A stretch of DNA of 43,388 nucleotides from Zetaproteobacteria bacterium CG_4_9_14_3_um_filter_54_145. Its GTDB lineage: Bacteria > Pseudomonadota > Zetaproteobacteria > Mariprofundales > Mariprofundaceae. The translations under genes and the position numbers were made by a program. The stretch is taken from assembly GCA_002791575.1 (NCBI GenBank), contig PFXI01000042.1, positions 1-43,388 on the forward strand, written 5' to 3'. Positions 1 to 43,388 of this stretch are shown piece by piece; positions within the stretch are counted from its first letter, which is position 1; every line of letters begins with the position of its first letter. The notes beneath the pieces are model-generated. The model saw only the letters and a list, made by a program, of their open reading frames with translations. It ran no database searches and had not been told where the DNA came from.

Positions 1-39
1 ATGCCAAGTATCTGTTGGTATAAATGCTTGTCTCTCATT

Positions 40-92
40 AACCAAATATAGCTGATTCTTAGATTTTACCCACACAACTTCGTGAAGCGCCA
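40..92. repeat. 53-bp terminal inverted repeat, left copy
   Basis: This stretch is the exact reverse complement of 43299-43351, with 53 of 53 positions matching; homology stops abruptly on both sides. Read outwards from the window it begins TGGCGCTTCACGAAG. The right copy interrupts a DUF5672 gene at this same boundary. I therefore infer that it is the end of a mobile element whose body lies outside the window. No transposase is visible here, so the family cannot be named. Confidence 0.85.
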
Positions 93-174
93 TTTTTTCT
101 AACTAGACGAGCATTACACTCCAGACAATTCAACAATCAAGTATCTGATCTCTGCATTTCCGGGGTATGTCACA

Positions 175-199
175 TGGCACTAGTGCCACCCATAGTGCC
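175..199. promoter_or_regulatory. Palindromic operator candidate upstream of the accessory module
   Basis: TGGCACTAGTGCCA (175-188) is a perfect 14-bp palindrome. It is followed five bases later by another copy of the half-site TAGTGCC (193-199). A full dyad plus an extra half-site about one helical turn away, upstream of an operon, resembles a repressor operator. No regulator gene is seen next to it, so the function is inferred. Confidence 0.35.
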
Positions 200-324
200 C
201 CTTATTTCCTATTCACAAATCTTGGAGTTCGCTAATGTTATCCATGATGTATATTTTGACTTTACTTGCACAAGTTTTCGATTGCATCCGTTTCTGTGTA
301 TAATATTTCATCTTGGGAACCCAA

Positions 325-337
325 CCATGTAGCTGAT
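325..337 (+). repeat. 13-bp direct repeat, left copy flanking the module
   Basis: CCATGTAGCTGAT occurs here and again at 2665-2677, in the same orientation. The two copies bracket the three AT-rich genes. This could mark the limits of an inserted cassette, or could be chance in AT-rich DNA. Confidence 0.4.
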
Positions 338-411
338 TAATCAGGTGCTCCCTAGGCAACGGGCATATTAAGCTTGTTATCTACGTAAGCTTATAGAGAC
401 TGCCACTATAT

Positions 412-1209
412 ATGACTGCAAATTTATTTAACCTACCTACTAGTCAACGAGAGAAATTCGTGCGCCATTTTCTCAGTAGCGTCGATTGTGAGATAGCCTT
501 TGCTGGCGGAACAATGGCTACATTAGTGGCTAGCATTGAACCTATTAAAACATATATGGAAAGCATCGGCTTTACTGAGTGCAAAGAAATACTTGAAAGT
601 AGCGTTTCTTTTGAAACAAGCCCTGATGGTAAGGCCCCCCGCAAAATAGAGCAGGTATCTAAGGCTACTGGGCATTTCTTTCGCAACCCTGATTCAGAGT
701 TAGCCTGTAGTATTCTTGCTGATAAAATAACATTAGGAACCAGAAACTATACTGGATTTGAAGACTTCAGCTCTGCATTAGATAATATAGTTACATGCCT
801 TACAACTCACTTAGAAAATCGCGATGTAGTGAAAGTTGGTTTGAAAAAAGTCAATTCGATTGTTATGGAGAAGGTAACGCGATATGACGCAGCTTGTTCG
901 ATATTTAACCCCGCAATTTTTGCGTTGCTTCGCAGTGGACTCCCTACATCCAGTGTGAAAATAGCTCAAGAAGTTTTGGTTCTTGAAACTGAAAGTTCCG
1001 CCTCATTATTGAGGAATACCCTTAGAGCCCTGGACGATAAAAACTCATACGAAGCAAGTCTGGATTTTGATGTTGTCAGCAGAAAAACATCAACTTCTAA
1101 AGTGGCTTTAGAAACAACGTTAAAAGAGCTGAACCAAGTACACTTTGATTTATTCAAATGGGCAGTTACAAAAGAAATGATTGCATTGATGAACAAAGAA
1201 GGTAACTAA
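412..1209 (+). CDS. TIGR04255-like family protein
   Basis: This is a 265-residue soluble protein with no signal peptide or membrane segment. Its pattern fits the sporadically distributed TIGR04255 family: an N-terminal segment, then a middle part (about residues 105-150) with a 'Y.GFE.F...L' stretch followed by VKVGLKKVNSIVM, matching the family's 'vRiGLRyiNrI' motif, and a C-terminal 'FKWAVT' stretch. The biochemical function of the family is not known to me. The gene is AT-rich compared with the chromosome-like DNA after 2700. Its stop overlaps the next start (TAATG), so the two are translationally coupled. It is the first gene of a three-gene operon. The family call rests on motif memory and is moderate; that it is a real gene is more certain. 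Confidence 0.65.
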   Translation: MTANLFNLPTSQREKFVRHFLSSVDCEIAFAGGTMATLVASIEPIKTYMESIGFTECKEILESSVSFETSPDGKAPRKIEQVSKATGHFFRNPDSELACSILADKITLGTRNYTGFEDFSSALDNIVTCLTTHLENRDVVKVGLKKVNSIVMEKVTRYDAACSIFNPAIFALLRSGLPTSSVKIAQEVLVLETESSASLLRNTLRALDDKNSYEASLDFDVVSRKTSTSKVALETTLKELNQVHFDLFKWAVTKEMIALMNKEGN

Positions 1210-1823
1210 TGTTGGCTTATTATGACACTACCGTAGAGAACATTGATATTGCAACTGAACTTGGCAAACCACGACCTGTGATTGCTCAAGTAAAGTACGA
1301 TGAAAACTTCGGAATTCGAAAACTAAGTGACGGCGTTAGTTTCCGAAAAGGTGACGGAACTATCACGGATACACTTAGTGATGCTGTTAAGCCCTATGAA
1401 GCCATACTCACAACTACCATCAATACGGCTCGGGTGATTCCCACTCCAAAAAGTTATACTGAAAAAGATAGTGCCGTGCTTCAATTATTAGAATCTAGCT
1501 TACAAAATAACATTTTTTCGTCTAGATGGAAAGCTGATGGCATAAGCGAACCTACAGAAAGCTGCAAAGAATCATCGTTAGCTTTATCGATGTTGATTTT
1601 CGAGCAGCACTCTATTCTACCGGTAAGAATTGCTCCTTCCATTGAAGAAGGCATAATGATTACATACCAGAAGGAAAGTATTAAGTTACTTATAGAGCTG
1701 TATAATACTGGCGAAATAGCCGGACTTCTGAGAGATGAAACAGGCATACTAAAAGCAGATGATTTCGACGCGCACAATGACGCTCTATATTTAATCTCTG
1801 AGTATAAAAAGTTACTTGCTTAG
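1209..1823 (+). CDS. Hypothetical protein, second gene of accessory module
   Basis: This is a 204-residue protein of unknown function. Its ATG shares one base with the stop of the gene before it and has a good ribosome site (AGAAGG, about 6 bases upstream). The N-terminal third is beta-rich with many Thr. The centre, about residues 110-165, reads like a helix (ESCKESSLALSMLIFEQH) followed by 'P.RIAPSIEEGIMITYQKES'. That resembles the 'P.I.P..dGGi.leW' strand pattern I associate with small hypothetical proteins encoded beside TIGR04255 genes. There are no catalytic motifs, signal peptide or membrane segments. Tight coupling to the first gene suggests the two products act together. Composition is as AT-rich as its neighbours, which points to transfer as a unit. 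Confidence 0.6.
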   Translation: MLAYYDTTVENIDIATELGKPRPVIAQVKYDENFGIRKLSDGVSFRKGDGTITDTLSDAVKPYEAILTTTINTARVIPTPKSYTEKDSAVLQLLESSLQNNIFSSRWKADGISEPTESCKESSLALSMLIFEQHSILPVRIAPSIEEGIMITYQKESIKLLIELYNTGEIAGLLRDETGILKADDFDAHNDALYLISEYKKLLA

Positions 1824-1843
1824 CAAGACCCCAGTAACGTCGG

Positions 1844-2359
1844 ATGCTAAATATACTTCAGAAAATTTTAAAGCGTCTTAACTTGGTGCCGTGTGTTCCT
1901 CGACACTTAGCCCCAAATGGCCGTAAAGCAGATCAATCCTTTAAAGAAGACTGCAAACTGTACCGGGGCTTTGAGCCTTCAGATATGTCTCCTGTCGATG
2001 GAAAAATATTAACAGAAAATATAAAGTTTCCGGACTTCTCCTGTAATTGGAGTAAATATTCGGTCCCTGAGGACATTAGATTCAGGATTGCAGGCTGTGA
2101 AAACGATGGCTGCTACTCAGTCACAACAAAAGTTGCCCGGTTTGATAGCCGTGCAACTCCAGTACATGATCCTATCGACAAAAAACCCTGGTATAATTAT
2201 TCTCATGTAGAAGTTAGAGCGCTTAGGGCAGGAGAGGATGCCGAAGAAACAATTCCTCCAAAAAAAAGAAAACTCACAAATTCTATTAAGTTAAAATATC
2301 GCGAACATTTTTCAAATCACTCAATAATTGAATTAGACCCAATACCCACCAAGCGATAG
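1844..2359 (+). CDS. Hypothetical protein, third gene of accessory module
   Basis: This is a 171-residue protein, 20 bases after the second gene, with a weak ribosome site. Recognisable but unnamed motifs are 'LYRGFEPSD' (about 39-47), 'FPDFSCNWSKYSVPEDI' (about 63-79) and 'NYSHVEVRAL' (about 120-129). I associate this run of short motifs with small hypothetical proteins in the same kind of accessory operon, but cannot name a family. Several Cys residues are present without a clear metal-binding spacing. The C-terminus is strongly basic (PPKKRKL near 142). There is no signal peptide. It could be a nucleic-acid-associated or toxin-antitoxin-like partner; the sequence alone does not decide. Confidence 0.55.
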   Translation: MLNILQKILKRLNLVPCVPRHLAPNGRKADQSFKEDCKLYRGFEPSDMSPVDGKILTENIKFPDFSCNWSKYSVPEDIRFRIAGCENDGCYSVTTKVARFDSRATPVHDPIDKKPWYNYSHVEVRALRAGEDAEETIPPKKRKLTNSIKLKYREHFSNHSIIELDPIPTKR

Positions 2360-2628
2360 AATAATTCACTAAGGATGTATGAGCGTACTAAGTTTATATC
2401 TCTCAATTTAAAGAGTCGAAGGCTAGCGAATAGAATTGATTTAATATGTGCCGATAATCGGGAATCACTGGAGCCAACAAGCCGAACGCACAAATTAACA
2501 TTTTTCTCAGCGAGGCGTTTTATCTCTCTACAAAAACTCTGTCTAGATTTGTAATCAGGTTGTGTCCAAACAAGGTGCCTTTTGTATTATTTTCACTTGT
2601 TTGGCCTTTAGCTTGAATCGATGCATTC

Positions 2629-2653
2629 GCCAAGTGTTTGGCTGGTTTTTTTT
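2629..2653 (+). terminator. Weak intrinsic terminator candidate
   Basis: The stem GCCAA-GTGT-TTGGC (2629-2642) is followed after three bases by eight T (2646-2653). The stem is only 5 bp. It would end plus-strand transcription from the three-gene module, although it lies 270 bases after the last stop. Confidence 0.35.
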
Positions 2654-2664
2654 GCTTAGAGAGC

Positions 2665-2677
2665 CCATGTAGCTGAT
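2665..2677 (+). repeat. 13-bp direct repeat, right copy flanking the module
   Basis: This is a second identical copy of CCATGTAGCTGAT (first at 325-337). It lies just before the composition switches to that of the suf operon region, as expected if it marks the right limit of an insertion. Confidence 0.4.
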
Positions 2678-2765
2678 CACCAGAGTAGGTTATGATTCCC
2701 TTTTCGCGTTAGGCCTTGGCCTCTTTCTACAAGAACGACGTGACTGAATGTCAGCCCATTCTGCG

Positions 2766-2963
2766 TCAGCCACTATTCGCCTGTTTAGCCTGGTAGTTCT
2801 GACAGAGCATATGGGATGCACTCTGAACATCAAAACAGGGCAAGCGCGGGGACTTGAAGTTGAATGCGCGGCAACCATGCGGCCGCGCCTTATCCCAGGT
2901 AACAAAATAATTCCGGCAGGTACGGCACTGCGCGGGCCTTGATTGATCAGGCTGCTCAGCCAT
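2766..2963 (-). CDS. Small cysteine-rich conserved protein at the end of the suf operon
   Basis: This is a 65-residue protein with Cys13 and Cys16 in a CRTC pair, Cys31, Cys43 and Cys54. The pattern 'C..C..YFVTWD...P.GCRAF.FKS' is one I recognise from short conserved proteobacterial proteins of unknown function. The CxxC plus two later Cys suggests zinc or iron-sulfur binding. A longer reading from 3023 is possible, but the ATG at 2963 is preferred: it overlaps the end of the Rieske gene by 8 bases, and the conserved part starts right after it. As the last gene of the suf operon it probably shares SUF expression; its job is unknown. Confidence 0.65.
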   Translation of the reverse strand: MAEQPDQSRPAQCRTCRNYFVTWDKARPHGCRAFNFKSPRLPCFDVQSASHMLCQNYQAKQANSG

Positions 2964-3270
2964 CGATGTCGATCTGCACCATGCCGTGCTCAACGCGCAC
3001 GGGAAATGTGTCAAGATCCTCATAGGCGGGTGGCGTCAGCGAGCGGCCATCGCGGATGCAGAAGCGGGCACCATGGCGCGGGCAGATGATCTGATCACCT
3101 TCACACCTGCCGCTGGCCAGTTCACCGCCGTCGTGCGAGCAGACATCCTCTATAGCGAAAAATTCACCCGCCAGACTAAACACGGCGATTTCAGCATAGG
3201 GTGTGTTGATGATTTTCCGGCTACCCGATGGCAGCTCATCTGCTTGCGCAACATCAATCCATTCAGCCAT
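2956..3270 (-). CDS. Rieske [2Fe-2S] ferredoxin-like protein
   Basis: This is a 104-residue single-domain Rieske protein. Cluster ligands are visible as Cys44-x-His46 and Cys63-x-x-His66 (motifs CSHDGG and CPRHG). It resembles the ferredoxin subunit of non-haem iron oxygenases or the small NirD-like proteins, but no oxygenase or nitrite reductase large subunit is nearby. The start at 3270 is chosen because a strong GGGAGGG ribosome site lies just before it; an open frame extends upstream into nnrS but looks unlike any protein. Similar ferredoxin genes are known near SUF operons. Here it probably serves as an electron carrier made together with the Fe-S assembly machinery. The partner is unknown. 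Confidence 0.85.
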   Translation of the reverse strand: MAEWIDVAQADELPSGSRKIINTPYAEIAVFSLAGEFFAIEDVCSHDGGELASGRCEGDQIICPRHGARFCIRDGRSLTPPAYEDLDTFPVRVEHGMVQIDIDG

Positions 3271-3290
3271 ATACCCTCCCAGATTTAAAC

Positions 3291-4493
3291 TCAGCCCGGC
3301 TTTCCATCCGCCCGTGGACGAAGCAGGATAAAAACATAGCGCATAGCAATAATCAAGAATGCGGCTATCCAGCTGACAGCACTGATCATCAGGGCTGCAT
3401 TCAGCAGCTGAACACTGATAAGGGGCAGTACCACACGAGCGAAAGCCGCGACAAACAGCAGTACAAAAGCCGCAACCACTCCCGGCAAGGGCTCGATTGG
3501 CCTGCCGGTATGACCCAGTGCCACCCTCGCCATCATGCCAAGGGTAAACATCCCGATCGCCCCGACCGTCCATGCATGGATGGCCTGCATCATCGCCATA
3601 TCAATAAACACCGCTACAGCGTAGATCAGAAATCCAGCAATCAGCCAGAGGTAGCCGGCATGCAAAACCCACAGCATCGGCTGCCTGAATATAGCGCGAT
3701 CAAACCAGCCAATCAGCCGTATGCTGTGAATCAGGGCTGCCAGCAGTGCTGAAACCATAGTCAGCCACGGGTTGGCGATAAGTACCGCAACAGCAAGCAG
3801 CAGTACCGATGGCAAAGCCATCCGTTCAATCCATTGGTAACTCACCGGCCTTCTGCCGATGGCACCCTGCATAAAGAAGGGCACAACGCGGCCGGCAACA
3901 ACTACAACCAGAGCGAGCATCGTGATCACGGCAACCTGCATAGACTGGCCGGCAAGCCCTTCGGCAAAACCCAGCATGTCCAGATGCACGCCCGCATTGC
4001 ACAGACCTAACAGCAGAACAAGCAGCGGCACCGGATAGTTATGCGCCTGTTTCACCTGCAGGATAACCCTGCCGAGAACGACCGCCAGCACAGGCAAAAA
4101 CAGTATATCGAGCAGGGCAAAGGCAGTTGCCGGCAGTAGCGGCACGACCGACAGAAGCCTCGGAGCCAGCCAGAGCAGTACCAGCAAGGCCAGCGGTCTG
4201 CCTGATGGCGTCGGCAAGCCCGTCCAGTTGCGCACGGCCGTCAGCAGAAAACCGGCGATGACGGCCGTGGCATAGCCGAATACCATCTCATGTCCATGCC
4301 ACAGGGACGGGGTAAAATAAACCGTACCGCCAAAACCGGTGGCAAAAAAAGCGAGCGAAGCAAGCATCAGGAGTACGGCAAAGCAGATCGAGAGCAGAAA
4401 GAAGGGGCGAAAGCCCAGCGTCAGCGGCGCCCACTGTTCAGGAGTTTTATCCGCACCTGCGATCCTGGCAGCGGAGGAGCGGTTATCGGACAT
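3291..4493 (-). CDS. nnrS: NnrS family membrane protein
   Basis: This 400-residue, very hydrophobic protein has about twelve predicted membrane segments. The family signature is at the N-terminus (LGFRPFFLLSICFAVLLM, about 25-42), and conserved His residues (for example in SLWHGHEMVFGYA and GNAGVHL-like stretches) fit the haem/copper-binding role proposed for NnrS. The family is linked to protection from nitric oxide under nitrosative stress. The gene starts 6 bases after sufT on the same strand. NO destroys Fe-S clusters, so placing nnrS in the suf operon makes sense as a combined damage-and-repair unit; that link is inference. Confidence 0.9.
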   Translation of the reverse strand: MSDNRSSAARIAGADKTPEQWAPLTLGFRPFFLLSICFAVLLMLASLAFFATGFGGTVYFTPSLWHGHEMVFGYATAVIAGFLLTAVRNWTGLPTPSGRPLALLVLLWLAPRLLSVVPLLPATAFALLDILFLPVLAVVLGRVILQVKQAHNYPVPLLVLLLGLCNAGVHLDMLGFAEGLAGQSMQVAVITMLALVVVVAGRVVPFFMQGAIGRRPVSYQWIERMALPSVLLLAVAVLIANPWLTMVSALLAALIHSIRLIGWFDRAIFRQPMLWVLHAGYLWLIAGFLIYAVAVFIDMAMMQAIHAWTVGAIGMFTLGMMARVALGHTGRPIEPLPGVVAAFVLLFVAAFARVVLPLISVQLLNAALMISAVSWIAAFLIIAMRYVFILLRPRADGKPG

Positions 4494-4499
4494 CTGCGC

Positions 4500-5075
4500 T
4501 TAAAACATGCCCAGCTGCAGGCGCGCCTCATCGGACATCATCGAGCGATCCCATGTCGGATCAAATACCAGATCAACCTCCACATCGCTGACATTATCCA
4601 CGCTCAGTACCTTGGCGCGCACATCATCAACAATAAACGGCCCCATGCCGCAACCCGGAGCAGTCAGTGTCATGACGATTTCGACATGATTATCACCCGT
4701 GTCCGTCTCCACCACATGGCAATCGTAAACCAGCCCCAGATCAACGATATTGACCGGAATTTCCGGGTCATAACATGTCCTCAGCACTTCCCAGACAGCC
4801 TGTTCATCAACAGGCCCTTCCGCCGCAGGTTGACGCCCGGTTTCTGCCAGAGCGGCAGCAACGGCCTGCTCTGTAGTCAGCCCCAGCCCCAGTGCATCGG
4901 CATCCTTGCCTTCCACACGCGCCAGATTGCCGGCCACACTGACCGTATAACTACCGCCCAGCTCCTGGGTAATCAGCACCAAAGCACCTGTTGGAATGGT
5001 CACCGGCGTGCCGAGCGGAATCAGAATCGCATCAACGTCACGGGTCGTGGTAATCATATTGCCTGCGTTATTCAT
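4500..5075 (-). CDS. sufT: SufT, Fe-S maturation factor (DUF59/MIP18 domain)
   Basis: This 191-residue protein has the two-part architecture of SufT (TIGR03406). The N-terminal part (about 10-60) holds AILIPLGTPVTIPTG and ITQELGGSYTV; the C-terminal DUF59 domain (about 92-180) holds CYDPEIPVNIVDLGLVYD and the conserved TLTAPGCGMG motif with its Cys. SufT helps mature Fe-S proteins when Fe-S demand is high. The ATG overlaps the sufU stop by 4 bases (ATGA), so translation is coupled. The length is normal for the family. Confidence 0.93.
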   Translation of the reverse strand: MNNAGNMITTTRDVDAILIPLGTPVTIPTGALVLITQELGGSYTVSVAGNLARVEGKDADALGLGLTTEQAVAAALAETGRQPAAEGPVDEQAVWEVLRTCYDPEIPVNIVDLGLVYDCHVVETDTGDNHVEIVMTLTAPGCGMGPFIVDDVRAKVLSVDNVSDVEVDLVFDPTWDRSMMSDEARLQLGMF

Positions 5076-5527
5076 TCTGTTTTAGCCACCTTGCTGGAGT
5101 CTTCAATTGCCGATTTCATCGTGTGCCAGCACAGAGAGGCACATTTAATACGGCTGGGAAACTCACGCACACCGGAGAGCACAGCCAATTTACCCATCAC
5201 TTCCGTATCCGGCTCTTCATCAAGATCCGAAGTCACCATATGCTGAAAGCCTTCAAAACGCTGCTGAAAATCTGCCATTGGCGTACCTTTGAGGGCATCG
5301 GTCATCAACGAGGCGGAAGCCACCGAAATAGCACAACCCTCCCCCTCGAATGACACATCTTCGATCATGCCTGCATCATTAACGTTCAGGTAAACATGCA
5401 GCCTGTCACCACAGAGCGGGTTATAGCCGTCCGCTTCATGGTTGAAGTACGCAAGCTTGCCGAAATTACGCGGACTCTTGTTGTGATCAACAATCACCTG
5501 CTGATACAGATCTCTTAACTCAAACAT
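5072..5527 (-). CDS. sufU: SufU-type zinc-dependent sulfurtransferase
   Basis: This 151-residue protein is of the SufU family. It has the zinc-site residues Cys39 and Asp41 (NPLCGD), Cys65 (EGEGCAIS) and Cys129 (RIKCASLCW), matching the Cys-Asp-Cys-Cys set of Bacillus SufU. The family insertion around residues 90-110 sets it apart from scaffold IscU. SufU takes persulfide sulfur from SufS and passes it to the SufBCD scaffold. It replaces SufE here: no sufE is seen in the operon. It follows sufS after a 91-base gap that contains an inverted repeat. Confidence 0.93.
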   Translation of the reverse strand: MFELRDLYQQVIVDHNKSPRNFGKLAYFNHEADGYNPLCGDRLHVYLNVNDAGMIEDVSFEGEGCAISVASASLMTDALKGTPMADFQQRFEGFQHMVTSDLDEEPDTEVMGKLAVLSGVREFPSRIKCASLCWHTMKSAIEDSSKVAKTE

Positions 5528-5545
5528 AGTCTAAAACCCTTATTC

Positions 5546-5606
5546 ACCGCCGAGAGTACGGAGCATTCAGAACAGATACTGTTCTCACCCCATACTTCTC
5601 TGTGGT
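5546..5606. repeat. Imperfect inverted repeat between sufS and sufU
   Basis: The outer arms ACCGCCGAGAGTA (from 5546) and the complement of TACTTCTCTGTGGT (5593-5606) pair imperfectly. Inside them is the perfect hairpin GAACAG-ATA-CTGTTC (5570-5584). The outer arm resembles the ACCGCAGAGGACGC units at 8924 and 19292. Confidence 0.5.
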
Positions 5607-5618
5607 TCATATTTTCTT

Positions 5619-6836
5619 TCATGCGAAGATGGCCTGAGCCTTTTCCAGCGCGGCAAACAGCGTATCCACTTCCGCCGCGGTGTTATAGATCGAAAAGGAG
5701 GCGCGTGCGGTTGCAGGCACTTTGAAAAACTGCATCACCGGCATAGCGCAGTGATGACCGGCCCGTATGGCCACCCCTTCGCGGTCCACAATCGTACCCA
5801 GATCATGCGGGTGGACGCCGGCAAGCACAAACGAGAGTACGCATGCCTTATCCCGGGCCGTGCCGATCTGGCGCAGTCCGTCAAAAGTTTCCGCTCTGGC
5901 TGTGGCATAGGCCAGCAGTTCCTGTTCACGTTTGCCGATGGCCGCAAAGCCGATGCCCTGAATATATTCAATCGCCCGGCCGAAACCGATGGCTCCGGCA
6001 ATATGCGGTGTACCTGCCTCGAACTTGTAGGGCAGATCATTGTATTCGGTTTTCTCGAAGGTAACCATGCGGATCATGTCACCACCGCCCTGATACGGCG
6101 GCATGGCATCCAGAATAGCCTCTTTGGCGATCAGTACACCAATGCCGGTGGGGCCATACATCTTGTGCGCGCTGGTTACATAAAAATCAGCATCCAGTAC
6201 CTGCAGATCCACGGCCACGTGTGCTGCAGCCTGCGCGCCATCCACCAGCACCACGGCACCGGCAGCATGGGCTTTTTCGATAATCGATGCGACAGGATTG
6301 ATCGTACCCAGTGCATTGGACATATGCACCACGCCGACAAGCCTGGTGCGCTCGCTCAGCAGGGCCTCGAACGCATCCATGATCAGCTCGCCCGCATCAT
6401 TGATCGGTGCAACCTTCAATGTTGCACCAACCCGCTCACACAGCATCTGCCATGGCACGATATTGGAGTGGTGTTCCATATGTGTGATCAGCACTTCATC
6501 ACCGGCACGGACATTGGCACTACCCCATGCCGATGCGACCAGATTGATCGCTTCGGTGGTACCGCGGGTGAAGATCACCTCACGCTCGCTCCGAGCATTG
6601 AAAAAACCGGCAATGATCTTGCGGGCCCCTTCATATGCCGCCGTTGCGCGCTCGGAGAGGGCATGCACGCCACGATGCACGTTGGCGTTATCGCACGTAT
6701 AGTAATGGTTCACCGCATCAACGACGCACTGCGGCTTCTGGGTTGTGGCGGCATTATCCAGATAGACCAGTGGCTTGCCGTACAACTGCTGCCCCAGGAT
6801 CGGAAAATCCTTCCTGATTGCTTCAATATCAAACAT
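5619..6836 (-). CDS. sufS: SufS cysteine desulfurase (PLP-dependent, class V aminotransferase)
   Basis: This 405-residue enzyme is of the SufS/CsdA group. The PLP lysine is in TSAHKMYGPTG, the cofactor aspartate in LVDGAQAAAH, the catalytic cysteine near the C-terminus in RAGHHCAMP, and the substrate-binding arginine near ATARASF. It takes sulfur from L-cysteine and hands it to SufU. An ATG six bases earlier (6842) also exists. The start at 6836 is preferred because the AAAGGG ribosome site is 8 bases from it but only 2 bases from the earlier one. It follows sufD after a 60-base gap that holds a hairpin. Confidence 0.95.
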   Translation of the reverse strand: MFDIEAIRKDFPILGQQLYGKPLVYLDNAATTQKPQCVVDAVNHYYTCDNANVHRGVHALSERATAAYEGARKIIAGFFNARSEREVIFTRGTTEAINLVASAWGSANVRAGDEVLITHMEHHSNIVPWQMLCERVGATLKVAPINDAGELIMDAFEALLSERTRLVGVVHMSNALGTINPVASIIEKAHAAGAVVLVDGAQAAAHVAVDLQVLDADFYVTSAHKMYGPTGIGVLIAKEAILDAMPPYQGGGDMIRMVTFEKTEYNDLPYKFEAGTPHIAGAIGFGRAIEYIQGIGFAAIGKREQELLAYATARAETFDGLRQIGTARDKACVLSFVLAGVHPHDLGTIVDREGVAIRAGHHCAMPVMQFFKVPATARASFSIYNTAAEVDTLFAALEKAQAIFA

Positions 6837-6853
6837 AGTCATAACCCTTTCTT

Positions 6854-6894
6854 ACCACGCAGGCACAAAGTGTTGCTTTGTTTATCTTTGTGGT
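6854..6894. repeat. Hairpin repeat between sufD and sufS
   Basis: ACCACGCAGGCACAAAG (6854-6870) pairs imperfectly with the complement of 6876-6894 (reads ACCACAAAGATAAACAAAG). It has the same general ACC[G/A]C...GCAAAG form as the other intergenic repeats of this operon. Confidence 0.5.
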
Positions 6895-6902
6895 GATTCC
6901 TA

Positions 6903-8156
6903 TCATCCGAGCATCTCTTCGAGATCGGTAATATTCGGCAACTTGGCAAAGGCTTCTTTTTCCACAAAGCGACGTACGCTCTGATTACCCATCCTGGCCA
7001 GAATTTCATCGGCAAAGGCGAAGGTCAGCATCTGCTTGGCCTCATCCCCGGACAGACCGCGTGATTTGAGGTAAAACAGCTGATTCTTGTCCAGCTGCCC
7101 GACGGTGACGCCATGTGCGCACTTCACGTCATCATTGTAAATTTCCAGTTCCGGCTTGGTATCGATCTCCGCATGTGGAGAGAGCAGCAGGTTGGCATTC
7201 TGCTGCGCCGAGTCAGTTTTCACCGCCCCCTTGGCCACGACAATCTTGCCGTTGAACACGCCGTGCGAACGACCATCCAGCACAGCCCTGTAGTTTTCGC
7301 GGCTGATACAGTGCGGTGCATTGTGATCAATACGGGTGTGATGATCCATATGCTGGCGGTTGGTTGCGACAAACAGACCGTTAAGATTGCAGCTTGCTCC
7401 CGGCTCCTGCAGCCGGCTGACCACATCGGCGCGTGAAATGATGCCGCCGAGCTCCGTTGCATGCAGCGTATAGGATGAGTCCCGCTGCTGATTGACCTCC
7501 ACACGACCCAGATGGCACTGCTTTGCCGCTTCCATCTGCAAACGGGAGTGCTCGATGTGCGCACCGTCGCGCAGGCGAATAGCAGTTACGGCCGTGGTCA
7601 CACCTGTGCTGACATCACTGCCGGCAAAGTGCTCGATCACTTCCACTGACGCCTGTTTGCCGATATCGATACCGGTGCGCAGATGCGTGGTGCCGCCACT
7701 GTTCACATAGAGAATGTAGAGCGGCTTATCGAGTTTGGTGTTCTCCGGCACACAGATGCAGGCACCATCTGTAGCCAGCGCACTGTTGGCGGCAACGATG
7801 CTGCTGTTCAGTAGTGCATCCGGCTGATTAGCGATGAGCTCCATCGCCTTTGCCGGCTCATCCTGAATCAGCGTAGCCAGAGAGGTGACACGAATCGCTG
7901 CCGGCAGATTTGACGCTGCCGCATCAAAGTGCCCATTCACAAACAGGAGCCGGTAGGCATCCAGCCCCGGAATGGCAAAGCTTGCTGCATCCACGGCAGC
8001 GTCTGCCGCCGGAAGCTGCCACCACTGATCTCCGAGCAGCGCCTGCATGCGGGAGAGATCGGTATATTTCCAGTCTTCGTCGCGCGTCGTCGGCAAACCA
8101 GCTGCTTCAAAAGCCTGCCAGGCCGCATGACGAATCTGTTGCAATGATGCACTCAT
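6903..8156 (-). CDS. sufD: SufD, Fe-S cluster scaffold subunit
   Basis: This is a 417-residue SufB/SufD family protein. The N-terminal helical part contains the typical DEDWKYTD motif (about 26-33). The beta-helix core follows, and the conserved C-terminal stretch has '[15 protein letters not shown]' and '[24 protein letters not shown]'. The Cys and His of the KCAHG motif are those implicated in the SufB-SufD cluster site. It forms the SufBC2D complex with its neighbours. Its start overlaps the sufC stop by 4 bases (ATGA). Confidence 0.95.
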
Positions 8157-8911
8157 GCAGCTGCCTCTTCGGCTCTGACCCAGTCGTAACCGCGCTCTTC
8201 CAGCTCCAGCGCCAGACTCTTGTCGCCGGTTTTGAGTATTTTGCCATCGGCCAGCACATGTACGACATCCGGCTCGATATAGTCCAGCAGACGCTGATAA
8301 TGGGTGATCATAATAATGGAACGATCAGCGGCGCGCAGCGTGTTCACCCCTTTGGCAACAATGCGCAGTGCATCGATATCCAGGCCCGAATCGGTTTCAT
8401 CCAGCAGTGCCAGCGATGGTTCAAGTACTGCCATCTGGAAAATCTCGTTACGCTTTTTCTCGCCGCCGGAGAAACCTTCGTTCACGCCACGCGACAGGAA
8501 TGACTGATCCAGCTCCACCAGCTTGGCTTTTTCTCTCACCAGCTGCATGAATTCCATCGCATCGAGCTCCTGCTCACCGCGATGGCGGCGCGCGGCATTC
8601 ACACCGGCCTTGAGCAGATAGGTATTGTTTACACCGGGAATCTCAACCGGATACTGAAAGGCCAGAAACACACCCTCCCAGGCCCGCTCTTCCGGCTCCA
8701 TGGCAAGCAGATCATGGCCTTTATAGGTGACTGTGCCCTGCGTGACTTCATACCCGTCACGGCCGGCGATAACATTCGACAGTGTCGATTTACCCGACCC
8801 GTTCGGCCCCATGATGGCATGTATTTCGCCGGCGCCGATCGTCAGATTGATCCCCTTCAGGATCTCCTTGCCAGCAACCGAGGCATGTAAGTTTTCAATC
8901 TTCAACATCAT
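8153..8911 (-). CDS. sufC: SufC, Fe-S assembly ATPase
   Basis: This is a 252-residue ABC-type ATPase, the energy subunit of SufBC2D. Walker A is GPNGSGKST (35-43). The signature motif has the SufC-specific form [10 protein letters not shown], followed by Walker [12 protein letters not shown]. The switch His is in [12 protein letters not shown]. Soluble, as expected. Codon 2 is also ATG, so the start could be one codon later. A 238-base gap with an inverted repeat separates it from sufB, unusually long inside this operon. Confidence 0.96.
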
Positions 8912-8923
8912 AAAATCCTTTTT

Positions 8924-9133
8924 ACCGCAGAGGACGCAAGCGTACGCAAAGAAAAATCTTATTCATGATTTTCACGTTGCTCCGATGCCTCGGTGGCCAG
9001 TTCTTATTTCAATCTTTCTACCGTTAAAGCTCGCAAGGTGTTTTTTTACCTTACCTTCCATTGCTCACTCAGGGCCCCACTGTACGTTACCTTTCTATGT
9101 CTTTCCCTGGCGTACCCTTGCGCCCTTTGCGGT
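8924..9133. repeat. Long inverted repeat filling the sufB-sufC gap
   Basis: Arm 8924-8946 starts ACCGCAGAGGACGC. Arm 9111-9133 reads, on the complement, ACCGCAAAGGGCGC and onwards. The 23-bp arms match at 20 positions, with about 164 bases between them. No open frame of interest lies inside. It has the same arm sequence and similar size to the element at 19288-19475, so they look like one dispersed repeat family. Confidence 0.65.
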
Positions 9134-9149
9134 GAACGCTTTTGTCTCT

Positions 9150-10604
9150 TTAGCCTACCGCGCCTTCGAGGGAGACTTCCATCAGGCGATTGGCCTCTAC
9201 GGCAAACTCCATCGGCAACTCATTGAACACATCCTTGCAAAAACCGTTCACAATCATGTTCACCGCATCTTCTTCCGAGATGCCCCGGCTCTTGCAGTAA
9301 AACAGCTGCTCTTCGCCGATTTTCGACGTTGTCGCTTCATGTTCCATCGTCGCCGTCGGGTTCTTAACCTCCACGTAAGGGAAGGTATGTGCACCGCACT
9401 TGTCCCCGATCAACAGGGAGTCACACTGGGTATAATTGCGTGCGCCTTCCGCCGATTTACCGATTTTCACCAGCCCGCGGTAAGACTGATTACCGAACCC
9501 TGCGGCAATGCCCTTGGATACAATGGTACTGCGGGTGTTTTTACCGATATGAATCATTTTAGTGCCGGTATCGGCCTGCTGATGCATCTTGGTCAGTGCT
9601 ACCGAGTAGAACTCGCCCACCGAGTCATCACCGCGCAGTACACAGCTGGGGTATTTCCAGGTGATGGCACTGCCTGTCTCCACCTGTGTCCAGCTCACCT
9701 TGGAGCGAGCACCACGGCAATCCGCACGCTTGGTGACAAAGTTATAGATACCGCCCAGGCCGTCCTCATCACCCGGATACCAGTTCTGCACGGTTGAATA
9801 TTTGATCTGCGCATCATCCAGCGCCACCAGCTCCACCACCGCTGCATGCAGCTGATTCTCATCGCGCTGCGGCGCGGTACAGCCTTCGAGGTAGGAGACG
9901 TAAGAGCCCTCTTCAGCAATAATCAGTGTGCGTTCAAACTGGCCGGTATTCAGTGCATTGATACGGAAATAGGTAGAGAGCTCCATCGGGCAGCGTACGC
10001 CCTTGGGGATAAATACAAATGAACCGTCTGTAAATACGGCTGAATTCAGTGCGGCGAAAAAATTATCACCCGTCGGTACGACCGTGCCGAGATACTGCTG
10101 CACCAGCTCCGGGTAATCGCGTACAGCTTCCGAAATCGGACAGAAGATCACGCCTACATCCTTCAGTTTACCCTTGAATGTGGTGGCAACCGATACCGAA
10201 TCAAATACGGCATCCACGGCAACGCCTGCCAGAAACTCCTGCTCTCGCAGCGGAATACCGAGCTTGGCATAGGTCTCCAGCAGCTTCGGATCCACTTCGT
10301 CCAGACTCTTGGGGCCATCCGCCTGCGATTTCGGCGCGGAGTAGTAGGAGATAGACTGATAATCGGTAGGCGTATAGCTCACATTGGGCCAGTGCGGTTC
10401 GGTCATCGTCTGCCAGTGACGAAATGCCTCCAGCCGCCAGTTCAGTAGCCATTCCGGCTCATTCTTTTTGGCCGAGATATGACGAACCACATCCTCATTC
10501 AGCCCGGGAGGCAGTGTGTCGGATTCAATATCGGTGATAAAACCGGCCTGATATTCACGGCCGGCGAACTCTTCCGGTTTACGTTCCTGTTTCACTTCGC
10601 TCAT
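9150..10604 (-). CDS. sufB: SufB, Fe-S cluster scaffold subunit
   Basis: This is a 484-residue SufB with the normal length. Landmarks are the N-terminal '[18 protein letters not shown]', the mid-protein '[24 protein letters not shown]' region with its Cys, '[21 protein letters not shown]' near the C-terminus, and the SufB-specific '[11 protein letters not shown]'. It is the scaffold on which the cluster forms, with SufC and SufD. The ATG shares one base with the stop of the regulator upstream (TGATG), so the first two genes are coupled. Confidence 0.96.
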
Positions 10605-11065
10605 CAGTGCATCTCCTCAATGGCAATGCCACGCTGCAGGCGGAAGATCGGCACAAAACTCTGCTCGTTCATATCGGCCAGCGATATACCTTCCAGTGCC
10701 TGCGCTACAGCCACATTGATTCGTTTCCAGTTGTTGCTGGTTGAGCAGACATCATGCTGATCGCACGTGCTGCCTTCAATATTACACTCGGTCAGTGCAA
10801 TGGATCCTTCAAACACATTAATAACATCGCGCACATTGATCTCGCTTGCCTGCCGCGTCAGCTGATAGCCGCCGCGTGCACCTCGAGTTGAACTGAGCAG
10901 GTGCTCATGCAGCAGCATTTGCAGAATCTTGCTCACGGTGGGCATGGGAATACGGGTGTGCTCAGCGAGTTCCGCCGCAGTAAACAGTTGCTTCCCGGAC
11001 GCTGCCATGTGCGTCATCAGCAGAATACCGTAATCCGTCAATTTGGTCAGTCTCAGCATGGCCAC
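10604..11065 (-). CDS. Rrf2-family SUF system regulator
   Basis: This is a 153-residue Rrf2/IscR-like transcription factor. The winged helix (about 1-75) includes the helix-turn-helix '[20 protein letters not shown]' and the wing 'RGARGGYQL'. Three cysteines, Cys94, Cys101 and Cys107, match a cluster-sensing site. It is most like the SUF-linked regulators (TIGR02944 type). As the first gene of the suf operon it probably senses Fe-S state and represses its own operon. The dyad over the -10 box at 11071-11095 is the expected binding site. An AGAGGTGG ribosome site precedes the ATG. Confidence 0.93.
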
Positions 11066-11070
11066 CTCTT

Positions 11071-11109
11071 AATGGCGACCATTCTAGTCCGGTATCGAAA
11101 CAGGAGCAA
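11071..11109 (-). promoter_or_regulatory. suf operon promoter with IscR-like operator
   Basis: On the minus strand, TTGCTC (11104-11109) and TAGAAT (11081-11086) are separated by exactly 17 bases, a good sigma-70 promoter. Overlapping the -10 is a dyad, 11071-11095, reading ATACCGGACTAGAATGGTC then GCCAT. It fits the type-1 IscR pattern ATA-SYY-GACT-RWWWY-AGTC-RRS-TAT at most positions. The position would let an Rrf2 protein block polymerase. The site match is seen; regulation is inferred. Confidence 0.6.
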
Positions 11110-11256
11110 TACAGTATGGTTTTATGGTTATTATCCGGCGACGCCGAAAAAGGTTCGCCACGCAGGAATTACAGCCTTGCAGAAGCAGACTGCGCAGGCC
11201 TGCGCGCAGCGGAGCTTACCCAGGCAAATGCCCCTACAGTGCGCTCATATATAACA

Positions 11257-11278
11257 CCGGATGCAAAAGCCCATCCGG
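11257..11278 (-). terminator. Hairpin after the purC-exchanger operon
   Basis: Perfect 7-bp stem CCGGATG (11257-11263) with CATCCGG (11272-11278), just downstream of the exchanger stop on the minus strand. The following bases are T-rich but not a clean T-run, so termination may be weak. The remaining 11110-11256 shows no gene. Confidence 0.4.
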
Positions 11279-11285
11279 CCCCAAG

Positions 11286-12251
11286 CTAGACCGATTGCAT
11301 ATAGAGCAGCACCAGATAGCCGCCGAAGCCCGCAGTCAACAACCCGCCCTCAAATCTATTGATGATACCGCCCTGTTTTTTCAGGCCAAAAGAGACTGCA
11401 AACAGCGCGACGGTAAAACCGATCATGATCGGGAAATCACGCATCAACGCATCGGATGCGAAAGCGCCCGGATGAATCAGTGCAGGCATCGCCAGCACGG
11501 CCAGCAGGTTAAACATATTCGAGCCGATCACATTGCCGATCGCCATGTCCGCCTCGCCCTTGAGTGCGCTGACCAGAGATGCAACCAGCTCAGGCAAGCT
11601 GGTGCCGATAGCCACAATCGTCAGCCCGATCACCAGATCACTGACACCCAGGTAGTGGGCAATCTCAACCGCACCCCAGACCACCATACGGGAGCTTGCG
11701 ATCAACAAAACCAGCCCGATCACAAACCACATCAGCGACAGCCCCATACTCATCTGATCCGGAATGGACTCGGTAAATTCGGCAACCAGCGGGTCATGCC
11801 GGTCACGCAAGCCCAACATGGTGATCCATGTCAGCAGCAGCACAAGAGCTACGGCCAGTATAATACCGTCACCCAAGCTCAGCACCCCATCCGCCATAAG
11901 CGTGAAAGCCAGCAGCGTAACCATAAACAGCACCGGCATCTCACGCCTGAGCGTCATCGACGTCACCGTCAGCGGGATAATCATCGCCGTGACACCGAGC
12001 ACCAGCCCGATATTGGCAATATTGGAGCCCAGTACGTTACCGATACCCAGATCACGATTGCCATCAAGTGCTGCCATGGCAGAGACAATCATTTCCGGCA
12101 GCGACGTACCCAGACTGACGATGGTCAAGCCGATCACCATCGGCGGTACGCGCAGATTCTTGGCAACAGACGCCGCACCCTCAACAAAACGATCCGCACC
12201 CCAGATCAACAGGGCAACACCCACAACAATAGCAGCAACGGCAAGTAGCAT
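11286..12251 (-). CDS. Calcium/sodium antiporter (CaCA family, YrbG-like)
   Basis: This is a 321-residue membrane protein with about ten segments in two homologous halves. Each half carries the CaCA alpha-repeat: 'GTSLPEMIVSAMAAL..GNVLGSN' (N half) and 'GTSLPELVASLVSALKGEADMAIGNVIGSN' (C half, in pieces). The acidic residues in GTSLPE are the ion ligands. It exchanges Na+ (or K+/H+) for Ca2+ across the inner membrane. A longer frame exists, but the start at 12251 is chosen because its ATG overlaps the purC stop (TGATG) and opens directly into the first membrane segment. Confidence 0.92.
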   Translation of the reverse strand: MLLAVAAIVVGVALLIWGADRFVEGAASVAKNLRVPPMVIGLTIVSLGTSLPEMIVSAMAALDGNRDLGIGNVLGSNIANIGLVLGVTAMIIPLTVTSMTLRREMPVLFMVTLLAFTLMADGVLSLGDGIILAVALVLLLTWITMLGLRDRHDPLVAEFTESIPDQMSMGLSLMWFVIGLVLLIASSRMVVWGAVEIAHYLGVSDLVIGLTIVAIGTSLPELVASLVSALKGEADMAIGNVIGSNMFNLLAVLAMPALIHPGAFASDALMRDFPIMIGFTVALFAVSFGLKKQGGIINRFEGGLLTAGFGGYLVLLYMQSV

Positions 12252-13132
12252 CAGCTGGTAAGCCGCTCGAGGGCTTCGCGATATTTTGCCGATGTCTTCA
12301 ACATAATCTCCTCCGGCACTTCTGGACCGGGGGCCTGCTTGTTCCATGCCAGTGTCTCCAGCCAGTCGCGCACAATCTGCTTGTCGAAACTCGGCGGGCT
12401 GATACCAGGCCGATACTCGGAAACCGGCCAGAAACGGGAAGAATCGGGCGTAAGCACCTCATCGATCAGCGCCAGATTCCCATCCTGGTCGAGACCGAAC
12501 TCAAACTTGGTGTCGGCAATAATAATACCCTTTGTCAGTGCGAAGGCGGCGGCTTCTTTATACAGCTGCAGACTTACATCACGCACCTGTGTAGCCAACG
12601 CTACCCCGACAAGATCGCACATGCTGGCAAAATCTATATTTTCGTCATGATCGCCGACATTGGCCTTCGTCGATGGCGTGAAGATCGGCTCGGGCAGCTG
12701 ACCGGCAAGCTCAAGCCCTGCCGGCAGCTCTATGCCGCAAACCGAGCCCCGCTGCTGATACTCTTTCCAGCCCGAGCCGATCAGATAACCGCGCACAATC
12801 GCCTCAATCGGCAGCGGCTGCAGGCGTTTGACAACGATCGCATGCGAGCTGACACGCTTTCGCTCATCGGCATCCGGCAGCGCCTGCTCCAGCGTCATGG
12901 TGGAGACATGACTGGGGACGATGTGCGCGAGCTTTTTAAACCAGAAGTCGGATACAGCGTTCAGCACCTCACCCTTGCCGGCAATCGGCGTTGGCAGCAC
13001 CACATCAAAGGCGGAGAGGCGATCCGTTGTAACAATCAGCAGATGCTGAGCATCCACCTCATACATATCGCGCACCTTGCCCTTGTGCAGCATCTTCAGA
13101 CTGTGAATCCCGGCACTCATCATCGCACCCAT
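12251..13132 (-). CDS. purC: Phosphoribosylaminoimidazole-succinocarboxamide synthase
   Basis: SAICAR synthetase, which joins CAIR and aspartate in purine synthesis. Landmarks are '[12 protein letters not shown]' near the N-terminus, '[20 protein letters not shown]', '[22 protein letters not shown]', '[10 protein letters not shown]' and '[14 protein letters not shown]'. It is of the longer type (about 290 residues). Several ATGs are possible (13201, 13147, 13132, 13123, 13120). I chose 13132 because GGGGCG lies at a suitable distance, but the choice is not firm. It is followed by the exchanger gene with a TGATG overlap. Confidence 0.95.
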
Positions 13133-13244
13133 AACGCATCGCCCCATAAATCCAAACATTAGAATAAGCCGCGAAACATGCCTGATGGCCTGCAATGACA
13201 CAAGCGAGCCTGCTTCAACAGAGGGACAACAAGTCCCTGCTATA

Positions 13245-13982
13245 TCAGTCGTTCAGGTCTTCGGGCTCTCTCGACAGGGTTTTCCTGCCGGAAAACATCG
13301 CTGAGACCAGGTCGCCGCCCTCGCTGATTTCAGCCCGGACAACGGCAATAATATGCAGCAGAATAAGCGCCAGCAAGGCATAGGCGGTATAGAGATGAAC
13401 CTCACCGAACGGCCCCTTAAATGCACCCAGCGCCTTAAGCTTAACAGCATCGGTGCCCGTTTTATCATATGGCTTGAGGCTGGCGGGATCCACGCCATCT
13501 GCCGCCACCTGTGCGGCAAACGTGGAACCAAACGGCGGATAGTAAACATCGGTGCCGGCTCGAACCAGACCGGTAATAGCCTGCGAGAGCAGCATCAGCA
13601 TCAACAGCACTACAGCAAGCCTGCCCAACGGATTGTGCCCGAGAAACTGCTGTGGCCGCCCGCTTTTGATACTGGCGACATAGGCTGCCAGCTGTGCACC
13701 AAAGCCCCTGCCCGGCACGATATTACGCCAGAGGGCAAAGCGATTGCCTACAAAACCCCAGACCAGTCTGAGCAGCAGATTCAGTGCAAAGATATAACCG
13801 ATCAGGATATGAACCTCCTTGATCGCTATCTTGGCATCGAGACTGGTGATGCCGAGATCCTTCTTGTAGAGCATCAATAACCCAACCAGCAGCAACAGCA
13901 GCACTGTACCGAAGTTCACCCAGTGAAATATGCGCGTTGGCGCATCCCAAACCCTGTACTGCTTCAACATCGCTTCCGCCAT
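13245..13982 (-). CDS. Cytochrome b (b561 / NiFe-hydrogenase b-type family)
   Basis: This is a 245-residue integral membrane cytochrome with four to five segments. Candidate haem ligands are the His in 'TRIFHWVNF' (segment 1), '[11 protein letters not shown]' (segment 2), '[17 protein letters not shown]' and its final His (last segments). The order matches diheme cytochrome b561 family proteins that pass electrons between quinones and a c-type cytochrome. No partner cytochrome c gene is adjacent. The start at 13982 has AGGAG six bases upstream; a TTG two codons earlier is less likely. Confidence 0.88.
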
Positions 13983-14233
13983 GGTCAACTCCTGATTATC
14001 CTATTAATATATATACAACAGGCCATCCTGATCACTGCACCCACGGCAATGATACCTGCTACCGATGCTGACAGGAAGAAATCACCGCAGCAGCGCCAAT
14101 CGGAAAAACAGCCCCTGTTGATAAAGAGGCAAATAAATGCATCATGGCGAACTTAAAATCGTTCTGCAGCAACAACAAACAGCACATCAACCACACCCTG
14201 CGGGCCGCCACATTGCAGAGTAATATGTTTTAG
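13983..14233. other. Non-coding divergent region between cytochrome b and rpmE
   Basis: I find no gene in this 251-base stretch. It must contain the promoter for the cytochrome b gene on the minus strand. The plus-strand promoter lies just to the right at 14237-14265. Confidence 0.5.
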
Positions 14234-14265
14234 TCCTTGATTAATGCAATCAGGGACGCTAGAAA
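14234..14265 (+). promoter_or_regulatory. Promoter of the rpmE-rplU-rpmA operon
   Basis: TTGATT (14237-14242), a 17-base spacer and TAGAAA (14260-14265) form a good sigma-70 promoter. The bases after the -10 (TCGCGCCCC) are a GC-rich discriminator, typical of stable-RNA and ribosomal-protein promoters under stringent control. A dyad TCCTTGATT/AATCAGGGA (14234-14242 and 14248-14256, 8 of 9 pairs) overlaps the -35 and could be an operator. Confidence 0.6.
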
Positions 14266-14301
14266 TCGCGCCCCTTTTAATATCGACGGAGAAACAAAGA
14301 C

Positions 14302-14514
14302 GTGAAAGCTGACATTCATCCAGAATACATCGCATCCAAGGTAACTTGCTCATGCGGCAACATATTTGAGACTCGTTCAACGCACGGTGACATTCGTGTG
14401 GAAGTATGCTCATCCTGCCACCCTTTCTACACAGGCAAGCAGAAGATTATGGACACTGAAGGTCGCGTAGAGCGTTTCTACAAGAAATACGGCAAGCCTG
14501 CGACGGCAGCCTGA
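14302..14514 (+). CDS. rpmE: 50S ribosomal protein L31 (zinc-binding form)
   Basis: This 70-residue L31 is of the zinc-containing (C+) type, with Cys16, Cys18, Cys36 and Cys39 (TCSCG and [13 protein letters not shown]). The start is GTG, preceded by GGAGAAAC; the conserved 'MKADIHP' begins there. It is followed 14 bases later by rplU. It binds the central protuberance of the 50S subunit and can act as a zinc store. Having rpmE at the head of the L21-L27 operon is a less usual arrangement. Confidence 0.96.
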
Positions 14515-14528
14515 GGCTCGGAGATAAT

Positions 14529-14837
14529 ATGTACGCTGTAATCAAAACCGGTGGCAAGCAGTATCGTGTAAAAGCAGGCGATACACTGCGTGTCGAGAAA
14601 TTGAACGTTGAACCAGGCAACACAGTCACCTTTGATGACGTGCTGCTTGTTGGCGCAGGTGATGCTATCAAGGTTGGCAAAGATGTTGCCGGCGCGCAGG
14701 TTACTGCGGTTATCACAGAAGCAGGTCGCGGCCAGAAAGTGGTCGTATTCAAGAAGCGTCGCCGTAAAAACTATCGCCTGACCCAGGGCCATCGCCAGAG
14801 CTATACCTCTGTGCGTATCGAAAGCATCAAGGAGTAA
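14529..14837 (+). CDS. rplU: 50S ribosomal protein L21
   Basis: This is a 102-residue L21 of normal length. It starts [18 protein letters not shown] and has the conserved C-terminal '[15 protein letters not shown]' RNA-binding stretch. An upstream GGAGATAAT gives the ribosome site. It binds 23S rRNA and is encoded, as in most bacteria, next to L27. Confidence 0.98.
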
Positions 14838-14840
14838 ACC

Positions 14841-15089
14841 ATGGCACATAAGAAAGCGGGTGGTTCCAGTCGGAACGGACGCGATTCCAATTCCAAGCGC
14901 CTCGGCGTCAAGAAATACGGCGGCGAAACTGTCATCGCAGGCAACATTATTGTTCGCCAGCGCGGCACCAAGATCCGTCCGGGCAGCAATGTAGGCTGCG
15001 GCCGTGACTATACCCTGTTCGCCTTAACTGACGGCAAGGTGGAGTTTTACAAGAATGCAGGCCGTACAACAGTTCGCATTACTGCATAA
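14841..15089 (+). CDS. rpmA: 50S ribosomal protein L27
   Basis: This is an 82-residue L27 with the standard '[16 protein letters not shown]' N-terminus, whose tail reaches the peptidyl-transferase centre. '[19 protein letters not shown]' follows. No N-terminal cleavage extension of the Firmicute kind is seen. It lies 3 bases after rplU, and its operon ends at a strong terminator. Confidence 0.98.
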
Positions 15090-15126
15090 GTATGTCGAAG
15101 TCTGAACGGACTTCATAATAATATAG

Positions 15127-15155
15127 AGGGGTGCGCTTGTCGCACCCCTTTTTTA
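15127..15155 (+). terminator. Strong intrinsic terminator after rpmA
   Basis: AGGGGTGCG (15127-15135), loop CTTGT, CGCACCCCT (15141-15149), then a run of T to 15154. The 9-bp stem is perfect. A smaller hairpin GAAGTC/GACTTC (15097-15114) precedes it. Confidence 0.9.
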
Positions 15156-15195
15156 TTGATCTTTGATTTAAATAGGTTTCGTGGTGTAATACAGC

Positions 15196-16227
15196 ATGCG
15201 TTTTATTGATGAAGTAAAAATTGAAGTCCGCGCCGGTAACGGAGGCAAGGGATGCTCGTCATTCCGTCGTGAAAAATATGTAGCCAAGGGCGGACCTGAC
15301 GGTGGCGATGGTGGCCGCGGTGGCCATGTTATCTTTGTTGCCTGCGTGAGCAAAAATACACTACAGGAGCTCTACCTGCGCAAGCGTCTGATTGCCAAAA
15401 ATGGACAATCAGGCATGGGTTCGGACTGCCACGGTAAAAACGGTGAGGATATTATCATCGAAGTACCGGTCGGCACGATGATCCACGATGAAACAGGTCA
15501 CCTGCTGTGCGACCTCTCTGCTCCGGGCAAGCGCTTCACACTGGCTCGCGGTGGCGCCGGCGGCATGGGCAATGCGCGCTTCTCCACCAGCACCAACCGC
15601 GCACCGCGCTACTCCCAACCTGGCCTCGAAGGCGAGCAGGGCATGCGCTTTCTCGAGCTGAAGCTAATGGCCGATGTTGGGCTGGTTGGCCTGCCCAACG
15701 CAGGCAAATCCACGCTGCTCGCGCGCATCTCCAATGCCCGCCCGAAAATTGCCGACTACCCGTTCACCACCCTGAAACCGAAGCTGGGACAGGTCTTTAT
15801 GGATGACGGTGATGGTTTTGTCGTAGCCGATATTCCCGGACTGATTGAAGGCGCACACGAAGGGCGCGGATTAGGCGACCGTTTCCTGCGCCATATCGAG
15901 CGTACGGCCGTGCTGCTGCATATGGTGGACAGCGCTTGCGAAGACGGAAAGTCGGTTGCGGACCAGATCGCCGAAATCGAGACCGAGCTGAAAGGTTATG
16001 GTGAAACGCTGTGGAACAAGCCGCGACTGCTCGTGCTGAACAAGATCGATGCACTGCTGGATGAAGAACTGGAAACGGCACTTGCTCAGGCAAAAGAGAC
16101 GGGCCTGGATGTCGTTACCATTTCCGCAGTCAGTGGCGAAGGTGTGAAGCCGTTACTGCGCACCATCTATGCACGGGTACTGAAAGATCGTGATCAGCGC
16201 ATCGCAGATGCAGGGGAGGAAACATGA
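15196..16227 (+). CDS. obgE: GTPase ObgE/CgtA
   Basis: This 343-residue Obg GTPase acts in late 50S assembly and stress control. The glycine-rich Obg fold occupies the first ~158 residues (GNGGKG, GGPDGGDGGRGG). The G domain follows, with G1 GLPNAGKST, G3 DIPGLIEGAHEGRGLG and G4 NKID. No long C-terminal extra domain is present. It sits behind the L21-L27 genes as in most bacteria, but after a strong terminator, so it probably has its own promoter in 15156-15195. Its TGA overlaps the proB ATG by 4 bases. Confidence 0.97.
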   Translation: MRFIDEVKIEVRAGNGGKGCSSFRREKYVAKGGPDGGDGGRGGHVIFVACVSKNTLQELYLRKRLIAKNGQSGMGSDCHGKNGEDIIIEVPVGTMIHDETGHLLCDLSAPGKRFTLARGGAGGMGNARFSTSTNRAPRYSQPGLEGEQGMRFLELKLMADVGLVGLPNAGKSTLLARISNARPKIADYPFTTLKPKLGQVFMDDGDGFVVADIPGLIEGAHEGRGLGDRFLRHIERTAVLLHMVDSACEDGKSVADQIAEIETELKGYGETLWNKPRLLVLNKIDALLDEELETALAQAKETGLDVVTISAVSGEGVKPLLRTIYARVLKDRDQRIADAGEET

Positions 16228-17387
16228 TTCACAGCAGAATCGACCTCACCTCCGTCCGACGCGTTGTCATTAAAATAGGTAGTTCACTGCTTGCGGATCC
16301 CGAACATGGCATTCGTCAGGATGTCATTGATCGCCTTGTTGATGAGCTGCAAACAGTCATGCAGGACGGCAAGGACATCGTTATCGTCACATCAGGCTCC
16401 GTGGCCATTGGCCGCGTGCGTCTGGATTGGCTGGATCGCGAGCTGAGCGTACATGAAAAGCAGGCGGCGGCAGCTATTGGGCAGCCCCAGCTGATGCAGG
16501 CCTATGCCAAGGCTTTTGCCCGCCATGGCCGCGTTGTGGCCCAGATGCTGTTGACCAAGGATGATCTGAGAAATCGCCGCCGTTATCTCAATGCCAGCAA
16601 TACCAGCGAAACGCTTTTTTCCGTCGGCGTTGTACCTGTGGTCAACGAGAATGACACGGTTGTGGTATCGGAAATCAAGTTCGGCGACAACGATAACCTC
16701 GGCGCACTGGTCAGCCTGGTGATTGATGCTGACCTGCTGGTGATGCTGACCGACGTTGAAGGCCTTTATGATCGCAATCCGGATAAACATCCCGATGCCA
16801 ACCGTATTTCCGAGATCTATCAACTGGAAGAAAAACATGAGACTATGGCCGGCGATGCCGGATCATCATTCGGCACCGGTGGCATGGCCAGCAAGCTCTC
16901 GGCCGCACGGGTAGCCACGCGTGCCGGTGTAGCTGCGGCGATCATCAGCGGCAAAAAGGAGGGCGCATTAACCCGCCTGCTTACCGGTGAGGATGAAGGC
17001 ACGCTGTTTTTTTGCGGCATCGACCTGCAAACCCGTCGCAAACACTGGATCTCCGAGCTGCTGAAATCGGCTGGCGAAATCCATATCGATCTAGGGGCAA
17101 GTACCGCCGTGCAGGAGCATGGCTGCAGCCTGCTACCGGTTGGCGTGGTGGCGGTAGACGGGGTATTCGACAAGGGTGACTGCGTGGAGATCATCGGCCC
17201 GGACGGCAAGATCGGGCGCGGCCTGTGCAACTATACGGCCGAAGAGATCAGGAAAATCATGGGTAAATCCAGCAGTGAAATAGAAACGATACTCGGCTAC
17301 AGAGATTTTACCTCGTTGATTCATCGCGACAATCTGGTGCTATCAGACATCCTGAAACCGAGCGAAGACCATCCAGGAGGGCAGTGA
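16224..17387 (+). CDS. proB: Glutamate 5-kinase
   Basis: This is a 387-residue ProB, first enzyme of proline synthesis (glutamate to glutamyl phosphate). The amino-acid kinase domain (about 1-260) shows 'KIGSSLLAD', 'VTSGSVAIG', '[10 protein letters not shown]' and '[13 protein letters not shown]'. A C-terminal PUA domain (about 285-370) holds '[18 protein letters not shown]'. The kinase domain is the site of proline feedback. Coupled to obgE by ATGA, and followed immediately by proA. Confidence 0.97.
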
Positions 17388-17388
17388 A

Positions 17389-18660
17389 ATGAGCGGAACA
17401 GATGCAACAACAGCAATGGCTGCATTGGGCAAGCGTGCGAAGACTGCGGCTGCCGCCTTGCGCATGGCCAATACAAAAACCAAGGATAGCGCACTGCGTC
17501 TTGCTGCAGGCCTCATCCGGCGTGAAATGCCCGAGATCCTCTCGGCCAATGCCATGGATATGAAAGCAGCCAAAGAAAATGGCATTGATGCAGCCCTGCT
17601 CGATCGTCTGATGCTCAACTCAGACCGCGTCGATGCCATGGCCGAAGGGCTGGAACAGGTCGCTGCCCTCCCCGACCCGGTCGGCGTCATCGATAACCTG
17701 CGTTACCGCCCTTCCGGCATTCAGGTCGGCCATATGCGCGTGCCGCTCGGCGTGATCGGCATGATTTATGAGTCGCGTCCCAATGTAACGGCGGATGCCG
17801 CCGCCCTCTGTCTGAAATCAGGCAATGCCGTCATCCTGCGTGGTGGCTCCGAAGCCATTCACTCCAACCGCGCCATTGCCGCCTGCCTGCGGCGGTCACT
17901 GGTCGACTCCGGCCTTTCACAGGACGCAGTGCAACTGATCGACTCCACCGACCGGGCCATGGTCGGTGCACTGCTCAAGAGCGAAGCCTATGTCGATGTC
18001 ATCATACCGCGTGGTGGCCGCTCGCTGATCGAGCGCGTAGCCGCTGAATCGCGCGTGCCGGTGATCAAACATCTCGATGGCATCTGTCATGTCTATATTG
18101 ATGCTGCCGCCGACCCGGCCATGGCTCTGGCCATTGCACTCAATTCCAAGACCCATCGCTACGGCGTATGTAACGCCATGGAAACCCTGCTTATACATCA
18201 GCAGGCAGCAGCGGCCACGCTGGCTCCCATTGTCGCGGCCATGCTCGACAAGGGTGTGGAAGTGCGTGGCTGCGATCGCACCAGAGCACTGTGCAACGAT
18301 CTGCAGATCAGCATCGCAACCGATGACGACTGGGCGACGGAATATCTGGCACCGATTGTATCCGTGCGCATTGTCGATGATCTCGATATGGCCATAGCCC
18401 ATATTGAGGCTTATGCATCCGGTCACACCGAAAGCATTATCACGGCCGACTACGCGACAGGACAGCGCTTCCTGCGTGAAGTGGATTCCGCATCGGTGAT
18501 GTGGAATGCCAGCACCCGCTTTGCTGACGGTTTTGAATATGGTCTTGGTGCGGAAATCGGCATCTCTACTGACCGGCTGCATGTACGCGGCCCGGTCGGA
18601 CTCGAGGGCCTGACAACACAGAAGTGGATTGTACTGGGACACGGCGAGATACGATCATAA
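17389..18660 (+). CDS. proA: Gamma-glutamyl phosphate reductase
   Basis: This is a 423-residue ProA, second proline-synthesis enzyme, which reduces glutamyl phosphate with NADPH. The aldehyde-dehydrogenase-type fold is clear: '[20 protein letters not shown]', '[16 protein letters not shown]', and the catalytic Cys in '[14 protein letters not shown]'. The end has '[26 protein letters not shown]'. It starts one base after proB, with GGAGGG upstream. Confidence 0.97.
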
Positions 18661-18673
18661 TGCCAGCAGCACG

Positions 18674-19369
18674 ATGAAAGTCGGTCTGTTCGGAGGCAGC
18701 TTCGACCCGCCACATGCCGGGCACGTGGCACTGGCACAAGCAGGCCTCGATGTTGCCGGATTCGATGAGGTATGGATCATTCCGGCAAACCCGGTGCACC
18801 GCCAGCTCTCCGGTTGTGCTGATGGCTCTACCAGACTGGCCTGGATGCAGCAGCTGTTCAGCAACAATCCACGCATACGTATTGTTGAATGGGAAACAGA
18901 GCTGCCCCGGCCTACCCCGACCATAGAGACACTGCGCCGGTTCAAACGTGAATATCCGCATGATCAGCCCTGGCTGATGCTGGGTGGCGATGCCTGGCAC
19001 AGCCTGGATAGCTGGCGCGAATACCCGGCGCATCAGCAGCTGTGCAGCGTGGCTGTCTTTGCACGTGCAGGCATCAATGATTTACCGCATCATAGCGGCT
19101 GGCAGCAGGTGGCCGGACCTGATGCGACACACACAAGCGGCAGCTGGTGCTATCTGCCGGTAGCACTGCCGGATATCGCAGCGACTGCACTGCGCCGGGA
19201 TGCGGCCCTGGGCTTAACCTTGCAAGGCCGCGTACCGGAGCCCATCCGGAAAGCAGTTGAAGCGGCCTATCAGACGCATTCACAAGCTTTTACCGCAGAG
19301 GAGCAAGCGCCGGCATTCCCGGCGCGCGATAGCCCAAAGACTGTTAACGCAGAGGAAAGGCATACATAG
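18674..19369 (+). CDS. nadD: Nicotinate-nucleotide adenylyltransferase with repeat-derived tail
   Basis: This 231-residue NadD makes deamido-NAD from nicotinate mononucleotide and ATP. The nucleotidyltransferase motif GGSFDPPHAGH is at residues 6-16; 'WIIPANPVH' and 'LMLGGDAWHSLDSW' follow. The usual C-terminal ISSTxxR motif appears only as 'IAATALRRD', a variant. The start at 18674 is used because the family motif begins straight after it. The final ~27 residues (from about 205) are encoded by the left part of a dispersed repeat: TAEE is ACC GCA GAG GAG. The natural end was probably near 'RKAVEAAYQTHSQ'. Confidence 0.93.
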   Translation: MKVGLFGGSFDPPHAGHVALAQAGLDVAGFDEVWIIPANPVHRQLSGCADGSTRLAWMQQLFSNNPRIRIVEWETELPRPTPTIETLRRFKREYPHDQPWLMLGGDAWHSLDSWREYPAHQQLCSVAVFARAGINDLPHHSGWQQVAGPDATHTSGSWCYLPVALPDIAATALRRDAALGLTLQGRVPEPIRKAVEAAYQTHSQAFTAEEQAPAFPARDSPKTVNAEERHT

Positions 19370-19475
19370 TAGATTGGGTTTTCTTCGTGACAAAAGGGTT
19401 TTGAATGTGGCGATATGTCAGCACCGAAAAGGCACAACAAAGAATGTTTTTCCTTTGCGTCCTCTGCGGTGAAAA
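19288..19475. repeat. Dispersed inverted-repeat element between nadD and rsfS
   Basis: The arms TTTTACCGCAGAGG (19288-19301) and CCTCTGCGGTGAAAA (19461-19475) are inverted copies with a perfect 10-bp core. A third, direct unit (TTAACGCAGAGGAAAGG, 19345-19361) lies between them. It shares the arm sequence with the sufB-sufC element at 8924-9133. There is no gene inside apart from the end of nadD. Confidence 0.7.
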
Positions 19476-19508
19476 TATTTTGATTTTTATGAAAAAACAG
19501 GAGAACAC

Positions 19509-19871
19509 GTGAGTACAGTAACAGCACAGGAAACATTGGAAGCATTGACTACAGCCGTAGTAGAAGCACTGGAAGACAAAAAGGCAACCGATCTGCTGGT
19601 GATCGATGTGCGCGGCCGCTGCGATTTCACCGATCGCTTTGTTGTCGCCTCCGGACGCAGTGACCGGCAGCTTAAGGCTCTGGCCAACTCGATCAGCGAA
19701 GTGGCTCATCGCTTCAGCTTGCCGGCAAAAACCGAAGGTCTGGAAGCAGCCGAATGGGTACTCGTTGATCTGGGTGATGTTGTCGTCCATCTATTCATCC
19801 CTGAAGTGCGTGAAAGCTTCCAGCTTGAGCGCTTGTGGGCCGTCCCCACCGGAGTAAGCACCGCCCCGTGA
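19509..19871 (+). CDS. rsfS: Ribosomal silencing factor RsfS
   Basis: This is a 120-residue RsfS (Iojap/YbeB). It binds L14 and stops subunit joining when nutrients are low. The conserved middle is visible as 'DLLVIDVRG.CDFTDRFVVASG', 'KTEGLEAAEWVLVDLGDVVVHLF' and 'RESFQLERLW'. GTG start with an AGGAGA site 4 bases upstream. The stop overlaps the rlmH start (GTGA). Confidence 0.96.
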   Translation: MSTVTAQETLEALTTAVVEALEDKKATDLLVIDVRGRCDFTDRFVVASGRSDRQLKALANSISEVAHRFSLPAKTEGLEAAEWVLVDLGDVVVHLFIPEVRESFQLERLWAVPTGVSTAP

Positions 19872-20317
19872 AACTGCGTCTGCTGGTTGTCGGCCGCGGC
19901 TCACGCGAGCTGGCTGAATTCGAGTCGCGCTTTCACCAGCGCCTCGGCCCGTTTGCTGATTTTCAGCTTATCGAGCTGGCTGAAGGACGTGCCAGACAGA
20001 CCGCACAACGCAAACAGGAGGAGGCAAAGCAGATCCTCGCCCATGCAGGCAAGGGCTATATTCTCTTTGATGAGCGTGGCCTGCTGCTGGGCAGCACCCA
20101 GTGGGCAGCACATCTGGAACGCCAGGCTGGCAATGCGCAACTGGATTTTGTCATTGGCGGCGCCGATGGCGTGGCCGAAGAGGTTCGTCAGCAGGCCGGT
20201 GCATGCTGGAGCCTGTCAAAACTGACGCTGCCCCACCAGCTTGTCCGGGCCATTGCTCTGGAGCAGCTCTACCGGGCATTTACCATTATTCAGGGCCATC
20301 CCTACCACCGCGTATGA
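19868..20317 (+). CDS. rlmH: 23S rRNA pseudouridine-1915 N3-methyltransferase RlmH
   Basis: This is a 149-residue SPOUT methyltransferase. The C-terminal knot region has 'FVIGGADGVAEEV' (SAM pocket) and the typical ending 'LPHQLVRAIALEQLYRAFTIIQGHPYHR'. It methylates pseudouridine in helix 69 of 23S rRNA. The GTG start at 19868 overlaps the rsfS stop by 4 bases; a longer frame from 19835 is only a shadow of rsfS. Adjacent rsfS-rlmH is standard. Confidence 0.96.
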   Translation: MKLRLLVVGRGSRELAEFESRFHQRLGPFADFQLIELAEGRARQTAQRKQEEAKQILAHAGKGYILFDERGLLLGSTQWAAHLERQAGNAQLDFVIGGADGVAEEVRQQAGACWSLSKLTLPHQLVRAIALEQLYRAFTIIQGHPYHRV

Positions 20318-21486
20318 AGCGATTGATAGCACTCAACCTCTACGCAGCCATGCAGCTGAGCCTGCTGCTGGTTACCTGCTGCATCACAGCACCTGTTGCG
20401 GTAATGGCCGGCATCACTACTGAGCAGAAAATCGAACAGGTTAAGCAGGAACGCCAACGCCTGGCCAAACTGCAGCAGTCGCTGGCGCAGGAGCTCGGTG
20501 AGGCCGGTCGTGAGTTAAAGGCGCTGGATACAGAACTGATCTCGGCCCGCCGCGCCAGCCGCAGTGTACGCAACAGTATCCGTGCATCGGATCACAAGCT
20601 GGCCAATCTGGAAGCTGAACGTAAAGAGCTGCAACGCCATATTGATTCACTGAAACAGACGATGATGGATGAAGCGATCGCCGCGTGGCAGCGCAGCAGC
20701 CGCTCCTCACCATGGATGGGGATACTCACCGGTGTGCCAGTCAGTGACATTCCTCATCGCCGCTTTCTACTGCAGGTGGTTATGCAGGCACAGCAGCGGG
20801 ATCGGCAGGACTACCTGCACAGTGTCGATCACCTGGCAAATATCCAGGCCGACTTGATACAACAACGCGATGCACTGACTGCCCTGCATCAGGAAAAGAA
20901 ACAGATTGAAGCCCGACTGGAGACACGCGTCAACGACAAGCGCCACCTGCTGACCCAGGTTAAACAGAGGTTGGACTCCGGCAAACAACAGGACTCCCGT
21001 CTGGCCAGAGAAGAAAAGGCACTTATACAACTGCTGCATGGCATGTCCGAAAGCATTGTTGCCGGCGATAGCCCGGGAAGTGTACAACAGATACGCAAGC
21101 GCAAGGGCCACTTGCACTGGCCATTAAATGGGCGGATCGTTGCCAGCTATCACTCCCGCCCCGCCAATGGCATGCCACGCCTGCAGGGTGTACAGCTCAA
21201 ACCGGATAGCGACGCGCGCCACGTGAAAGCGATGGCCGCAGGTCAGGTGCGCTATGCGGACTGGTTCGGCGGCTACGGCCTGATGATTATCGTCGACTAC
21301 GGCGAAGGCATACTCGGCGTTTATGCCCATAATGATGTACTCTACAAACAGCTGGGCGACTGGGTGGAAGAGGGAGAACAGCTCGCCGATCCGGGCAGCA
21401 CCGGCTGGGTAAACCGGGAACTGCTCTATTTTGAAATTCGCGACAAGGGTAAACCGTCTAATCCTAAATACTGGTGCAGACGCTAA
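20314..21486 (+). CDS. EnvC-like murein hydrolase activator
   Basis: This is a 390-residue periplasmic protein. It has an N-terminal signal peptide (about 1-32, ending around VMAGIT), a long coiled coil (about 35-250), and a C-terminal LytM/M23 domain (about 285-390). The LytM zinc site is degenerate: the expected first His motif is replaced by 'NGMPRLQGVQL' and the HxH motif by 'YAHND'. EnvC proteins likewise lack catalysis and instead activate AmiA/AmiB-type amidases at the septum. The ATG overlaps the rlmH stop (ATGA). The next gene is ctpA, a common pairing. Confidence 0.9.
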   Translation: MKRLIALNLYAAMQLSLLLVTCCITAPVAVMAGITTEQKIEQVKQERQRLAKLQQSLAQELGEAGRELKALDTELISARRASRSVRNSIRASDHKLANLEAERKELQRHIDSLKQTMMDEAIAAWQRSSRSSPWMGILTGVPVSDIPHRRFLLQVVMQAQQRDRQDYLHSVDHLANIQADLIQQRDALTALHQEKKQIEARLETRVNDKRHLLTQVKQRLDSGKQQDSRLAREEKALIQLLHGMSESIVAGDSPGSVQQIRKRKGHLHWPLNGRIVASYHSRPANGMPRLQGVQLKPDSDARHVKAMAAGQVRYADWFGGYGLMIIVDYGEGILGVYAHNDVLYKQLGDWVEEGEQLADPGSTGWVNRELLYFEIRDKGKPSNPKYWCRR

Positions 21487-21576
21487 GCGGCTGGCATGCT
21501 GCGACACTTGAATGTAACCGGCTCTCCGCGCCACTGTTTCGTGAAAGCGCGGTGATACCTGTACCATGGAGAACAT

Positions 21577-22902
21577 ATGTCTTTGATCTTTCGTAGAATA
21601 TTGCTGAGTGCAGGCGCTTTTGTTCTGATCACAGCCGGCGTCATGGCATGGCAGCCGGGCACAGGCGTTGAGCAGGCCGATGCAGCGACCGACTACCAGC
21701 AGCTGCAGAAGTTTTCACGGGTCATGGAGATGGTGCGTCAGGCCTATGTCGAGGAAGTGGGCGACGAGAAGCTGATTGACGGCGCTCTCTCCGGCATGCT
21801 CTCCAGCCTGGATCCCCACTCCACCTACCTGGACAAGGAGATGTTCAAGCAGATGAATGTCGATACCTCCGGTGAGTTCGGCGGTCTGGGCATCGAGATT
21901 TCTGCAGCCGAAGGCGGCATCCGCATTGTTTCGCCGATCGAGGATACACCAGCCTATCGGGCAGGCATCAAGGCGGGCGATTTGATCATCAAGATTGATG
22001 ATGAACTGGCGCGCGATATGTCTCTGGCTGAAGCGGTAAAAAGGATGCGCGGCAAACCGGACACCAGCATTACCCTGACCATTTTCCGCCAGGGTGAAGA
22101 TGCACCGAAAGAAGTGAAAATTGTCCGCGCAATCATCAAGGTCAAGTCGGTGAAGGGCGATATGCTGGCACCAGGCTATGCCTATCTGCGTATCACCCAA
22201 TTCCAGGAGCGCACGGGTGACCTGCTTGAGCAGCAGATCAAGGCGCTGAAAAAGCGTGCCGGCGGCACGCTATCGGGTGCGGTGCTCGATCTGCGCAACA
22301 ATCCGGGCGGACTGCTCAATCAGGCTGTCGAAGTATCCGACATATTCCTGGAGAAGGGTAATATCGTCAGCACCAAATCCCGTGCAGGCAAGAGCATGAG
22401 CTTTGATGCAGAACCCGGCGATGAGCTGGGCGGGCTGCCTCTGATTGTATTGATAAACCATGGTTCCGCATCTGCCTCCGAGATCGTCGCGGGCGCCCTG
22501 CAGGATCATCACCGCGCCGTCTTGCTGGGCACCCGCAGCTTCGGTAAAGGCTCGGTTCAGTCGGTCGTACCACTCTCCGATGGTACCGCAATCAAGGTGA
22601 CTACAGCACTTTACTACACCCCAAGCGGACGCTCCATTCAGGCAACCGGTATCGATCCCGATATCGCCGTCGAGCAGCAACTGAGCAAGCCGGCCGAAGA
22701 GGAGAAGCTGAAGCTGCCATCGCTCTCCGAGAGCAACCTGAAAGGGCATCTGGCCAACGGTAACCACGACAAAAAAGCCGCCAGGAAAACAACTGTTAGC
22801 GGCGATGATGCCAGCGACGCCATGAAAGAGAGGCTGCCACTGGATACACAGCTGCAACGCGCGCTCGACCTGCTCAGAGGGCTGCATGCGCTCAAGAGTT
22901 AA
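21577..22902 (+). CDS. ctpA: Carboxy-terminal processing protease, S41 family
   Basis: This 441-residue protease has a signal peptide (about 1-30), a PDZ domain (about 85-170, GGLGIEISAAEGGIRIVSP) and an S41 catalytic core. The Ser is in 'NHGSASASEIVAGALQD' and the Lys in 'GTRSFGKGSVQ', a Ser-Lys dyad. Periplasmic. Such proteases trim peptidoglycan hydrolases and other envelope proteins. The C-terminal ~60 residues are charged and low in complexity. GGAGAAC gives a good ribosome site. It stands with envC and the deacetylase-like gene in an envelope cluster. Confidence 0.95.
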   Translation: MSLIFRRILLSAGAFVLITAGVMAWQPGTGVEQADAATDYQQLQKFSRVMEMVRQAYVEEVGDEKLIDGALSGMLSSLDPHSTYLDKEMFKQMNVDTSGEFGGLGIEISAAEGGIRIVSPIEDTPAYRAGIKAGDLIIKIDDELARDMSLAEAVKRMRGKPDTSITLTIFRQGEDAPKEVKIVRAIIKVKSVKGDMLAPGYAYLRITQFQERTGDLLEQQIKALKKRAGGTLSGAVLDLRNNPGGLLNQAVEVSDIFLEKGNIVSTKSRAGKSMSFDAEPGDELGGLPLIVLINHGSASASEIVAGALQDHHRAVLLGTRSFGKGSVQSVVPLSDGTAIKVTTALYYTPSGRSIQATGIDPDIAVEQQLSKPAEEEKLKLPSLSESNLKGHLANGNHDKKAARKTTVSGDDASDAMKERLPLDTQLQRALDLLRGLHALKS

Positions 22903-22931
22903 GCGAGATAACACCTGACTTCGGCTGACTG

Positions 22932-23891
22932 ATGGCTATAAAAAAGGGTCTGCCATCATGGCTTACCGTTACACTGTTTCTGTTACTGGCGGCTTTGATG
23001 GCCTTCGCCATGATTCTGGAAATGAGTGACGCGCGCAAGAAAATCGCGGCGGTCCAAACACCTCCGCCTCCGCAAGCTGTGGCTCGCCACAAGCAACCGG
23101 TGACAAGGGCTGCGCCTGTCATTGTGCGTCCGAAGCCTGCAAAGCCGCCGGCAAAACCCGTAACGACAGCGGTACCCATGCCCGATGCCGGTATTTCACT
23201 GATTCTCGACGACGTCGGTTATGATGTGCCTGCACTGCGGCGCATACTGCGGCTGCATGTACCGGTTGCTATTTCGGTCATCCCGGATGCGCCCTATGCC
23301 CGCCAGTCAGCGATCATCGCCCATCGGGCGGATCAGATGGTCATGCTGCACCTGCCGATGCAACCGGAGAGTGAGAAATATGCGCACAACATGAGCAGTG
23401 CCTTCCTGCATGCGGATATGGATCAGGCGGAGTTGCGCAGTACATTTATCAGTGATCTGGCTCTGGTGCCCTATGTTCAGGGCGTCAACAACCATATGGG
23501 TTCAGCATTGACCCAGATGGAACAACCCATGCGCTGGGTCATGCAGGTATGCATGGAGCAGGGGCTCTTTTTTGTCGATTCAAAAACCAGCGCCAGCAGT
23601 GTTGCCGGTCGCATTGCAAGTGAGATGGGACTCGAGCGCGCCAACAGGCGGTTTTTTCTCGATCATGATCTGGATCCCAATGCGCTCAAGATCGCCTGGG
23701 AAAAAGCACGCGTATGTGCCCGCAAGGGCCATCGCTGCATCATCATCGGTCATCCGCACCCGGAGACCGTTGCCTTTCTGGAGCAACACCTCAGTGCTGA
23801 TGACCGAGCCATGATTGTGCCGTTAAAAGGGCTGCTGCATCCGGCTTCCGCCCAATCCAGACTCGAGCATATGGCGAACCTGCAGCCATGA
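22932..23891 (+). CDS. Divergent polysaccharide deacetylase family protein
   Basis: This 319-residue protein has an N-terminal membrane anchor (about 12-32) and a Pro/Ala-rich linker (about 45-80). A divergent NodB-like deacetylase domain follows (DUF610/YibQ family): 'ISLILDDVGYD' with the acidic pair, 'LHLPMQPES', 'GVNNHMGSALT' with its His, 'FFVDSKTS' and 'CIIIGHPHPETV'. The family often sits after envC and ctpA, as here. The substrate is unproven; a role on peptidoglycan or surface polysaccharide is likely. Its stop overlaps the next start (ATGA). Confidence 0.92.
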   Translation: MAIKKGLPSWLTVTLFLLLAALMAFAMILEMSDARKKIAAVQTPPPPQAVARHKQPVTRAAPVIVRPKPAKPPAKPVTTAVPMPDAGISLILDDVGYDVPALRRILRLHVPVAISVIPDAPYARQSAIIAHRADQMVMLHLPMQPESEKYAHNMSSAFLHADMDQAELRSTFISDLALVPYVQGVNNHMGSALTQMEQPMRWVMQVCMEQGLFFVDSKTSASSVAGRIASEMGLERANRRFFLDHDLDPNALKIAWEKARVCARKGHRCIIIGHPHPETVAFLEQHLSADDRAMIVPLKGLLHPASAQSRLEHMANLQP

Positions 23892-24520
23892 TCCTGCTGC
23901 GCAGATATCTGCTGGCCGGTATGGTGGCGATGATGCCGCTACTGGTGGTGGTTGCACTGATCGACTGGCTGCTGGATATCTCGGACAGGGCCATTGCACT
24001 GCTGCCGGCCGCCTATCGACCGGAACTACTGATCGGCATGGATATCCCGGGGCTCGGCATCCTGCTGGCGCTACTGACCATATTGCTTGCCGGTGCACTA
24101 ACCACCCATTTTATCGGACGCCATATGATGCGTCTGCTCGACAAAATCATGGAGCGTATTCCGCTGGTGCGCACCGTTTACAAGGCTACACAGCAACTGC
24201 TTGAGGCGATTTTCGGCGACGGATCAAAGGCTTTCAGTGAAGTGGTATTGGTACCCTTTCCCAACCCCGACAGCATGGTGATCGGATTTGTCACCGGTAA
24301 AATCCCGCTACCTGTCGCAACCAACAGCGATGAGCTACAACCTGCCAGAATCACTGTCTTTGTACCCTCCACGCCACTGCCTACCACCGGCTGGCTGTTG
24401 TTTGTCGAACCCGCACAGCTGGTGCATCTGGAGATGAGTGTTGAAGAGGGCATGAAACTGCTGCTTTCCGGTGGGGCACTTCAGACCACACCGCCCAATC
24501 AGCCCCGCGACACGGCTTGA
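23888..24520 (+). CDS. DUF502 family membrane protein
   Basis: This is a 210-residue protein with two membrane segments (about 5-28 and 50-78), then a soluble domain. Typical DUF502 pieces are 'IPLVRTVYKATQQLLEAIFGD', 'VVLVPFPNPDSMVIGFVTG' and 'VFVPSTPLPTTGWLLFVE'. The family function is not established. It is coupled to the deacetylase-like gene by a 4-base overlap. Confidence 0.92.
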   Translation: MILLRRYLLAGMVAMMPLLVVVALIDWLLDISDRAIALLPAAYRPELLIGMDIPGLGILLALLTILLAGALTTHFIGRHMMRLLDKIMERIPLVRTVYKATQQLLEAIFGDGSKAFSEVVLVPFPNPDSMVIGFVTGKIPLPVATNSDELQPARITVFVPSTPLPTTGWLLFVEPAQLVHLEMSVEEGMKLLLSGGALQTTPPNQPRDTA

Positions 24521-24566
24521 TCGTGGACGGACTTGTACCTTTGCGCCGCTGCGCTACGATAACCGC

Positions 24567-25475
24567 ATGCTAAAGGCTTTCACATACACAATCATGCTGC
24601 TCTCCACCCAGATTCTGCTCTGGATGCCTGCCTCTGTGCAGGCGGAATCTGCCCGTGCAGCAGCAGATGATGCAACGGCTATTGCACGCTATCAACAGAC
24701 AGTCAGCAAGGAACCGGGCAACTATGAAGCCTGGTTCGGGCTGGGCGTGACACAAGCCAAACAGCGCCGCTTCCAGGATGCCATTACCGCATTCAGACAG
24801 GTGATCGCGCTGCAACCTGCACTGGCTGAACCACACAATAATCTGGCTGTCATTTACAATGAACTGGGCGATTTGCGCGCGGCGGTGGCAGAATTGGAAG
24901 CATCACTGAAGCTCGACCCGGGCTATGCCACAGCCTATGAAAATATCGGTGATCTGTATGTGAAGCTGGCTGCAGGGGCCTATCAGAAAGCACTGCAACA
25001 TCATGATCGGGAAGATCTCAAACAGCGTTATGCCCGCCTGTTACACGTCCACGACGCTACCGCCGTGGCAACGGCGGTAGCGCCGCAAAGCAGCACGCCG
25101 CCCGAGACGGTTAATCGCATCACCACCACACTTACCGATGAGCCGGCTGTACTGGCAGCGGTGGAAGCCTGGCGCACCGCCTGGAGCAAACGTGATATGG
25201 CCGCCTATTTTGCCGCTTATGCGGCTGACTTCGATACCGGCAAACGCTTTAACTCCCTTGCGGCATGGCAGCAGTACAAGCAGTCGGTGATCAGCAACAA
25301 GGCCTTTATTCGCGTCACACTGGAACATATCGAGACCACCCGCACAGCGGAAGGATTCCGCGTAACGTTTTTGCAGCATTTCCGATCCAACACCCTTGAC
25401 AGTGATGATCGCAAACAACTGCTGCTGAAGCAGACACCCGATGGATGGAAAATTGCACATGAAACAACTGAGTAA
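24567..25475 (+). CDS. TPR protein with C-terminal NTF2-like (Csd6-type) domain
   Basis: This is a 302-residue exported protein: signal peptide (about 1-25, ending SVQAES), two to three TPR repeats (about 35-135, with 'AWFGLGVTQAKQRRFQDAI' and 'PHNNLAVIYNELGDLRAAV'), a linker, and a C-terminal domain (about 205-302). This last domain ('VEAWRTAWSKRDMAAYF', 'AWQQYKQSVISNKAFIRV') looks homologous to the C-terminal domain of the next gene's product. The start at 24567 begins the signal peptide. The last 17 bases overlap the next gene. It is likely a periplasmic partner of that enzyme. Confidence 0.85.
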   Translation: MLKAFTYTIMLLSTQILLWMPASVQAESARAAADDATAIARYQQTVSKEPGNYEAWFGLGVTQAKQRRFQDAITAFRQVIALQPALAEPHNNLAVIYNELGDLRAAVAELEASLKLDPGYATAYENIGDLYVKLAAGAYQKALQHHDREDLKQRYARLLHVHDATAVATAVAPQSSTPPETVNRITTTLTDEPAVLAAVEAWRTAWSKRDMAAYFAAYAADFDTGKRFNSLAAWQQYKQSVISNKAFIRVTLEHIETTRTAEGFRVTFLQHFRSNTLDSDDRKQLLLKQTPDGWKIAHETTE

Positions 25476-26730
25476 CAACATCATATATGCTTTGCTGGCA
25501 CTGGTGATCGGCTTCGCTGCAACGGCAGCTGCAGGAGAGTGGGATCATGCATCAACTGCGCTGCAGGATAACAATGCCACGGTCGTCACCAACCTGTCAC
25601 CACAGGAGCGCACCATTTTACAAGCTTCACTGGCGCTGAAAACAGACAAGCCGGGGCAGGCGCTGCGTTTGCTGGCCAGTGCAAAAGGCAGTGGCGACCC
25701 GCTGGTAGCACTGCTCGAGGCCGAAGCACGCCGGCAACAGGCCATCGCCGCTGTGCGCGAAGCCGGTGGTAGCGGCAAAGAGGTACAGATGCTGGCATCG
25801 GCCGATCTGAACCGCGGCCTCGGTGAGGCTGATGCACGTCTGAATGCATTCATGGACAGGCTGGATCCGATCAGCGGTGAACCACTCGATATTCTGCAAC
25901 CGGGACCGGATGTCGCCAGCGTATTCCTGTTTGATAAGGCCCGCAGCCGCATGTTTGTCTATCAACCGGACAGTAATGGCCGACTGACAAAAATCACCGA
26001 TGAGTATGTCGTAACCGGCTCGGAGAAGGGCGATAAGGAACGCCAGGGCGACGGTCGCACCCCCAACGGGGTCTATCGCTTTATCAAAAAACTGCAGGGC
26101 AAAGAGTTGCAGGCCATTTACGGACCGGTCGCCTTTCCCATCGATTACCCCAACGAGCTGGACCGGCTGCACCACAAGAACGGCTCCGGCATCTGGTTGC
26201 ACGGTTACCCGATGGATGTGAGCCGTCGGCCGCCGCAGGATACCCGCGGCTGCTTCTCCCTGTCGAATAACCGCCTGCTGGCCATGGCCAGACACGTCAG
26301 TCTGGGCAAGACATGGGTAGTCGTGGGTGAAAACCTCCGCTTCGGTCATCCGGATGATAAACAGCAGCTGCTGGAATCAGTCAAACGGGACATCGAAACC
26401 TGGCGGCATGACTGGGTAGCACTGAATAACGATGCCTATCTCTCCCACTACCATCCATCTTTCCATTCCGGCGATCGTGATCTGGCAGCGTGGAAGGCAT
26501 ACAAGCGCCGGGTGCATGCAGGCAAGGCATTTATCGATGTCAGCCTGAGCGATTTGACACTGATGCACGACCCCAACCGCTGGCCCGAGGGTGAGGTGGT
26601 TGTCGCCGAATTCGTGCAGCATTACCGCTCCAGCAACTATGCCGATGCCAGCCGTAAACGCCTCTATCTGGCGCGTGCCGATGCCGACAGCGCCTGGAAA
26701 ATCCTGCTTGAAGAGAGCCTGGATAAATGA
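25459..26730 (+). CDS. YkuD-domain peptidoglycan enzyme, Csd6/Pgp2-like
   Basis: This is a 423-residue protein: signal peptide (about 1-25), a helical part, a YkuD catalytic domain (about 145-295) and a C-terminal NTF2-like domain (about 318-423). The active site reads 'WLHGYPMD' then 'DTRGCFSLSN', with His and Cys in place; the usual SHGC is TRGC here. This layout matches Csd6 of Helicobacter and Pgp2 of Campylobacter, LD-carboxypeptidases that set cell shape, and YafK-type enzymes. Whether this one is a carboxypeptidase or a transpeptidase cannot be told. Its ATG lies 17 bases before the stop of the TPR gene; its own stop overlaps the next gene (ATGA). Confidence 0.88.
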   Translation: MKQLSNNIIYALLALVIGFAATAAAGEWDHASTALQDNNATVVTNLSPQERTILQASLALKTDKPGQALRLLASAKGSGDPLVALLEAEARRQQAIAAVREAGGSGKEVQMLASADLNRGLGEADARLNAFMDRLDPISGEPLDILQPGPDVASVFLFDKARSRMFVYQPDSNGRLTKITDEYVVTGSEKGDKERQGDGRTPNGVYRFIKKLQGKELQAIYGPVAFPIDYPNELDRLHHKNGSGIWLHGYPMDVSRRPPQDTRGCFSLSNNRLLAMARHVSLGKTWVVVGENLRFGHPDDKQQLLESVKRDIETWRHDWVALNNDAYLSHYHPSFHSGDRDLAAWKAYKRRVHAGKAFIDVSLSDLTLMHDPNRWPEGEVVVAEFVQHYRSSNYADASRKRLYLARADADSAWKILLEESLDK

Positions 26731-27821
26731 ACACCAACCCATCCGATGACAAGGTAAAAGACCTCTCCAGCCGCCGCTTTCAGAAACTGGCGGATGAGAA
26801 CAGGGAGCTCAAAGCCTATGTCGCGGAAGTGATGCAGCGGCTGCGTCAGAACGAGAAGCTATTTTCACGTCTGTTTGAACTCGAATCGCAGGTACTCAAA
26901 GCTGCAGACCCGGAAGACCTCTGTTTCACCCTGCTGCGCGGGTTGCGCTCGGGTTTTGAGCTGGATGTGGTGCGCTTCTGGCTCGATCGCTCCAGTTTCA
27001 TGGGTGGGCATAAACTCGATGGCCTCTCCGACCGCGACCTGGTGTGGGTGGAAAAAGATGAAATCACCGGTATGGGCCTTGCGCGCAAACCGGTCTGGCT
27101 GATCCAGCTCTCATCAGAAAACCCGTTTGTCTGGCTGCAGGCTCAGGACAGTCATCTCGGTTCACTGGCGCTGCTGACACTGGGAAACCCGGAGCGCCCG
27201 TTCGGCGTACTCGGGCTGGGCTCGGTAGACAGGAGCCGCTTTGCCCCCGACCAGAGCAGTGATTTCCTGCAGCATCTGGCACAGGTTATCGGCCTGACTA
27301 TGGAGCATGCTGTTGCTCAGGAGAGGCTGGCACGTTTGTCGGTCACCGATGCCGTGACCGGCAGTCATAACCGCCGTTTTTTACAACCGCACAGCCACCA
27401 GCCGCTTTCACAGTGGTTCGGGGCGGATACCCCTGTGGCCTGCCTATACATCGATATTGATCAGTTCCGCGGCTATGTTGAGCGCGCTGGAGAAGTGGCC
27501 GGTGATCAGGCACTGAATACTGTATGCAGCGTGGTTCGTCAGTTTGTGCGCTCCAGCGACCCGCTAATTCGCATGGAAGGCGATGAATTTGCCCTCTTCC
27601 TGCCCGGTATATCTGAAGCCAAGGCGCTGGAGATTGCCGGCCTTGCCATACAGAAGGTTGCCGAATCAGAGCATGGTGCAGGAGATCTTGCCATCAGTAT
27701 CGGGCTGGCATTTTCCCGTACAGAGCAGGATTTGACCGTCAAGGCACTGATCGCCAATGCCGATCAGGCGATGTATGTCGCCAAAGCGCTCGGCGGCAAC
27801 CGCTTCGAGGTTGCGGATTAA
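26727..27821 (+). CDS. DUF484 domain fused to a GGDEF domain
   Basis: This is a 364-residue cytoplasmic protein. Residues 1-200 are a DUF484 domain (helix 'RRFQKLADENRELKAYVAEV', then a GAF-like fold with 'LGSLALLTLGNPERPFGVLGLGS'). Residues ~205-364 form a GGDEF domain. Its active-site loop is MEGDEF, with Glu in place of the first Gly, so diguanylate cyclase activity is doubtful. The usual inhibitory RxxD site is also not evident (FVRSSDPLIRMEGDEF has a different pattern). DUF484 genes normally precede xerC, as here, but are usually shorter. Coupled to the YkuD gene by ATGA. Confidence 0.88.
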   Translation: MNTNPSDDKVKDLSSRRFQKLADENRELKAYVAEVMQRLRQNEKLFSRLFELESQVLKAADPEDLCFTLLRGLRSGFELDVVRFWLDRSSFMGGHKLDGLSDRDLVWVEKDEITGMGLARKPVWLIQLSSENPFVWLQAQDSHLGSLALLTLGNPERPFGVLGLGSVDRSRFAPDQSSDFLQHLAQVIGLTMEHAVAQERLARLSVTDAVTGSHNRRFLQPHSHQPLSQWFGADTPVACLYIDIDQFRGYVERAGEVAGDQALNTVCSVVRQFVRSSDPLIRMEGDEFALFLPGISEAKALEIAGLAIQKVAESEHGAGDLAISIGLAFSRTEQDLTVKALIANADQAMYVAKALGGNRFEVAD

Positions 27822-27828
27822 CACGCCC

Positions 27829-28719
27829 ATGGCGGTTGATTTTCAGGCGGCTGTATCCGCCTATCTGCAAGAGATGGCCGAAGTACGGCTTGCTTCACCC
27901 CATACCATCGCCGCCTACCGCCGTGATCTGGACGCATTCGCCGAGCATTGCGGCAATATGCCGCTGTCGCAGATCACCCGCGTTCAGGTGCAGGACTGGC
28001 TGGTGGCGGGGCATGCGGCAGGGCGAGCGCCGGCAACACTTGCACGCCGCCTCTCTGCCCTGACCGGCCTGCTCGATCACGCGGTACAGGCGGGTATCTG
28101 CCCGCTCAATGCGGCAGCCGGCGTACGGCCGCCAAAACAGGCCACGCGCCTGCCACGCACCCTGCCACCGGAGCAAACCGCCGCGCTGATGCAGCCGACC
28201 AGCGCTACTGCGGACCGGCGCGACCTGGCACTGCTGGCGGTCATGTATGGCGCAGGACTGCGTGTCTCCGAGACTGTCGGGCTTGATCTGTACGATGTCG
28301 ACCTGCATAGCTGCGAATTGCGTGTCTTCGGCAAGGGCAGCAAACAACGCGTCGTGCCGCTGCCTGCTGTGGCTGCTGATCTGCTCCGCGACTGGCTGGA
28401 TGAACGGCAGCAAGGCCCGGTCAATGATGATCAGGCCGTTTTTCTCAACCGCTTCGGCGAGCGTTTATCTGTGCGCAGCGTGCAGCGCATGCTCAAACAG
28501 CGGGCCCTGATCAATGGCACCGATATATCGGTCACGCCGCATCGCCTGCGCCACTCCTTTGCTACCCATCTGCTGGCTGGTGGTGTTGACCTGCGCGCTA
28601 TACAGGAGTTGCTCGGCCATGCTTCGCTGGGGACAACCGAGCGTTATACCCACCTCGATATCGCCAGACTCACTGAAGTCTACGATCAGGCCCATCCGCG
28701 TGCCGGCAGGCGTGACTAG
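27829..28719 (+). CDS. xerC: Tyrosine recombinase XerC
   Basis: This is a 296-residue tyrosine recombinase with a SAM-like N-terminal domain (1-90) and a catalytic domain. All six residues are in place: Arg145 (GAGLRVSE), Lys172 (GKGSKQR), His238 and Arg241 (HRLRHSFA), His264 (LGHASLGTT) and Tyr273 (RYTHLD). These positions are within a few residues of E. coli XerC. The DUF484-xerC order supports XerC over XerD or a phage integrase. It resolves chromosome dimers at dif together with XerD. The start at 27829 is chosen because it lies 8 bases after the previous stop and opens the conserved domain. Confidence 0.95.
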   Translation: MAVDFQAAVSAYLQEMAEVRLASPHTIAAYRRDLDAFAEHCGNMPLSQITRVQVQDWLVAGHAAGRAPATLARRLSALTGLLDHAVQAGICPLNAAAGVRPPKQATRLPRTLPPEQTAALMQPTSATADRRDLALLAVMYGAGLRVSETVGLDLYDVDLHSCELRVFGKGSKQRVVPLPAVAADLLRDWLDERQQGPVNDDQAVFLNRFGERLSVRSVQRMLKQRALINGTDISVTPHRLRHSFATHLLAGGVDLRAIQELLGHASLGTTERYTHLDIARLTEVYDQAHPRAGRRD

Positions 28720-28778
28720 CCCACCGGCGCGGACCCGTGCCCACATTGATGCCCGTATGAGCCTGAGCCCATGCAGCC

Positions 28779-29006
28779 ATGCTGATATACGCTCCATCAC
28801 GGCTTGCTGTTCTCCACCTGTCTACCCTGCGGCGTGATCAGGATATCCTGCGACAGCCCGTCAGTACTTCAAACCATATCCCGGCCCGCTTTTCGCTCTC
28901 CGTAGCAGAGGTGGATCAGCTGATCGCCGCTGGTCGCGAGCTGCAGCGCAATAACCCGGTATATCAGCAGTTCATCACCGATCTGCAGCGCACCGCAGAC
29001 ATGTGA
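28779..29006 (+). pseudogene. Possible C-terminal remnant of a patatin-like phospholipase
   Basis: This is a 75-codon open frame preceded by an in-frame stop. Its second half (RFSLSVAEVDQLIAAGREL, then a short tail ending FITDLQRTADM) looks like the C-terminal 'fsLp.eavd.LIaaGR.lLr.sp.fq..l.dl' of bacterial patatin-like phospholipases. No catalytic GxSxG part is present upstream, and xerC occupies that position. Either a decayed gene or a small gene of unknown role. The match is from memory and weak. Confidence 0.4.
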
Positions 29007-29092
29007 AGTGGCCATTTTGGCGTGATGATGCTAGAAACAAGCTGAGCCGCCGGTATCCGGAAGCGGGCAACAGACAACGACGTGAGGTAGCC

Positions 29093-29320
29093 ATGCATGT
29101 AAAACTGTTCTCTATACTGGGCCTGATTGCACTGGCGGTAATTTTTATTGTGCAGAATACCGATGTGGTTGCGTTGCGCGTTCTGTTCTGGGAAATAGAT
29201 ATGTCGCGCTCACTGATGTTTCTGTTCCTGTTGCTGATCGGCATGGTTGCCGGCTGGTTTTTGCGCGCCCATATGCTGCATCAGTCAGACCATGATGCGC
29301 GTACAGATGACCGGCGCTGA
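29093..29320 (+). CDS. lapA: LapA domain protein (DUF1049)
   Basis: This is a 75-residue inner-membrane protein with two segments (about 4-22, 'LFSILGLIALAVIFIVQNTD', and 42-60, 'LMFLFLLLIGMVAGWFL'). The conserved 'VQNTDVVALRVLFWEIDMSRSLMF' between and around them defines DUF1049/LapA. LapA with LapB controls LPS synthesis in enterics; no lapB is seen here. The start at 29093 has GTGAGGT upstream; an earlier ATG (29003) adds a polar tail that is unlike the family. Confidence 0.85.
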   Translation: MHVKLFSILGLIALAVIFIVQNTDVVALRVLFWEIDMSRSLMFLFLLLIGMVAGWFLRAHMLHQSDHDARTDDRR

Positions 29321-29360
29321 AAACGCTACGCATAGAACCACCGCTTCATACCCCGACCAC

Positions 29361-29380
29361 AGTGTAAAGGAGTGTAAAGG
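29361..29380 (+). promoter_or_regulatory. Tandem 10-bp direct repeat upstream of the exporter operon
   Basis: AGTGTAAAGG occurs twice back to back (29361-29370, 29371-29380), about 40 bases before the tolC-like start. Half-sites repeated every 10 bases on one face of the helix are typical of OmpR/PhoB-type response regulators. No regulator gene is adjacent. Confidence 0.45.
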
Positions 29381-29421
29381 TGATTCTCTGCCCCTCCTGC
29401 CTCTGTTATCATCATCCCACA

Positions 29422-30822
29422 ATGAAAAAGATCTCATACCCCGCCCTGCTGCTGTTAATGATGGTTGTCACACAGGCAAATGCCGCTTCTCTGGATGATC
29501 CCTTTTCAGTCTCGGCCCTGATGGCTCCCTCACCGGCAGATGCGGGCATCTGCGACAACCGCATCGAGGGAAAGTTGCTGACGCTGGCCGATGTGATCCA
29601 GATCAGCCTCTGTAATAACCCGCAAACACGCGTCGCCTGGGCCTCGGCCCGCACGGCGGCAGCAGTGCTGGGTGCCAGCCACGCTTCACAACTACCGACG
29701 CTATCACTGAACGGATCGGCCGATCACACGGCAGCAGCTACGGGCGCTGTACATAGCATAGCCAACCGGCAGAGCGGCTCGCAGTCACTGAGCTATCTGC
29801 TCTACGATTTCGGCGGGCGCGAGGCCGGCATCGACAATGCCCGTGCGCTGCTCACGGCCGCCAATGCCAGCGGCAATGCTACCCTGCAAACGCTATTTCT
29901 GGATGCCGCACAAGCCTATCTGTCGCTAATCTCGGCACGTGCCGCTGTAGAGGCCAGTCGCAGCAGCGAAGCATCCGCCCGCGAAAGTCTGGCGGCGGCC
30001 GTGGCGCGCTATCAGGCCGGATCGGCAACGCCGGCGGATCGCCTGCAGGCAAAAACAGCACTGGCACAGGCCACACTGACCCGCGTCACGGCCGAGGGTA
30101 CGATGTATAACGCCCTGGGTACGCTGGCCAATGCCATGGGTGTAGCACCAACGCTGGCCCTCGATTTTGCCGAGCTGCCACAGGCGCGCCCCGACATAAA
30201 GACGGAAGAGAACGTTGCCGAGCTGATCCGCGGGGCACAGCAACAGCGGCCGGATCTGCTGGCTGCCGAGGCCGGCATTGACGCGGCCGAAGCCGGCATT
30301 GCCTCTGTGCGCGCCTCCGGCATGCCGCAGCTCACCATCGACGCCGCTGTTGCCGATAGTCGAAACAGTACCGCCGGCGGCACCACGGCCAACACCCGCA
30401 GCGGCAACATTGCACTGAATATCAGCTTCCCCATATTCACCGGCTTCAAAACCACCTACCAAACCCTCGCAGCCGAGGCCCGGCTGGAAAACAGTATAGC
30501 CAGCCGTGACCTGCTTGCCCGCCAGATCGAGCTGCAGGTATGGCAGGCCTATCACAACCTGCGCAGCAAAGGCGAGGCGCTGCGCACCGCAGCAGATCTG
30601 CTGGCTTCAGCCGGTGAATCCGAAGCCATGAGTCTGGGCCGCTATCAGGAGGGGGTGGGCAATATCATTGATCTGCTCACCGCCCAGAGCGCCATGGCCA
30701 GCGCCCGTCAGCAACATGTCAGCGCCCTCTACAGCTGGCATGCCGCCCGATTCGCGCTGGCACAGGCTATCGGGGCGCTCGACCTCGATGCCCTGCAACA
30801 GATTCGGCATATGGAGCAATAA
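29422..30822 (+). CDS. TolC family outer membrane efflux protein
   Basis: This is a 466-residue outer-membrane channel subunit. It has a signal peptide (about 1-24, ending QANAAS) and two repeats of the TolC fold: a first half with 'LTLADVIQISLCNNPQTRVAWASARTA' split over about 50-80, and a second half with 'RGAQQQRPDLLAAEAGIDAAEAGI' around 265-290. Long alpha-helical, Ala-rich stretches form the periplasmic tunnel. It is the first gene of a four-gene exporter operon, followed after 2 bases by the adaptor. An earlier in-frame start (29380) is less likely, since the signal peptide begins at 29422. Confidence 0.92.
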   Translation: MKKISYPALLLLMMVVTQANAASLDDPFSVSALMAPSPADAGICDNRIEGKLLTLADVIQISLCNNPQTRVAWASARTAAAVLGASHASQLPTLSLNGSADHTAAATGAVHSIANRQSGSQSLSYLLYDFGGREAGIDNARALLTAANASGNATLQTLFLDAAQAYLSLISARAAVEASRSSEASARESLAAAVARYQAGSATPADRLQAKTALAQATLTRVTAEGTMYNALGTLANAMGVAPTLALDFAELPQARPDIKTEENVAELIRGAQQQRPDLLAAEAGIDAAEAGIASVRASGMPQLTIDAAVADSRNSTAGGTTANTRSGNIALNISFPIFTGFKTTYQTLAAEARLENSIASRDLLARQIELQVWQAYHNLRSKGEALRTAADLLASAGESEAMSLGRYQEGVGNIIDLLTAQSAMASARQQHVSALYSWHAARFALAQAIGALDLDALQQIRHMEQ

Positions 30823-30824
30823 CA

Positions 30825-32000
30825 ATGGATGTGATGCATTTTTTCAGCCGCAAGCTGGTCATCGGCACTATCGCTGCCATCGCCCTTTCCGCCGGCGCTT
30901 ACACACTGTTCTGGCCACAGCCGCTGCCGGTGAGCCAGCGCTATGCAACAGAGCCGGTGCAGGCAGGCCCGCTGATTGAGGCGGTCTCGGCCAACGGTAC
31001 ACTCAACCCGGTGATTCTGGTCAATGTCGGCACGCAGGTCTCCGGCGTGGTCAAGAGTATTCATGCCGACTTTAACGACACGGTGCAGGAGAACCAGATT
31101 CTGCTTGAGCTCGATCCGTCGTTGATCAGGGCGACCATGGCACAGTCGGAGGCGAATGAAGCCTCGGCCCGCGCCTCGCTTGATCTGGCACGGGCCAATA
31201 TGAAACGAACCACAGCACTGTTCAAAAAAGAGTATGTCACTGCACAGGACGTTGATACCGCCACTCAGGCCCTGAAGGCTGCCGAAGCACAGCTGGCACT
31301 CGCCAAAGCCCAGCTTCAGCGCGACCGCATCAATCTGGCTTATACGGTCATTCGCTCGCCGGTCTCCGGCGTCGTTGTCTCACGCGAGGTGGATGTCGGT
31401 CAGACGGTGGCTGCCTCGTTCCAGACGCCGACCCTGTTCAAGATCGCCCAGAGCCTGACCAGCATGCAGATTGACTCCAGTTTTGCCGAGGCCGATATCG
31501 GCGCTATCCGGGTCGGCCAGGAGGCCACCTTCACCGTTGATGCCTATCCGGGGCGCGATTTTAACGGCAAGGTACGTCAGGTTCGACTCAACCCCACCAC
31601 ACAGCAGAACGTCGTGACCTACAACGTCGTTATCGATGTAAACAACGATGAGCGCATTCTGCTGCCCGGCATGACTGCCTATGTCAGTGTGGTCACGGCC
31701 CGTCTGCAGAGCGTGCTTAAGGTCTCCAATGCGGCACTGCGCTTTCGCCCGGCGACCGACGCCGTGATTGAACGCTCACCCGCAGACGCAGAGCAGAGTA
31801 GCAAGCAGAGCGGCCTGCGCGGTACCGTCTATATGACCGGTAAAAAAGGACTGCGACCGGTTCGCCTGCAACTAGGCGCATCCGATAACAACACCACCGA
31901 GGTGCTGGGTGGTGCCATCAAGGCAGGCGATCTGGTCGTGGTCGATATTGCGGATGCCGGCGGCACAGCCAAACGCTCGCCCAGCCTGCGTATCCGTTAA
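30825..32000 (+). CDS. MacA-like periplasmic adaptor (HlyD/RND MFP family)
   Basis: This is a 391-residue adaptor with an N-terminal membrane anchor (about 8-28), split lipoyl domain ('VSANGTLNPVILVNVGTQVSG' in part and 'TVIRSPVSGVVVSREVDVGQTV'), an alpha hairpin (about 105-165, Ala-rich), beta-barrel and membrane-proximal parts. It bridges the inner-membrane transporter with the TolC channel. With a MacB-type ATPase and permease next to it, this is a MacAB-TolC style exporter; the substrate is unknown (macrolide, siderophore or peptide are family options). Confidence 0.92.
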   Translation: MDVMHFFSRKLVIGTIAAIALSAGAYTLFWPQPLPVSQRYATEPVQAGPLIEAVSANGTLNPVILVNVGTQVSGVVKSIHADFNDTVQENQILLELDPSLIRATMAQSEANEASARASLDLARANMKRTTALFKKEYVTAQDVDTATQALKAAEAQLALAKAQLQRDRINLAYTVIRSPVSGVVVSREVDVGQTVAASFQTPTLFKIAQSLTSMQIDSSFAEADIGAIRVGQEATFTVDAYPGRDFNGKVRQVRLNPTTQQNVVTYNVVIDVNNDERILLPGMTAYVSVVTARLQSVLKVSNAALRFRPATDAVIERSPADAEQSSKQSGLRGTVYMTGKKGLRPVRLQLGASDNNTTEVLGGAIKAGDLVVVDIADAGGTAKRSPSLRIR

Positions 32001-32004
32001 CAGT

Positions 32005-32718
32005 ATGGGCGAGCTACTCTCACTGCACGATCTCGACAAGGCTTACGATACCGATGCCGGACCGGTCAAGGTACTCAAGCAGCTGTCGCTGCGTATCGAT
32101 GAGGGTGAGTTTGTCGCCATCATGGGCCCCTCCGGCTCCGGCAAATCAACGCTGATGAATATTCTCGGCTGCCTGGACGTGGCGAGCAGCGGCCGTTACC
32201 TGCTGGACGGCCGCGATGTCGGCGCGCTGGATGATGATGATCTGGCCAGGGTGCGCAGCGAGGTGATCGGCTTTGTCTTCCAGGGTTTCAACCTGCTGCC
32301 GCGCGCCACACTGGTGGCCAATGTGGCGCTGCCACTGATCTATCAGCGTATCGGGCGCAGCACACGCAGTGCGCGCGCTGCAACCATGCTTGAGCGCGTC
32401 GGCTTGAAGGAGTGGTTGCACTCACTGCCACCGCGCATCTCCGGCGGCCAGCAGCAGCGCGTCGCCATTGCCCGCGCACTGGTCACCGAGCCACGCCTGA
32501 TTCTGGCTGATGAGCCCACCGGCAATCTCGATACCCGTACCGGACGTGAGATCATGCAGCTGTTTCAACAGATCAATCGCGACAGCGGCATGACACTGGT
32601 GCTGGTCACCCATGATCGTAATGTGGCGAGCTTTGCCTCGCGGCTGGTCTACCTGCTGGACGGGCGCATTCACTATGACGGGCCTGTGGATGCATTTCGC
32701 GAAGAGGAGCTGGTATGA
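32005..32718 (+). CDS. ABC exporter ATPase (MacB/LolD-type)
   Basis: This is a 237-residue ATPase with Walker [11 protein letters not shown]-loop '[14 protein letters not shown]', signature [15 protein letters not shown], Walker B '[12 protein letters not shown]' and the switch His in LVTHD. These are all characteristic of the MacB/LolD group. The ATG at 32005 lies 4 bases after the adaptor stop; an earlier frame start is only a shadow. It overlaps the permease gene by 4 bases. In enteric MacB the ATPase and permease are fused; here they are two proteins. Confidence 0.94.
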
Positions 32719-33938
32719 TCCTCTCTCTGCTCGGCGAAGCGCTCTCGGCCATGGCGGCCAACCGGCTGCGCACGTTTCTTACCGCCCTCGGTATTCTTAT
32801 CGGCGTGGCCGCCGTGGTGCTGATGGTAGCCATCGGTCAGGGTACCCAGAAACAGGTGGGCGATTCGATCGCCTCGATGGGCTCGAATTTGCTGATTGTG
32901 CGCTCGGGCGCCCCGAGAAAGGGGGGGGTGCATGGCGGTGCGGGCAATATGCCGACACTGACCACAATGGATGCGCTGGCCATCGCTCAGCTGACGCGCG
33001 CGGCTCTCGTGGCGCCGACCGTCATGGGCTCTGTGCAGATCGTTTACGGCCCCAACAACTGGAACACCACGGCCACCGGCACCAATGCCGATTATCTGCA
33101 AATCCGCGACTGGCGGGTGGTTTCCGGGCGTGATTTTTCCGAGTCGGAGGCGATGAGCGGCGTGCGCGTGGCCCTGCTCGGTCAGGAGGTAGCGCGGCAA
33201 CTCTTCGGCGATGAGAATCCCGTGGGCAAATCAATTCGCGTGCAGCGCTCACCCTTTCTTGTCATCGGCCTGCTCGATGCCAAGGGGCAGAGTATGGGCG
33301 GCCAGAATCAGGACGATATGATCATTGTACCGCTGGTAACAGCCCAACGGCAGTTATTCGGCACTCAGTTTCAGGGTACGGTATCGATGGTGATGGTACA
33401 GGCCAGATCAGCACAGGATATGACGCCACTGGAGAGTAGTGCACGTGAGCTGCTGCGCCAGCGCCACCATCTGAGAGCCCGCGCTGAAGAAGATTTCCGC
33501 ATCACCAATATGACCGAGGTGAGCGAAACAGCCTCGGAGGTGACCGGCATGCTCTCCATTCTGCTCGGTGCGATTGCCTCGATTTCGCTGTTTGTCGGCG
33601 GTATCGGCATCATGAATATCATGATGGTTTCGGTGACGGAACGCACGCGTGAGATCGGTATCCGTATGGCGATCGGTGCCAGCCGCAGCCATATACTGAT
33701 ACAGTTCCTGCTCGAATCGGTGATCATTACCGTCGCCGGCGGCACGGCCGGCATTGCAGTCGGCATCGGACTGGCTCTGGCTGCCACACGCATGTTTGAT
33801 GTCTGGACGGCCATCACCGCCATGCCGGTGCTGCTCGCCTTCGGCGTATCGGTGGCGGTGGGTATCTTTTTCGGCCTCTATCCGGCACGCAAAGCCTCGC
33901 GCATGCGTCCCATTGATGCGCTGCGCTATCAGGGGTAG
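32715..33938 (+). CDS. ABC exporter permease (MacB/FtsX type)
   Basis: This is a 407-residue permease. The first membrane segment (about 18-40, 'FLTALGILIGVAAVVLMVAIG') is followed by a large periplasmic domain (about 45-280). Three C-terminal segments follow (FtsX domain), with 'GGIGIMNIMMVSVTERTREIGIRMAIGA' around 295-322 and 'GLYPARKASRMRPIDALRY' at the end. It works with the ATPase before it, the adaptor and the TolC protein to move a substrate out from the periplasm by the mechanotransmission mechanism known for MacB. Confidence 0.94.
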   Translation: MILSLLGEALSAMAANRLRTFLTALGILIGVAAVVLMVAIGQGTQKQVGDSIASMGSNLLIVRSGAPRKGGVHGGAGNMPTLTTMDALAIAQLTRAALVAPTVMGSVQIVYGPNNWNTTATGTNADYLQIRDWRVVSGRDFSESEAMSGVRVALLGQEVARQLFGDENPVGKSIRVQRSPFLVIGLLDAKGQSMGGQNQDDMIIVPLVTAQRQLFGTQFQGTVSMVMVQARSAQDMTPLESSARELLRQRHHLRARAEEDFRITNMTEVSETASEVTGMLSILLGAIASISLFVGGIGIMNIMMVSVTERTREIGIRMAIGASRSHILIQFLLESVIITVAGGTAGIAVGIGLALAATRMFDVWTAITAMPVLLAFGVSVAVGIFFGLYPARKASRMRPIDALRYQG

Positions 33939-34063
33939 CGATACTGGCCACTTGCTGTTCAAACGGCCCGTCAGTGATTATGCTGCTCGCGACTGTTTAT
34001 TGGAATGAAAATTGCTTTACCTGACATAGCAGCTACGATTATTCACACGGGGAAGGAGGGTGC

Positions 34064-35497
34064 ATGTCAAACACAGACCGAAGAAGCCATACACAAGTCT
34101 CTGCCCTGTTTGCCTCTGCCAGCAACCATATGCATGCCTCTGTGGATATAGCCGAGATGTTGCAAGTCGGTGTTTTGACGGCCACACAGCTGGTGCATGC
34201 CAAAGCCGGCACAGCAGCACTGCTGATTGATGGCCGCCTGGCCTTTTCGGAGTACCTGCAGGAGATGGTCTGGCACCCTCTGCAGTGCAGATTTGGCAGT
34301 GAGGTCAGCTGGGTAGGCGATCTGATTGCACACCAGACCGCCTTCATCATGACCGACCCGGATGAAATAAAGGGTTTTGACGAGCAGACCGGGCACTGCC
34401 TGCCACAGGCCGAAGAGCTCGCAGTCGTGCCGGTCATCGGTAAAAATCATGAGCTGCTTGCCTGCCTGCTGCTGTTCGCGAAAACAGGGCAAACATTTGA
34501 AGGTAGTGATACCCTGCTGCTGCAACAACTGGCATCGATGATGTCCGTTGCCATTGAAAATGGCATTCAGCAATCTGCAAATCGAAGGGTTGAGGCTGAT
34601 CTGGAAAAATCAGTGGCAACCTATCGTACGCTTGTGGAGCAAATCCCCGCCATCACCTATATCGCCACGCTGGATCGCAGCCGCATCCTGTTTGTCAGCC
34701 CGCAGGTTGAAGATATTCTGGGTTATCGCCAGGATGACTTTCTGGCCAATCAGCAGATATGGTCGCAACAGATTCACCCGGATGATCGGGAGCGTGTGCT
34801 CAATGAAGTGCGCCAGAGCCTGAAAGATAATATCCCGTTTCATGCCGAATACAGAATATGCTCTAAAGATGGCAGAGATATCTGGGTAAAAGATGCAGCG
34901 GCTACCGTGCGTGATCACGATCATGACCTCTACCTGCAGGGTGTTGTCTACGATATCAGTGAGCGCAAGGTGTACGAAAAGAAGCTGATGATGATGGCCC
35001 ATTTCGATCATCTGACCGGACTTGCCAACAGGGCGCTGTTTCATGACCGGCTTGGCCAGATTATTGCGCAATCCAAGCGCCACGATAAAAAATTTGCCGT
35101 CCTCTATCTCGATCTGGATGGATTCAAGGCCGTCAATGACCAACTCGGTCATCAGGCCGGCGATGATCTGCTGGTCAAGGCCGGGCACCGCCTGCAAGCC
35201 CAGGTGCGCGAGGTGGATACGGTTGCCCGCATGGGCGGCGATGAGTTCACCATTATTCTCGAAGATATACATTCACATGCAACTGTTGAATTGGTTGCCA
35301 ATAAACTGGTGGAGGCGATCGCCGCACCGTATGAGCATATCGGTCCGGAACTGAGTGTGAGCATGAGCATGGGTATTGCCATTTATCCGGACGACAGCAC
35401 CAGTGCGGAGATATTAGTTACAGCGGCGGATAATGCCATGTACAGGGCGAAACAGAGTGGCAAGAATCGCCACTGCTTCCATCAGGGCAGTGATTAA
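34064..35497 (+). CDS. GAF-PAS-GGDEF diguanylate cyclase
   Basis: This is a 477-residue cytoplasmic signalling protein: GAF domain (about 15-170), PAS with PAC (about 185-305, 'RILFVSPQVEDILGYRQDDF' and 'YLQGVVYDISERKVYE'), and a GGDEF domain (about 315-475). The active loop MGGDEF is intact, and an inhibitory RxxD site (REVD) lies five residues before it. It should make cyclic di-GMP and be product-inhibited. There is no membrane segment, so the signal is probably cytoplasmic. A strong GGAAGGAGG ribosome site precedes the start. The stop overlaps the convergent small gene (TTAA). Confidence 0.94.
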   Translation: MSNTDRRSHTQVSALFASASNHMHASVDIAEMLQVGVLTATQLVHAKAGTAALLIDGRLAFSEYLQEMVWHPLQCRFGSEVSWVGDLIAHQTAFIMTDPDEIKGFDEQTGHCLPQAEELAVVPVIGKNHELLACLLLFAKTGQTFEGSDTLLLQQLASMMSVAIENGIQQSANRRVEADLEKSVATYRTLVEQIPAITYIATLDRSRILFVSPQVEDILGYRQDDFLANQQIWSQQIHPDDRERVLNEVRQSLKDNIPFHAEYRICSKDGRDIWVKDAAATVRDHDHDLYLQGVVYDISERKVYEKKLMMMAHFDHLTGLANRALFHDRLGQIIAQSKRHDKKFAVLYLDLDGFKAVNDQLGHQAGDDLLVKAGHRLQAQVREVDTVARMGGDEFTIILEDIHSHATVELVANKLVEAIAAPYEHIGPELSVSMSMGIAIYPDDSTSAEILVTAADNAMYRAKQSGKNRHCFHQGSD

Positions 35498-35721
35498 ACG
35501 CTGCGTCCGCCCTTCTGGTTGTAGAGATCCATCAATCTGGACTCCATATTCTGGTCGCCTGTGCTCTGCATGGCCTGACGTGCTTCAGCAGAGATAGAGG
35601 TTTGATCCGGCCTGGGCGCCGCCGCTTGCTTGCCGGCTGCAGCCTTGGCAGGCGCAGCTTGCTGAGTCTGTTGAAGCAGACGCGAAATGAAACCATCAGC
35701 GGGCGAAACGGTAAGTGCCAC
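35494..35721 (-). CDS. Small hypothetical protein, convergent with the cyclase gene
   Basis: This is a 75-residue protein of unknown function with an Ala/Gln/Pro-rich middle (about 20-40) and a more conserved-looking end ('SISAEARQAMQ', 'MESRLMDLYNQKGG'). The SxxAR pattern resembles short proteins linked to motility in some genera, but this is weak. The GTG at 35721 is preferred over an ATG 18 codons upstream, because the sequence AAAGAGGAG six bases before it is a textbook ribosome site. Read as protein, that same stretch would be KEEL. The stop overlaps the stop of the opposite gene. Confidence 0.65.
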   Translation of the reverse strand: MALTVSPADGFISRLLQQTQQAAPAKAAAGKQAAAPRPDQTSISAEARQAMQSTGDQNMESRLMDLYNQKGGRSV

Positions 35722-35835
35722 AATCAACTCCTCTTTGACGTATTGTTGAAAACCCGGTGCGTAAGGTTCCCACACTTGTATACATCGGTTGAGGATTGCC
35801 CGACTTTAGAAAAAAGATTTGATCGGGTATGCGAC

Positions 35836-36511
35836 TCAATACCAGCCATGCTCCCTGAACGATAGTACATCTCTGCCGGCAATCAGGAAATGATCGAGGA
35901 TTTTCAGCTCCAGGGGCTGGCAGGCTTCGGCCATGCGACGGGTTAGCTCAATATCCTCGGCACTGGCACGGGCTGTGCCGCCCGGATGATTGTGAAACAG
36001 GATCATCCCTCTGGCATCAAGCTCCAATGCTCGCTTCATCAGATTGCGCGGATAGACGGCCGTTCGATCCACTGTACCTTCAAACAGGATTTTTGTCGAT
36101 CAGCAGCCGGTGCTGCTGATCGACAAAAATAGCACCTAAACACTCCATACCCCTGCCCTGAACCAGCAAACGCAGATAGGCACTGACCCGCTCGGGTCGA
36201 TCGAAGAGCTGCCTGCCCGGCAGGTCGGAGGCGAGGTAGCGCACCTCCACCTGGCGGATCAGCGACAGAAACAACGCGCCGCCCTCACCGATGCCCTGCA
36301 CCTGCTTCAATTCGGCAGATTGTGCATCAAATACACCGGCCAGCGTCTTGAACTGTTTGAGCAGCCGCTTGGCCAGCGGCTTCACATCTATACGCGGCAG
36401 CGCGTAGCTCAACAGCAACTCCAGCACTTCATAATCATGAAAGCCGTCAAATCCACGTTGTGCAAATCGATCCCTGAGTCGCTGGCGATGTCCCCTGATG
36501 CTCTCATCCAT
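35836..36511 (-). pseudogene. radC: radC (JAB-domain DNA repair-like protein), frameshifted
   Basis: The first part (36511 to about 36090) encodes 'MDESIRGHRQRLRDRFAQRG' to 'FVDQQHRLLIDK'. The second part, one base out of frame, gives 'ILFEGTVDRTAVYPRNL', then 'HNHPGGTARASAEDIE' with the JAMM His-x-His and Asp. Removing a single A from the A5 run at 36090-36094 (T run on the plus strand) restores one 224-residue RadC of normal length. As written, translation stops shortly after the run, before the metal-binding motif. It is either a true pseudogene, a phase-variable site or a sequencing error. Divergent from the dehydrogenase gene. Confidence 0.88.
36089..36130. repeat. Perfect 18-bp palindrome at the radC frameshift
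   Basis: ATTTTTGTCGATCAGCAG (36089-36106), loop CCGGTG (36107-36112), CTGCTGATCGACAAAAAT (36113-36130). Both arms lie in the coding sequence (FVDQQ...LLIDK). The extra base that shifts the radC frame is the one that makes the T5/A5 ends match. Confidence 0.9.
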
Positions 36512-36622
36512 ACGCTTATCAAAGCTAAAAAAAGCATCTGAGTCAAACGCACCGGCTGACAGACAGCACTCCTTGCAGCGGAGTGTTCGACAGACACCGA
36601 CAGGCGTGGTTAAACTGTAGCC

Positions 36623-39600
36623 ATGCGCCACCTTCGCCGACAACTCATCGACCTGCTTGATCAGGCACGCCTGCAGCATGGTATGGATCACATTCAGCCC
36701 AGACTGATGGCAGCACTCGTGCAGGATTTTTATGCCCTGCTGCCAAAAGGCAAAACAAAACGCATCACCATGCGTGCACGCACACTCACTCACGGTGATC
36801 TGCACCGCCATATATTCACCATCCGCTGTCCCGATCAGGCCTTTTATCTGGATGCCATCAAGAGTTATCTGCTGCGTCAGGGGATCCAGCCGATAGGCCA
36901 GCAGACCATGGTGGCACGCATGCCCTGCGGTCCCGATGGCTGTGCGCTGGAACTGCATAACCCGGATATCCATGACGAAGACAACTTCATGTTTATCGCC
37001 ATTCATATTTCCGCCACGCTTACCCCGGCCGCCGAGCCGCTCAGTCTGGATATGCGGGCAATCCTGAAGGCTGTTGATCTCTCTGTGCAGGACTTTGCAG
37101 AGATGCGCACACAGATCGCCCAGCATGTGGCGCGTCTGATGCCGGAGAAGCCCGATGCTGCCGCCCTGCTCGACTGGATCAATGACAATCACTACCTCTA
37201 TTTCGGCCTCACCCAGAAGGACAAACGGCTGGGCCTGATGCGTAACAGGAAAGTGCTCGGGCGGGTCGTCCCCGGCCTGCTCGAAGAGGTTGAAGCATGT
37301 GAAATGGCAGTAGAGCCAGGTATCGAATGGCTGAACCTCGCCGCCTGCCAGCACTATCTGTACAGCGCTGCCAGCATCGAAGTGGTGCGCGTATGCTGGA
37401 CCGGTTCAGGCGGAGAGCTTGATCAGGCACTGATTATCGGACACTTCTCGCGCAGTGCCAGCTTTGCCAATGCCAGCTACCTGCCCATCATGGCAGCGCG
37501 CTGGCGCACGCTGGCAAATGATCAGCTGTTGCGACACTCCGCCTTTTATCGCCGTGAGGTGCGCACACTGTTTGATCGCATGCCCAAGCGCATCCTGCTG
37601 GCAACCCGGCCGGAGGACTGGCTGCTGCCGCTAAAGGGCATTATCGATCTGGCTGATCCACTGCAACTGGTCACCAGCATCCTGCCGTCGGTGCATGGCA
37701 ACCTGGACTCCCTGCTGGTCACCATTGCCACCAAACGCTTCGGGCCGGTTGTGATGCAGCGTGTCATGGATACGCTGGCCGCGGCCGGTATACCGACGCA
37801 CGGTTATGAATCATTCGGCATCGGTCCGCACCGCATTATCCTGATCGGTATTGAACGCACACATCAGGAGATCGAAGCTGCAACACTCAACAACCAGATC
37901 CGTCGCTGCATCGTATTCTGGAAGGATCTGGCCAAGGCGGAAGTACTGCGCCATGCCGCAACGCTGAATATCCCCGAGACACTGCAGGAGCTGGAGCAGA
38001 TACCATCGCTCTATCAGGATCTGTTTGCGCCGGCCCAGTTCACCCGCGATGTCAAAATGCGCCAGCGCCTGCTGGCTAACGCACGCACATGCGTCCACAT
38101 CAGCCAGAAGGCTTCGCTTGCCGATATTGTCGAGCTCTATATCTACTCGCTTGAGCAGCCGTCGCTGGGGAAACTGGTCGATATCCTGCGTCTGTTTGCA
38201 CTGGATCCGATACAGGAGTCACTCGTCCCTTTCGGCAGCGCACCGGACTGTGCTGAAAACCCGGGATACGGCTGCATCCACATCTCGGCCCTGACCTGTC
38301 GCGCCCCCCGCCATCTGGACCGTGAGGATATCCAGCGTCTGCAGCGGGGCCTGACACTGGTACTCAACGGTGAAGCCGACCACGATGCCGTCAATGCCCT
38401 GATGATCGCTGCGGCTCTGGATATTGATGAGCTGGCCATACTGATCACGCTGCGCAATCATCTGGTACAGCTATTACCCGATGCAGCCCTGTTGCCGTTG
38501 ACGGACATGATGCTGCGCCATGCAGAAGTAAGCCGCTGCCTGCAGCGCCTGTTTGCCGCCCGTCATCTGCCCGACATGCCCGACAGCTTCCTCGCTGAAA
38601 CACGCAGCAGCTTCCATCAGGCCATGCAGCATGTTGCCAGCCTGACCGATGATCGCTGGTTCAGGATGCTGGCCGAGCTGGTTGAAGCCGGCCTCAGAAC
38701 CAATGCCTTCATCCGTGAGCGGGGCGAGCCGATCGCCATTAAAATCGATACCAAACGGCTGCCCTTTGTACGTCATCCGCTGCCATGGCGGGAAATTTTT
38801 ATCCACGGCGTGCAGGTGGAGGGCACGCATCTGCGTGCAGGCCCCATTGCCCGTGGCGGCATCCGCTACTCTGACCGGCCTGCCGATTTCCGCACCGAAG
38901 TGCTGGAGTTGATGAGTACGCAAACCATCAAGAACGGACAGATTGTACCCACAGGCTCCAAGGGCGGCTTTGTCATTCGCGGAGGTCAGGGGCCTGCCTT
39001 TATTCTGCAACAGTATCACAGCTTCATCCGTACACTGCTCGCCCTGACCGATAATCTGGTCGATGGCGTGCTGCAACCGCCCGAAGGTATGCGCATAGCC
39101 GAGAACGATGCCAACGACCCCTATCTGGTTGTGGCGGCAGACAAGGGTACGGCCAGCTTCTCCAATGATGCCAATAACGAAGCGCAGGCTGCCGGCTTCT
39201 GGCTGGATGACGCATTTGCCAGTGGCGGACGCCATGGTTACGACCACAAGGTTGTCGGTATCACCGCACGCGGCGCATGGATTTGTGCCACGCATCTGTT
39301 CGCCAGGCTGGGCCTTGATGCCTGCGCCGATGCGATCAGCTGTGTCGGCATTGGTGATATGGGCGGTGATGTATTCGGTAACGGCATGCTGCTCAACCCG
39401 GCGCTGCGCCTGGTGGCTGCATTCAACCATCGGCATATCTTTCTCGACCCGGAACCGGATGCCGCAAAAGCATTCAGCGAGCGCCAACGGCTGTTTACCG
39501 CCGGTCCCGCTGCCGGCGGCTGGGATGCCTATGACCCCCGTGCCATCAGCAACGGCGGCGGCGTATTCGAACGCAGTTCCAAACAGATCACACTCTCTGC

Positions 39601-41185
39601 CGGCATGCGCAGCGTGCTCGGTATTACGGATGAGGCATTGGCAGGCGAGGCACTGATTCGCGCCATCCTTACCGCTCCCGTTGACCTGTTGTATAACGGC
39701 GGCATCGGCACCTATGTCAAGGCAAGTAGCGAAAGCCATGCCCAGGCCAGCGATCCGGCCAATAGTGCTGTACGCGTGAATGCTGCCGATCTGCGCTGCA
39801 GGGTGATCTGCGAAGGTGGCAATCTCGGCTTTACCCAGAAGGCGCGCATTGAATATGCACAGGCCGGCGGCCTGATCAATACCGATGCCATGGACAACTC
39901 CGCCGGTGTCGATATGTCCGATCATGAGGTGAACCTGAAAATCCTGTTCAATGTGGCGGCCGTGCGTATGCCACATGGCAAGCGCAACCGCCTGCTGGTA
40001 CAACTAACCGGGGCAGTTACCGAGCAGTGCCTGGCCGACAATCTACTGCAATCACGCGCGCTGACGCTGGCCGAGCTTGATGTCGAGCTCTATCCACCGC
40101 GTATGCAGCGGCTGCGCGACGGTCTGGCCAATCAGGGCTGGCTGGATGAAGCGGTTGCCCCCGGCATTTATGACAATGCACTACTGCACCTGCGTCCGCA
40201 GCTCGCCATACTGCTGGGTCAGGAGAAAAACAGGATTCACGCGCGCCTCTCCGCAACCGGCTTTGATGCCAGCAGCGCATTCAGTGAACAGGCCTTGCTC
40301 GACTATTTTCCGGCTGCCCTGCAGCGTAAATTCGCTGCTGCCTTTTCAACCCACCCGCTGAGCAATGAAATTATCAATACGCAGGTAACCAATCATATCG
40401 TCAATCACCTGGGTCTGTGCGCGATCCATCATCTGGAAACACTGATCAACGCCTCAACCGGCAACATTGTTGAGGCGCTGCTGATTGCCGAGAAACTGCT
40501 CGATACAGCAGCGCTGCGCGAAGCGATCTGGCATGAGGTGACGGATGTGGAGCAGGCTGTCCGGCTTCAGCACGGGCTGCAGGAGTCACAGATGCTGTTT
40601 GCCGAAAACCTGTTGCGCCTGTGCCCGGTTGAACAGCTGGATCAGGCGTGGCTCAGTGCACAACAACGCGGGCTGCACCACTTCCGTCAACGCATGGCGG
40701 CCGATATAACCATTGATGATACCCTTGCATCATCAGGTCTGACGGACGGCCACCTTCGCCATCTGGCCATGATGCCGCAACTGGCTCAGTCAGCCTGCGC
40801 CGTGCACCTGGCCTCGTCGATGCATATCAGCCTGAGCCGTTGCCTGAGTGCCAGCAGGGCGTGTCTGTCCCTGCTGCCGTTTGACGAAATGGAGCAACCG
40901 CTTCGCTCTCCCGAATGGGCTGATGATGATGCGCATAATCTGCGCCGTGAGTGGCTGCACCGGCTGACTCTGCTGCAGAGCCGTGCCATTGCCCAACTGC
41001 TGAACAGGCCCGGCAACCAGTTTGATACGCTTGCCGCCAGTTTGTGGAAGCAGCATCCCTACTGGCAGGAGATTGAAACGTTCCAGCAGCAGATCAATGA
41101 TCCGAATGCTTCTCAGGAGGCCCGCCGCATGCGCCTGATGCTGGCTTTAACGCGCCTGGAGGCAATTGTCGATAATCAGGGCTAG
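36623..41185 (+). CDS. gdhB: NAD-specific glutamate dehydrogenase, large (GDH-180-like) type
   Basis: This is a 1,520-residue cytoplasmic enzyme that oxidises glutamate to 2-oxoglutarate and ammonia with NAD. The long N-terminal half carries ACT-like regulatory domains. The catalytic part (from about residue 735) shows 'PIARGGIRYSDRPADFR', 'QTIKNGQIVPTGSKGGFV' with the conserved lysines, 'DKGTASFSNDANNEA', 'VGIGDMGGDVFGNGM' (nucleotide fold) and 'CEGGNLGFTQKARIEYA'. The length is slightly below the usual ~1,600; the start at 36623 is the first good ATG. It is a lone gene and ends in an inverted repeat shared with the convergent glycosyltransferase. Confidence 0.95.
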   Translation: MRHLRRQLIDLLDQARLQHGMDHIQPRLMAALVQDFYALLPKGKTKRITMRARTLTHGDLHRHIFTIRCPDQAFYLDAIKSYLLRQGIQPIGQQTMVARMPCGPDGCALELHNPDIHDEDNFMFIAIHISATLTPAAEPLSLDMRAILKAVDLSVQDFAEMRTQIAQHVARLMPEKPDAAALLDWINDNHYLYFGLTQKDKRLGLMRNRKVLGRVVPGLLEEVEACEMAVEPGIEWLNLAACQHYLYSAASIEVVRVCWTGSGGELDQALIIGHFSRSASFANASYLPIMAARWRTLANDQLLRHSAFYRREVRTLFDRMPKRILLATRPEDWLLPLKGIIDLADPLQLVTSILPSVHGNLDSLLVTIATKRFGPVVMQRVMDTLAAAGIPTHGYESFGIGPHRIILIGIERTHQEIEAATLNNQIRRCIVFWKDLAKAEVLRHAATLNIPETLQELEQIPSLYQDLFAPAQFTRDVKMRQRLLANARTCVHISQKASLADIVELYIYSLEQPSLGKLVDILRLFALDPIQESLVPFGSAPDCAENPGYGCIHISALTCRAPRHLDREDIQRLQRGLTLVLNGEADHDAVNALMIAAALDIDELAILITLRNHLVQLLPDAALLPLTDMMLRHAEVSRCLQRLFAARHLPDMPDSFLAETRSSFHQAMQHVASLTDDRWFRMLAELVEAGLRTNAFIRERGEPIAIKIDTKRLPFVRHPLPWREIFIHGVQVEGTHLRAGPIARGGIRYSDRPADFRTEVLELMSTQTIKNGQIVPTGSKGGFVIRGGQGPAFILQQYHSFIRTLLALTDNLVDGVLQPPEGMRIAENDANDPYLVVAADKGTASFSNDANNEAQAAGFWLDDAFASGGRHGYDHKVVGITARGAWICATHLFARLGLDACADAISCVGIGDMGGDVFGNGMLLNPALRLVAAFNHRHIFLDPEPDAAKAFSERQRLFTAGPAAGGWDAYDPRAISNGGGVFERSSKQITLSAGMRSVLGITDEALAGEALIRAILTAPVDLLYNGGIGTYVKASSESHAQASDPANSAVRVNAADLRCRVICEGGNLGFTQKARIEYAQAGGLINTDAMDNSAGVDMSDHEVNLKILFNVAAVRMPHGKRNRLLVQLTGAVTEQCLADNLLQSRALTLAELDVELYPPRMQRLRDGLANQGWLDEAVAPGIYDNALLHLRPQLAILLGQEKNRIHARLSATGFDASSAFSEQALLDYFPAALQRKFAAAFSTHPLSNEIINTQVTNHIVNHLGLCAIHHLETLINASTGNIVEALLIAEKLLDTAALREAIWHEVTDVEQAVRLQHGLQESQMLFAENLLRLCPVEQLDQAWLSAQQRGLHHFRQRMAADITIDDTLASSGLTDGHLRHLAMMPQLAQSACAVHLASSMHISLSRCLSASRACLSLLPFDEMEQPLRSPEWADDDAHNLRREWLHRLTLLQSRAIAQLLNRPGNQFDTLAASLWKQHPYWQEIETFQQQINDPNASQEARRMRLMLALTRLEAIVDNQG

Positions 41186-41267
41186 GAGTCTGTCGGACTT
41201 TGGGTGATCGTAGCGAGCAGGAGCAGCTTGCCAAGTAGACTTCTCCTAAGTCCGACAGACTCCTAGC
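41181..41267. terminator. 20-bp perfect inverted repeat between two convergent genes
   Basis: GCTAGGAGTCTGTCGGACTT (41181-41200) is exactly complementary to 41248-41267, with a 47-base loop. Both convergent stop codons, of gdhB and the glycosyltransferase, lie in its arms. It could act as a bidirectional terminator or mRNA end-protector. The arms and the small size also suggest a REP- or MITE-like repeat. Confidence 0.6.
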
Positions 41268-42513
41268 TGTTCTTAGCCTCAATCCAGCGCGACATAAACT
41301 CCGTGCTGCGCTGGTGATGATGGCGCAACATCATGCCGGTAAAGTTATGCAGCCGGTGCTGACGCAGTCCCCCCCTGATGGCGGTGATGCGGGCAATCAG
41401 CTCGCGACCGTTGCGCTCGCCATCGAACAGCCTGCGCACAATGGCATGGCCCTGCTCACGCGCTGCCAGCCAGGCTGACTCATCGCCATAGAGTGATACG
41501 GCGGCAGCGGCAAAAGCTTCAGCATCATCGGCTACCGCGCCACTCCATGGTAGCCCCCCGCACATCCCTTCCACACCGATGCTGGTTGTAACATTCGCTG
41601 TGCCATTGAGCATCGCATCGGCAAGCTTGGTCTTGATACCGGCACCAAAGCGCAACGGCGCCAGACAGATGCGCGCGCTCTGCATGACCCTGTGCACATC
41701 ATCTGCGCGGCCGAGCACCCGGAATCCTGTTTTGCTATCGTTGAGCGCCGTGACTGCGGGCGGCGTGTAAGCACCATAAATATGCAGCTCCGCATCGGGC
41801 AGTGCGCGCCTGATCAGCGGCCATATCTGCTCTTTCAACCAGCGTACTGCATCGAGATTCGGCGCATGGCGAAAATTGCCAATAGTGACAAAGTGTTGGC
41901 GCGCATCAAAAGCGGGCGTTGGCCGGCCAATATCCGCCTGATCAAACATGAAGGGGGAGCAGTGCAGCAGGCCCGGACTCACTGCAAAGTGCTCTATCAG
42001 CAACGCCATCTCGTAATCGGAGACCAGAATGGAGAGATCCGATCGCAGCAGTGCAGCGATCTCACGCAGCGCCAGATCGCTGTGTAGCTCTTCTGTTGCC
42101 AGCCCTTGTACGACACTGCGGCTGACTTTAAAACTGTTCTGCCGCGCCTGACGCAGGCAGTGCAGATCGATGGTTTCGACAATACGCATCGCGGCCGGGC
42201 AGGCCTTTTCCACCCGCCAGCCGAACTGCTCCTCCATGGTAAAGCGGTCGAAGAGCACGATATCGGGATTTAAATCGGCAACAAAGCCATCAAAGCTGCT
42301 GTCATTCACGGCAATGTCGGCACAAATGATGCCGAGCTCCCGCAAATCGAACGAATAGTCGTTCGGCGCTGCCGTCGATGCATAGGTGAGCTGCCAGCCC
42401 TGCTGCACGAAAAGGCGGGCAAGCTCCAGCATGCGCAGCCCCGCACCCGAAGAGGCCGGTTCCGGCCAGTGACTGCCGATCATTAATACGCGCGTATCTG
42501 CTGCTGATTCCAT
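41263..42513 (-). CDS. Glycosyltransferase (GT4-like, GT-B fold)
   Basis: This is a 416-residue protein. The N-terminal domain has 'VLMIGSHWPEPASSGAGLRMLELARLF' (acceptor side, split over about 9-35). The C-terminal donor domain has 'FVTIGNFRHAPNLDAVRWL', 'LHIYGAYTPPAV' and 'CLAPLRFGAGIKTKLADAML', where the E of the usual EX7E motif is replaced or shifted. It is close to GT1/GT4 family proteins of cell-surface sugar synthesis. Cytoplasmic. The DUF5672 gene upstream on the same strand is also sugar-transferase-like, so this edge may be part of a surface-polysaccharide locus that continues outside. Confidence 0.82.
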   Translation of the reverse strand: MESAADTRVLMIGSHWPEPASSGAGLRMLELARLFVQQGWQLTYASTAAPNDYSFDLRELGIICADIAVNDSSFDGFVADLNPDIVLFDRFTMEEQFGWRVEKACPAAMRIVETIDLHCLRQARQNSFKVSRSVVQGLATEELHSDLALREIAALLRSDLSILVSDYEMALLIEHFAVSPGLLHCSPFMFDQADIGRPTPAFDARQHFVTIGNFRHAPNLDAVRWLKEQIWPLIRRALPDAELHIYGAYTPPAVTALNDSKTGFRVLGRADDVHRVMQSARICLAPLRFGAGIKTKLADAMLNGTANVTTSIGVEGMCGGLPWSGAVADDAEAFAAAAVSLYGDESAWLAAREQGHAIVRRLFDGERNGRELIARITAIRGGLRQHRLHNFTGMMLRHHHQRSTEFMSRWIEAKNS

Positions 42514-42657
42514 TGCTCCATAACAGCAGCGGAAAGCGTGGTGGTCAACCGGTATATCGCCTGATTAGGAAATGCACATGCGTTTAGTCATGCAGGATGA
42601 TGGAGGGCTCCATGTATCGAAAGCATTCACTCACCCTCCTGCCACGTCCTGCGGGAA

Positions 42658-43298
42658 TCACAGGGTGTTAACTTCTTCGATTTTATAACCCTTGGAAGCC
42701 AATACTGGCCGCCAGAATTCAATATCGTAACGTTCCCATGCATGGCATCCAAATGGCAACTGACGCCCGTTCAGCTCATAGCAACGTCTGGGCTCCAGCT
42801 CAAAGGAGAAACGCAACGCCGTTTCCATATCCGCAACCCGAAAGCGTGGATACAGGGAGGAGCCTGCACATGACCAGAAGGTGTCTTCATTATACTCCCA
42901 TCTGCCGGCAAAGTAGGCGAGATACTTCGATATGCGACGAAAAGAGCTCACCTTGCGCAATGAGAAACCGCCATTACCGACACTATATTCTCTGGTCGGC
43001 AGGAACCGGCCGACCCAGCGAGCCCATGCAGGAAACAGGCTCGATATTTTGAAATTCCTGATGATATAGGTCCCGAACCACGGCGCACCAATATAGTCAT
43101 ATCCGGCATGGCACCAGTAATCCAGTTCATCAGAAAAGGCGAAAGCATCCAGCTGATTCATCAGGATGTACTCGAAGCCGGAAAATGCATCATAAAATTC
43201 AGGCGATAGCATCAACCTGTTATAGGTACCAGTAGAGGCAAAGCATTGATCATCAAAACGTATCAAATCAAAAGTACAGCCGCTAAGGCTATCTATTT
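42658..43298 (-). pseudogene. DUF5672 protein gene, 5' end cut off by the terminal repeat
   Basis: The frame encodes about 210 residues of a DUF5672 (glycosyltransferase-like) protein: 'FDLIRFDDQCFASTGTYNRL', 'FEYILMNQLDAFAFSDEL', 'GYDYIGAPWF', 'VGNGGFSLRKV' and 'LPFGCHAWERYD'. The family normally has another ~60-80 residues before this. Reading upstream, the frame meets a TGA at 43306-43308, inside the 53-bp repeat that starts at 43299. The N-terminus has therefore been replaced by the repeat. A TTG at 43266 could start a 202-residue remnant. It is likely non-functional. Confidence 0.75.
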
Positions 43299-43351
43299 TG
43301 GCGCTTCACGAAGTTGTGTGGGTAAAATCTAAGAATCAGCTATATTTGGTT
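43299..43351. repeat. 53-bp terminal inverted repeat, right copy
   Basis: Exact reverse complement of 40-92. Its left edge coincides with the point where the DUF5672 gene is broken, which supports a mobile-element end reaching out of the window to the right. Confidence 0.85.
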
Positions 43352-43388
43352 GCGTATTCCGGTCGAACGTGACACCTGATTCCGCTGG
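43352..43388. mobile_element. Possible IS21-like terminus at the window edge
   Basis: The last 37 bases hold two copies of an ATTCCG(G/C)T(C/G)G unit (43356-43365 and 43379-43388), 23 bases apart and separated by GTGACAC. Such spaced multiple terminal repeats are typical of IS21-family ends, which begin with TG (TG at 43351-43352). No transposase is in view, so this is tentative. Confidence 0.3.

Follow-up and report, generated by a model that had tools for sequence, protein, structure and literature searches.

The window, a stretch of 43,388 nucleotides, corresponds to contig C90 of a draft assembly that comprises 124 contigs and 2.85 Mb and is 99% complete. Its host belongs to Mariprofundus, a genus of marine iron-oxidizing Zetaproteobacteria. 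The genome holds a single copy of radC, which lies on the minus strand of the window and is divided between two reading frames. The 5′ part of the gene (36080 to 36511) encodes the UPF0758 N-terminal domain (PF20582) in a frame that reads MDESIRGH...FVDQQHRLLIDKNPV and terminates at a TGA codon at 36082 to 36080. The 3′ part (35836 to 36079) encodes the RadC-like JAB domain (PF04002), which resumes past the TGA in the other frame (...VDRTAVYPRNLMKRALELDARGMILFHNHPGG...) and retains an intact HNHPGG motif. Both domains scored above their cut-offs, each on its separate frame, which identifies the gene as a member of the RadC (UPF0758) family. Moreover, the out-of-frame downstream half has been under strong purifying selection, with a dN/dS of 0.07 relative to Mariprofundus ferrooxydans PV-1. 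Among the window genes that could be aligned to PV-1 or M. erugo, radC is the only one that is disrupted.

The N-terminal frame ends right after the second arm of an inverted repeat within radC. The repeat is perfect and consists of two 19-bp arms (36089 to 36107 and 36112 to 36130, minus strand) separated by a 4-nt loop that reads ACCG in the sense of the gene (36108 to 36111). An earlier account made from the letters of the window (here called the sequence-only reading) had correctly described a perfect palindrome at this site but had given it arms of 18 bases. In gene sense, the coding-left arm, ATTTTTGTCGATCAGCAGC (36112 to 36130), encodes a conserved I-F-V-D-Q-Q motif, and the coding-right arm, GCTGCTGATCGACAAAAAT (36089 to 36107), is its exact reverse complement. 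The palindrome folded with a z-score of -9.0 as DNA and formed a very stable structure as RNA (-38.7 kcal/mol, z-score of -4.6). Hairpin scans took in 1.5 Mb of the same genome and 0.5 Mb of PV-1, and the radC hairpin was the longest hairpin other than terminators in the 53% of the Mariprofundus genome that was scanned. A repeated or mobile palindrome was considered and rejected, as the palindrome core occurs once in the whole genome and the region is just 1 base longer than in relatives.

For comparison, 38 radC relatives were aligned, nearly all of them from Zetaproteobacteria; all comparisons are between extant sequences at the level of species. A tree built without the palindrome placed the window radC beside that of the sister species PV-1, with M. 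erugo next. The coding-right arm is 1 base shorter in every one of the 38 relatives, and the best alignment against all of them puts the single extra base of the window radC at plus-strand position 36099, a T in gene sense, with an ambiguity of a few bases. When aligned to PV-1, a gap at this T left 4 mismatches, whereas a gap placed in the A-run at the end of the arm left at least 9, and none of the 38 relatives has an A-run at the site. The sequence-only reading was right that radC is out of frame by one net base, but the base is not an extra A in an A5 run, and the ancestor that it proposed, with A4 in one arm, finds no counterpart among the relatives.

The arms of the window radC pair at 19 of 19 positions, whereas those of PV-1 pair at 11 of 19 and those of the 38 relatives range from 4 to 11 of 19. 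The PV-1 arms are mismatched at 8 of 19 pairs and not by the single base (T5 against A4) that the sequence-only reading expected of the arms without the extra A. Relative to PV-1, all 8 of the mismatched pairs were altered and all 11 of the paired ones were unaltered. The right arm differs from PV-1 by at least 4 substitutions and a 1-base insertion and the left arm by 2 to 4 changes, all of which restore pairing, and the longest hairpin arm in the radC of any relative is 8 bp. The number of substitutions at the palindrome is nonetheless ordinary (8 of 41 positions versus 19.5% across radC, both relative to PV-1), and an excess substitution cluster was dropped as an argument, as divergence at the palindrome equals the gene average. 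The strength of the argument thus lies in the perfect pairing of the arms and in the inverted-copy test described below, not in clustering.

If one arm had been copied from the other, the recipient should resemble the inverted template more than it resembles its own orthologs. The right arm of the window radC had on average 4.7 differences in 19 positions to the inverted left arms of the relatives and 9.7 in 19 to their orthologous right arms, and it was nearer to the inverted left arm in comparison with each of the 38. When the same test was run on each relative in turn, only one of the 38 was positive, the sister PV-1, and by a small margin. The left arm retains F-x-D-Q-Q, the F, D, Q, and Q of which are conserved in 37 to 38 of the 38 relatives, and the right arm departs from conserved T and Q/E residues. 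Because the left arm keeps its conserved residues and the right arm has lost them, we infer that the left arm served as the template and the right arm as the recipient. Two neighboring changes in the left arm (ACC to GTC) agree with the former right arm, and strict one-way copying alone does not account for them. Together with the slight inverted-copy signal of PV-1, this match makes plausible an earlier conversion of lesser extent, perhaps with the right arm as template.

The features that characterize quasipalindrome mutation were found at the site: extant relatives carry an imperfect inverted repeat, mutation has made the arms perfect such that every changed pair restores pairing, and the new arm copies the other, with the insertion falling inside the copied tract. 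As judged from these comparisons, the left arm was very probably copied in inverted form over the right arm in a quasipalindrome-templated conversion that broke the frame. The radC of this Mariprofundus species would first have held an imperfect inverted repeat. During replication, a growing strand, or a repair strand, would have quit its template at this position, paired with the neighboring arm, copied it, and then switched back. As a result, the coding-right arm would have become the exact reverse complement of the left arm, and the conversion would have introduced several substitutions together with a net gain of one base, putting radC out of frame at the cost of its JAB/JAMM half. Most of the conversion may have occurred in one recent event. 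A likelihood ratio computed from PV-1 alone favored a template switch over point changes by 10^0.15 to 10^3.15, for switch rates assumed to lie between 1e-6 and 1e-3 per site and with rough indel and geometry priors of our own. Arm copying by strand switch had been proposed in the sequence-only reading, and that part agrees with the nearness of the right arm to the inverted left arm in all 38 comparisons and with the hairpin arms of at most 8 bp in relatives; the copying was not confined to a single base of the A-run, however, but appears to have rewritten the whole right arm.

Other explanations would account for parts of the same evidence. An A5 run sits at the end of an arm and the two frames are separated by one net base only, as would be found if slippage or phase variation had added one A to a pre-existing palindrome. 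A homopolymer error or phase variation had indeed been named as alternatives by the sequence-only reading, but either would cover the insertion only and would account for neither the substitutions nor the perfect pairing. Moreover, a phase-variable tract should already be present in relatives, and the run was found in 0 of 38; the gap aligns elsewhere (9 versus 4 mismatches); and a run of five A residues was judged short for phase variation. We consider slippage or phase variation very unlikely. An artefact of sequencing, library preparation, or assembly, in which the hairpin or the run gave a wrong consensus in the 124-contig assembly, is also unlikely, if somewhat easier to entertain: the assembly is a draft, polymerases can falter at strong hairpins in vitro, and the downstream half is still constrained, as if the gene were really intact. 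An error would, however, have to yield several substitutions and an insertion that together exactly copy the other arm, and no further frameshift occurs elsewhere in the window, as far as it was aligned. In addition, radC is also broken in a different Mariprofundus whose genome is a single contig, which indicates that loss is tolerated.

A hairpin as stable as this one could also have been selected as a functional RNA or DNA element, whether a terminator, a regulator, or a recoding signal that acts through frameshifting or restart. Consistent with a restart, a GTG at 36072 with GAAGG 4 nt upstream follows soon after the TGA, and a separate JAB fragment could conceivably be made from it, in keeping with the constraint on that half. 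The GTG and GAAGG fall within conserved EGTVDR codons that are common to intact relatives, however, and the signal is thus considered incidental. No U-tract was found 3′ of the radC stem, which is followed by CCUGUUUGAAGG in gene sense and by AGCACCUAAA on the other strand, and a Rho-independent terminator was rejected on that basis; likewise, a regulatory RNA was rejected when the hairpin gave no match in Rfam. As no standard slippery heptamer lies in the needed direction and the hairpin is conserved in none of the relatives, we regard a selected element as highly improbable. A chance build-up of ordinary point mutations together with a single indel would have had many changes to draw on, given the high divergence from PV-1 (19.5%), but is scarcely credible. 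Base composition predicts 2.5e-6 perfect 19-bp hairpins of this kind for the window and 9e-5 for 1.5 Mb, and when codons were resampled from the relatives and one random insertion was added, the arms never exceeded 10 bp in 40,000 draws. We conclude that slippage, phase variation, artefact, a functional hairpin, and chance each explain less of the evidence than templated mutation does.

The low dN/dS of the downstream half and its intact HNHPGG motif suggest that the frame was broken recently, or else that the assembly is wrong at the site. The break would have abolished RadC function by cutting the JAB/JAMM half off the protein. RadC is encoded by a non-essential gene, and its loss seems tolerable because another Mariprofundus species has independently broken radC and two draft genomes among those searched gave no radC match. 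The independently broken gene (L022), located near 305342 to 305710 of the one-contig genome (G001:C1), carries a frameshift due to a TGGA tandem duplication located approximately 30 nt upstream of the corresponding position. A frameshift at a different base in related strains had been put forward as an observation that would speak against templated mutation, and the only such frameshift is this one. As it comes from a different species and represents an independent break, the templated-mutation reading is not refuted.

Most perfect hairpins with arms of at least 13 bp in the 1.5 Mb of the same genome resemble terminators. One that lies in coding sequence, at the end of pdxA (contig C17, L121:14807-14840), is a perfect 15-bp hairpin with arms CATGGTTATGGCCAT and ATGGCCATAACCATG. 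By direct comparison with PV-1, in which 13 of 15 positions pair, all 15 pair here; at two pairs both arms were altered, and at a third only one arm was. The change is in frame and replaces alanine with methionine where relatives show alanine or glutamate, a pattern in the aligned sequences that makes pdxA a likely second templated conversion. A perfect 14-bp hairpin was also observed in the signal peptide of a 496-amino-acid open frame (contig C25, L137:17606-17639), and PV-1 differs from it at 7 of 14 pairs. The latter hairpin is possibly a third case, in a stretch too divergent to argue from. When the genome was scanned against PV-1, inverted repeats outnumbered mirror repeats 34 to 12 for arms of at least 9 bp and 8 to 0 for arms of at least 11 bp; the counts take in terminators, however, and we do not claim from them that the rate is raised.

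Most of what is known of quasipalindrome mutation comes from reporters used in the laboratory and from comparisons in yeast, apes, and viruses; template-switch mutation associated with quasipalindromes was reportedly described by Ripley in 1982. In Escherichia coli, a thyA hotspot and the lacZ QP5 and QP6 reporters of the Lovett laboratory, the latter with an 18-bp quasipalindrome, have been studied (PMC7202029, PMC6357072). As in those systems, an imperfect coding repeat was made perfect in radC, with one arm as the apparent template and with indels and substitutions found together, and the 19-bp arms of radC are similar in size to the 18-bp lacZ reporter. Unlike the reporters, the radC case is natural, belongs to a lineage of Zetaproteobacteria, and is known from species comparison alone. 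In coding genes of Saccharomyces cerevisiae, homogenization of inverted-repeat arms makes multinucleotide mutations (PMC8604942). The likeness lies in coding repeats that turn identical through clustered changes, a pattern that pdxA fits in frame; the radC case differs in being bacterial, in being frameshifted, and in having arms of 19 bp rather than the 7 to 16 bp tabulated for yeast (PMC8604942). Template switching can also create RNA hairpins (PMC8794818). The radC stem would likewise owe its origin to copying and not to compensatory point changes, but unlike those hairpins it sits in, and breaks, a protein gene and gives no sign of selection on the stem. We conclude that the radC event is a natural bacterial example of an already known copying error and not a new system. 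At radC, the sequence itself reveals the template and its product, the indel that came with the copying, and the gene that was broken, and the case illustrates that one copying error can mimic several independent substitutions and a frameshift.

SbcCD cleaves hairpins. In profile searches, SbcD (TIGR00619) had no match in this genome; it was over the cut-off in 3 of 23 genomes, and most of the genus, PV-1 among them, lacks it; its absence alone therefore cannot explain the radC site. Exonuclease I (PF08411) had no match in this genome or in the other Mariprofundus genomes searched. As exonuclease I is also rare in controls, being found in 1 of 14 control genomes, its absence here is ordinary. 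The large subunit of exonuclease VII (PF02601) is present. Exonuclease I of E. coli is described as aborting template switching in work attributed to Laranjo et al. 2017 (cited in PMC6357072). The missing SbcD and exonuclease I point to a testable link between absent hairpin nucleases and quasipalindrome mutation, although their connection to the radC event is suggestive only. It is doubtful that in Mariprofundus lineages without SbcCD and exonuclease I frequent template switching might perfect inverted repeats stepwise, as at radC, pdxA, and the signal peptide, and so provide a regular source of multiresidue protein changes and gene loss.

Two further repeats were observed. A long imperfect inverted repeat at 41165 to 41283 of the window (39-nt arms, 79%, 41 nt apart) lies between the ends of a large NAD-glutamate dehydrogenase-like gene and a glycosyltransferase-like gene and is perhaps a bidirectional terminator. 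Similar perfect hairpins with a GCGTACGG/CCGTACGC core lie close to where an open frame ends in both this species (L161:12626-12660) and PV-1 (L222:7280-7312), and the pair probably represents a conserved terminator or site.
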